This document shows positions 1-40,285 of a stretch of DNA of 40,285 nt, one piece after another. The stretch's first letter is position 1. The number at the start of each line of letters is the position of its first letter. Below the pieces are notes generated by a model. The model had not been told where the DNA came from. It searched no databases and was given only the letters and a program-made list of their open reading frames with translations. Source of the stretch: Desulfuromonas sp. (lineage in GTDB: Bacteria; Desulfobacterota; Desulfuromonadia; Desulfuromonadales; Desulfuromonadaceae); assembly GCA_021162745.1 (NCBI GenBank), contig JAGGYC010000077.1:1-40285 (forward strand). The letters are read 5' to 3'. The translations under genes and the position numbers were made by a program.

Positions 1-458
1 GTAAAATCGCCAAAGGGAACATAGATTTTCCCCGCACGCAGGAATATGGGGAGAACGTCCTCACCATTGAGGAGGATAAAAGCTTCGTCAACATCCACCG
101 GCCCTTCACCTTCTTCCCACAGCAACAACACGCTGCCGCTGACATGCTCGGCAACCGCCACATCAATACCCAGTTCCACCGTGGCCAGGCTGATGTCGCT
201 GGAATCTTCATCATCCTGTGCCGGATCATCAAAGTCGATTTTTTCATAACCCACCTCAGCCTCAACCAGGCCGCTCAGGGTAATACGTTCCGCCCAGGAG
301 CCTAATATCGCTGTGTCCGGTTGCTCCGCCAACTGATCTTCCAGTTTGGTGATGCGTTCCAACAGCTCATAATTCGACAGTTCGCGGGCAAAAGCATGAG
401 GCAACAGCATCATGCTGGTAACCAGGCAGACGATCATCATCCATACAAACTTTTTCAT
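1..458 (-). CDS. LbtU-like siderophore porin, outer membrane (partial, 3' end outside window)
   Basis: The frame runs leftward off the window, so only the first 152 residues are present. It opens with a Sec signal peptide (MKK, hydrophobic core to about residue 20, HAFA cleavage after residue 24). A short heptad-like stretch follows (residues 28-45, LLERITKLEDQLAEQ), then alternating strands of the kind seen in outer-membrane barrels (RITLSGLVEAEVGY). This layout resembles the LbtU family of siderophore porins; that assignment is from recall of the family and was not searched. The gene is divergent from feoAB and a Fur-box-like sequence sits 22-40 bp upstream of its ATG, which supports a role in iron uptake. 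The acidic stretch near residues 75-88 (DFDDPAQDDEDSSD) would form a surface or periplasmic loop. Another outer-membrane porin family is possible. Confidence 0.7.
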   Translation of the reverse strand, partial: MKKFVWMMIVCLVTSMMLLPHAFARELSNYELLERITKLEDQLAEQPDTAILGSWAERITLSGLVEAEVGYEKIDFDDPAQDDEDSSDISLATVELGIDVAVAEHVSGSVLLLWEEGEGPVDVDEAFILLNGEDVLPIFLRAGKIYVPFGDF

Positions 459-479
459 TGTTCTGTTCTCCCGTTATAA

Positions 480-498
480 GATTATGATTCTCAATTTC
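480..498. promoter_or_regulatory. Fur-box-like operator
   Basis: GATTATGATTCTCAATTTC matches 14 of 19 positions of the classical Fur consensus (GATAATGATAATCATTATC). It lies 22 bp upstream of the porin start codon and about 220 bp upstream of feoA, between two divergent iron-uptake genes. Seen: the match and the position. Inferred: Fur repression of the porin, possibly also of feoAB. Confidence 0.6.
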
Positions 499-530
499 AA
501 CGCATAATACCGATAACGCCGTCAGCAAGT

Positions 531-546
531 AGTGACCAGAATCACT
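531..546. promoter_or_regulatory. CRP/FNR-like palindrome, distal site
   Basis: AGTGA-N6-TCACT is a perfect inverted repeat with the half-site spacing of CRP/FNR-family operators. Its centre is 56 bp upstream of the centre of a second such palindrome (587-602). The family member that would bind here cannot be named from sequence. Confidence 0.45.
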
Positions 547-551
547 TTTTA

Positions 552-572
552 GCGATTTTTTATAAAAATCGC
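552..572. repeat. Perfect 9-bp inverted repeat with 3-nt spacer
   Basis: GCGATTTTT-TAT-AAAAATCGC lies exactly between the two CRP/FNR-like palindromes in the porin/feoA control region. Read leftward or rightward it could act as a regulator site. The very short loop makes an RNA hairpin less favourable. The binding protein is unknown. Confidence 0.45.
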
Positions 573-586
573 CAGACAAAGAATCT

Positions 587-602
587 TGTGACTCAGGTCA
601 CA
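587..602 (+). promoter_or_regulatory. CRP/FNR-like palindrome, proximal site
   Basis: TGTGACTCAGGTCACA contains the exact half-sites TGTGA-N6-TCACA. Its centre (594.5) is about 41 bp upstream of the start point expected from the TATACA hexamer at 621-626, the position typical of class II activation by CRP/FNR-type proteins. FNR activates feo in enteric bacteria; here the regulator could be an FNR, HcpR or CRP homologue. The regulator identity is inference. Confidence 0.55.
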
Positions 603-620
603 GATTTATTATTTCAATTC

Positions 621-626
621 TATACA
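621..626 (+). promoter_or_regulatory. Candidate -10 element of the feoAB promoter
   Basis: TATACA fits sigma-70 -10 boxes in 4 to 5 positions. No good -35 box lies 17 bp upstream (TCACAG there overlaps the CRP/FNR-like palindrome), as expected for an activator-dependent promoter. The 84-nt leader that follows carries a 10-bp direct repeat, ACACTATTCA, at 642-651 and 673-682. Confidence 0.35.
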
Positions 627-717
627 ATGCCTGTTCATTCGACACTATTCAAACGAGATAGATTTCCACTTAACACTATTCAGTTACGAGTAGTTATAAA
701 TAATCACGGAGGGGAAT

Positions 718-966
718 GTGACTCAGAACTCTAAAGCAAGACTGCTACTATCAGATCTGCAACAAGACCAGAAGGCCACCGTCAAAACGTGCGTGGCCAA
801 TGGTGTTCTAAAGCAAAAATTGCTGAATATGGGGATCATCCCCGGTGCTGAAATTCTGATGATTCGCAATGCACCTTTACGCGACCCTATTGAAATTGGA
901 ATTCAAAACTACTTTCTGACCATTCGCCGCAGTGAAGCGAAATTGATCCGGGTGGAAGCATTATGA
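718..966 (+). CDS. feoA: FeoA, ferrous iron transport accessory protein
   Basis: This 82-residue cytoplasmic protein has the FeoA SH3-like fold signature: LSDLQQDQKATVKTCV at the start, then LLNMGIIPGAEILMIRNAPLRDPIEIGI and a basic RRSEA motif in the last strands (each within the family pattern LxxLGIxPGxxxxxxxxAPxGDPIxxxxxG). FeoA is a small partner of the FeoB permease. The start is GTG at 718, chosen because GGAGG ends 5 nt upstream and the overlapping ATG at 716 is followed at once by a stop. It overlaps feoB by four bases (ATGA), implying translational coupling. Its leader contains the CRP/FNR-like sites described above, so oxygen- or nitrogen-oxide-linked control is plausible. Confidence 0.93.
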   Translation: MTQNSKARLLLSDLQQDQKATVKTCVANGVLKQKLLNMGIIPGAEILMIRNAPLRDPIEIGIQNYFLTIRRSEAKLIRVEAL

Positions 967-3401
967 TCAATGTCGCCCTGGCGGGGCAGCCAAACAGCGG
1001 CAAGTCAACTATTTTCAACATGTTAAGTGGCGTCAACCAGCATGTTGCCAATTACCCCGGCGTAACGGTTGACAAGAAATCTGCCTGCATCAAGCATCAT
1101 GGCGAAAGCTATCAGATCGTCGATCTACCCGGAACCTATTCGTTCAGTATGTTTTCCCTCGAAGAGAGGGTGGCCAAATCGTTCCTCCTCGATGAAGAGA
1201 CGGACGTGATTGTCAACGTGGTTGACGCCTCCAATCTGCGGCGCAACCTGTACCTGACGTTTCAACTGCTGGAGTTGGGTAAGCCGGTTGTTCTGGTGTT
1301 GAATATGATGGATGTCGCCAAACGGCGTGAGATTGCCATTGATTGCGATATGTTGGCGCAGATGCTTAACGTTCAGATTGTTGAGTCGATTGGGTCTCAA
1401 CAACAAGGAAAAGCTGAAATCTTGGCCGCCATTGAACGAGCCAGTCAACAGTCAATGACCAAACCCTTCATGATCAACTACAACGAGTTGGAAACCTATA
1501 TCGCCCAGCTGGAAAAACAGATCACTCTGGAATCGACCATCGCCCGGCGCTGGCTGGCCATCAAGGCCCTGGAAGGCGATGATCTCATCCTGAAAAAAGT
1601 TGGGCTGACCACAGAGTCAATCCGCGATCTCACCGCGACGGTTCATACCCGTCATGATCTCGATGTCGATCAGAGTTTTGCCTGCCAGCGCTACGCTAGC
1701 GCCGATCTCGTCTATCATAAATGCGTTGAGGAAAAACAGCTCGGCAAGGTGAACTTAACGGCAAAAATTGACCGGCTGATTCTCAATCGATGGCTGGCGT
1801 TCCCGATTCTAGGACTGGTGATCTACCTGATTTATCAGCTGTCGATTATCGGCGGCTATAAGCTGACTAACTACACCTGGCCGCTGTTCGCAAGCTTGAA
1901 AAACATTGTTATCGACATGGTGCCCGAGGCGCAATTTATCGATCTCCCCCCCATCACCGATTTTGCGATCTGGATGGTGAACAGTGCTATCGCCCTCCTC
2001 AATTACCTGCCGATATTTTTCATCCTGTTTGCCCTGATTGCCATCCTTGAAGATGTCGGCTACATGCCGCGCATGGCATTTATTCTCGACCGGGTGTTCC
2101 GCAGGTATGGTCTGCACGGTCAATCGACCCTTCCATTGGTGTTAGGCGGGGCGTTTGTCGGTGGCTGTGCGGTGCCGGGTATCATGGCCACCAAGGGGAT
2201 TGCCGACGAGCGGGCGCGGCTGGCGACGATCCTCACCGTCCCCTATATGAACTGTCTGGCAAAGGTGCCCTTTTATACCTTGCTGCTCGGGGCCTTCTTC
2301 CCGAATCAGATGGGGCAGATGATGTTTTACATCTCTACCGTAACCCTGTTTATCGCCCTGATCGTCGCCCGTTTTCTTACTTCAACCATCCTCGCCAACC
2401 GCGAGACCGCACCATTTATCATGGAACTGCCGCCGTACCACCTGCCGACGATTAAAGGGGTGCTGCTGCGTGCTTTTCAGCGCGTTTATCTCTATATCAA
2501 AAAGGTGGTGACCGTTGTGATGGCAGTGGCCGTCGTCCTGTTTGTGCTACTGCAATATCCCGGAGTACCGGGAGATAAGATGGCGGGATTCAGGGATGAG
2601 GCGAACAACGCTCTGGCAGATTTTGACCGCCAAGCCAAAAAAACCGGCGTTTACACCTTGGTCGATGAACAAACGGAGGTCTTTGCCCTTATCAACTTGT
2701 ATGACGGCTACAAAGCCAAGCGGATGCTGGCTGGCAGCAAAAAAGCGGTGGTCGCTCTGGACCAATTATTTCTGGCGGCGAATCCTCAACTTTTTCCGCT
2801 GGTACGGCCGGAAAATTCTTCACGGGCCGACGCTAAAAAAATTAATAAAGCGGTGCGTAAACTCTCGAAGGTCAATAAGAGGTTACAGATGGCGATAAAG
2901 AGTGAAAAAATCGCTAACTCTTTTCTCGGCCTGTTCGGACGTGCGCTGGAACCGATAACCCGGTTCAGCGGCTTTGACTGGCGGATTAATGTCGCCTTCC
3001 TCAGCTCGTTTGCCGCCCGGGAAAGTGCCGTTGCCACCCTCGGCTCCATCTATGAAACTGGACAGGCGGGGCAGCGTGCAGAAGAGTCGATCGCCCAGGA
3101 TGGTGTCTATACGCCGCTTCACGCCGTTGCCATGCTGCTGTTCATGATTCTCTCCCCGCCGTGCATTGCCACCATGGTTGTCGTCAAACTTCAGTCCAAT
3201 TCATACAAGTGGATGTTGTTTGCCACCTTCTTCCCGATCACCCTTGGGATCATCATCTCTTCGCTGTTTTTCACCCTGGCATCATCGCTGGGATGGAGCG
3301 GCATCCAGATGATGCAGTATTTCTATATTTGCGTTGCCGCACTGGCACTGGCATTGGCATTTATCAAAATAAAACCGTCGGCCTGGCAGGTTGGCGAATA
3401 A
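963..3401 (+). CDS. feoB: FeoB, ferrous iron permease with N-terminal G domain
   Basis: This 812-residue inner-membrane protein drives Fe(II) uptake. The N-terminal G domain shows G1 GQPNSGKS (residues 8-15), G3 DLPG (54-57) and G4 NMMD (114-117). A helical spacer runs to about 270, then a polytopic membrane region with the Gate motif GYMPRMAFILDRVFRRYG and the conserved cysteine in GGCAVPGIMATKG. The second gate half (AARESAVATLGSIYE) lies near residue 685. Between the two halves, about residues 535-650, is a charged soluble insertion of about 115 residues that the enterobacterial protein lacks. The gene overlaps feoA by 4 bp. No terminator follows directly; the next 205 bp hold a folded element and then genes for two secreted proteins in the same direction. 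Confidence 0.95.
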   Translation: MINVALAGQPNSGKSTIFNMLSGVNQHVANYPGVTVDKKSACIKHHGESYQIVDLPGTYSFSMFSLEERVAKSFLLDEETDVIVNVVDASNLRRNLYLTFQLLELGKPVVLVLNMMDVAKRREIAIDCDMLAQMLNVQIVESIGSQQQGKAEILAAIERASQQSMTKPFMINYNELETYIAQLEKQITLESTIARRWLAIKALEGDDLILKKVGLTTESIRDLTATVHTRHDLDVDQSFACQRYASADLVYHKCVEEKQLGKVNLTAKIDRLILNRWLAFPILGLVIYLIYQLSIIGGYKLTNYTWPLFASLKNIVIDMVPEAQFIDLPPITDFAIWMVNSAIALLNYLPIFFILFALIAILEDVGYMPRMAFILDRVFRRYGLHGQSTLPLVLGGAFVGGCAVPGIMATKGIADERARLATILTVPYMNCLAKVPFYTLLLGAFFPNQMGQMMFYISTVTLFIALIVARFLTSTILANRETAPFIMELPPYHLPTIKGVLLRAFQRVYLYIKKVVTVVMAVAVVLFVLLQYPGVPGDKMAGFRDEANNALADFDRQAKKTGVYTLVDEQTEVFALINLYDGYKAKRMLAGSKKAVVALDQLFLAANPQLFPLVRPENSSRADAKKINKAVRKLSKVNKRLQMAIKSEKIANSFLGLFGRALEPITRFSGFDWRINVAFLSSFAARESAVATLGSIYETGQAGQRAEESIAQDGVYTPLHAVAMLLFMILSPPCIATMVVVKLQSNSYKWMLFATFFPITLGIIISSLFFTLASSLGWSGIQMMQYFYICVAALALALAFIKIKPSAWQVGE

Positions 3402-3436
3402 CTATAAAAGCATCGTAGCTATTCAGCATAAATGTA

Positions 3437-3557
3437 GAGAAGCTGGCGACGCCCATGGAAAGGGTATCTGTCGCCCGGATGACGACAGTTAAGTACCCAT
3501 GGATGCCAACGATTACAAACAATCGGCGTCCCTTGGAATGGGCGTTGCCAGTTTCTC
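3437..3557 (+). repeat. Strongly folded element (long inverted repeat with two inner hairpins)
   Basis: Arms 3437-3464 and 3530-3557 pair over about 17 bp including two G-U pairs, then a 3x3 internal loop, then 5 bp more. Inside are CTGTCG/CGACAG (3468-3473 with 3483-3488) and CGATT/AATCG (3510-3514 with 3521-3525), giving a three-way-junction shape. It lies between feoB and the gene for a small secreted protein. It may be an RNA regulator, a transcript-processing site or a MITE remnant with 28-bp terminal repeats. It matches no riboswitch consensus that I recall. Confidence 0.6.
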
Positions 3558-3606
3558 GGTCTGGATGGTTGCAAACCACCAACGTAACCACGAAAGGATC
3601 TACATC

Positions 3607-3918
3607 ATGAAAAAAACATTGGTTGTAACAATGGCCGCCTTGGTTCTTCTCAGCACCAATGCCTTTGCCCACACGGCATTGATGTCGTGCTTCGATGAAG
3701 GGGACGGCACCATCACCTGCGAGGGGGGATTCAGCGACGGCAGCAGCGCCAGTGGCGTTGAGTTTCGCGTTGAGCAAAACGGCAAGGTGATCCTGAAAAC
3801 CAAAATGAACGAGTACAGCGAGGTGAACTTCAAGAAGCCCGCAGGGGCTTACCAGGCGATATTCAATGCCGGTGAAGGTCATACGGTCTATGTCGATGGC
3901 AACGATATTGTTGAGTAG
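3607..3918 (+). CDS. Small secreted protein, predicted mature N-terminal His
   Basis: I do not recognise the family with certainty. The 103-residue product has a clear Sec signal peptide (MKKTLVVTMAALVLL) with an AFA cleavage site after residue 21, leaving a mature chain that begins His22-Thr-Ala. Two cysteines (C28, C38) could form a disulfide. The rest is beta-rich (GVEFRVEQNGKVILKTKM), like a small Ig- or transthyretin-type domain. ATG 3607 is chosen over an upstream in-frame start at 3499 because the signal peptide begins there and an AAGGA sits upstream; the longer frame would run through the folded element. It lies between feoB and a DUF4198 protein that shares the mature N-terminal His, so an extracytoplasmic metal-handling role beside Feo is plausible but unproved. 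Confidence 0.8.
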   Translation: MKKTLVVTMAALVLLSTNAFAHTALMSCFDEGDGTITCEGGFSDGSSASGVEFRVEQNGKVILKTKMNEYSEVNFKKPAGAYQAIFNAGEGHTVYVDGNDIVE

Positions 3919-3989
3919 TTTCGCACTGCTACTTCGATCAACACACCACCCAACGTATTACAACATATCCACTTAAGAGGAGAGAACGA

Positions 3990-4808
3990 ATGAAACGAGT
4001 TTATTTGGCGATTACCATGTCACTATTGTTGAGCAGTAGCACTTTTGCCCACTTCCAGATGCTCTACACCCCTGAATCGGCACTGGAAAAAGGGGCAACC
4101 ATTGAGCTGCGCGAGGTGTTTACCCACCCTTTTGCCGATGAGCACACCATGGACATGGGCAAACAGCACGATAGTGAAGAAAACAACCCAGTAGAAGCCT
4201 TCTATGTCATCAACAAGGGGAAGAAAAAAGATCTGCTCAATACCCTGCAAACGATCACATGGACAGGGTCACACAACACGGCGGCGGCCTACAAGTCGCA
4301 GTACAAAGCGAAGCGGATGGGCGACCACCTGTTTATTCTGCAACCCGCCCCCTACTACGAGGCGGGTGAAGATATCTACATCCAGCAGATCACCAAGATG
4401 GTGGTTAATGTCGCCGGTGCTCCCACCGATTGGGACACAGAGTTGGGCCTCAAAGCTGAGATTGTCCCATTGACTAAACCGTACTCCATCTGGACCGGCT
4501 CGACCTTCACCGGCATCGTTAAGGGTAACGGCAAACCGGTTCCCTTTGCTGAGATTGAGGTTGAGTATTTGAATCGCGATGTCAACCTAGACACCAACGC
4601 CACGGGGCCATCCTACATTGAAGCGCCGCAAGATAGCTTTGTCACCATGGGGATTAAAGCCGATGCCAACGGCCAGTTCACCTTTGGCTTGCCACGTGCC
4701 GGATGGTGGGGGTTCTGCGCCCTTGGAGCGGGCAGCGACAAAGAATACAAAGGGAAGGAACTGAGCCAAGATGCGATGATCTGGGTTCAGGTCAAAGATA
4801 TGCAGTAA
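3990..4808 (+). CDS. DUF4198 domain periplasmic protein (putative metal-related)
   Basis: This 272-residue secreted protein has a signal peptide ending FA after residue 20, so the mature chain starts His21-Phe-Gln. A ligand-rich stretch follows at residues 46-61 (H46, D50, H52, D55, H60, D61), inside the motif THPFADEHTMDMG that resembles DUF4198 proteins. The C-terminal half (TFTGIVKGNGKPVPFAEIEV, then GIKADANGQFTFGLPRAGWW) is a carboxypeptidase-regulatory-like beta sandwich. DUF4198 members often sit beside nickel, cobalt or iron transport genes; the substrate is not established. An RBS (AAGAGGAGAG) precedes the ATG. It is the last gene before a strong terminator and so probably shares the feoAB transcript. 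Confidence 0.85.
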   Translation: MKRVYLAITMSLLLSSSTFAHFQMLYTPESALEKGATIELREVFTHPFADEHTMDMGKQHDSEENNPVEAFYVINKGKKKDLLNTLQTITWTGSHNTAAAYKSQYKAKRMGDHLFILQPAPYYEAGEDIYIQQITKMVVNVAGAPTDWDTELGLKAEIVPLTKPYSIWTGSTFTGIVKGNGKPVPFAEIEVEYLNRDVNLDTNATGPSYIEAPQDSFVTMGIKADANGQFTFGLPRAGWWGFCALGAGSDKEYKGKELSQDAMIWVQVKDMQ

Positions 4809-4824
4809 CGTGCTGAGTAACGAT

Positions 4825-4854
4825 AAAGCCGGGCGATTTGCGCCCGGCTTTTTT
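4825..4854 (+). terminator. Rho-independent terminator after the iron operon
   Basis: An 11-bp perfect stem (AAAGCCGGGCG at 4825-4835 with CGCCCGGCTTT at 4841-4851) has a 5-nt loop and ends in a run of T. Confidence 0.93.
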
Positions 4855-4876
4855 ATCACCTTGAAAAGGAAACCCC

Positions 4877-5044
4877 ATGGAGCAATGGATCATTTTAGGC
4901 TGCTTTATTCTGTCCCTTCGCTATCTGTATACAAGCCTGTTCAAGAAAAAAAGCTGTAGCTGCGACAGCAAGGGACGCTGCCCCGGCACATGTAGTAATC
5001 TTTCGGTGACATTTGAAAATTGTCGCTACTACGATCGTAAATAG
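4877..5044 (+). CDS. FeoB-associated Cys-rich membrane protein
   Basis: This 55-residue protein has one N-terminal membrane helix (WIILGCFILSLRYLYTSLF), a basic stop-transfer patch (KKK, residues 23-25) and then the cysteine cluster CSCDSKGRCPGTC (residues 27-39), with a further Cys49. That layout fits the small FeoB-associated Cys-rich membrane proteins that accompany feoB in many anaerobes; their role is not settled (metal or Fe-S handling at the inner face is suggested). An AAGGA precedes ATG 4877. It lies just beyond the terminator of the feoAB-DUF4198 unit, so it depends on read-through or its own promoter; none is evident in the 22 bp between. Confidence 0.8.
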   Translation: MEQWIILGCFILSLRYLYTSLFKKKSCSCDSKGRCPGTCSNLSVTFENCRYYDRK

Positions 5045-5050
5045 GCGGGA

Positions 5051-5647
5051 TCAGACCTGAACGCCGCAACCCGCACTGCTTGATGGTGTCAAAAACATTT
5101 TATGGCGTAATGTCTGTAACCTTAAATTTTTATCTTGGTCAGCGTCAGCAAACATCACCCCTTCCCAGGCGTGATAACAGGTAAACAACCGTGTTCGCAT
5201 CTCAAGCTCATCACCGACAAAGCCCAACTCCACGAAAATTTCACGCGAAAAATCAAGGCGCATTTTTACAACCCTCTGGACAATCTCATCAACCAGAGGA
5301 TCAACCTGCGCCCAGGCATTCATGGCAAGATCGTACTTAGCCAGTTTATGATCCCTGATCATTTTCATGACACTGAGCAGGCGTTTGTCCGCAGGCAGTT
5401 TTTTTATATCCAGATCATCAATGAGCACGCTGGTATATTCAAGTGCCCAAAAATCAAGCAGGTGCTGCAACAGGTCTTGTCGGTTCTTGAAGTGCCAGTA
5501 GAACCCGCTTCGGGAGGTGCCCAACAACTTGGCAAGTCTTTCAATCTTTACAGCTTCAAAACCATTCGACACAAGTAGCTCAAGCGCTTTTACCAGCCAT
5601 TGATCCTTGCTTATCCCTTTATTTTTTTTTACATCCGGTGAATCCAT
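5051..5647 (-). CDS. TetR/AcrR family transcriptional regulator
   Basis: This 198-residue protein has an N-terminal TetR helix-turn-helix (ALELLVSNGFEAVKIERLA, then LLGTSRSGFYWHFKNRQDLL, the hallmark G-T-S-x-x-x-x-Y-x-H-F) and an all-helical ligand domain of about 130 residues with no recognisable ligand signature. I chose ATG 5647 because GAGG lies 9 nt upstream; an in-frame ATG at 5662 would add five residues. The gene is divergent from a DUF169 gene, and the shared 119-bp gap holds a perfect palindrome inside a good promoter, which suggests it represses its neighbour and itself. The C-terminus (SSSAGCGVQV) ends 7 bp from the end of the Cys-rich protein gene, which converges on it. Confidence 0.88.
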   Translation of the reverse strand: MDSPDVKKNKGISKDQWLVKALELLVSNGFEAVKIERLAKLLGTSRSGFYWHFKNRQDLLQHLLDFWALEYTSVLIDDLDIKKLPADKRLLSVMKMIRDHKLAKYDLAMNAWAQVDPLVDEIVQRVVKMRLDFSREIFVELGFVGDELEMRTRLFTCYHAWEGVMFADADQDKNLRLQTLRHKMFLTPSSSAGCGVQV

Positions 5648-5670
5648 TTTCCCCGTCCTCATTTTTCAAC

Positions 5671-5699
5671 TGGACACTACTGTACAGTACGCCTATTGT
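5671..5699 (+). promoter_or_regulatory. Promoter of the DUF169 gene with embedded TetR-type operator
   Basis: TGGACA (5671-5676), a 17-bp spacer and TATTGT (5694-5699) form a near-consensus sigma-70 promoter. The spacer holds TACTGTACAGTA (5678-5689), a perfect 12-bp palindrome. A TetR dimer bound there would block RNA polymerase directly. Seen: the sequences. Inferred: the regulator. Confidence 0.6.
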
Positions 5700-5766
5700 A
5701 GCTGTGGAAAATCAAAAAACAACATCTGTTCACGACAAGCGCTGCGAGGCACAAAAGGAGAATATC

Positions 5767-6501
5767 ATGGAGACCGAAATCAAGGAACGCTTTATGGCCG
5801 CATGGGAAAAGCACTTCCCCGGCTGTGATCTACCCATCGCCTGCTTTTACACCAACGAACTGAACAACATCGAGTTCCCCAAGGCGCCAAAGCCTAACGC
5901 CAACGGCTTTACCTGTATTTTCAGCCAAATCGTCCCGGTAAAGCGAGGTCGCGCCCTCGCTTTTAACAAGGAAAATCTAGGCTGCTTTGGCAGCTTTTTG
6001 CCCTTTGGTTTTGACAGCGAACTCACGGATGATGTTAAAAACTACGTCTGCAATGTGGAACGCGCCATAAAGAGCTATGATCATCTGGACAGCATCTACA
6101 GGCACCGTCCAGCCCAGGCGGCTCCGGGGAAATACCTGGTGTTCAAGCGTTGGGACACCCTTGAAGAACAGGATGACCCACAGCTGGTTTTCTTTTTCGG
6201 CAACCCGGATGTAATCACCGGCCTTCATGGACTAGCAAATTTTGATGCCATGACCCCATACGAAGTGATTGCACCCTTTGGTACGGGTTGCGATGCAATT
6301 GTCGGCTTCCCCATGCACGAATTAAAATCGGAACAGCCCAAGGCGGTTCTGGGTCCTCTGGACGTTTCGGCAAGGAGATCATTCAAGCCGGATATGCTCA
6401 CGTTCTCCGCCCCTTGGCCCAAGTTTTTAAACATGCTGAACAATATGGACGAAAGTTTTTTGACGACAGAGACGTGGTCGAAATTGAAATCGCGTTTTTA
6501 A
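5767..6501 (+). CDS. DUF169 family protein
   Basis: This 244-residue soluble protein fits the DUF169 family by its start (PIACFYTNELNNIEFP), the central GCFGSFLPFGF segment and the late VGFPMHELKSEQ/VLGPLDVSAR region. The function is unknown; family members occur mainly in anaerobes. Several cysteines are present (near residues 18, 23, 46 and 76), but no CxxC cluster. The start at 5767 has AAAGGAG 7 nt upstream; a longer in-frame opening at 5638 would cross the promoter and operator and is rejected. It is under probable control of the divergent TetR protein and is followed by its own terminator, so it seems to be a single-gene unit. Confidence 0.85.
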   Translation: METEIKERFMAAWEKHFPGCDLPIACFYTNELNNIEFPKAPKPNANGFTCIFSQIVPVKRGRALAFNKENLGCFGSFLPFGFDSELTDDVKNYVCNVERAIKSYDHLDSIYRHRPAQAAPGKYLVFKRWDTLEEQDDPQLVFFFGNPDVITGLHGLANFDAMTPYEVIAPFGTGCDAIVGFPMHELKSEQPKAVLGPLDVSARRSFKPDMLTFSAPWPKFLNMLNNMDESFLTTETWSKLKSRF

Positions 6502-6507
6502 CGCGCG

Positions 6508-6546
6508 AAGGGTAGAAACATTGCACTCAACGTCTCTACCCTTTTT
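6508..6546 (+). terminator. Terminator after the DUF169 gene
   Basis: AAGGGTAGA (6508-6516) pairs with TCTACCCTT (6535-6543) around an 18-nt loop with weak inner pairing, then a short T run. It starts 7 nt after the stop codon. Confidence 0.7.
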
Positions 6547-6633
6547 ATGTGTCGTTGTTTTCGAGAATTCTGCCGCTGGCGGTTTCCATTTGTTCCGGTG
6601 GCTTTGGTCGGTTTCCGAATAACCTTGAAGTAC

Positions 6634-6912
6634 TCGCACAACACCAACAGGGTCCTGAATTACGATTCCACGGGAAAAGTAGAGAACACCCTCACAACCA
6701 AACTATTCAACGCCCCAGCCATGTAAAAGTATCAACTCAGTCGGTCGTAAGATCCGACTTACCGCCAAGGTGAAGCATGACGGAAAACGACTCATCATCG
6801 GTGGATTTGCGGCCCTCGGCAGGGCAGGTTTTAGAGGCCATTTCTTTGCATACTTTCTTTGGGGCCTTTCAAAGAAAGCATGTCGGCTGCGGGACGAAAC
6901 CCCGCGAACTTG
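6634..6912 (+). repeat. Interspersed repeat family, copy 1
   Basis: The stretch 6547-7092 has no credible gene. This 279-bp part matches three other places in the window (9390-9645 inverted, 30641-30909 direct, 40137-40183 partial). Shared blocks include CACCAACAGGGT, AACTATTCAACGCC, CGCCAAGGTGAAGCA and GACGGAAAACGACTCATC. Near the 3' end is a hairpin, CTTTCTTTG/CAAAGAAAG (6853-6861 with 6870-6878), followed by GCGGG-ACGAAA-CCC(C)GC. Compared with copy 3 it carries several small deletions and looks more decayed. The frame on the opposite strand (PPMMSRFPSCFTLA) is conserved among copies. Confidence 0.85.
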
Positions 6913-6966
6913 ACTTGGTTTTGGTATGTAAATACCCGCCTCTTCTGACCTAATCCAACAGCCGAC

Positions 6967-6995
6967 TTGACCCCTTCTCGTTTGACCCCTTCTCG
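6967..6995 (+). repeat. Two tandem copies of a 14-bp unit
   Basis: TTGACCCCTTCTCG occurs at 6967-6980 and again at 6982-6995, and a third partial copy (TTGAC) follows at once. It lies just beyond repeat copy 1 in a gene-free stretch. Function unknown; probably slippage. Confidence 0.8.
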
Positions 6996-7029
6996 TTGAC
7001 AAACAAGAATGTAACCATTCAGCGTCATC

Positions 7030-7076
7030 CGTAAGGGCTTGTGCCCACCTATAGAAAGGGAGGCAAAGCCCTTACG
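7030..7076. repeat. 11-bp perfect inverted repeat downstream of cvfB
   Basis: CGTAAGGGCTT (7030-7040) is matched exactly by AAGCCCTTACG (7066-7076), with TGCC/GGCA pairing further inside. It lies 17 bp beyond the cvfB stop. Neither side has a T run, so it is not a typical terminator; it may be a REP-like palindrome or a 3' end stabiliser. Confidence 0.6.
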
Positions 7077-7092
7077 CTGCAACCGGAAGCAG

Positions 7093-7914
7093 CTATTTCA
7101 ACCGAACCCCATCCTCTTCCAACACCACCATCCCCTGCTTATACAACCCACCCAGGGCGCGTTTAAACGCCTTCTTACTCAACCCAAGCAGCTGTTCAAT
7201 CTCTGTGGGTGAACTCTTATCGGTCAGCGGCAATCGACCCAGCTCCTGCAATGCGGCCATCACCACATCCTTGGCTTCATCCAACCCGGCCTTGCCGACC
7301 TTGTGCATGCAGATATCGATCAGATTATCTTCACGTACGCGCTGCACATAGGCTGTCCCCTTCTCGCCACGTCGAGCGCCGGGGGGCAGATCGCTCTTGT
7401 AGATCAAGCCACCGTAGCGGTTGTTGATTATCACCTTGGCACCGAGATCGGTCAGCTGCCAGATCATCACCTCCACCTCGTCACCGGTCTTGAGCTTGAT
7501 GTTTTCGATCTCAAGATGGCGATCAATGCGGCCGCTACCGATCAGGCGACCGGAGTTATCGAGGCCGACATAGACAATATAGCTGCGACCAACGCGCATC
7601 CGCTCCGGTTGCTCGGCAAACGGCACCATCAGCTCTTTGTCGAGGCCCCAATCGAGAAACGCCCCATACTGATTGGCCTGACTGACCTCAAGCAGGGCAA
7701 ATTCACCCACCTGGGCCTTGGGCGGACTGAGAGTGGCGATCAGTTGTTCCTGACGACCGCGATAGACAAACACCGTCATCTCCTGACCGATACGGTTTGA
7801 CGCCGCCACCTCGCGCTGCGGCAGCAGCACCCGTTGCCCTTCGAGGAGCAGGATGGCACCACGATCGTTTAGATCTTCGATCACCAGGGTGTGCATACGA
7901 CCAATTTCTATCAT
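7093..7914 (-). CDS. cvfB: CvfB family S1 RNA-binding protein
   Basis: This 273-residue cytoplasmic protein is built like CvfB: N-terminal S1-like repeats (GAILLLEGQRVLLPQREV, then KAQVGEFALLEVSQANQYGAFLDWGLDKELMVPF split over residues 69-102), a third S1-type region (LKTGDEVEVMIWQLTDLGAKV) and a C-terminal winged helix (IEQLLGLSKKAFKRALGGLY). The family binds RNA and affects virulence factor expression in Staphylococcus; the target here is unknown. AGGAG abuts the ATG at 7923 and lies 9 nt from the ATG at 7914, so I take the latter; three codons are in doubt. It lies 12 nt after ppnP and is probably co-transcribed with it. Confidence 0.88.
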   Translation of the reverse strand: MIEIGRMHTLVIEDLNDRGAILLLEGQRVLLPQREVAASNRIGQEMTVFVYRGRQEQLIATLSPPKAQVGEFALLEVSQANQYGAFLDWGLDKELMVPFAEQPERMRVGRSYIVYVGLDNSGRLIGSGRIDRHLEIENIKLKTGDEVEVMIWQLTDLGAKVIINNRYGGLIYKSDLPPGARRGEKGTAYVQRVREDNLIDICMHKVGKAGLDEAKDVVMAALQELGRLPLTDKSSPTEIEQLLGLSKKAFKRALGGLYKQGMVVLEEDGVRLK

Positions 7915-7926
7915 GTTCATCATCTC

Positions 7927-8256
7927 CTAGCAGAACGAACAGACGTATTCGGTGACGCTGTCGCTGACTTCGATTTCAAAAAAGGATTTAGCCGGAACAT
8001 CAAACCAGGTGTCCTCGCCAAAACCGACCCAGTCACCACTGCCGGCAATGCGCACCTTGCAGTTACCGGCAATAATCTCCATCCGCTCGGCGGCATCGGT
8101 ATCAAACTTATAGCTACCGGGGAAAATAACACCCAGAGTCTTGCGCTCGCCATCGGCGGTAGTCAGGCTGTGGCTGACCACCTTGCCATCGAAATAGATG
8201 TTGGCTTTACACTCCACGGTGGAATTTTTGAATTGATACGGGGAACAGTAGTCCAT
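7927..8256 (-). CDS. ppnP: Pyrimidine/purine nucleoside phosphorylase PpnP
   Basis: This 109-residue single-domain cupin matches the PpnP (formerly DUF1255/YaiE) family: ANIYFDGKVVSHSLTTADG, TLGVIFPGSYKFDTDAAERM and a terminal DVPAKSFFEIEVSDSVTEYV correspond to the YFxGKVxS, GVMxxGEYxFxT and NVPxxSxFxLxV blocks of the E. coli enzyme. PpnP splits nucleosides with phosphate into base and ribose-1-phosphate (salvage). The N-terminus has about 10 extra residues relative to E. coli (MDYCSPYQFK), and the C-terminus ends in Cys-Ser-Phe-Cys. A GGAG lies 8 nt upstream of the ATG. It is followed after 12 nt by cvfB on the same strand. Confidence 0.9.
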   Translation of the reverse strand: MDYCSPYQFKNSTVECKANIYFDGKVVSHSLTTADGERKTLGVIFPGSYKFDTDAAERMEIIAGNCKVRIAGSGDWVGFGEDTWFDVPAKSFFEIEVSDSVTEYVCSFC

Positions 8257-8380
8257 GAATTGGTCTCCATATTATATGTTATGTTGACACCGTGGACAGA
8301 CAGGCAACGGCGCGAATCAAGTTATCGGGTGGGCTGTAATAACACAGCTACTGCGGCAACACAATGTTGATCAATAATGC

Positions 8381-8779
8381 TTACTGACCTTTTTCCATCG
8401 GCAATCCAGATCGACGCCAGGCCGACATATGGCCCTTGAGGTAAACGACCGGACGTACTCCGACCAGCAACAGCAGACCACGTGCCAATACCGCTCGCGG
8501 CCCAGCCTCGCAATAGACCACCACCGATCCGGTTTGCGGCGGCAGGGCAGCACGCTTGAACGCCACCGCCCAGAACGGGATATGGATCGCCCCCGGCACA
8601 TGGCCCTGACGATATTCGACGGCACTACGCACATCAATCACGATGGGTGCAGCCTTCTTTTTCTTTAACTGCTGATGGAGTGTTTTAGCCGGCAGACTAT
8701 CGCCACAGGCGACAACGGCCAACAACACCACGACAGCGGTGCCGACCAAGGGGCGGGCCATTTTCATACTGAGTGTCAT
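8381..8779 (-). CDS. Rhodanese-like domain protein, probably exported
   Basis: This 132-residue protein has an N-terminal hydrophobic segment (about residues 10-24) ending VVAC25, an acceptable lipobox, so it may be a lipoprotein. A single rhodanese domain follows: VIDVRSAVEYRQGHVPGAIHIP (residues 46-67) and the active-site loop C90-E-A-G-P-R, which keeps the catalytic cysteine and the CxxGxR pattern. Such proteins transfer sulfane sulfur; the acceptor is unknown. Starts at residues 1, 5 or 7 are all possible. It is upstream of ppnP-cvfB on the same strand, but the 124-bp gap makes a shared transcript uncertain. Confidence 0.83.
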   Translation of the reverse strand: MTLSMKMARPLVGTAVVVLLAVVACGDSLPAKTLHQQLKKKKAAPIVIDVRSAVEYRQGHVPGAIHIPFWAVAFKRAALPPQTGSVVVYCEAGPRAVLARGLLLLVGVRPVVYLKGHMSAWRRSGLPMEKGQ

Positions 8780-8940
8780 GCTTTGCTCTCCTGAATTTCA
8801 TAAGCTGCATCGTCAGGATAACACATCGTTTCGGCAGAGTCATGAGAGTGAAACGAGTTAAGCCTGTGAAAAATCGACCATTGCAGAATTGTCATTCTTC
8901 AGGCAACGTAGCGACTTAACGTTTTTTCAGGGAGAAATTC

Positions 8941-9228
8941 ATGGAGATATTCGTTCAACTCAGTGAAGCCATAGAACGTGAACACCAGCAAGGCGAGCTT
9001 CCCGACTACCTGCTGGAACCACTACAACAAGTGGCACAGCAACCGCAGCAGTTTGCCGACCGCAAACCGCTGGTGGAAAAGCTGCTGGTTCAGCTCAATG
9101 GCTTTGACGCCTACTGCGACTGCGGCTGTTTTGCCGAAGGCTACAACAGTCAGGACTTGAGTAACACCCTGCAACAACTGGGCAGTGAAATCTGTGGCGT
9201 AGCCAGTACGTCCAGCTGTTCGTTGTAA
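8941..9228 (+). CDS. Cys-rich small protein of unknown function
   Basis: I do not recognise this 95-residue protein. It has no signal peptide or membrane helix. The N-terminal half is helical and Gln-rich (PLQQVAQQPQQFADRK). A cysteine cluster YCDCGCFAEGY sits at residues 58-68, and two more cysteines (C85, C93) lie near the end, giving five in all, enough for a metal or Fe-S site. A good RBS (AGGGAGA) precedes the ATG and codon use matches its neighbours, which supports a real gene. It stands alone, divergent from the rhodanese gene and followed by an inverted copy of the interspersed repeat. Confidence 0.72.
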   Translation: MEIFVQLSEAIEREHQQGELPDYLLEPLQQVAQQPQQFADRKPLVEKLLVQLNGFDAYCDCGCFAEGYNSQDLSNTLQQLGSEICGVASTSSCSL

Positions 9229-9296
9229 CAAGCTCGACGGCGACAAAAAAAGAGACCACAGTGTTCGATATGCAATCGAGCGGCAGCAAAATCCAT

Positions 9297-9349
9297 GTGG
9301 GCCGCAAGGGATCAGGCCCACCCCGCAGTTCGGACAGCTATGTAGTCCG
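9297..9349. repeat. Two small hairpins in gene-free stretch
   Basis: GTGGGCC/GGCCCAC (9297-9303 with 9315-9321) and CGGAC/GTCCG (9331-9335 with 9345-9349) are perfect stems. They lie next to repeat copy 2 in the 468-bp gene-free stretch 9229-9696. No T run follows either, so they are unlikely terminators. Confidence 0.5.
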
Positions 9350-9389
9350 CACACTGCAACCGTTGACTCTGCCGCTGGTTGCTTCGGTT

Positions 9390-9645
9390 CTAAAAGCCAT
9401 TTTTGCTTACTTTTTGCAAGGCCCCAAAGAAAGTGAGCAAAGAAATGGCCCTAAAACCTTGCCCTCCGGGGGTCGCAGACCCACTTACGATGAGTCGCTT
9501 TCCGTCATGCTTCACCCTGGCAGCAAGTCGCCCTTTAGGTCGACTGAGTTTTCTCTTTTTACAAGCTACGGCGTTGAATAGCTTGATGCAGTACCGCTCT
9601 CTACTTTTTCCGTTGCACCGTTATGCAGGATCCTGTTGGTGGCAC
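9390..9645 (-). repeat. Interspersed repeat family, copy 2 (inverted)
   Basis: Reverse complement of the element seen at 6634 and 30641. Long blocks are near-identical to copy 3, for example CAGCAAGTCGCCCTTTAGGT and GTTGAATAGCTTGATGCAGT on the + strand. The hairpin end (9400-9441) has a C-A mismatch, and the GCGGG/CCCGC tail of copies 1 and 3 is missing. The + strand frame MSRFPSCFTLAASRPLGRLS is shared with copy 3. It lies between the Cys-rich protein gene and the 3' end of the LysR gene. Confidence 0.88.
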
Positions 9646-9696
9646 ATTCAGCCTTCCGGCCATTTCGCAACCCAATCGCGCAACACATATCGCTGA

Positions 9697-10620
9697 TTAC
9701 TGCCAGTACGGACAGGCCTCCATACCACTCCCCTCCTCACTCACCGTGGTCCACACCTCCTGCACGGCACTCACCGCCGAACGAATCCGCGCCTGGCCAG
9801 CATTCTTGCTCAACCAGGCGATCCCCACCGGCAACGTCAACCAGCCCGGCTCCCAGATCTTGACCCGACCACGGCGCACCAGCGGCATGGCCTCATCCTC
9901 GCGCATCATCGCCACCCCCTGGCCGTCGGCCACCAGTTCACGGACGATCTGCTCATCGACGGTGGTGATCACCCGGTTCGGCGGTGTTTGATGGCGCTCC
10001 AACCGTTCCATCAACATGGCGTAAAACGGACAATCGTTGCCCACCCAGATCCACGGTAACCCAGCGACATCAGCCCAATTCATGCTATCGATTTCATCGG
10101 CCATCCGCGCCGGAATCACCACGCACACCCGCACCTGAGCCAACACTTGATGGACAATATCCCCTTCGTTCATCCGTCCATAGTGAAAACCGATATCAAT
10201 CTGCCCCTGACGCAGCATCTTGGCAGTATTGGCACTCTGACTGGTCTGAAACACCGGACAGATCTCACCATGCAACATGGTCAAGCGACGAGCGATGGCG
10301 GCAATGCGTAAAAAAGCCGGACTGGCATTGAGGCCCAGGGTGACCTCCTCGCCAGCCCCTTGGTGCAGAGCATGGGCCTGCTCGCGCAACTGACGCACCG
10401 AACCGAGCACCCGCGTTGCCTCCTCAAGCATCTGCTCCCCCTGCAGGGTCAGACGCATGCCGCGGGCACCGCGCTTAAACAACAACACGCCGAGATCTTC
10501 TTCCAGCGCCTTGAGTTGGCTGGACAGGGCCGACTGACTCAAATTGAGCGATTCTGCGGCACGGGTAAGATTTTGGGTCTGGGCGATGACGACAAAGGAC
10601 TGCAACTGATAGAATTCCAT
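9697..10620 (-). CDS. LysR family transcriptional regulator
   Basis: This 307-residue protein has the LysR winged helix at the N-terminus (FVVIAQTQNLTRAAESLNLS, then QSALSSQLKALEEDLGVLLF) and a two-lobed periplasmic-binding-like effector domain from about residue 90 to 295. The effector is unknown. ATG 10620 (MEFYQLQSF) is the standard LysR start; in-frame codons up to 10689 would add an atypical leader. No divergent target gene is adjacent: the upstream neighbour, DUF2284, is on the same strand 171 bp away. Its 3' end abuts repeat copy 2. Confidence 0.9.
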   Translation of the reverse strand: MEFYQLQSFVVIAQTQNLTRAAESLNLSQSALSSQLKALEEDLGVLLFKRGARGMRLTLQGEQMLEEATRVLGSVRQLREQAHALHQGAGEEVTLGLNASPAFLRIAAIARRLTMLHGEICPVFQTSQSANTAKMLRQGQIDIGFHYGRMNEGDIVHQVLAQVRVCVVIPARMADEIDSMNWADVAGLPWIWVGNDCPFYAMLMERLERHQTPPNRVITTVDEQIVRELVADGQGVAMMREDEAMPLVRRGRVKIWEPGWLTLPVGIAWLSKNAGQARIRSAVSAVQEVWTTVSEEGSGMEACPYWQ

Positions 10621-10791
10621 TTTTCTACCGTTCGATGCGATCGAACGCTCCATTCCGGGCAATATCTTAATCAAACAACTAAACATCACGAATAAACGCA
10701 GATTAACTGTTCACCTCTAACAGCATAACCTATTTTCAGAGTTCGGAACAATCAATAACAATATGTGCTTCATTTAGAGCGTCCACAACGG

Positions 10792-11361
10792 CTACTTCCC
10801 CAGCAGCACCAAGCCGACCAACAATCCCATGGCATCCCCTTCGGCCTCGATCTTCTTAGTCACCTTAGTAATAGGCCAGCCCAGCATCTGACACAGGGCA
10901 AAGACATTGATCCCCGCCCCCGACACCGACGGCCGGGCCCAGTGCGGAAAACGGCACACGCCGCCCGGCTGCAGGACCTGACAGCTGGGGCTGGTGGCGC
11001 AGAACAACGGCTTGCATGAACCGGCGGCCCAACCCGCAGCAGTTAACCCCAGCGCCCGCGCCTGTTTTTCGAGCTGAGCGACACCGATGTGGATCTGGCG
11101 GGCAATGGGCAACTGCTCATCGCTCTGCAGCACCGCCACCGGCACATCGCGCTTAACCACCAGCAGCTGCTGGTAAGCTGTTAAACCGTCGATAAATTCG
11201 GCCACACTCTGACCGTGGGGCGGGCAGTGGGCCGTCAAACCATAGGCCTCACAGTCAACACAATAGTTGGCGAGAGCCGGATCGACCTCCAGCTGGTCGA
11301 TGGACAAAATTCGGGCGTCATCCATCCCCAGGCTCAATGCTTTTTCAATAAGTTGATTCAT
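10792..11361 (-). CDS. DUF2284 family metal-binding protein
   Basis: This 189-residue soluble protein matches DUF2284 by its cysteine pattern: C-x2-C-x7-C (ANYCVDCEAYGLTAHCPP, residues 32-49), then AGSCKPLFC, CQVLQPGGVCRFPHWARPS and a final GINVFALCQMLGW. Such a set suits one or two Fe-S or zinc sites. The exact function is unknown; members occur widely in anaerobes. The start gives a standard N-terminus. It is divergent from the mscS-HD pair; the 135-bp gap between should hold both promoters, but I could not identify convincing boxes. Confidence 0.85.
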   Translation of the reverse strand: MNQLIEKALSLGMDDARILSIDQLEVDPALANYCVDCEAYGLTAHCPPHGQSVAEFIDGLTAYQQLLVVKRDVPVAVLQSDEQLPIARQIHIGVAQLEKQARALGLTAAGWAAGSCKPLFCATSPSCQVLQPGGVCRFPHWARPSVSGAGINVFALCQMLGWPITKVTKKIEAEGDAMGLLVGLVLLGK

Positions 11362-11496
11362 GCCGTCATGTTACTCCGAGCCACACCGGGCAGGCAAGCC
11401 CCAACAACGGCTAAACGTAACGGTTGCCGCCGACGCTCCCCTCACCTATACTTGCTGCGATCCAAAACCACTAACATCTGCCCCAGAGGGAGCGCC

Positions 11497-12642
11497 ATGG
11501 AGCAATTACAACAATGGCTGCAACTTGAATTCTTTGCCATCAGCGTCAAGCAATATGCCTTGGCCTTCGGTATCTTATTGGTCTGCCTGATCTTCAAACG
11601 TTTGTTAAGCAAACTGCTGACGCGGGTGATCTCACCACTGGTCGATCGCAGCGCCAACACCTTTGACGACCTGTTGCTGCAAAGCCTGCGTCGACCACTG
11701 GAGTTTCTGGTACTGATCGGCGGCCTGTTTGTCGCCCTGCAGGTGTTGCAGCTGCCGAGTGAACCGGTCGACCTGCGCCAATTCGGCAGCGGCCTGATCA
11801 AAACCCTGTTCACCTTCTGCATCGGCTGGATGCTGTTCAATGCCGTCGATATCGTCGAACGCACCATTGCCAAATGGGCCAAGCACACCGGTTCACCACT
11901 GGACGAGAACCTGCTGCCGTTCATCCGCAAAACCACACGGATATTCATTGTTGTGCTGGGGGTGGTGCTGGTGATCCAGAACCTCGGTTATTCCATCTCG
12001 GGCCTGCTGGCCTCGCTGGGGATCGGCGGTCTGGCGGTAGCTCTGGCAGCCAAGGATACGCTGTCCAACATCTTCGGCTCGATTATGATTGTCCTCGACC
12101 GCCCTTTCCGGGTCGGCGACTGGATCAAGACCGACAATTTGGAGGGAACCGTCGAGGAGATCGGCTTCCGTTCGACCAAGATCCGCACCTTTGCCCAAAC
12201 CCTGATCACGGTACCGAACAACATCATCGCCAACAGCTTGCTGGACAATTTCAGCCGTATGCCGAAGCGGCGCATCAAGATGACTGTCGGCGTCAGCTAC
12301 GACAGTACGCCGCAGCAGATGCGCGCAGCAATCGTACAGATCCGCACCATGCTTGAGCAGCATCCGGCCATTGATCAAGAGTTCATGCTGGTCAATTTTA
12401 CCGATTTTGCCCCCTCATCGCTGGATATCCTCATCTACTGCTTTACCGCCACCACCAACTGGGGCAAGTATCTGGCAGCACGCGAGGATGTCTGCCTGAA
12501 GATCATGGAGATCCTCGACCGGCTGAAGATGGAGATCGCCTTCCCCAGCCACAGCATCTATATTCATGATAATGACCACGACAACAGCGAGGCGCTACCC
12601 GGCCTCGATAATACGAGCGATAGTCAGGAGCAACCACGATGA
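11497..12642 (+). CDS. MscS family mechanosensitive ion channel
   Basis: This 381-residue inner-membrane protein has about five membrane helices: residues 17-37, 66-85, 98-118, 143-163 and the pore helix with the Gly/Ala pattern SGLLASLGIGGLAVALAAKD. The MscS beta domain follows (IMIVLDRPFRVGDWIK, then GTVEEIGFRSTKIRT and ITVPNNIIANSLLDN) and a mixed C-terminal domain. It releases solutes on hypo-osmotic shock. The extra N-terminal helices resemble the YnaI/YbdG-type paralogues more than minimal MscS. ATG 11497 is used, since AGAGGGAG precedes it and the longer frame from 11215 only overlaps the DUF2284 gene. Its stop overlaps the HD gene start (ATGA). Confidence 0.93.
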   Translation: MEQLQQWLQLEFFAISVKQYALAFGILLVCLIFKRLLSKLLTRVISPLVDRSANTFDDLLLQSLRRPLEFLVLIGGLFVALQVLQLPSEPVDLRQFGSGLIKTLFTFCIGWMLFNAVDIVERTIAKWAKHTGSPLDENLLPFIRKTTRIFIVVLGVVLVIQNLGYSISGLLASLGIGGLAVALAAKDTLSNIFGSIMIVLDRPFRVGDWIKTDNLEGTVEEIGFRSTKIRTFAQTLITVPNNIIANSLLDNFSRMPKRRIKMTVGVSYDSTPQQMRAAIVQIRTMLEQHPAIDQEFMLVNFTDFAPSSLDILIYCFTATTNWGKYLAAREDVCLKIMEILDRLKMEIAFPSHSIYIHDNDHDNSEALPGLDNTSDSQEQPR

Positions 12643-13049
12643 AGCACGAGCAGCTTAAGGGGCAACTGATCAAAACCATGGTCGACTTTTTTGAACAGGA
12701 TTATCGCCGCATCACCCACGCCATCGAGGTATTGAAACAGGCCGAACTGCTGCTGGGCCACTACGATAACGTCGATGAGGAGGTGTTGATCGCCAGCGCC
12801 GTGCTGCACGATGTCGGCATCAAGCCCTCGGAGGCCGAACTCGGCTACAATGACGGCAAAACCCAGGAACAGTACGGCCCAGCCGTAGCCGAACAACTAT
12901 TGGAGCAGATCGGCTTTGATGGCGACAAAACCATCAAGGTGGCGCAGATTGTCGGCAACCACCACTCCAAGGCCCGTTACGACTATGTCGAACTGGAGAT
13001 CCTGAAACTGGCTGATACGATCGTCAACCGGCTGGACGCAAACGGATAA
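12639..13049 (+). CDS. HD domain protein
   Basis: This 136-residue soluble protein is a stand-alone HD-superfamily phosphohydrolase with all expected metal ligands in order: H27, H57-D58 (AVLHDVGIK), H108-H109 (GNHHSK) and D126 (LKLADTI). The substrate is unknown; small HD proteins of this type act on nucleotides or cyclic nucleotides. It overlaps the MscS gene by four bases, so the two are translationally coupled. A GCAGAG-type palindromic repeat follows the gene, and no terminator was seen. Confidence 0.88.
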   Translation: MKHEQLKGQLIKTMVDFFEQDYRRITHAIEVLKQAELLLGHYDNVDEEVLIASAVLHDVGIKPSEAELGYNDGKTQEQYGPAVAEQLLEQIGFDGDKTIKVAQIVGNHHSKARYDYVELEILKLADTIVNRLDANG

Positions 13050-13111
13050 ATTCAAAACCCGTCCTCGCGCCCGTTCGCTACGCTCTCTCACCAAAAGTAG
13101 GCACCTTGAGG

Positions 13112-13196
13112 CGAGACGCAAAGCGCGCAAAGTTAAACCTAAAGACCTTGATGCTATGTACTTCTTGGCGATCTTTGCGTTCTTGGCGCGAAAAAG
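13112..13196. repeat. GCAAAG-type palindromic repeat, copy A
   Basis: The left arm (around 13112-13136, core ACGCAAAG) is mirrored by the right arm (around 13172-13196, core CTTTGCGT), giving a long imperfect hairpin of the widely dispersed GCAAAG/GCAGAG type. A related copy lies at 32975-33064. Next to this copy is GCGCCCGTTCGC (13069-13080); next to the other is its reverse complement. Confidence 0.75.
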
Positions 13197-13223
13197 GGAT
13201 CTATCGTTTCGGAGAAAACAACC

Positions 13224-13937
13224 ATGTGGCAACCGCTGCTCGACCAGGTTAAACAACAACACGCTTTTCTGGATCAGATCAACCAACTGTGTCAGGGTGA
13301 ATTTACCGCCAAAGGCGGTACGGTGCATTGCACCAAAGGCTGTGGAGGCTGCTGTAACCTCAATGTCCACTGCAGTTTTATCGAGGTGCTGGCCATCGCC
13401 GCCAAACTCACGGAACCACAGCGAGCGCTGCTGGCAGCTCATGCCGAGCAACTGCAACAACTGGCTGCCGACTGCGACGATTTGAAAACATTTTTACGCC
13501 GCAGTCGTCAACAGATGGGCAACTGTCCATTTCTCGATGACACGGGAAGCTGCTCCATCTATCCGCTGCGACCACTGTCGTGCCGGGCACTGCTGTCCAC
13601 CAAGGAACCTCACTATTGCCGGCTCGACTTTGCCACCCTGAGCAGCGATGAAAAGCAGGCGTTCATGGCCAGCCTTGACCAACAGTCGGTGAATTTCCCC
13701 ACCCACTACCTGGCCACTCCACAACAAGTGGGGATGGCTGCCGAACAACAGCTGACCGAAAGCATGCGGCACCAGTTCGGTGTTGCCGTATCGGGCAATC
13801 TCCCCTATCTGTTGCATCTTGAAATAGAACATCAGCTCAGTGAAAAAATCGTCAGCGGCGAAGAAGCGGTGCGTGCCATTTTGCCTGAATCCCTGCAACA
13901 CAAACCATTTCTTATCCAGATCGACACCTCCTGCTGA
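13224..13937 (+). CDS. YkgJ family cysteine-cluster protein (long form)
   Basis: This 237-residue protein carries the zinc/iron-chelating YkgJ motif: CTKGCGGCCNLNVHC (residues 36-50), then CPFLDDTGSCSIYPLRPLSC (residues 101-120) and a later C132. The C-terminal 100 residues are helical and not recognisable. The family has at least eight conserved cysteines and is thought to bind an Fe-S cluster or zinc; its biochemical role is unclear. A GGAG lies 10 nt upstream of the ATG. It stands alone between a palindromic repeat and the lysA promoter region. A second, shorter family member lies at 17739. Confidence 0.87.
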   Translation: MWQPLLDQVKQQHAFLDQINQLCQGEFTAKGGTVHCTKGCGGCCNLNVHCSFIEVLAIAAKLTEPQRALLAAHAEQLQQLAADCDDLKTFLRRSRQQMGNCPFLDDTGSCSIYPLRPLSCRALLSTKEPHYCRLDFATLSSDEKQAFMASLDQQSVNFPTHYLATPQQVGMAAEQQLTESMRHQFGVAVSGNLPYLLHLEIEHQLSEKIVSGEEAVRAILPESLQHKPFLIQIDTSC

Positions 13938-14080
13938 CAATTTATCTGCTATTCGACGGGTTCCAGCACAAATAGCTGTTGCACTCACCGCCCACTTTTA
14001 TCTACAATTAGCGGTTTATGGTCACATTCAATTTTGTCTATTGCTTAAATACATAATGATATTTGAAGGAGTCTTGACCC

Positions 14081-15346
14081 ATGCCCATGTCCGAAAGTTT
14101 CAAACAACGTTTATTCAAGGCATTACCCGAAATTGCCGAGCACTACGGCACCCCGTTCCACATCTACGATGAGCAGGGAATCCGCGACACCGGCGCCCGC
14201 CTCAAGCAGGTGTTCTCCGGCATCGACGGCTTTCGCGAATATTTCGCCGTCAAAGCGCTGCCCAACAAACGGATTCTGCAACTGATGAAGGAGATGGGCT
14301 TCGGCTTTGACTGCAGTTCCATTCCCGAACTGATCATGAGCCGCGATCTGGGTGCGGGTATGGAGGAGATCATGTTCACCTCCAACAACACCAGTGATGA
14401 GGAATTCGCCTTTGCCGAGCAGGACGGCGGCTGCATCCTCAACCTCGACGACATCTCACTCATCGACAAGGTGCCCAACTTTCCCGAGCTGGTCTGCTTC
14501 CGCTACAACCCCGGCCCGCGCCGTACCGGCAACGTCATTATCGGCAACCCGGTAGAAGCCAAGTACGGCGTTACCCATGAGCAGGTGGTTGACGCCTATC
14601 GCCAAGCTCAACAACGCGGCGCCAAACGCTTCGGGCTCCACACCATGGTCGCTTCCAATGAACTCGACTACAGCTACATGGTAGAAACGGCACGCATGGT
14701 GCTATCGCTGACTGAGCAGATCAAGCAGGAGCTAGGCATCGAGCTAGAATTCGTCAATATCGGCGGCGGCTTCGGCATCCCCTACCAGCCGGAGCAGCCC
14801 CCCCTCGACATCGACACCATGGCCAAGGAGATCACCTCCCAGTTCGACGCCTTTAAGGCTGAGCACGGCTTTGTGCCGCGCATGTACATGGAGAGCGGCC
14901 GTTTCATGACCGGCCCCCACGGCTGCCTGGTCACCAAAGTGATCAACTTCAAGGACACATACCGTCAGTATGTGGGGGTTGACGCCTGCATGTCGGCGCT
15001 GATGCGCCCGGCCCTGTACGACGCCTATCATCACATTGACGTCATCGGCAAACAGGATCAGCCCGCCGACACCACCTACGATGTGGTCGGTTCACTGTGC
15101 GAGAATAACGACAAGTTTGCCGTCCAGCGTCAGCTGCCGAAAATCGATGAAGGTGATCTGCTCGCCATCCACGACTCCGGTGCCCACGGCCACGCCATGG
15201 GCTTCCAGTACAACGGCCGTCTGCGTCCCCAGGAACTGCTACTGCGCACCGATGGCAGCGTCGAGCTGATCCGTCGCGCCGAGACCGTTGAAGACTACTT
15301 TGCCACCCTGAACTACACGGCAGATAACTTTACCCCCGGCAAGTAA
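14081..15346 (+). CDS. lysA: Diaminopimelate decarboxylase family protein (LysA-like, PLP fold type III)
   Basis: This 421-residue enzyme has an alanine-racemase-like PLP barrel with Lys58 in EYFAVKALPN, the glycine-rich GGGFGIPYQPE phosphate loop and ESGRFMTGPHG in place of the usual EPGR. A beta-barrel half follows with CENND (from C340) matching the CESxD substrate motif, and HDSGAHGHAMGFQYNGRLRP matching the HDTGAY region of E. coli LysA. The usual HxGSQ motif reads LHTMVASNEL, a notable departure. The likely reaction is meso-diaminopimelate to lysine, but a related substrate (ornithine, carboxynorspermidine) is possible. GAAGGAG lies 9 nt upstream of ATG 14081; ATG 14087 is an alternative. 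A terminator-like hairpin follows. Confidence 0.75.
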   Translation: MPMSESFKQRLFKALPEIAEHYGTPFHIYDEQGIRDTGARLKQVFSGIDGFREYFAVKALPNKRILQLMKEMGFGFDCSSIPELIMSRDLGAGMEEIMFTSNNTSDEEFAFAEQDGGCILNLDDISLIDKVPNFPELVCFRYNPGPRRTGNVIIGNPVEAKYGVTHEQVVDAYRQAQQRGAKRFGLHTMVASNELDYSYMVETARMVLSLTEQIKQELGIELEFVNIGGGFGIPYQPEQPPLDIDTMAKEITSQFDAFKAEHGFVPRMYMESGRFMTGPHGCLVTKVINFKDTYRQYVGVDACMSALMRPALYDAYHHIDVIGKQDQPADTTYDVVGSLCENNDKFAVQRQLPKIDEGDLLAIHDSGAHGHAMGFQYNGRLRPQELLLRTDGSVELIRRAETVEDYFATLNYTADNFTPGK

Positions 15347-15359
15347 CTGACCCATAATC

Positions 15360-15390
15360 CCGTAGCTGACACGATTTGTGCCAGCTACGG
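15360..15390 (+). terminator. Hairpin after lysA, possible terminator
   Basis: CCGTAGCTG (15360-15368) pairs perfectly with CAGCTACGG (15382-15390), with further ACAC/GTGC-type pairing inside. The T run after it is weak (CTTTATC), so termination may be partial. Confidence 0.6.
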
Positions 15391-15414
15391 CTTTATCAGA
15401 AAGAACAATCTGCG

Positions 15415-15567
15415 ATGACCACCTACGAAGTGCACTACCAAAAAGGGAACGAGTACGGCGAAGCACTCGTCGAAGCGGAATACCCGGAACAGGCACGGCA
15501 AAACTTTCTGCTACAAAATGAAGAAAAGGGCGTGGTTGTGGTGTGCGTTATCCGCCACGATCTTTAA
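15415..15567 (+). CDS. Small hypothetical protein, 50 residues
   Basis: I do not recognise this short soluble protein (MTTYEVHYQKG start, then YPEQARQNFLLQNEEKGVVV). It reads as beta-alpha-beta, with an acidic N-terminal half, and resembles small single-domain proteins with a strand-helix-strand layout. ATG 15415 is chosen over an upstream in-frame start at 15376 because the latter lies inside the hairpin after lysA. Codon use fits coding sequence. It ends 17 bp before the next gene, so the two may share a transcript. Confidence 0.6.
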   Translation: MTTYEVHYQKGNEYGEALVEAEYPEQARQNFLLQNEEKGVVVVCVIRHDL

Positions 15568-15584
15568 GCTGCCGAGGAAACGAC

Positions 15585-16514
15585 ATGGTTATCAATCCGT
15601 TCTTCAGTGCAATCACCAAGACGTTTGACCGCATCGAGCACGCTTTTGAGGGCAGTAAAGGACACCGCCATATCGGCAACCTGCTGGTGCTGGTGTTTAT
15701 CTTTGGCCTGCTCGGCATCCAGCTCAACCGTTTTGGCCTGATGCCGGCACCCATCGCCGCCCTCACCCCCACCAATCACCTTGAAGCGATCGAGCTGGTG
15801 TTCACCCTGATGCTGGTGTTTGAGGTGTTGAGCCTGCTGTTCAGCATGGTCTATTCGGTGTCGATCTCGGTGGGTAAGCAGGTGGAGATCCTGTCGCTGG
15901 TTTTACTGCGGAATATTTTCAAAGAGATCTCCAACCTCCATGAGCCAGTGGTGTGGAGTGAAGTGTCCAAGCTGGTACTCGACATCTCAGCGCTAGCCTT
16001 TGGCGCCCTGATAATTTTTGTCATCCTTAACTACTATTATCGCCAGATCAACCAGCCGCCACTTTCTTCTGATGATCGCGAGACGGCAGCCTTCATTATC
16101 GTCAAAAAATTGATCGCTCTGTTGATGATGGTCGGCTTTATGATCATCGTCGCCATTAACTGGTGGAAAAGCCTGTTTTACGGCCTGCCCAATCAGACCT
16201 TTGAATCGTTTTACACCCTGCTGATCTTCAGCGACATCCTGATCATGCTGATCTCAATGCGTTACGGTTCATGCTACCGGGTGGCGTTTCGCAACAGCGG
16301 TTTCGCTGTCTGCACGTTGCTGATCCGGGTCGCTCTGATCACGCCGCCACTGTACAGCGCCATACTCGGTGTCGGCAGCGCCCTGCTGGTATTGGGCATC
16401 CGTGTCGCCTATAACCGCTACATGCCATCGAGCTATCAGCAACAACGGGAAAACAAACGTCGCAAGCAATCCAAAGACTGCTGCGAACAACCTATAGACT
16501 GCGTCAGTAAATAA
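15585..16514 (+). CDS. Polytopic inner-membrane protein of unknown function
   Basis: I do not recognise the family. The 309-residue protein has about seven predicted membrane segments (near residues 32-52, 68-92, 130-152, 178-203, 212-228, 240-258 and 264-282), between a short cytoplasmic N-terminus and a basic C-terminal tail ([20 protein letters not shown]). No channel, transporter or enzyme motif is visible. ATG 15585 is preferred, since GAGGAA precedes it; the frame opens 14 codons earlier inside the preceding small gene. It lies 23 bp upstream of trpB. Confidence 0.7.
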
Positions 16515-16537
16515 ACCTGACATCCAAGAGGACAACT

Positions 16538-17737
16538 ATGCCTACTCCTGACAACACCAACGCTCCTGACAACAACGGCTTTTTTGGCAACTATGGCGGT
16601 CAAGAAATTCCGCTGGAACTCAAACAGGTGATGGATGAAATTGCCGACGCCTATCAGGAGATCAAAAACGATGAAGACTTTAAGCAGGAGCTGGCCGAGC
16701 TACAGCGCAACTATGTCGGTCGCCCGAGTCCAATCTACTTCTGCCGCCGTCTGACAGAGCACCTGGGCGGAGCCGAGATCTACCTCAAACGCGAGGATCT
16801 CAACCACACCGGCGCCCACAAGATCAATCACTGTTTGGGTGAAGCGTTGCTGGCCAAGAAGATGGGTAAAACCAAGATTCTGGCCGAAACCGGTGCCGGA
16901 CAACATGGTGTCGCCCTGTCGGCGGCCTGCGCTCTGGTCGGGATCGAGTGCGAAATCCATATGGGTGCCGTCGATATCGCCAAACAAGCACCCAACGTCA
17001 CCCGGATGAAAATCATGGGCGCCAAGGTGATCAGCGTTGAGCGTGGCACCAAGACCCTCAAGGATGCCGTGGACAGCGCCTTTGAGGAGTACCTGAGCGA
17101 TCCGAAGAACTTCTTCTACGCCATCGGCTCGGTGGTCGGCCCCCATCCGTTTCCACAGATGGTGCGCGATTTTCAACAGATCGTCGGCATCGAAGCGCGT
17201 GAACAGTTCCAGAACCAGACCGGCAGTCTGCCCGACACTCTGGTAGCCTGCGTCGGCGGCGGCAGTAATGCCATCGGCCTGTTCACTGCCTTCCTCAACG
17301 ATGAACAGGTGGAAATGATCGGCGTTGAACCGGCCGGCCTCGGCCTCGACACCGACGACCATGCCGCCACCCTGACCCTGGGTAGCCCCGGCGTCATCCA
17401 CGGCATGCGCTGCTATCTGCTGCAGGACGAGCAGGGGGAACCGCTGCCGGTCTACTCCATCGCCTCCGGCCTCGACTACCCCGGTGTCGGCCCACAACAC
17501 AGCTACCTCAAGGATATCGACCGCGTCCAATACCACAGCGCCACCGATCAGGAGTGTCTGGACGCCTTCATCACCCTGTCGCGCAGCGAAGGGATTATTC
17601 CAGCGCTGGAAAGCGCCCATGCCGTGGCTTACGCCATCCGCATGGCACCGAAAATGGCGGGCAAAAAAATCCTGATCAACCTCAGCGGACGCGGCGACAA
17701 GGATATCGACTTCGTGGCCGAAAAACTGCATTTATAA
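16538..17737 (+). CDS. trpB: Tryptophan synthase beta chain
   Basis: This 399-residue PLP enzyme joins indole and serine to make tryptophan. It has the TrpB landmarks: [11 protein letters not shown], the PLP lysine K95 in [39 protein letters not shown], the phosphate loop GGGSNAIG and a final LSGRGDKD. Its length is normal (about 395-400). An RBS (AAGAGGA) precedes the ATG. No trpA, trpF or other trp gene is adjacent, so this is a lone trpB; it may be an indole-salvage paralogue or the only copy. The next gene begins one base after its stop. Confidence 0.92.
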
Positions 17738-17738
17738 C

Positions 17739-18182
17739 ATGCTGTCCATTGCCGGCTGGTGGCGTCATCTCAGGCTACGCCTGACCGGTAAGGAACTGAT
17801 CCTTACCGGTCATTGCCGCCAGTGCGGAGCCTGCTGTCGGCGTTTGCAACTGGAGCAGGGCAAGCAGTGGCTGCGCTCCAAACGGGAATTCAAAAAGCTG
17901 GTCAAGGAGCATTCCGAGTTCGACCGCTTTGAGATTTGCGATCGCGATCGCCAAGGGCTGCTGGTCTTCAACTGCCGGAGGCTCGGCAACGACAACCGCT
18001 GCCTGGACTACGACAACCGCCCGCAACTGTGCCGCGACTTCCCCAACAAAGGGATCTTCTTCTGTGGTGGCAAGCTACCCAAGGGCTGTGGCTACACTCT
18101 GAGTGAAGGGGTACCCTTTGACAAATTGCTGCACCAACAGCAGCTCAGTCAGCAACAAAATCAAAACGACCCCGCACCGTAA
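17739..18182 (+). CDS. YkgJ family cysteine-cluster protein (short form)
   Basis: This 147-residue protein has the YkgJ motif CRQCGACCRR (residues 26-35), then FNCRRLGNDNRCLDYDNRPQ, LCRDFP and late cysteines in FFCGGKLPKGCGY. It probably binds a metal or Fe-S cluster; its role is unknown. The N-terminus is basic (RHLRLRLTGKE). It starts one base after the trpB stop and lacks its own clear RBS, so translational coupling to trpB is likely. The 3' end of the gene forms the left arm of its own terminator. Confidence 0.85.
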   Translation: MLSIAGWWRHLRLRLTGKELILTGHCRQCGACCRRLQLEQGKQWLRSKREFKKLVKEHSEFDRFEICDRDRQGLLVFNCRRLGNDNRCLDYDNRPQLCRDFPNKGIFFCGGKLPKGCGYTLSEGVPFDKLLHQQQLSQQQNQNDPAP

Positions 18183-18203
18183 CCGGTCGGGGTCGTTTTG
18201 TTT
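18163..18203 (+). terminator. Terminator overlapping the 3' end of the YkgJ gene
   Basis: AAAACGACCCCG (18163-18174) pairs perfectly with CGGGGTCGTTTT (18188-18199), a 12-bp stem; a T-rich end (TTTTGTTT) follows. The stop codon is in the loop. Confidence 0.92.
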
Positions 18204-18350
18204 GACAACTCAATCATGTTACAGGCCCATTCGCACGCACCATCTCCCAAAAATACCACAACTGATTCCAGCCAAAACAAAACAATTTTGATAATATTTG
18301 GTCAAGAATATGATAGCATTTGACTAATAATAGCCCTATTAGAGAATTGC

Positions 18351-18431
18351 ATGAACGATACGGGAAAACCATTTCGCACCGCAATGAATAAGTAGCGCCA
18401 ATCTGTCCTCGACCAGCCGATTTGTCGCTAC
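18351..18431 (+). promoter_or_regulatory. Leader of the diguanylate cyclase gene: mini-ORF and hairpin
   Basis: In the 268-bp leader a 14-codon frame (18351-18395, MNDTGKPFRTAMNK) starts with nearly the same bases as the downstream gene (ATGAACGATACGG against ATGAACGACACAG). The hairpin GTAGCG/CGCTAC (18392-18397 with 18426-18431) follows, with AATC/GATT pairing inside it. It could be a leader peptide or a duplicated start; there is no c-di-GMP riboswitch consensus. Confidence 0.3.
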
Positions 18432-18471
18432 GGCTCCTATTTTCGGACAGCCTCCCATAGAAGTATTGCTG

Positions 18472-19788
18472 ATGAACGACACAGATAAGGTACTCATTGA
18501 ACAATTACAAGCGGAAAACAGCCGTCTTAGAACAGAGAACGACCAGTTCAGGCTTTTCGAAAAAATTTCCTCTGAGCCGATTGCCGTCTTTGACGATCAG
18601 TCCTCCATTCTCTGGGTAAACAGTGCTTTTTTAAGGATATTCAGATATCAGGAAGCCGAGATCATCGGCAAATCCGTCAGTATCTTGATGACAGCGGAAT
18701 CCCGGGAGACAGCCAAAACTCACATTAAGAACCAAAGCAACAAACCCTACGAAGCAATAATGGCCCGCAGCGACGGCTCCATGTTTCCTGCCCTTGTGCA
18801 GGGAACCAATCTTACTCATCAGGGAAAATCAATTCGCGTCGCCACCTGCACTGACATCACCGTAACCAAAGCAAACCAACGCGAGCTGGAACAAGTTCTC
18901 GCCGAGTTGGAGATATTCTTCGACAACAGCATGATCGCTGTCCTTGTGTTACGCGGCGGCAGAATAATATACCGGGTTAATCAGCGATTCGCAGATATGC
19001 TCGGCTATGATTCCCCAAACGAACTACAGGGCAAATCGATCAGGGTGATTCATCTCTCTGAGAAAAATTTTGTCGAATTCGGTCAACGGTTTTACGACTC
19101 GCTGACAGAAAAGGCAGCGCACAATATTGAGCATCAGCTTAAACACAAAGACGGCTCGGCCATCTGGGCATTGAGTGCCGGCAAAGCGGTGGACATCAAC
19201 TATCCTCCTGACCTGAACAAAGGGGTGGTTTGGATCATCTATGATCTCACCCAACGAAAAGAGACTGAACAGCAACTGATTGAGTTAGCCACCATCGACT
19301 CCCTCACCGGGGCAAACACCCGGCGACAATTCATGGAACTGGGAGAGCGGGAATTTACCATCAACCAACGGCATGGGCGTTCGCTCTCCCTGCTCATGCT
19401 GGATATCGACCATTTTAAGGCTATAAACGACCGCTATGGACACGATGTCGGCGATAAATCGCTCTGCCGCTTCACTTCTTTTTGCCAGGAAAGCCTGCGC
19501 ACCGAAGACATTCTCGGACGTTTGGGCGGAGAAGAATTTGCCATCATCCTTCAGGATACGGAAATCGAACAAGCGCTGCATGTCGCAGAGCGGATTCGAA
19601 ACACGGTAGAATCTTCTACACGTTCAGCAAGCAGTGACACCCCCGCCATAACCGTCAGCATTGGAATTGCCACCACAAAAGGGGAAAATGATCTTGCCGC
19701 CACCCTCAAGCAGGCAGACATCTACCTCTACCAGGCAAAAGAAAAGGGCCGTAACTGCATTGTCTTTGCGCCCGACAAAGCCTTGTGA
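18472..19788 (+). CDS. PAS-PAS-GGDEF diguanylate cyclase
   Basis: This 438-residue protein is cytoplasmic, since no membrane helix is present. A short coiled coil (LIEQLQAENSRLRTENDQF) leads into PAS1 (about 26-135) and PAS2 (about 145-265), followed by a GGDEF domain (about 270-430). The active site GGEEF lies at about 352-356, with an RxxD inhibitory site (RTED) five residues before it, so the enzyme should make c-di-GMP and be product-inhibited. The domain start motif reads DSLTGANTRRQFME. The PAS ligands are unknown. ATG 18472 is chosen; a TTG two codons upstream is less likely. The RBS is weak. Confidence 0.92.
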   Translation: MNDTDKVLIEQLQAENSRLRTENDQFRLFEKISSEPIAVFDDQSSILWVNSAFLRIFRYQEAEIIGKSVSILMTAESRETAKTHIKNQSNKPYEAIMARSDGSMFPALVQGTNLTHQGKSIRVATCTDITVTKANQRELEQVLAELEIFFDNSMIAVLVLRGGRIIYRVNQRFADMLGYDSPNELQGKSIRVIHLSEKNFVEFGQRFYDSLTEKAAHNIEHQLKHKDGSAIWALSAGKAVDINYPPDLNKGVVWIIYDLTQRKETEQQLIELATIDSLTGANTRRQFMELGEREFTINQRHGRSLSLLMLDIDHFKAINDRYGHDVGDKSLCRFTSFCQESLRTEDILGRLGGEEFAIILQDTEIEQALHVAERIRNTVESSTRSASSDTPAITVSIGIATTKGENDLAATLKQADIYLYQAKEKGRNCIVFAPDKAL

Positions 19789-19871
19789 TAAATATGCTTA
19801 AACTCATATCGACAAGGACTTTTTAGCGTTTTAAAATCGTACGCTTTTTCATAGGCTCAAAGGAACCGCCC

Positions 19872-20795
19872 ATGCCACCAATCTTGCCACACAGCATCCT
19901 CGACCAAATCGGCAACACCCCGCTGCTCCGCCTCAGCAGCATGGAAACAGCGGGCTGCGGCCAGATCTGGGCCAAGCTGGAGAGTGCCAACCCGGGCGGC
20001 AGCGTCAAGGATCGTATTGCCTTGGGAATGATCGAACAGGCCGAGCGTGATGGATTGATCGCACCGGGAGTTCAGCTGGTTGAACCTACCAGTGGCAACA
20101 CCGGCATCGGCTTGGCTTTAGTCTGTGCCGTTAAGGGCTATTCCCTCACCCTGACCATGCCCGACAGCATGTCCCTTGAGCGACGACGCTTACTACAGGC
20201 CTATGGGGCCAAGCTGGTGCTGACCCCCGGTGCCGAGGGGATGAACGGGGCCATTGAGCGCGCTGAGCAACTCAGTGCCGACAACGGCTTTTTTATGATC
20301 CACCAGTTTGCCAATCCGGCCAATCCGGCCAGCCACGAGCGCACCACCGGCCCGGAGATCTATCAAGCCCTCGACGGAAACGTTGACGCCTTTGTTACCG
20401 GCGTCGGCACCGGCGGCACCATCACCGGCGTTGGTCGCTACCTGCGCCGACAGCTGTCCGATATCGAAATCATTGCCGTTGAACCGGCAGCATCGGCGGT
20501 ACTGTCTGGCCATAGCCCGGGTCCCCATGCTATCCAGGGCATTGGTGCCGGTTTTGTGCCACAGGTACTGGACACCGACATCTATCAACGGGTGATTACT
20601 GTCAGTAATGAAGACGCCATAGCCAGCACACAACAGCTGGCACAACATGGCATCCTGGCGGGCATCTCCAGCGGTGCCAACCTGTTTGCCGCCCGTCAGA
20701 TCGCAACTCAACTCAGCCCCGTGCAGCGGATTGTCACCACCATCTGCGATAGCGGCGAACGCTATATGTCAACAGGGATTTTTGACCCACAATGA
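19872..20795 (+). CDS. cysK: Cysteine synthase (O-acetylserine sulfhydrylase)
   Basis: This 307-residue PLP enzyme makes cysteine from O-acetylserine and sulfide. Motifs: IGNTPLLRLS, the PLP lysine K46 in NPGGSVKDRIA, PTSGNTGIGLA, GTGGTITGVGRYL, and GPHAIQGIGAGFVP, which marks the CysK/CysM group; the length and IQGIGAG motif favour CysK. A good RBS (AAAGGAA) precedes the ATG. It overlaps the following nuclease gene by four bases (ATGA-type), which implies a shared transcript. No cysE or sulfate-reduction gene is in the window. Confidence 0.92.
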   Translation: MPPILPHSILDQIGNTPLLRLSSMETAGCGQIWAKLESANPGGSVKDRIALGMIEQAERDGLIAPGVQLVEPTSGNTGIGLALVCAVKGYSLTLTMPDSMSLERRRLLQAYGAKLVLTPGAEGMNGAIERAEQLSADNGFFMIHQFANPANPASHERTTGPEIYQALDGNVDAFVTGVGTGGTITGVGRYLRRQLSDIEIIAVEPAASAVLSGHSPGPHAIQGIGAGFVPQVLDTDIYQRVITVSNEDAIASTQQLAQHGILAGISSGANLFAARQIATQLSPVQRIVTTICDSGERYMSTGIFDPQ

Positions 20796-21370
20796 TGAAA
20801 TCTATCTTTCTTTCACTGCTCGCTCTGCTGCTACTGGTCACGACGGCACAGGCGGAACAACATGGCCAGGTGTGTTGGATCAGCGATGGCGACACCATCA
20901 CTGTTGACGGTGTCGGCGTCGTCCGCTTGATTGGCATCGACTGCCCGGAAAAAGAGGCGTCGGATCGTGACTGGAAATATATCCGTCTCGGCAGCAGCGA
21001 CTGGCGACAACTACGTGAAGTCGCCCGCTCGGCTCACCACCGGACGATTGAACTGTGCAAAGATAAACGGGTGCGGTTGGAAACCGGCAAGGATCGTTAC
21101 GACCGCTACGATCGCTTGCTGGCCTATGTCTGGCTACCGGATGGTCGAATGTTGAATCAGCTACTGCTTGAGGAGGGGCTGGCGATCGTTTACCGCCGTT
21201 TCGACTTCAGTAAAAAAGAGGCATTTCTGCGCCGGGAAAAACATGCCAGACGCAAAAAAATAGGGATGTGGGACAACTATCAAGACAGGTCTGTATCGGC
21301 ACGCCGTGACAGCAACCTAAACGACACAGCGTTACGTGTCACCCTTAACTGCACGGACCCGCTGAATTAA
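20792..21370 (+). CDS. Secreted thermonuclease-like (SNase) protein
   Basis: This 192-residue protein has a signal peptide (MMKSIFLSLLALLLLV, AQA cleavage near residue 22) and one staphylococcal-nuclease fold: ISDGDTITVDG, VVRLIGIDCPEKEA with the catalytic Arg, Asp and Glu, and KDRYDRYDRLLAYVWLPDGR with the second catalytic Arg. It should cut DNA or RNA in the periplasm or outside the cell. The start overlaps the cysK stop; ATG 20795 is an equal option. Its TAA stop lies in a TTAA that also supplies the stop of the convergent hsp20 gene. Confidence 0.9.
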   Translation: MMKSIFLSLLALLLLVTTAQAEQHGQVCWISDGDTITVDGVGVVRLIGIDCPEKEASDRDWKYIRLGSSDWRQLREVARSAHHRTIELCKDKRVRLETGKDRYDRYDRLLAYVWLPDGRMLNQLLLEEGLAIVYRRFDFSKKEAFLRREKHARRKKIGMWDNYQDRSVSARRDSNLNDTALRVTLNCTDPLN

Positions 21371-21801
21371 CCAGTGATCAAACTTACCTGATCATCCGCG
21401 CACAGCCCACTGATACGGATCTGTAAAACACCCCGTTCGCACCGGGCGCTGAGCTGTTGCTGTGATACCGTTGACGGCAACAAAAAGCGCCGGGAAAAAT
21501 GACCGCGCGGACACTCCAGTCGCTGACAGCTTATCCCATCAGCCAAAGACTCACGCTGACCCTCAACAATCAGTACGCTGTCATCTAACCTCAGGCAAAT
21601 CTGTTCCTGATCTACCCCAGGCAGATCCATCAGAATCAACAGGGTATCGCCCTCCACCACAACGTCGGCGCTGGGCTGCCAGACCGGCTGCTCATCAAGG
21701 GTTTGTCGCGGCCCCTGTTGAATATTATCGAGGATCTGCGCCATTTTTTGCTGTTGCTGCTGAAACGGTGTCAACGGTTCCTTCTCTATCGAGCGGCTCA
21801 T
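21367..21801 (-). CDS. Hsp20/alpha-crystallin family small heat-shock protein
   Basis: This 144-residue chaperone has a Gln-rich N-terminal arm (PFQQQQQKMAQILDNIQQG) and an alpha-crystallin domain from about residue 45: PSADVVVEGDTLLILMDLPG, then FLLPSTVSQQQLSARCERGV and the closing GVLQIRI strand. Holdase activity toward unfolding proteins is expected. The C-terminal I-x-I anchor is not obvious. The ATG at 21801 shares one base with the nudC stop (TGATG), which suggests coupling; a GTG one codon upstream is possible. It is third in the leftward TrhP-like/nudC/hsp20 operon. Its stop overlaps the nuclease gene's stop. Confidence 0.85.
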   Translation of the reverse strand: MSRSIEKEPLTPFQQQQQKMAQILDNIQQGPRQTLDEQPVWQPSADVVVEGDTLLILMDLPGVDQEQICLRLDDSVLIVEGQRESLADGISCQRLECPRGHFSRRFLLPSTVSQQQLSARCERGVLQIRISGLCADDQVSLITG

Positions 21802-22664
21802 CACTCAACCTTTCCACGTTGGTCAATTCCATAACGATCAATCAGATAACGGGCAATACTGCGCCGCAGTGGCAACTGTGGCAGCTGATTAACATTAAAC
21901 CAGCGTGCATCTTCCAGTTCATCCTCTTCGATGACCACCTCACCACCGACATAGTCGGCAACAAATCCCGCCATGATCTGACTGGGAAACGGCCACGATT
22001 GACTACCGACATAACGGATATTATTGACCTGGATGCCCGTTTCCTCCATCACTTCCCGCACCACGGCTTCTTCGAGGCATTCACCGGGATCGACAAATCC
22101 TGCCACCAGCCCATAACGTCCCGGCACCCAGCTCTCTTTACGCACCAGCAACAGCTCGTCACCACGGCGAATCAACACAATGACACACGGATGGATATGG
22201 GGATAATGCTGACGCCGGCAACTGTCGCACTGTCGCCCCCAGCCCTCACCACACCAGTGCATCTGCCCACCACAGACCGAGCAGAACAGACTGTTCTTCT
22301 GCCAGCGCAGCAACTGTTGCCCCAGGGCGCCCAGGGACAGCAGATCGAGGGTGAGCCGGGGATCGGCAGCGAGCAGGTCGTGTTCCTGCAGCCCGTCCGG
22401 CAGCGGCTGCGAACGAGACAAGGTCACGGCGCGACATGGCTGCCCGTCCCACAATCCGACATAGAGAGGGCCTGGCCCTTCAGACACCGTCAGGGTTGTC
22501 GGCAACAGCCCATTGCTGTCGACCAACAACCGGCCACCGCGCATAATCAACCAGCAGCCGTCACCACCGGGGTCTTCATGCGGTGCCCGGAAGAGAAGCC
22601 GCTCCTCAAGACTGCGGCGGTTAAAGGGGAGATCGATGGGGGAGTCATAGTGTTGTGGAAACAT
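21801..22664 (-). CDS. nudC: NADH pyrophosphatase / NAD-cap decapping enzyme NudC
   Basis: This 287-residue Nudix enzyme has a zinc ribbon (CSVCGG ... CDSCRR) in the middle and a full Nudix box (GFVDPGECLEEAVVREVMEE, then TGI), followed by SQSWPFPSQIMAGF, the variant of the SQPWPFPxS signature that defines the NudC group. It splits NAD(H) and removes NAD caps from RNA. ATG 22664 (MFPQHYD) is chosen for its family-like N-terminus; the frame stays open to 22715. It lies 26 nt downstream of the U32 gene and one base before hsp20, so these three genes form an operon. Confidence 0.92.
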   Translation of the reverse strand: MFPQHYDSPIDLPFNRRSLEERLLFRAPHEDPGGDGCWLIMRGGRLLVDSNGLLPTTLTVSEGPGPLYVGLWDGQPCRAVTLSRSQPLPDGLQEHDLLAADPRLTLDLLSLGALGQQLLRWQKNSLFCSVCGGQMHWCGEGWGRQCDSCRRQHYPHIHPCVIVLIRRGDELLLVRKESWVPGRYGLVAGFVDPGECLEEAVVREVMEETGIQVNNIRYVGSQSWPFPSQIMAGFVADYVGGEVVIEEDELEDARWFNVNQLPQLPLRRSIARYLIDRYGIDQRGKVE

Positions 22665-22690
22665 GGAGTTCTCTCTTGTTATACAAAGAT

Positions 22691-23932
22691 TTAAGACTTT
22701 GCGACACCGGTCCAACCGCTACCGGTCATCTTCTTCCGCCGCAGCATATCACCGACAGCAGCCCCGGCAGGCAGCTGAGTCCAGACCATGGCGTTGGGCT
22801 GGATAACGGACAGCGGTTGTTGCTTATCATCACAGCAATCAGCAACCCTAAAGGTATTCTGGCGCATGGCCGGACCGATCAGGTCCACCTCGTCACCAAC
22901 AAAGAAGCGGTTACGCCCCTCAATCAATGCCCGACCATCTTCACCGATCCGGCGTACAATGCCGATAAAATCATGGCTGCGCCGATAACGGGAATCTTCA
23001 GCATGAACCGCAGCGTCATCAACGGGCAGAAAGTCGGTGGCATAGGGACGATGGCTGACCTTATCCAGCTCTTGGCGCCACAACGGATCACACTGATAAC
23101 CCTGCGGATCAGCAAGATAGCGATCGAGAGCGGCCCGGTAGACCCGGGTGACGGCGGCCACGTAATAGAGGGTTTTCATCCGCCCTTCAATTTTCAGACT
23201 ATTTACCCCGGCCGCAACCAGATCGGGGATCTGATCGAGCAGGCACAGATCACGGCTGTTCATTATATAAGTACCGCGCGCATCTTCCTCGATAGCAAAA
23301 GACTGCCCGGGTCGCGTCTGTTCGACCAAGCTGTATTTCCAGCGACACGGCTGAGCACAGGCGCCTTCGTTGGCACTACGCGCCGTCATCGCCGTCGATA
23401 GCAGGCAACGTCCGGAATAGGCGACGCACATGGCACCATGGACAAAAACTTCCAGCTCGACATCGCTATGGCGCCGGACTTCGGCAATTTCATCGAGGGA
23501 CAGTTCCCGGGCCAGGTTGATTCTCTGCACCCCCTGCTGCTGCCAGAATTGACAACTGTAGCCGTTGGTGGTGTTGGCCTGAGTCGAAAGATGGATCTCC
23601 CGCTGCGGATCAAGCTGGCGAATACGACTGAGCACACCGGGATCGGAGACGATGTAACCATCGATGGCCAACGGCTTAAGTTGCTCCAGGTAATCATCCA
23701 ACAAGTCAAATTCGCTGGGACGAACATAGGCGTTCAACGTCAAATACAGCCGCTTTCCCCAACCATGTGTCACCGTCACAGCCTCTTTAAACTGGGCCAG
23801 GGTAAAATTCCCAGCGGCGGCTCGTAAACCAAATTGCTCGCCACCGAGATAAACGGCATCGGCGCCGTAGAGCAAGGCCGTTTTCAACTTATCCATATCG
23901 CCTGCCGGAGCCAGTAACTCTATTGAGGTCAT
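22691..23932 (-). CDS. Peptidase U32 family protein, TrhP-like (tRNA U34 hydroxylation)
   Basis: This 413-residue protein shows the U32 pattern: LLAPAGDMDKLKTALLYGAD, AVYLGGEQFGLRA, the central ELEVFVHGAMCVAYSGRCLL and NEGACAQPCRWKY, which supply conserved cysteines for an Fe-S cluster, and SLKIEGRMKTLYYVA. The length and C-terminal barrel fit the TrhP/YegQ group, which hydroxylates uridine 34 of tRNAs with prephenate as a source; older annotation calls these peptidases. ATG 23932 is taken, since AAAGGAT lies upstream; the frame is open to 23983. First gene of a leftward operon with nudC and hsp20. The 327-bp gap to the next gene (23933-24259) holds divergent promoters and no gene that I can support. 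Confidence 0.85.
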   Translation of the reverse strand: MTSIELLAPAGDMDKLKTALLYGADAVYLGGEQFGLRAAAGNFTLAQFKEAVTVTHGWGKRLYLTLNAYVRPSEFDLLDDYLEQLKPLAIDGYIVSDPGVLSRIRQLDPQREIHLSTQANTTNGYSCQFWQQQGVQRINLARELSLDEIAEVRRHSDVELEVFVHGAMCVAYSGRCLLSTAMTARSANEGACAQPCRWKYSLVEQTRPGQSFAIEEDARGTYIMNSRDLCLLDQIPDLVAAGVNSLKIEGRMKTLYYVAAVTRVYRAALDRYLADPQGYQCDPLWRQELDKVSHRPYATDFLPVDDAAVHAEDSRYRRSHDFIGIVRRIGEDGRALIEGRNRFFVGDEVDLIGPAMRQNTFRVADCCDDKQQPLSVIQPNAMVWTQLPAGAAVGDMLRRKKMTGSGWTGVAKS

Positions 23933-24170
23933 GCGTTTGTATCCTTTTTTAACGATCATCCTGTAATGTTTCCCATCGACCATGGGTCCGTGAACCGCCT
24001 GAGTATCCCCAACCCACCGCTAAATCCACGGCTGGAGCAAGACTCATCAAATCCCCCTTATCCGCTTTCGTCTCACGGAATCCAGTTACAGGAGAGGCTC
24101 AACGGCACGGTTGACTAGCATACGTGAAAAAACAGAGAAAAGCAGCCGCTCTCTTCTACCGGTTTCATCC

Positions 24171-24197
24171 TTGACAACTGCTCGAAAACCCTATAAA
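24171..24197 (+). promoter_or_regulatory. Candidate promoter of the CpoB-like gene
   Basis: TTGACA (24171-24176) is a perfect -35 box, and TATAAA (24192-24197) a good -10 box, but the 15-bp spacer is short. They lie 63-90 bp upstream of the start codon. The rest of the stretch 23933-24259 shows nothing recognisable. Confidence 0.4.
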
Positions 24198-24259
24198 AAT
24201 TAAAATATTTTGCATTACTTTCTAATGCGTTTATACCGTTTTTAAGGAAGGTGGGCTCA

Positions 24260-24949
24260 ATGCGCTGGACAGCGTTTATTTTCACCCTGTGTTTTCTCGC
24301 TTTGAGCTATGGTTGTGCGCCGGCACCGGCAACAACATCCTCAAACAGCGCCTACATCCGTCCGCTGCAGTGGCAGGTTCAAGCCCAACAACAACAACTT
24401 CAGGCGCTGGACAGCGCTTTCAAGCAACTCAGCTCGACGGTTGTCGCTACACAGAGTGAATTGAATACCCTGCGCGCCGAGATGGCAACACTCCGACAGC
24501 AGCAAGCCACGCCATCCACAGCAGGCATCCCATTAACGACTTCAACCACTCAACCGCTACAGGCAGACGGACCATCGGCAACAGAGATCTACCGCAATGC
24601 TTTTGCAGCGTACACCCAGGGCAACTACGATGAAGCGGTGCGTGGTTTTACACAATTTATCACCCAGTATCCGCAAAATCCTTTCGCGCCGACAGCCTAC
24701 TTTCGTCAGGGTGAAGCCCTGTTAGCCCAAGGTAAAAACCAGGATGCCCTTGAGTCTTTTGCGACAATCGTCCTTAATTACCCAGATGCCCACAAGACTC
24801 CTGAGGCTCTGTTGAAAATGGTTCAGCTATTCAACAACAGCAATCAGCCCCAGCAGGCCCAGGCAGCATTTAACCGCTTGCAACAAGATTTTCCAAAAAG
24901 TAGTGCGGCCAAGAAAGCAGTACAGGGTCTAGCCAGCCCCAGACAATAG
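24260..24949 (+). CDS. CpoB/YbgF-like TPR lipoprotein
   Basis: This 229-residue protein has a lipoprotein-type signal (TLCFLALSYGC, Cys near residue 19), a coiled coil rich in Gln (about residues 35-80), a Thr/Pro linker, and three TPR-like repeats from about 115 (EIYRNAFAAYTQGNYDEAVR, then FAPTAYFRQGEALLAQGKNQ). That is the build of CpoB/YbgF, which links peptidoglycan synthesis with the Tol-Pal system. Here no tol or pal gene is adjacent; a LysM protein follows instead. ATG 24260 is used, with AAGGAAGG upstream; a GTG at 24251 lies too close to that RBS. Confidence 0.82.
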   Translation: MRWTAFIFTLCFLALSYGCAPAPATTSSNSAYIRPLQWQVQAQQQQLQALDSAFKQLSSTVVATQSELNTLRAEMATLRQQQATPSTAGIPLTTSTTQPLQADGPSATEIYRNAFAAYTQGNYDEAVRGFTQFITQYPQNPFAPTAYFRQGEALLAQGKNQDALESFATIVLNYPDAHKTPEALLKMVQLFNNSNQPQQAQAAFNRLQQDFPKSSAAKKAVQGLASPRQ

Positions 24950-25000
24950 TGTACTTTTAACGTATTATTTTATGCAAACAGCTATGCCTGCTGCGTTCCA

Positions 25001-25163
25001 TTATTGATGGTCTCGCAAAAACAAATAAGATGGCTAAGCAAAAATTTCGACCTACAAGACGTAGTGGTTTTTCAATGGTGACGGTATACATGTTGTATGT
25101 CGAAGTCTTGAAAAAACGCTGCAACGCAGGAGGGCGGACTTTTTGCGACGCCACCATTATTAA
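25001..25163. repeat. MITE-like nested palindrome, 163 bp
   Basis: Imperfect terminal inverted repeats (TTATTGATGGTCTCGCAAAAA at 25001-25021 split by gaps against the reverse complement of 25140-25163, both ending TCGCAAAAA) enclose a second inverted pair, TTCGACCTACAA (25046-25057) against TTGTATGTCGAA (25093-25104), 11 of 12 matching. No gene is present in 24950-25237. It resembles the TCGCAAAAAGTC palindromic elements common in Desulfuromonadales and relatives. Confidence 0.7.
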
Positions 25164-25237
25164 CTCCGCACAGCAAGTCTAATCCTTCTGCCCCGGGAAA
25201 AACCCGTTTGGCGCCAAGCCAACAAAAGGAGATCGCG

Positions 25238-26236
25238 ATGAGGATTCAAAAACTGATTATTCTGGCCTGTCTGTTGCTGTTACCTGCAGCGGCTTTTGCT
25301 CAGGAACCCCCCCGTGTTTACACCATCGAAAAAGGTGACACCCTGTGGGGCATCTCCGAGCGTTTCATTACCGATCCCTGGTACTGGCCAAACCTATGGG
25401 CAAACAACCCATTTATCCGCAACCCCCACCTGATCTATCCGGGACAGAAAGTTGCCATCTACGATGGCCGAATTGAACTGTTGCCGGAGTATCCGAAAGT
25501 GAAAAAACAACCACAAGCGGTTGAAGCCGTCGAGCCCACCCCTGAACCGCAGGAACGTATCACCTTCAAGGCACTTGGCGACATGAACAGCTTCATCAGC
25601 ACTGAGCTGCTGGCAAAGGCCGGCCGTCTGGTGGACACCGTCGACAACCGCATTATGATGACCGAGGGCGATAAAGCCTTCTTGCAGATGAGCGATGAAA
25701 CGTCCGTGGTCGGCTCGGAATACAATCTGTTTTCTGTCGGCAAAGTCGTTAAACACCCGAATACCGGCAAAAAAATCGGCAACCAGGTCACCTGGCGGGG
25801 CAAAGTTCAACTGACCAGCGCTCACGAACAGGTATATTCCGGAGTGATCACCAAGGCGGTTGGTGAGATCGAACGTGGTTGCGTATTGTTGCCCGTCGAG
25901 GATATTGATACAACCATTACCTTACAACGTTCAACAGTACCCCTTGATGGCTATATCATTGCCGCCCACCCGGAGAAACTCGCCTTTGCCCAACACGATA
26001 TATTCTATGTTGATCTCGGTAGCAACGCCGGACTGGAAGTTGGCAACATGATGACCATTGTCCGTCCGCGTCTGGCAACGGATCTAGCCCTACAGGATCG
26101 CGACATTGTCCTCCCGGACACCCTGCTCGGTCGTGCCTTGGTCGTTAAAACGGGAGCAACTGTTTCGGCCGCGCTGATCCTCAAATCAACAGAACCTATT
26201 TATCGTGGTGATCTCGTTTACACCGAGATGGAGTAA
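25238..26236 (+). CDS. LysM domain envelope protein
   Basis: This 332-residue exported protein has a signal peptide ending AFA after residue 21 and one LysM domain at about 27-72 (YTIEKGDTLWGISERFITDP, then NPHLIYPGQKVAIYD), which binds peptidoglycan. A Pro/Glu-rich linker follows (VEAVEPTPEPQE), and the remaining 230 residues form repeated beta units with no named domain. Similar LysM proteins occur upstream of dprA in this bacterial group. ATG 25238 has AAAGGAG 6 nt upstream. A strong terminator follows, so it is transcribed apart from dprA. Confidence 0.87.
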   Translation: MRIQKLIILACLLLLPAAAFAQEPPRVYTIEKGDTLWGISERFITDPWYWPNLWANNPFIRNPHLIYPGQKVAIYDGRIELLPEYPKVKKQPQAVEAVEPTPEPQERITFKALGDMNSFISTELLAKAGRLVDTVDNRIMMTEGDKAFLQMSDETSVVGSEYNLFSVGKVVKHPNTGKKIGNQVTWRGKVQLTSAHEQVYSGVITKAVGEIERGCVLLPVEDIDTTITLQRSTVPLDGYIIAAHPEKLAFAQHDIFYVDLGSNAGLEVGNMMTIVRPRLATDLALQDRDIVLPDTLLGRALVVKTGATVSAALILKSTEPIYRGDLVYTEME

Positions 26237-26261
26237 CTCTCACCGAACAGACTGTAACAGT

Positions 26262-26298
26262 AAGAAAAGGATTGGGTGTTATCCAATCCTTTTCTTTT
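26262..26298 (+). terminator. Terminator between the LysM gene and dprA
   Basis: AAGAAAAGGATTGG (26262-26275) pairs perfectly with CCAATCCTTTTCTT (26283-26296) around a 7-nt loop, with a T-rich end. It also rules out an upstream dprA start at 26272. Confidence 0.92.
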
Positions 26299-26325
26299 AC
26301 CCGTAACATTAAAGCAGGCAAACCA

Positions 26326-27441
26326 ATGACGCAGCCCACACACTTAACTCACGCCTGGCTCCGCCTTCATTTAACCAAAGGACTGGGCCGTGTCGGAATT
26401 ATCCGCCTCATCGACTGCTTTGGCGACGTGGAAACGGCCCTGCAACAAAGCGCAGAGCAGTGGGCCCGCCATGCCGGCGTTCGGGGTCGGGGGATTGGTC
26501 GCCCACCCGGGGCCGACGACCCACAATTAATTAACGCCCTGGAAAGTCTGCACAGTCACAATGCCCAACTGCTGACACTGTGGGATGACAACTACCCCAG
26601 CGCCTTACGGCAAATCCCCGACCCACCCGCGATCCTCTATATTCGCGGCACCCTGCCGACAGGTGATTACCTGGCGATCGTCGGCTCACGACGCGCCACT
26701 CCAGATGGCCTCCGCCTGGCAGCGGAAATAGCCAACACCCTCGCCCAACACAACATAACCATTGTCAGCGGACTGGCGCGGGGCATCGACAGCTCAGCAC
26801 ACCGCGGTGCGCTGGATGGTGGCGGAAAGACCATCGCTGTCCTCGGCGGTGGCATCGATCGAGTCTACCCACCGGAGAATTGCCACATGTTCGAGATGAT
26901 CGCAGAGCAGGGCGCGCTGATTTCCGAGTACCCACCCGGCACACCACCACTGCCCGGTCACTTTCCGGGACGCAACCGGATCATCAGTGGCCTGAGCCGC
27001 GGCGTACTGATCGTTGAAGCGGCAGCAAAAAGCGGATCGTTAATAACGGCCGATTTCGCGCTGGATCAGGGCCGCGATGTCTTTGCCGCCCCCGGATCCC
27101 CGTTTAACAACGTCAGCCAGGGCTGTCACCAGCTTATTAAACAAGGGGCGACACTAATCACTGAAGCCGGGGATATCCTTGATAGTTTTCAGATCAATGC
27201 CCATTCACAGCAACCTGTAAGCAGAACGACCATTGATCTATCAGAATTGAGTACTGCCCAGAAAACACTGTACGAAAAACTACATAACACCCCTCAGCAC
27301 CTGGACAAACTGGCCGGGGAAAGTGGCTTGACACCCATGGAGGTTTCGGCTATCGTGCTGCACTTGGAGCTTCTTGGCTTGGCGCAAGCGCTCCCCGGAG
27401 GCCGCTATATCCGTGGCCTGGCAGGTGGCACTACAGCCTAA
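26326..27441 (+). CDS. dprA: DNA-processing protein DprA
   Basis: This 371-residue cytoplasmic protein loads RecA on incoming single-stranded DNA during transformation. An N-terminal helical SAM-like domain is followed by the extended Rossmann fold: AIVGSRRAT, IVSGLARGIDSSAHRGAL, TIAVLGGGIDRVYPPEN and GRNRIISGLSRGVLIVEA. A C-terminal winged helix lies near residues 315-370 (LHNTPQHLDKLAGESGLTPM). ATG 26326 lies just beyond the terminator, with a weak GCAGG as RBS. It heads the dprA-smg-topA series found in many proteobacteria. Confidence 0.95.
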   Translation: MTQPTHLTHAWLRLHLTKGLGRVGIIRLIDCFGDVETALQQSAEQWARHAGVRGRGIGRPPGADDPQLINALESLHSHNAQLLTLWDDNYPSALRQIPDPPAILYIRGTLPTGDYLAIVGSRRATPDGLRLAAEIANTLAQHNITIVSGLARGIDSSAHRGALDGGGKTIAVLGGGIDRVYPPENCHMFEMIAEQGALISEYPPGTPPLPGHFPGRNRIISGLSRGVLIVEAAAKSGSLITADFALDQGRDVFAAPGSPFNNVSQGCHQLIKQGATLITEAGDILDSFQINAHSQQPVSRTTIDLSELSTAQKTLYEKLHNTPQHLDKLAGESGLTPMEVSAIVLHLELLGLAQALPGGRYIRGLAGGTTA

Positions 27442-27465
27442 ACCCACGATCCAGACAGGTGCATT

Positions 27466-27936
27466 TTGAACGAACGCGTGCTGATTATTGTTGGCATTAT
27501 TGCTCAATATTTTATGAACGAACACGATTTTTCCAGCGAGCGTGAAATTGTCGAAGAACTGCTGTCCGCCGGATTTCAGGAAGAGGAGATTGATGCTGCT
27601 TTTTCCTGGATGGAAAAGATCACTCTCAACCCGCCACCACAACAGGAACTGGATACGCTGCAAGCCGCACCAATTCGGATCTATGCTCCTGAAGAGCAAC
27701 GGTGTTTATCGACTGAAGCGCGCGGCTTCTTGCTTAAGTTACGTAGCGCCGGTATCTTAACCCCGGAGATTGAAGAGGAGATCATCCTCAAAGCCTGTCA
27801 GAATGACGGCGAAGAGAGCAGCCTCGACGAGGTGAAATCGATCACCGTGTTGACCATGTTTGCCAGCCTTCAATACGATGGCTCACGGGAGATCAACTGC
27901 ATCATAGAGGATAACTGGCACAATCTCTATCATTAA
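27466..27936 (+). CDS. smg: Smg/DUF494 family protein
   Basis: This 156-residue protein fits Smg (DUF494): an N-terminal YFMNEHDFSSEREIVEELLS segment, a Pro-rich middle, and RCLSTEARGFLLKLRSAGIL followed by an acidic helical end (EVKSITVLTMFASLQYDG). Its function is not established; it usually sits between dprA and topA, as here. The start is TTG at 27466, because no ATG or GTG gives a family-like N-terminus; only AGG (27456) serves as RBS, so translation may be low or coupled to dprA 24 bp upstream. Confidence 0.87.
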   Translation: MNERVLIIVGIIAQYFMNEHDFSSEREIVEELLSAGFQEEEIDAAFSWMEKITLNPPPQQELDTLQAAPIRIYAPEEQRCLSTEARGFLLKLRSAGILTPEIEEEIILKACQNDGEESSLDEVKSITVLTMFASLQYDGSREINCIIEDNWHNLYH

Positions 27937-27948
27937 CGGTTAAACAGG

Positions 27949-27976
27949 CTGCGGGCGATTTGCCGCAGCTTTTTTT
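27949..27976 (+). terminator. Terminator after smg
   Basis: GCTGCGG (27949-27955) pairs with CCGCAGC (27964-27970), followed by six T. The 8-nt loop and short GC-rich stem suit intrinsic termination, perhaps partial before topA. Confidence 0.85.
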
Positions 27977-28034
27977 ATCTGTGTCCACCAGCGAGCTGCA
28001 ACAGACATAGATTTTATACTTCAGAGGACTTTTC

Positions 28035-30512
28035 ATGGCACGTTCATTGGTCATTGTAGAATCACCGGCAAAATCAAAAACCATCGAGAAATTTCTCGGT
28101 AAGGACTACAAAGTTCTGGCCTCCTACGGTCATGTCCGCGCCCTGCCCAGCAAGCAAGGCTCGGTCGATGTTGAGGCGGGATTTGTTCCCAAATATCATA
28201 TCCTGCCGGAAAGCCAAAAACACATTGAGCTGTTAGCCAAAGAAGTGGCCAAGTGTGAAGAACTGCTACTGGCCACTGACCTCGACCGCGAGGGAGAGGC
28301 GATCTCCTGGCATCTGCTCGAAGCCCTTGGCATCGACGAAAACGGCACCAAGCCGGTGGTCAAGCGGGTCACCTTCCACGAGATCACCAAGCCGGCGATT
28401 CTCAAGGCGGTAGCTGAACCGCACAAGATTGCCAGAGATCTGGTCAATGCCCAACAGGCGCGGGTGATTCTCGATTATCTGGTCGGCTTTACCCTGTCGC
28501 CGTTTCTGTGGAAAAAGATCCGCTATGGTCTCTCGGCCGGTCGCGTCCAGTCCGTTGCGTTGCGCATCATCTGTGAGCGGGAAAAAGAGATCAACGCTTT
28601 TGAATCCCGCGAATACTGGAGCATTTCGTCGCTGCTGGCCAACCATGCCGACAAGTCGTTTGCGGCCAAGCTCAATGCCATCGACGGCAAGAAAATAACC
28701 AAATTTCAGATTGAGAATCAGGAAGCCGCCGAAGCCTTGGTCAACAGCATCAGCGGTTTGCCGTTGCAAGTCGACGCGGTAGTCTGCAAGGAGAAGAAGC
28801 GCTCCCCTGCGGCCCCCTTCACCACCAGTACCCTGCAACAGGAGGCCAGCCGTAAACTTGGTTTCTCGGCCCGCAAGACCATGACCATCGCTCAGAAATT
28901 GTATGAAGGTATTGACATTGGTGATGGCGCCGTCGGTTTGATCACCTACATGCGTACCGACTCGGTGGCACTGTCGGAACAGGCCACCACCGAAGCCAAA
29001 GAGGTAATTACCTCCATCTACGGCGAAGAGTACGCCCTGAAAAAACCACGCACCTTTAAGAGCCGGGCCAAAAATGCCCAGGAAGCTCACGAGGCGGTAC
29101 GTCCCACCTCCATCGCCAGCCACCCGGAACAGATCAAGAAGTTTTTGAGTTCAGACCAATTCAAACTCTACCGCCTGATCTGGATGCGCACCGTCGCCTC
29201 GCAAATGACCCAGGCCCGTCTTGATGCCACCAGCGTCGACATCGTCACCGTGGGAGGGGAGCAACAGTTCAGTTTCCGCGCCAGCGGTCAGATCATCCGC
29301 TTTGCCGGTTTTATGAAACTGTACATTGAGGGCACCGATGACGAGGACAATGAAGAACAAGAGGGGATGTTGCCGGCACTTCAGGAGCAAGAAGCCGTCA
29401 ACTGCCGGGAACTGACACCAAACCAACACTTCACCCAGCCGCCGCCACGCTACACGGAAGCGAGTCTGGTCAAGTCAATGGAGGAGCACGGCATCGGTCG
29501 CCCTTCCACCTACGCCTCCATCATGAACACCCTGGTGACGCGTAAATATGCACGGCTGGAAAAACGGGCTTTTTATGCCGAGGATGTGGGGATGGTGGTC
29601 AGCGATCTGCTCTCCAACCACTTTACCAAATATGTCGATTACGATTTCACCGCCAATTTCGAAGAGGAGTTGGATGCGGTATCGCGCGGCGAAAAGCAGT
29701 GGCAACCCTTACTTAAACAGTTCTGGGAACCGTTTGTCGAACTGCTCAAGCAGAAAGAGAAAGAGATCTCCAAGGCAGATCTGACCACGGAAAAGACCGA
29801 CAAGATTTGCCCGGAATGCGGTAAAGAGCTGGTGATCAAACTGGGGCGTTCAGGAAAATTCCTCGCCTGTAGCGGTTTCCCCGACTGTCGCCATACCGAA
29901 CCTCTCGAAGGTGGCGAACAAGAAGAGCCGGAAGTCTCTGAAGAAAAATGCGAGAAGTGCGGTGCGCCGATGTTGATCAAAATGGGTCGCTATGGCAAAT
30001 TCCTCGCCTGCAGCGCCTATCCCGACTGCAAAAACATCCAGCCGTTGGTCAAGCCCAAAGCACTGGGAATCACCTGTCCACAGTGTAAAGAGGGGGAACT
30101 GATGGAGAAGAAAAGCCGCTATGGCAAAATCTTCTACTCCTGCAACCGCTACCCCAAATGCAAATTCGCCCTGTGGGATAAACCGCTGGAGCAACCCTGC
30201 CCTAAGTGCGGCTTCCCGCTGACGGTGGAGAAGACCACCAAACGCTTCGGCACGGTTCATAAGTGCCCACAGGAAGAGTGCGACTGGGAAGTGCTCATCG
30301 TGCCACCGGAGAAAAAGCCGACCAAAGCAGCGGCAGCGAAAAAACCAGCGGCTAAAAAGGCACCGGCCAAGAAAACAACAGCGAAAAAAACACCGGCCAA
30401 GAAGGCCACCGCCAGTAAAAAAGCGGCGACGACTAAAACGGCCACAAAAAAGACGGCTGCTACGAAGAAAACAGCAGTTAAGAAAACCGCAAAGGATGTA
30501 GCCGAAAAATAG
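28035..30512 (+). CDS. topA: DNA topoisomerase I with four zinc ribbons and Lys/Ala-rich tail
   Basis: This 825-residue type IA topoisomerase relaxes negative supercoils. The TOPRIM domain starts at once (SLVIVESPAKSKTIEKFLG, then ATDLDREGEAISWHL), and the active-site tyrosine is Y305 in GLITYMRTDS. The toroid ends near 580. Four C-terminal CxxC zinc ribbons follow: CPECGK, CEKCGA, CPQCKE and CPKCGF, each with its second pair. The last 65 residues or so (from about 759) are almost only Lys, Ala, Thr and Pro in AKK-type repeats, like histone H1 tails, and should bind DNA without sequence preference. Its length is typical. It has its own terminator. Confidence 0.96.
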   Translation: MARSLVIVESPAKSKTIEKFLGKDYKVLASYGHVRALPSKQGSVDVEAGFVPKYHILPESQKHIELLAKEVAKCEELLLATDLDREGEAISWHLLEALGIDENGTKPVVKRVTFHEITKPAILKAVAEPHKIARDLVNAQQARVILDYLVGFTLSPFLWKKIRYGLSAGRVQSVALRIICEREKEINAFESREYWSISSLLANHADKSFAAKLNAIDGKKITKFQIENQEAAEALVNSISGLPLQVDAVVCKEKKRSPAAPFTTSTLQQEASRKLGFSARKTMTIAQKLYEGIDIGDGAVGLITYMRTDSVALSEQATTEAKEVITSIYGEEYALKKPRTFKSRAKNAQEAHEAVRPTSIASHPEQIKKFLSSDQFKLYRLIWMRTVASQMTQARLDATSVDIVTVGGEQQFSFRASGQIIRFAGFMKLYIEGTDDEDNEEQEGMLPALQEQEAVNCRELTPNQHFTQPPPRYTEASLVKSMEEHGIGRPSTYASIMNTLVTRKYARLEKRAFYAEDVGMVVSDLLSNHFTKYVDYDFTANFEEELDAVSRGEKQWQPLLKQFWEPFVELLKQKEKEISKADLTTEKTDKICPECGKELVIKLGRSGKFLACSGFPDCRHTEPLEGGEQEEPEVSEEKCEKCGAPMLIKMGRYGKFLACSAYPDCKNIQPLVKPKALGITCPQCKEGELMEKKSRYGKIFYSCNRYPKCKFALWDKPLEQPCPKCGFPLTVEKTTKRFGTVHKCPQEECDWEVLIVPPEKKPTKAAAAKKPAAKKAPAKKTTAKKTPAKKATASKKAATTKTATKKTAATKKTAVKKTAKDVAEK

Positions 30513-30516
30513 GGCT

Positions 30517-30552
30517 GTCGGGTTACGCTTCGCTAACCCGACCTACGAAGCT
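30517..30552. repeat. GTCGGGTTA palindrome, copy 1
   Basis: GTCGGGTTA-CGCTTCGC-TAACCCGAC (30517-30542) is a perfect 9-bp stem with a self-complementary-rich loop, then CTACGAAGCT. It directly follows the topA stop. The motif is a widely dispersed REP-like palindrome. A second copy at 30942 has the same orientation. Confidence 0.85.
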
Positions 30553-30560
30553 GATCTTTT

Positions 30561-30599
30561 ACGTGTGCAGCCTTTATACGAGGCTGCACACGTTTTTTT
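30561..30599 (+). terminator. Terminator after topA
   Basis: ACGTGTGCAGCCT (30561-30573) pairs perfectly with AGGCTGCACACGT (30581-30593) around TTATACG, and a run of seven T follows. Confidence 0.95.
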
Positions 30600-30640
30600 A
30601 TGCACCTGTTTTTTATGGCGGCTCATCAAGAAATCAATCG

Positions 30641-30909
30641 TGTCGCACCAACAGGGTTCTGCATAACGATACCACGGAAAAAATAGAGAGCGGTACTGCA
30701 TCAAACTATTCAACGCCAGTGCTTGTAAAAAGAGAAAACTCAGTCGACCTAAAGGGCGACTTGCCGCCAAGGTGAAGCAAGACGGAAAACGACTCATCGT
30801 CGGTGGGTTTGCGACCCCCGGAGGGCCGATTTTACAGGCCATTTTTTGCTTACTTTTTTGTGGGCTGTCAAAAAAGTACGTCGGCTGCGGGACGAAACCC
30901 GCGAACTTG
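30641..30909 (+). repeat. Interspersed repeat family, copy 3 (most complete)
   Basis: This 269-bp copy is the best preserved. It runs from TGTCGCACCAACAGGGTTCT to a hairpin TACTTTTTTG/CAAAAAAGTA (30851-30860 with 30869-30878) and the GCGGG-ACGAAA-CCCGC stem. The hairpin keeps its pairing relative to copy 1 although the bases differ. The opposite strand keeps an open frame (30543-30842) shared with copies 1, 2 and part of 4. The gene-free stretch 30513-31009 is filled by this copy, two REP-like palindromes and the topA terminator. Confidence 0.88.
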
Positions 30910-30941
30910 TTCTTGGTATTAAGAAATTTCGAATCAGCAGT

Positions 30942-30977
30942 TGTCGGGTTACGCTTCGCTAACCCAACCTACAAAGC
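30942..30977. repeat. GTCGGGTTA palindrome, copy 2
   Basis: GTCGGGTTA (30943-30951) pairs with TAACCCAAC (30960-30968) with one mismatch. Of its 36 bp, 33 agree with copy 1 at 30517. The two copies bracket terminator and repeat copy 3 as direct repeats about 425 bp apart. Confidence 0.85.
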
Positions 30978-31009
30978 TCCATGAGCCATAAGCTACAGAG
31001 GAATCATTT

Positions 31010-32347
31010 ATGCACCAACTCACCATCATCGGCGGCGGCCTCGCTGGCTGCGAAGCGGCCTGGCAAGCCGCACAACATGGTATCGAAGTCACCCTGCAGG
31101 AGATGAAACCCCTGCGCTACTCCCCGGCACACGAATTACCCGGACTGGCCGAACTGGTGTGCTCCAACAGCCTGCGCGGCACGGGGATGAACAACGCCGT
31201 CGGCTGCCTTAAGGAAGAATTGCGTCGCGCAGGTAGCCTGTTCATGCAGGCTGCTGATGCCACAGCGGTTCCGGCCGGAGGGGCATTAGCCGTCGATCGC
31301 CAAGCCTTTAGCGACTTCATCACCCAGAAGGTTGAAAGCCATCCCGCCATCACGGTGCAGCATCAGGAGGTGTGTCAGATCCCTGAGGAGGGGACGGTGA
31401 TTATTGCCAGCGGCCCCCTCACCTCGGAAACACTGGCGAAACAGATCGCCGAACTCACCGGCAACGATGGCCTCTATTTTTACGATGCCATCGCCCCCAT
31501 CGTCACAGCGGACTCCATTGACGACAGTATCGCCTGGCGCGCCTCGCGCTACAACAAGGGCGATGCCGATTATCTCAACTGTCCGCTGAACGAAGAGCAG
31601 TATCGACAGTTTGTCGCCGATCTGTGTGCCGCCGACAAGGTGGCCGCCCACGACTTTGAAAAGATGATCCACTTTGAAGGCTGCATGCCCATCGAGGAGA
31701 TGGCCGCACGCGGCGAACAGACCCTGGCCTTCGGACCGATGAAGCCGGTGGGATTGCCTGATCCGCGCACCGGCAAGATTCCCTATGCGGTGATTCAACT
31801 GCGCCAGGACAACCGCCACGCCACCAGCTACAACATCGTCGGCTTCCAGACCAAGCTCACCTACCCCGAGCAAAAACGGATTTTCCGCACCATCCCCGGT
31901 CTGGAAAACGCCGAGTTTGAACGTTTGGGCAGCGTGCATCGCAACACCTTTATCAATGCACCGCGCTGCCTCAATGGTCGCCTACAGTTGACGACTCAAC
32001 CGCGCCTCTATTTTGCCGGTCAAATCACCGGCGTCGAAGGCTATGTCGAATCAGCGGCGTGCGGATTTATGGCCGGACTGCTGGCCGCGTTTGAGCTCAA
32101 CGGCCAACCGCTGGAATTACCTGCGCCAACCACTGCCTGCGGTGCGCTGCTGCACCACCTCAGTGATGGCGATGCCGACAACTTCCAGCCCCAGAATGTT
32201 AACTACGGTCTGTTCCCTCCCCTGGGCGGAAAAAAGATGAAACGCGCCCTGCGCCGCCTGGCCATGGCCGAGCGCGCCCTGGAAGCCTGGGACGGCTGGC
32301 TACCCAATATCATGCCGAACCTTGTGGTGGATGGTAACCATGACTGA
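31010..32347 (+). CDS. trmFO: TrmFO, folate-dependent tRNA U54 methyltransferase
   Basis: This 445-residue flavoprotein makes ribothymidine 54 in tRNA, using methylene-tetrahydrofolate and FADH2. It has the N-terminal FAD fold [18 protein letters not shown], the signature [10 protein letters not shown] with C51, and [13 protein letters not shown] with C225, the two catalytic cysteines of the family (C53 and C226 in Bacillus). The end [20 protein letters not shown] closes the FAD site, and [13 protein letters not shown] is also conserved. An RBS (GAGGAA) precedes ATG 31010. It overlaps maf by eight bases. It stands downstream of topA, as in related genomes, but separated by about 500 bp of repeats. 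Confidence 0.96.
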
Positions 32348-32957
32348 GCCCATATCTGATCAATCACCCTCGATTGTTCTGGCTTCGGCCTCACCGCGCC
32401 GTCAGGAACTGCTGGCCAGTGTCGACATGCGCTTTCAGGTGATCCCCAGCCATATCGACGAACATCGTCTTAGCGATGAAAGCCCTGAAGCGTTCGTTCT
32501 ACGCCTGAGTGAAGAAAAGGCCGCTGAGGTTGCTCAGCGTGCCGGAGTCCTTGGGCGCTGGTTTATCGGCAGCGACACCATTGTGCTGTGCGATGAACAG
32601 ATCCTCGGCAAACCGACATCGCCACAGGATTCGGCTCGCATGCTGAAAATGCTGTCGGGACGCAGCCATCAAGTGCTGTCGGGATATGCGATTATCGATC
32701 GCAGCAACAACAGCTGTATCCGGCGCTGCATCACCACTGATGTCAGCTTCCGCCCATTGACAGAGCAGGAGATTGAGGGGTACATTGCCAGTGGTGAACC
32801 AACCGACAAAGCCGGATCCTACGCGATTCAGGGCCTCGGCGCGTTCATGGTCACCACCATCAACGGCAGTTACAGCAGCGTTGTCGGTCTGCCCCTGGCC
32901 CAGATCGTCGAAGATCTGCAGCAACTTGGCGCTTTCACCCTGTTTGGTGATGTTTAA
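32340..32957 (+). CDS. maf: Maf family nucleoside triphosphate pyrophosphatase
   Basis: This 205-residue enzyme shows the Maf motifs [32 protein letters not shown] and [13 protein letters not shown], then [20 protein letters not shown]. It hydrolyses dTTP/UTP or modified pyrimidine nucleotides and is linked to septum control in Bacillus. The ATG at 32340 overlaps trmFO by 8 nt, so the two are co-translated. The longer frame from a GTG at 32322 is less likely. No terminator; a GCAGAG-type palindrome follows within 20 bp and may serve as 3' structure. Confidence 0.93.
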
Positions 32958-32974
32958 ATCAAAAGAAAAATCTA

Positions 32975-33064
32975 TCTCGCGCCGAGCCGCAGAGCGCGCA
33001 GGGAAGGTCAAACCCAAAGATTTTTTTCTCTTACGGTTTTCTCGGCGTTCTCTGCGTCTTGAGT
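32975..33064. repeat. GCAGAG-type palindromic repeat, copy B
   Basis: The left arm (CGCGCCGAG ... GCAGAG, about 32978-33000) is mirrored by CTCTGCGTCTT after CTCGGCG (about 33038-33061). It is related to the copy at 13112, also in the shared TCAAACCCAAAGA-type centre. Beside it GCGAACGGGCGC (33083-33094) is the reverse complement of the 12-mer beside the other copy. Confidence 0.75.
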
Positions 33065-33157
33065 GAGGACAGCACCAGCTGGGCGAACGGGCGCGAGAAC
33101 TGCTTTAAAGATTTATATTTTGTATAACCTCGCCCTACAGTTAAGGAAACATTGTCC

Positions 33158-33850
33158 ATGTCCATTGATATTGCCGCGAACCTTCACGCCATCCAACAAC
33201 GTATTGATCAGGCCTGTGCTCGCTGCGGCCGTAACCCGCAACAGGTCTCGCTGGTGGCGGTGTCCAAAAAGAAACCGGCAGCGCTGATTGAACAAGCGGC
33301 CAATGCCGGTCAACCGTTGTTTGGCGAAAGCTATGTTCAGGAATTTGTCGATAAACACCAGCAATTGTCCAACGATATCCGCTGGCATTTTATCGGCGCC
33401 TTACAGAGCAACAAGGTCAAATATCTGCGCGGTCGCACGGAGCTGATCCACTCTGTGGATCGGCTGTCGTTAGCGAAAGAGATCAGCAAACAGTGGGGTG
33501 CTATCGACCAGACGGCACAAATCCTCATCCAGATCAATGTCGGCGATGAGGCGACTAAGGCCGGTGCTACGATTGACGACGCCGAAGCGCTGATTCGCAA
33601 GATCGCGGCACTGCCCCACCTGCATATTCGGGGTTTGATGGCCCTTCCCCCCTACGCTGACGATCTGGAACAGGTTCGCCCCTGGTTTCGCCAATTACGC
33701 CAACTCGCTGAGCATATCGATCAGCTCCACCTGCCCCAAGTCAGTATGGACACGCTGTCGATGGGGATGAGTCACGATTTCGAAATTGCCATCGAAGAGG
33801 GCGCCACCCTGATCCGGGTCGGCACCGCCATCTTTGGTGCACGGGAGTAG
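33158..33850 (+). CDS. YggS/PLPBP family pyridoxal phosphate homeostasis protein
   Basis: This 230-residue protein has a single PLP barrel without a catalytic domain: VSLVAVSKKKPAALIEQA holds the PLP lysine, FGESYVQEFVDKHQQL follows, then WHFIGALQSNKVKYL and STDTLSMGMS-like DTLSMGMSHDFEIAIEEGAT, ending IRVGTAIFGARE. The family balances cellular PLP and has no known catalysis. An ATG at 33158 is 9 nt from AAGGAA; a TTG at 33152 is too close. It lies four to twenty bases upstream of the sodium symporter gene. Confidence 0.94.
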   Translation: MSIDIAANLHAIQQRIDQACARCGRNPQQVSLVAVSKKKPAALIEQAANAGQPLFGESYVQEFVDKHQQLSNDIRWHFIGALQSNKVKYLRGRTELIHSVDRLSLAKEISKQWGAIDQTAQILIQINVGDEATKAGATIDDAEALIRKIAALPHLHIRGLMALPPYADDLEQVRPWFRQLRQLAEHIDQLHLPQVSMDTLSMGMSHDFEIAIEEGATLIRVGTAIFGARE

Positions 33851-33869
33851 ATCGATGGGGAGTAAATCC

Positions 33870-35258
33870 ATGCCCAACGCCTCCAGCCAGCGTCCCCAGT
33901 GGGGATCACGTCTCGGTTTTATTCTCGCCGCGGCCGGTAGTGCCGTCGGCTTGGGCAACATTTGGAAATTTCCCTACATCGCTGGCCAAAACGGCGGTGG
34001 CGCTTTTGTGCTGGTTTACCTGCTCTGTATCGCTCTGGTCGGCCTGCCCATTATGATCGCCGAACTGATGATCGGCCGCCATACCCACAAAGATGCCATC
34101 GGCGCCTTTATTGCGTTAGAGCATAAACGCTCATGGTGGCAGACACCGGGCTGGATCAGTGTCAGCGCGGCATTCCTCATCAGTTCCTACTATTCAGTGG
34201 TTGCCGGTTGGACCCTCGACTACGTCTATCGCGCCATCACCGGCAGCTTCAGCAATCAGAATGCGACCGCCATCGAGGGAATGTTCGGCAGCCTGATCGC
34301 CGACGGTTCACGACAAACATTCTGGCACCTGACCTTCACGCTGCTGTGCCTGGGAATCGTCATTGGTGGTATCCAAAAGGGGATTGAGCGCTGGAGCAAA
34401 ATTCTCATGCCGGTTCTTTTCGTCCTCCTCACGCTGCTGTTCATCAACGGCATGATGAGCCCCGGCGCCAAACAGGGACTGGAATTCATGTTCAGTCCCG
34501 ATTTTTGCAAGCTCACCCCTGGTTCGATCCTTGAAGCCCTGGGGCACTCATTCTTCACCCTGTCGTTGGGGATGGCGGCCATGATCACCTATGGTTCCTA
34601 CCTCAAGCGAGACGAGGATCTGTTCTCTGCCGGGCTACGTGTTGCCGGGATCGACACCCTGATCGCCATCATGGCGGGCTTGGCGATCTTCCCCATCGTT
34701 TTTGCCGTCGGTCTGGAACCGGCAGCCGGTCCGGGATTGATTTTCAAAACAATTCCGGTGGTATTCTCTCAAATCCCCGGCGGTTCAGTGCTGGCGATCC
34801 TCTTTTTCCTGTTGCTGGCCTTTGCCGCCCTGACCAGCAACATCTCGCTAATCGAAGCCCAGGTGGCGTATCTGATTGATGAACGGGGCTGGGGCCGCAA
34901 ACGCGCCACCTGCACCATTGCCACTCTGGCCTTTATGGTTGGTATCCCCACCGCCCTGTCCTACAATGTGATGGCCGACTGGACCTTTATCGGCGAACGC
35001 AGTTTCTTCGATTCCGCCGACCTCATCGCTTCAAACTATCTGCTGCCCATCGCCGGGCTGCTCATCGCCATCTATGTCGGCTGGTTCTGGCGCGGCAGCG
35101 AAGAAAAAAAGGAACTGGTAGCCGGTGGTTCCGGCTGGGTCTATCCGTTGTGGCACTGGCTGATCCGTTATGTCTCGCCGTTGGCCGTTGCCATTGTCCT
35201 CTACTACAAGATGGAGGAAGCCGGGCTGATGCACTATCTCGCCGGTTTATTCGACTGA
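33870..35258 (+). CDS. Neurotransmitter:sodium symporter (NSS/SNF) family transporter
   Basis: This 462-residue inner-membrane protein has the LeuT-type signature at the start (WGSRLGFILAAAGSAVGLGN, then IWKFPYIAGQNGGGAFVLVY), which lines the sodium and substrate sites. About 11-12 membrane helices follow. Bacterial members import amino acids with Na+; the exact substrate is unknown. Two starts are possible, ATG 33855 and ATG 33870, each about 7 nt from a GGGAG/GGGGAG; I prefer 33870 because bacterial members have short N-termini. The gph gene begins one base after its stop. Confidence 0.92.
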   Translation: MPNASSQRPQWGSRLGFILAAAGSAVGLGNIWKFPYIAGQNGGGAFVLVYLLCIALVGLPIMIAELMIGRHTHKDAIGAFIALEHKRSWWQTPGWISVSAAFLISSYYSVVAGWTLDYVYRAITGSFSNQNATAIEGMFGSLIADGSRQTFWHLTFTLLCLGIVIGGIQKGIERWSKILMPVLFVLLTLLFINGMMSPGAKQGLEFMFSPDFCKLTPGSILEALGHSFFTLSLGMAAMITYGSYLKRDEDLFSAGLRVAGIDTLIAIMAGLAIFPIVFAVGLEPAAGPGLIFKTIPVVFSQIPGGSVLAILFFLLLAFAALTSNISLIEAQVAYLIDERGWGRKRATCTIATLAFMVGIPTALSYNVMADWTFIGERSFFDSADLIASNYLLPIAGLLIAIYVGWFWRGSEEKKELVAGGSGWVYPLWHWLIRYVSPLAVAIVLYYKMEEAGLMHYLAGLFD

Positions 35259-35259
35259 T

Positions 35260-35886
35260 ATGAACATTGACGCCTTCCTGTTTGACCTTGACGGCACCCT
35301 CATCGATTCCTCTTGCGATCTGGCCAACGCCGTCAACCGGCTGCGCCGACAACTCGACCTGCCACCGTTAGCCGATGAGGTGGCCCTGAGCTTCGTCGGC
35401 GATGGTGCCACAAAACTTGTGCAGCGGGCGCTGGGAGAAGATATCTATCGACCGGAACACCTGCAACTGTTTTTATCCCTCTACGCCGCCCATCTTGTCG
35501 ACCACAGTCGTTGTTATCCCGGTGTCCGCGAGTTTATTGCCCGCCATCAGCACAAAAAGCTGGCGGTGGTGACCAACAAGCCCCATCGTCTGGCCATCGA
35601 CCTACTAAAGGGGCTGGACCTCTTTGAACCCTTTTCATTCATTGTCGGCGGCGACAGCCTGTCGGAGAAAAAACCCCATGCTCTACCAATCCTCCACACG
35701 GCTGAACAACTCGGCGTCAGTCCGCAAAACTGCGTGATGATCGGCGACCACCACACCGACCTCTACAGCGCCCAAGCCGCCGGAATGCGCAGCTGTTTCT
35801 GCCGTTACGGCTTTGGCCGAGCCGATGCTGCCCCCAGCACCTGGCAGGTGGACAGCGCCGATGAATTGTTGGCCCTGTTCCCATGA
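35260..35886 (+). CDS. gph: Phosphoglycolate phosphatase-like HAD hydrolase
   Basis: This 208-residue HAD enzyme has motif I DLDGTLIDSS (residues 9-18), motif II VVTNKPHR, the lysine of motif III in SEKKPHALP, and motif IV VMIGDHHTDL. The helical cap (PLADEVALSFVGDGATKLVQ) fits the Gph group, which removes phosphoglycolate arising from DNA repair. Related phosphatases (for example of sugar phosphates) cannot be excluded. It begins one base after the symporter stop and overlaps the next gene by four bases (ATGA), so the three are probably one transcript. Confidence 0.87.
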   Translation: MNIDAFLFDLDGTLIDSSCDLANAVNRLRRQLDLPPLADEVALSFVGDGATKLVQRALGEDIYRPEHLQLFLSLYAAHLVDHSRCYPGVREFIARHQHKKLAVVTNKPHRLAIDLLKGLDLFEPFSFIVGGDSLSEKKPHALPILHTAEQLGVSPQNCVMIGDHHTDLYSAQAAGMRSCFCRYGFGRADAAPSTWQVDSADELLALFP

Positions 35887-37181
35887 CTGCCTGTCCAACC
35901 GGTGGCGAACAACGCCCCACCCTGACCCTGCGCGAAATCAGCTGGTTCTTCTTTCCGCTGCTGCTCAACGTGCAACTGATGAGTGTCTCCCACTCCATCA
36001 TCAATGCCGCCTTGGCGCGGGTGGATGACTATGTCGTCGCCCTGGCCTCCTTTTCCGTGGCCATGGTAGTTCATCTGCTGTTTGCCTCGCCGTCGTACCA
36101 GAACCACACCATCACCATCGCCCTGGTACGCGGCAGGCGCTCCCTGCGTGGCATGGTGATCTGCGTCATCCTCATCGCCACCTATGTCTCGATCATGCTC
36201 AACCTTATCGCCCACACCGTCGTTGGTGACGTGCTGTTACAGACTATCCTCGGTGTTTCTCCCGAAGTGGCCGACGGTGCCAAGCGGGTGCTGACCCTGC
36301 TGGCCCTGCTGCCGTTTTTCACCGGCTTTCGCGGCCTGTTCCAGGGGCTAGTGATCCGGGCGCGCCGCACCAACCTGGTCTCATTGGCCACCGGGGTGCG
36401 AGTTGTCGCCCTGCTCGGCTGGCTGCATGTCGGCCAGCGCTGGTTTCATGGCCCGGAATTGGGAGCCTTTGCCCTGCTGCTGTGTATCGTTATCGAAACC
36501 AGCCTGATGGGGCTATTCGCCTGGCGCTGCCATGTTCCATTTGACAGCGACAACGAAAAAACAACCGGTGAGATCCTCCGCTTTGCCCTGCCGGTCGCTT
36601 TTTCATCCGGTCTGCAGCAGACCATCCCGGTGGTGATCAACGCCATTATCAGCCGCCTGCCCGACGCCAATCTGGCATTGGCCTCCTTCGGCGTCATCCG
36701 CGCCCTGCTGTTCATGCTTTCCGGGCCGATGCGCAACCTGCAACAGGCTTACCTGACCTTGGTTAATAGCACTGACGACTACCGGGTACTGCTGCGCTTT
36801 TTCTGCTGGACCAGCCTGGGAATGGCCGTGTTGACCCTTGGCATCTCCGGTCCCGGCAATCAACTTATTTTCAAGCATATCTTCGGCCTGTCACAAACAC
36901 TACGCGACTACATCGCCATTCCCCTTAGCCTATGCGCCATATACCCTGTAATCTACGGTGGCACGAATCTGCTGCGGGCCTACTTTACCGCCAGCCATCG
37001 TACCATTGTCCTCGGTCAGGCCACCTTGATCAAATTTTTTTACCTGCTCATCTGCTGGTTATGCAGCTTATTGATTCCATTACAGATTCCCGGAATCTTT
37101 CTGGCAATCTTCTTGTTAATCAGCAGCGAATTAGCCGAGGGATGGTTTTTACGTTCGCGTCGAACAGGTGGTGTTGGGTAA
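35883..37181 (+). CDS. MOP-superfamily membrane exporter, resembles ANKH/MATE
   Basis: This 432-residue protein has about 12 membrane helices in two similar halves, a MATE-like build. Several segments recall the animal pyrophosphate/citrate exporter ANKH rather than drug exporters: INAALARVDDYVVALASFSV, LTLLALLPFFTGFRG with LFQGLVIRAR, LRFALPVAFSSGLQQTIPVV, and AIYPVIYGGTNLLRAYFTAS. This comparison is from memory and was not computed. The substrate is unknown; export of small acids or lipids is possible. It overlaps gph by four bases. The C-terminus is basic (RSRRTGGVG). No terminator was seen before the next gene. Confidence 0.7.
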   Translation: MTACPTGGEQRPTLTLREISWFFFPLLLNVQLMSVSHSIINAALARVDDYVVALASFSVAMVVHLLFASPSYQNHTITIALVRGRRSLRGMVICVILIATYVSIMLNLIAHTVVGDVLLQTILGVSPEVADGAKRVLTLLALLPFFTGFRGLFQGLVIRARRTNLVSLATGVRVVALLGWLHVGQRWFHGPELGAFALLLCIVIETSLMGLFAWRCHVPFDSDNEKTTGEILRFALPVAFSSGLQQTIPVVINAIISRLPDANLALASFGVIRALLFMLSGPMRNLQQAYLTLVNSTDDYRVLLRFFCWTSLGMAVLTLGISGPGNQLIFKHIFGLSQTLRDYIAIPLSLCAIYPVIYGGTNLLRAYFTASHRTIVLGQATLIKFFYLLICWLCSLLIPLQIPGIFLAIFLLISSELAEGWFLRSRRTGGVG

Positions 37182-37261
37182 GAACTTGCATAAAAACACC
37201 AGAGAGGGCAAGATTAAACAATCTCTACACATTAAGCAGTAACACACATGAGAGAATGCAT

Positions 37262-40018
37262 ATGCAACGCCAGCCTCATACAACCGAGACAATCAAAAAC
37301 CCAACCAACAGCAAACGGATGCTGGTGCAGGTGTTTATCAGCCTGGTGATGCTGGTAGGCCTCTCATCCCTCTTTTTTTACCACTATCAAAAACACACGA
37401 TCATCGCAGCTGCCGAAACAAATCTATCCATGCTGGCCAACCTTAAATCGCGCCAAGTTGGTCACTGGCGACATGAGCGAATTGTTCACGCCCGGTTGCT
37501 CACCGCCAACCTTGACCTGCTCAACAGCGTGGAGAAATACTTCAGCAACCCCACACCGTCAGCACGCCAACACATCATCCGCACCCTGACACCAGCGTTA
37601 AGCGACGAAGAAGATCATGCCATCATCTTAACGGACATTGAGGGTAATCCACAGCTGGACGTCGGCACCATCAATGACATCGCCAAACATATCAACCCTG
37701 CCCAGCTTAAACTGGCACTGCAACGCCGTCAGGTCATGTTCAGCAAACTCGACCATCTCCATTCCGAACTTAACGACCCGGCCCATAGCCACGCCCATGC
37801 TGCTATGGTCAAAACACATGTCCACATGAATCTTGTCGTGCCGTTATACCGCAACAATCAGATCGACAGTGAAGTTCTCGGCGCGCTGGTATTTGTCATC
37901 AATCCGGATCACTTCCTGATTCCGCTCATAACCTCATGGCCGGGTTCCAGCCCCAGCGCCGAATCGGTGCTGGCTCGCAAAATAGACGACCATGTGCTGC
38001 GCTTGACTCCAACACGCCACAGTCCATCCCAGGAATCAATGGTCACCGCCTTACCACCAACGGACAGTGTTACCCCCGGCAGCTATATTCAAAACGAACA
38101 GGAAGGGATACTCGACGGCTACGACTACCGCAATGCCGCCGTATTGGCGGCGGTAAAAAAAGTCGTTGATACACCATGGTTCCTGATTGCAAAAATCGAC
38201 AAAGCCGAAGTGATGCAGCCGTTACGTAACATTGCCTTGTTCGCCACCAGTCTTGGCCTGCTGATTCTTGCCGTCACAGGCACCATGCTGACCCTGTGGT
38301 GGCGCCATCAACAGGCCCTGTATCAGGCCGACTACTATCAGCAACAATTGCAACACCGCATGCTCAGCGAACGCTTTGACAACCTGACCCGCTTTGCCAA
38401 TGACATCATCCTGCTGTGCAACGAGGATGGGGACATTATTGATGCCAACGAGCGTGCCATTGAAGCCTATGGCTATGCACCGGATGATCTGCATGACAAA
38501 AGCATACGCAACCTGTGCGACATGTCGGCGCAGGACTGTGACCAGCTGTGGGAACAATTAAATCAGGAGGAGGGAGTGCGCTTTGACTCTCTGCAATTCC
38601 ACCGCGACGGCAGCACCTTCCCCGTCGAGATCAGTGCACGCTGGATTAAAATTGATGGACGTAAATTACTCCAGGCCATCATCCGCGATATCTCCGAACG
38701 CAAAGAGGCCGAGCAGCAATTGATCCATCAGGCCTACCATGATCCACTGACCAGCCTGCCCAACCGCATGCTGATCAATGACCGGCTGCGTCAGGCCATT
38801 GCCAAGGCCCAGCGGCATAAAACGCAGACTGCGGTGCTGTTTCTCGATCTCGACCGTTTCAAGAACATCAATGACACCCTCGGCCATGCCGTTGGTGATC
38901 AACTTCTAATGGTACTGGCCAAACGGATGGAAGAAGCCCTGCGCGATACGGACACCGTCGCCCGCTTCGGTGGTGATGAGTTTCTGGTTCTGATTGAAGA
39001 TATCCATAATATCTCCGATATTGCCGCCCTGGCGGCAAAACTGTCGGAAACCATCACCCAACCGGTGTTTGTCGATGATCACGAAATGTGTGTTACCACC
39101 AGTATCGGTATCAGTATCTCCCCGGATGACGGTAGCGACGTCGAACAACTGATCCGTTTCGCCGATACCGCCATGTATCGCGCCAAAGAGAGCGGTCGTA
39201 ACAATTTTCAGTTTTACACCTCCGATATGAATGCTCATGCCGGACGACGTCTCAAACTGGAAAACGATTTACGTAAAGCTCTCGAACGTCAGGAGATGGT
39301 GGTCTATTACCAACCACAGGTCGATCTGCACAGCGACAGGATTGTCGGCAGCGAGGCGTTGATTCGCTGGCAGCACCACGAACATGGCTTGATCCCCCCC
39401 AACGACTTTATTCCCCTGGCCGAAGAGACCGGCGTCATTAACGAAATTGGCGCCTGGGTGCTGGAACAGTCCTGTAGACAGAATCAACTCTGGCAACAAA
39501 GCGGTCATCCCGACTTGAAAATTGCCGTCAATCTGTCGGCACGCCAGTTCCGCAACAACGATCTGGCCAATGAGATCATTCGCACCCTAGCCCGAACCGG
39601 CCTCGAACCACGCTACCTTGAGCTGGAATTAACCGAAAGCCTGTTGATGCACGATGTTGAGATGGCCATCGTCTTGATGGAAAAACTCAACAAACAAGGC
39701 ATTTCTCTTGCCATTGATGACTTTGGCACCGGCTATTCATCCTTAAGCCATCTCAACCGCTTCCCCATCGACAAGTTGAAAATTGATCGTTCATTTGTCA
39801 ACAACATCTCCAGCGGCGACCACGGCACCATTGCCCGCTCCATCATTTCTCTCGCCCAGGCACTACAACTGGACATCATTGCCGAGGGGATTGAAACTGC
39901 GGATCAACTGGACTTTTTGCGCCAGTTGAACTGCCCCCTAGGCCAAGGCTATTATTTCAGTCGACCGGTAACTGCCGAAGAATTTACCGCACTGTTGAAC
40001 TCCAGCGCGGCCTCCTAG
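37262..40018 (+). CDS. Membrane sensor PAS-GGDEF-EAL c-di-GMP enzyme
   Basis: This 918-residue inner-membrane protein has TM1 at about 20-40, an extracytoplasmic sensor to about 320, TM2 at about 322-347, a PAS domain at about 368-480, GGDEF at about 490-650 and EAL at about 660-910. GGDEF is intact (ARFGGDEFLVLIED, residue 568 on) with an RxxD I-site (RDTD). EAL has EALIRWQHH (697) and IDDFGTGYSSL (818), so synthesis and breakdown are both possible. The sensor holds a His-rich stretch (about residues 164-190: DHLHSELNDPAHSHAH, then KTHVHM). ATG 37262 has GAGAG 7 nt upstream; the longer frame into the preceding gene is rejected. Confidence 0.92.
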   Translation: MQRQPHTTETIKNPTNSKRMLVQVFISLVMLVGLSSLFFYHYQKHTIIAAAETNLSMLANLKSRQVGHWRHERIVHARLLTANLDLLNSVEKYFSNPTPSARQHIIRTLTPALSDEEDHAIILTDIEGNPQLDVGTINDIAKHINPAQLKLALQRRQVMFSKLDHLHSELNDPAHSHAHAAMVKTHVHMNLVVPLYRNNQIDSEVLGALVFVINPDHFLIPLITSWPGSSPSAESVLARKIDDHVLRLTPTRHSPSQESMVTALPPTDSVTPGSYIQNEQEGILDGYDYRNAAVLAAVKKVVDTPWFLIAKIDKAEVMQPLRNIALFATSLGLLILAVTGTMLTLWWRHQQALYQADYYQQQLQHRMLSERFDNLTRFANDIILLCNEDGDIIDANERAIEAYGYAPDDLHDKSIRNLCDMSAQDCDQLWEQLNQEEGVRFDSLQFHRDGSTFPVEISARWIKIDGRKLLQAIIRDISERKEAEQQLIHQAYHDPLTSLPNRMLINDRLRQAIAKAQRHKTQTAVLFLDLDRFKNINDTLGHAVGDQLLMVLAKRMEEALRDTDTVARFGGDEFLVLIEDIHNISDIAALAAKLSETITQPVFVDDHEMCVTTSIGISISPDDGSDVEQLIRFADTAMYRAKESGRNNFQFYTSDMNAHAGRRLKLENDLRKALERQEMVVYYQPQVDLHSDRIVGSEALIRWQHHEHGLIPPNDFIPLAEETGVINEIGAWVLEQSCRQNQLWQQSGHPDLKIAVNLSARQFRNNDLANEIIRTLARTGLEPRYLELELTESLLMHDVEMAIVLMEKLNKQGISLAIDDFGTGYSSLSHLNRFPIDKLKIDRSFVNNISSGDHGTIARSIISLAQALQLDIIAEGIETADQLDFLRQLNCPLGQGYYFSRPVTAEEFTALLNSSAAS

Positions 40019-40136
40019 TACTCTGTCCTGGGAATAAAGTATTGTTCGCCATTAACGGAGAGCTATTCACCAAAGATTGCATAGATATGCCGACGCTGTT
40101 GAATCATGATTAGTTGGATGAACAGATGGACAATGG

Positions 40137-40183
40137 TGTCGCACCAACAGGGTTCTGTATAACGGTGCCAGTAGAGTAGAGAG
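40137..40183 (+). repeat. Interspersed repeat family, copy 4 (5' fragment)
   Basis: GTGTCGCACCAACAGGGTTC and the next 27 bases match the start of copy 3 (30639 on), then identity stops at AGAGAGCAAACC. The reverse frame HRYTEPCWCDTI is shared with copy 3. It lies in 40019-40285, where no gene is supported. Confidence 0.8.
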
Positions 40184-40222
40184 CAAACCAGCCACAGTGC
40201 TGACTTGCTCCCCCTCGTCAAA

Positions 40223-40249
40223 CCGGACATGCGGTTTTCCCGCATCCGG
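40223..40249 (-). other. Hairpin resembling the one beside group II intron RT genes
   Basis: CCGG (40223-40226) and ATGCGG (40229-40234) pair with CCGCAT (40240-40245) and CCGG (40246-40249), with a 2-nt bulge and TTTTC loop. Read on the minus strand (AGCCGGATGCGG ... CCGCATGTCCGG, then GACGAGGGGG) it recalls a conserved hairpin next to reverse transcriptase genes of bacterial group II introns. The window ends 36 bp on, so no intron gene can be seen. Confidence 0.4.
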
Positions 40250-40285
40250 CTTTCCTATTGCCTTCTCATCATTACTATCAGGAAA

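Follow-up and report, generated by a model that had tools for sequence, protein, structure and literature searches.

A MITE copy with IS66-type ends and a conserved, strand-biased fold downstream of feoB in a Desulfuromonas genome

Results

The feo locus and the element within it

The window, by which we mean the whole stretch of 40,285 nucleotides that was analysed (Desulfuromonas sp., assembly GCA_021162745.1, contig JAGGYC010000077.1), contains feoB, followed on the same strand by a gene for a small putatively secreted protein. The gap between the two genes holds a strongly folded segment, to which an earlier note on this DNA had drawn attention as having more structure than chance would give in 121 bp (3437-3557). 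This was borne out, as the + strand of the segment folds at -63.5 kcal/mol (z -8.1), with none of 200 shuffled sequences folding as well; the - strand, at -55.9 kcal/mol (z -6.3), is less extreme. The 28-base arms (3437-3464 and 3530-3557) had been described with pairs at 22 positions, including G-U pairs at two sites. The arms and the two G-U pairs stand, but the count does not, since 25 of the 28 positions are paired (23 Watson-Crick and two G-U) and the three unpaired ones form a 3x3 internal loop in which GGA faces GGA. The two short inner hairpins that had been noticed are both present, the second as placed by the minimum-energy fold. Although right as to the kind of structure, the original frame is too narrow, the whole element being 158 bp long with terminal inverted repeats and imperfect 8-bp flanking repeats (Table 1). 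Considering the one and four mismatches in its ends and a duplication that matches at six of eight bases, the window copy is regarded as an older and somewhat decayed one.

Table 1 Features of the element and of its neighbours in the window
Feature	Positions	Strand	Remarks
feoB, upstream neighbour	963-3401	+	FeoB_N, Gate, FeoB_C
Left target-site flank AAAGCATC	3407-3414		6/8 match to right flank
Whole element	3415-3572		158 bp
Left terminal inverted repeat GTAGCTATTCAGC	3415-3427	+	1 mismatch vs GTAACTATTCAGC
Outer stem, 5' arm	3437-3456	+	Partner 3538-3557; two-sided changes in 18/20 pairs, 24 copies
GGA, 3x3 internal loop, 5' side	3457-3459	+	GGA/GGA in many copies of the window's own genome (G000)
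Inner stem AAGGG, 5' side	3460-3464	+	In the minimum-energy fold GGG pairs within GGGTAT/GTACCC instead
Hairpin 1	3468-3488	+	Loop GGA at 3477-3479
Hairpin 2 loop motif CCCATGGATG	3496-3505	+	GGA 3501-3503; the minimum-energy fold pairs this GGA inside hairpin 3501-3531 (long-variant copy)
Hairpin 2, long variant (ACAAACAATCGGCGTC form)	3501-3531	+	Minimum-energy fold; other copies have comparable long forms
Inner stem CCCTT, 3' side	3530-3534	+	From the model and alignment of copies
GGA, internal loop, 3' side	3535-3537	+	Faces GGA 3457-3459
Outer stem, 3' arm	3538-3557	+	Partner 3437-3456
Right terminal inverted repeat, TCTGGATGGTTGC on +	3560-3572	-	4 mismatches vs complement of GTAACTATTCAGC
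Right target-site flank AAACCACC	3573-3580		6/8 identical with left flank
Small putatively secreted protein, downstream neighbour	3607-3918	+	No Pfam match; like gene directly after feoB in six relatives

The C-terminal part of FeoB was searched in 21 genomes and gave matches in 16, and the downstream region was read for the six at 67-74 % identity, the other matches being more distant FeoB proteins. All six genomes (G002, G007, G008, G009, G010 and G027) have an empty site, feoB being followed by a like secreted-protein gene after 17-38 nt, as measured to the start codon judged by reading, against a gap of 205 nt in the window. As the element is missing after feoB in these six relatives, it most likely arrived here in the lineage of the window. 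An open reading frame at 3499-3918 (+) runs from the ATGGATG of the element in frame into the secreted-protein gene, so that the insertion adds a possible upstream start for that gene.

These results bear directly on the metal or cofactor switch, or attenuator of the feo operon, that had been proposed in the earlier note. The element does lie in the gap that follows feoB, both neighbouring genes being on its strand, which favours a riboswitch, attenuator or processing site of this operon. Nevertheless, the six relatives lack it there, copies elsewhere adjoin other genes in either orientation, and Rfam gave no match at the element, whether at the gathering threshold or with E relaxed to 5, so that no known Rfam family could be assigned at this location. 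A role of this kind is highly improbable, and the reading as a conserved feo-operon switch is refuted; accidental effects on the mRNA of this particular operon are possible. Regulation specific to a gene or to an orientation was also rejected, the copies being of mixed orientation. A scan of positions 3200-3800 detected no promoter-like site and one terminator-like site, which lies within feoB. Rfam searches at seven other loci gave 10 matches, all under the gathering scores and mostly to microRNA precursors, which fit any long hairpin. Near the end of the window, at 40171-40254 (-), a group II intron (RF00029) was matched with 49 bits, above its gathering score.

Dispersed copies, their ends and their surroundings

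In the window's own genome (G000, 97 % complete), 31 BLAST matches including the window copy were obtained, and two more copies were found later, giving at least 33. When the copies are aligned outward, terminal inverted repeats GTAACTATTCAGC and 8-bp duplications are seen to be common to them. For a count of ends and flanks, copies were pooled over genomes, at least two of which (G113 and G111) occur under two names; of 222 distinct copies, 213 had enough flanking sequence. Both ends lay within three mismatches of GTAACTATTCAGC in 103 of these 213, and neither end within four mismatches in 33. Among the 103, the flanks were identical at all eight bases in 31 copies and at seven in 20, a total of 51, where shuffled flank pairings lead one to expect 0.34 and 0.51, respectively (0.85 together). 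Most copies with clear ends are about 142-158 bp long, and no transposase ORF is present. The copies, the ends, the duplications and the empty site establish that the feature is one copy of a MITE, a non-autonomous DNA transposon. An insertion of this type had been among the options of the earlier note, and it is upheld by the scattered copies, the inverted repeats, the 8-bp duplications, the empty sites and a transposase-bearing element in a relative, described below. The 8-bp duplications and terminal repeats argue against an identity as a REP/RAYT repeat. Some copies without clear ends occupy orthologous sites in related species, which indicates that not all copies are young insertions.

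The same ends were also observed around other interiors. Three elements of the window's own genome (L056, 972-1136; L057, 2054-2265; L054, 993-1032), of 165, 212 and 40 bp, have GTAACTATTCAGC ends that are the same or nearly so, together with unrelated interiors, the 40-bp one being little beyond two ends; thus, the ends travel with different cargo. In another genome of the same genus (G004), loci L063 (G004:C35) and L064 (G004:C233) contain tandem cores about 124-130 bp apart, without recognisable terminal repeats.

Genomic context was examined for 181 copies in five sets, using gene calls from a home-made codon-usage caller that left 19 copies unclassed (18 of 148 and 1 of 33). Between genes of the same direction, 77 copies are antisense and 45 sense; a further 29 are flanked by divergent genes and 11 by convergent ones. 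This excess of antisense copies (p 0.005) may reflect a slight cost of insertion in the sense direction. A comparison of 227 copies revealed 14 pairs from different genomes that have both flanks in common; in two of the pairs the partners seem to be a single genome recorded twice, and the remainder come mostly from close relatives, with a few between families. Such sharing of flanks across genomes indicates that some copies are old. A host master locus was considered and dropped, as no universal locus was seen among the 227 copies.

Orthologous copies in G027 and G043, between genes whose functions as sensor kinase and response regulator were read from sequence, differ in their arms and are still paired. 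On the same type of functional reading, copies L101, L103, L221 and L234 all lie between sensor-kinase and sigma54-type response-regulator genes, in paralogous or orthologous operons of G027, G043 and G124. L099 and L259 represent one locus in two congeneric species, between which the element is inverted with respect to the genes on either side.

A candidate mover from the IS66 family

A possible source of the transposition machinery was recognised in G039, a genome of the same order, where two exact 13-bp end sequences enclose 1,717 bp (G039:C27:333-2049). This element is intact, with one 483-residue PF03050 transposase and AATAAAAG on both sides (8/8 duplication). A second such element, in G051, has a single transposase ORF and one end with one mismatch, and a matching duplication is absent. 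The single ORF of both is a point of likeness to the ISBst12 group of the IS66 family. ISDge4, a member of this group that has been seen to transpose, has a single ORF, ends GTGACTACTCAGCA/GTAACTGCTCAGCA, which are nearly those found here, and a direct repeat of 8 bases (PMC12898284). The MITE and the ISBst12 group are alike in the GTAACT..TCAGC-type ends and the 8-base direct repeat (PMC12898284). Unlike the group, the MITE has no transposase, and its likeness to the G039 element is in the ends only.

Judging from these shared ends, it is most likely an ISBst12-group IS66 transposase that moves the MITE in trans. An IS66 transposase was present in 4 of the 18 genomes searched; it was not found in the window's own genome, at 97 % completeness, nor in nine other searched members of the genus, and for the window's own host the mover is therefore putative. 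It was likewise not found in G049, despite 59 exact occurrences of the end sequence there (27 forward and 32 reverse), which form one facing pair within less than 1 kb among the matches listed.

Distribution and covariation of the core

A model of the core was built from 24 of 48 copies, all of the short form, from G000, G003, G004 and G039. With this model, the element was detected in 46 of 136 genomes of the order, representing 17 of 53 genera, and at 50 places in the complete genome G027 (51 matches, one place being matched on both strands). In a sample of the phylum, 7 of 395 genomes gave matches, namely six within the order and one weak match. The latter (L173, 1501-1610, in G360 of another family of the phylum; E 5.6e-4) has a long paired stem enclosing two hairpins with GGA loops and is possibly a distant analogue. 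When named genomes were scanned with a pattern, 60 loci were obtained, of which a single MAG contributed 34; 59 carry titles of Deltaproteobacteria or of groups once assigned to them, Pelovirga terrestris and a Geopsychrobacter MAG among these. The remaining locus is titled Chloroflexi, and a contig of G111 has exactly the same match scores. A repeat motif of gammaproteobacteria was tried as well and dropped, having matched one viral contig with a different fold.

Two-sided changes occur in 22 of the 41 pairs of the 24 copies and are concentrated in the outer stem (18 of 20). The covariation score of 0.379 was reached in 0 of 500 shuffles, which gave 0.164, and slid registers give at most 0.099; the 24 copies were trimmed using + strand folds, so that these figures lean towards that structure. 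For the lower stem of hairpin 2, covariation support is absent in these copies. The sequence of the outer stem drifts between copies yet stays paired. The internal loop is more variable, being GGA/GGA in many copies of the window's genome, GGA/GCA or GTA/GAA in G004, and paired through in copies of G027 and G110 as read by eye, and for this last reason the GGA/GGA 3x3 loop was rejected as a conserved mark.

The earlier note had suggested that a covariance-model search would tell an RNA regulator, recognisable by paired changes, from a MITE, recognisable by scattered copies with duplications. Homologues with paired changes, whose absence it would have counted against its reading, are abundant and favour RNA, and the scattered copies with duplications favour a MITE. 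As both tests are positive and a bias towards one strand is seen in addition (next section), the choice between the two cannot be posed as an either/or. Covariation by itself is no proof of a host riboregulator.

Strand bias and the copies probably under selection

If it is the folded + strand that matters, G.U should be tolerated in the stems and A.C should not, and the reverse should hold if the other strand matters. Copies were found for this purpose by their core (hairpin 1 pattern), the register of the arms was set by Watson-Crick matches only, and 99 of 101 stems were taken, duplicates being dropped. The 99 distinct outer stems contain 1606 Watson-Crick, 110 G.U, 16 A.C and 117 other cells. 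Counted per cluster at 70 % identity over the full 20-nt arms, G.U is seen 89 times and A.C 19 times (p 5e-12). The excess of G.U over A.C in the outer stem indicates that one strand, the + strand, has been kept foldable.

One-sided changes were then compared in four genomes, using copies with a likeness of 82 % or more to the consensus of their subfamily. The private changes, each confined to a single copy, comprise 31 G.U, 27 A.C and 43 others, and those common to at least two copies 34 G.U, 11 A.C and 6 others (Fisher p 0.025 for G.U against A.C and 3e-5 for G.U against all disruptive changes), small numbers in which some of the shared changes may be repeated ones. The shared G.U:A.C ratio is 12:2 in G027, 10:3 in G124, 6:2 in G000 and, slightly, 6:4 in G110. 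As the private changes show no bias and the shared ones do, selection seems to keep the + strand foldable in the copies that propagate and not in inserted copies, which drift. The pattern fits a role in propagation or a useful source locus; selection at each insertion site does not fit it. This comparison of private with shared changes, which locates selection on propagating copies, is the most informative result of the analysis.

It may be asked whether the folded strand is RNA at all. DNA tolerates G-T pairs better than A-C, and the fold could act in transposition or replication, as one strand of DNA in single-stranded form; selection that follows source copies is what one would expect if folding helps copying. 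On the other hand, the IS66-type duplications and ends would point to ordinary double-stranded transposition, and the copies of G027 showed no preference for a replication strand (29 of 50), the origin there being poorly defined by skew. We consider it unlikely that the fold works in this way. A fold without any function is a further alternative, since template switching between the arms of a palindrome mends near-perfect palindromes and gives paired changes. The orthologous site L101/L103, with several compensated differences in the arms against about one core base (by eye), is in keeping with such mending; however, the process should not favour G.U on one strand, as observed both overall (110:16) and among shared changes (34:11), and we hold it to be somewhat less probable still than the single-stranded DNA.

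GGA loops and a possible link to CsrA

Loop 2 contains GGA, mostly in the form C-A-N-GGA-Y-G, in 189 of 195 resolved copies, and loop 1 in 186 of 217 copies, the latter by an automatic call with register errors; hairpin 1 was unresolved in 5 of 222 copies and hairpin 2 in 22 of the other 217. The distance from GGA to GGA is 19-21 nt in 166 of 168 measured copies. According to a review on CsrA, the SELEX consensus is RUACARGGAUGU, the hairpin loops that contain GGA have six bases in most cases, sites 10-63 nt apart can be bridged, best when the distance exceeds 18 nt, and very stable structure may disfavour binding (PMC7652899). The frequency of GGA in loop 2 and the spacing fit this description (PMC7652899), and the GGA-bearing strand is the strand under selection. 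The element could therefore be a mobile CsrA/RsmA sponge or target, with two GGA hairpins on the transcribed + strand as candidate binding sites bridged by one dimer, and its copies would then titrate CsrA or place it on host transcripts.

The distribution of csrA (PF02599) speaks on both sides of this proposal. The window's own genome encodes csrA, and so do all 11 of the carriers that are at least 95 % complete and have five or more copies (hand count). Over all genomes, however, csrA was detected in 28 of the 46 with the element and in 39 of the 90 without it (hand count; Fisher p 0.07), a co-occurrence too weak to show dependence on CsrA. In 18 of the 46 carriers csrA was not found, most of these being less than 95 % complete. 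High-copy incomplete genomes are among those without a detected csrA (G003, G005, G012, G096, G113, G116 and G119), and four carriers at least 98 % complete and without csrA (G088, G089, G108 and G035) have one or two copies each. In the genomes classed as without csrA, GGA is retained in both loops in 14 of 17 copies.

Other observations also weigh against binding by CsrA, namely the lower frequency of GGA in loop 1 by the error-prone call, the 8-bp stem of hairpin 1, very stable structure being possibly unfavourable to binding (PMC7652899), the pairing of the second GGA of the window copy in its minimum-energy fold, and the antisense excess of copies between same-direction genes. On this evidence a mobile sponge or target is a tentative proposal, to which we give less than even weight. 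Among the molecular roles for the fold, CsrA/RsmA-type binding by the GGA hairpins is nevertheless the likeliest, as a lead rather than a result. A stronger version, in which the spread of the element depends on a one-strand RNA that binds CsrA, making it a mobile decoy with source-copy selection across the order and inserted copies as neutral fossils, appears doubtful to us.

Discussion

The combined reading, i.e. a MITE copy with IS66-type ends whose conserved one-strand fold is selected in source copies and which is not a feo regulator, is in our view well supported, if short of certain. An IS66-type transposase supplied in trans would move the MITE, of which one copy inserted into the short spacer downstream of feoB and then decayed somewhat. 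The core of the MITE consists of a long stem that drifts while remaining paired, and of two hairpins that usually have GGA in the loop. The + strand fold would be kept in those copies that give rise to new ones, inserted copies being left to drift, and the folded strand, most simply RNA, would help the element to spread or would belong to a functional source locus. Selection on source copies suggests this sort of role for the fold, and not site-specific regulation of feo.

Some known systems offer useful comparisons. CsrB/RsmZ-type sponge RNAs resemble the element in having GGA in hairpin loops at a bridging distance; they are not mobile and have many sites, whereas the element has two main putative sites inside a transposon. 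Correia and ERIC repeats are like it in being short repeats that would fold in transcripts, with ends and duplications other than those found here. RNase III cleavage of Correia repeats is described in an excerpted source, which also deals with folded MITE transcripts (PMC10969869). The same excerpt describes Chunjie, a MITE of Geobacter uraniireducens, of 178-235 bp and dozens of copies, one of them in an operon and others intergenic (PMC10969869). In these respects, and in coming from a related bacterium, Chunjie is similar to the present element; it differs, by description and not by sequence, in its length and in that no conserved RNA-like core is described in the excerpt (PMC10969869). 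QMITE1 and QMITE2 of Coxiella burnetii, with about 50 or more copies, are comparable as MITEs of many copies; some yield small RNAs, and QMITE2 is 150-190 bp long with 7-11 nt repeats, while covariation, strand bias and CsrA are unmentioned in the excerpted description (PMC5896051). A search of open-licence papers gave no paper on this element among the matches listed, and Chunjie was the only MITE of the Geobacter group among them.

The element therefore belongs to a known kind, a MITE with ISBst12-type ends, and is unusual for its order-wide covarying core and for the one-strand selection that seems to act on its source copies. For the annotation of the window, a strong fold in a feo operon is explained as an insertion. 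MITEs are usually viewed as ends and filler; in this one, what would be filler is a structured core that recurs across an order. If this is confirmed, a DNA transposon would have an RNA (or single-strand) structure as a component of its life cycle, and the dozens of natural compensatory variants provide a ready test bed for this idea.
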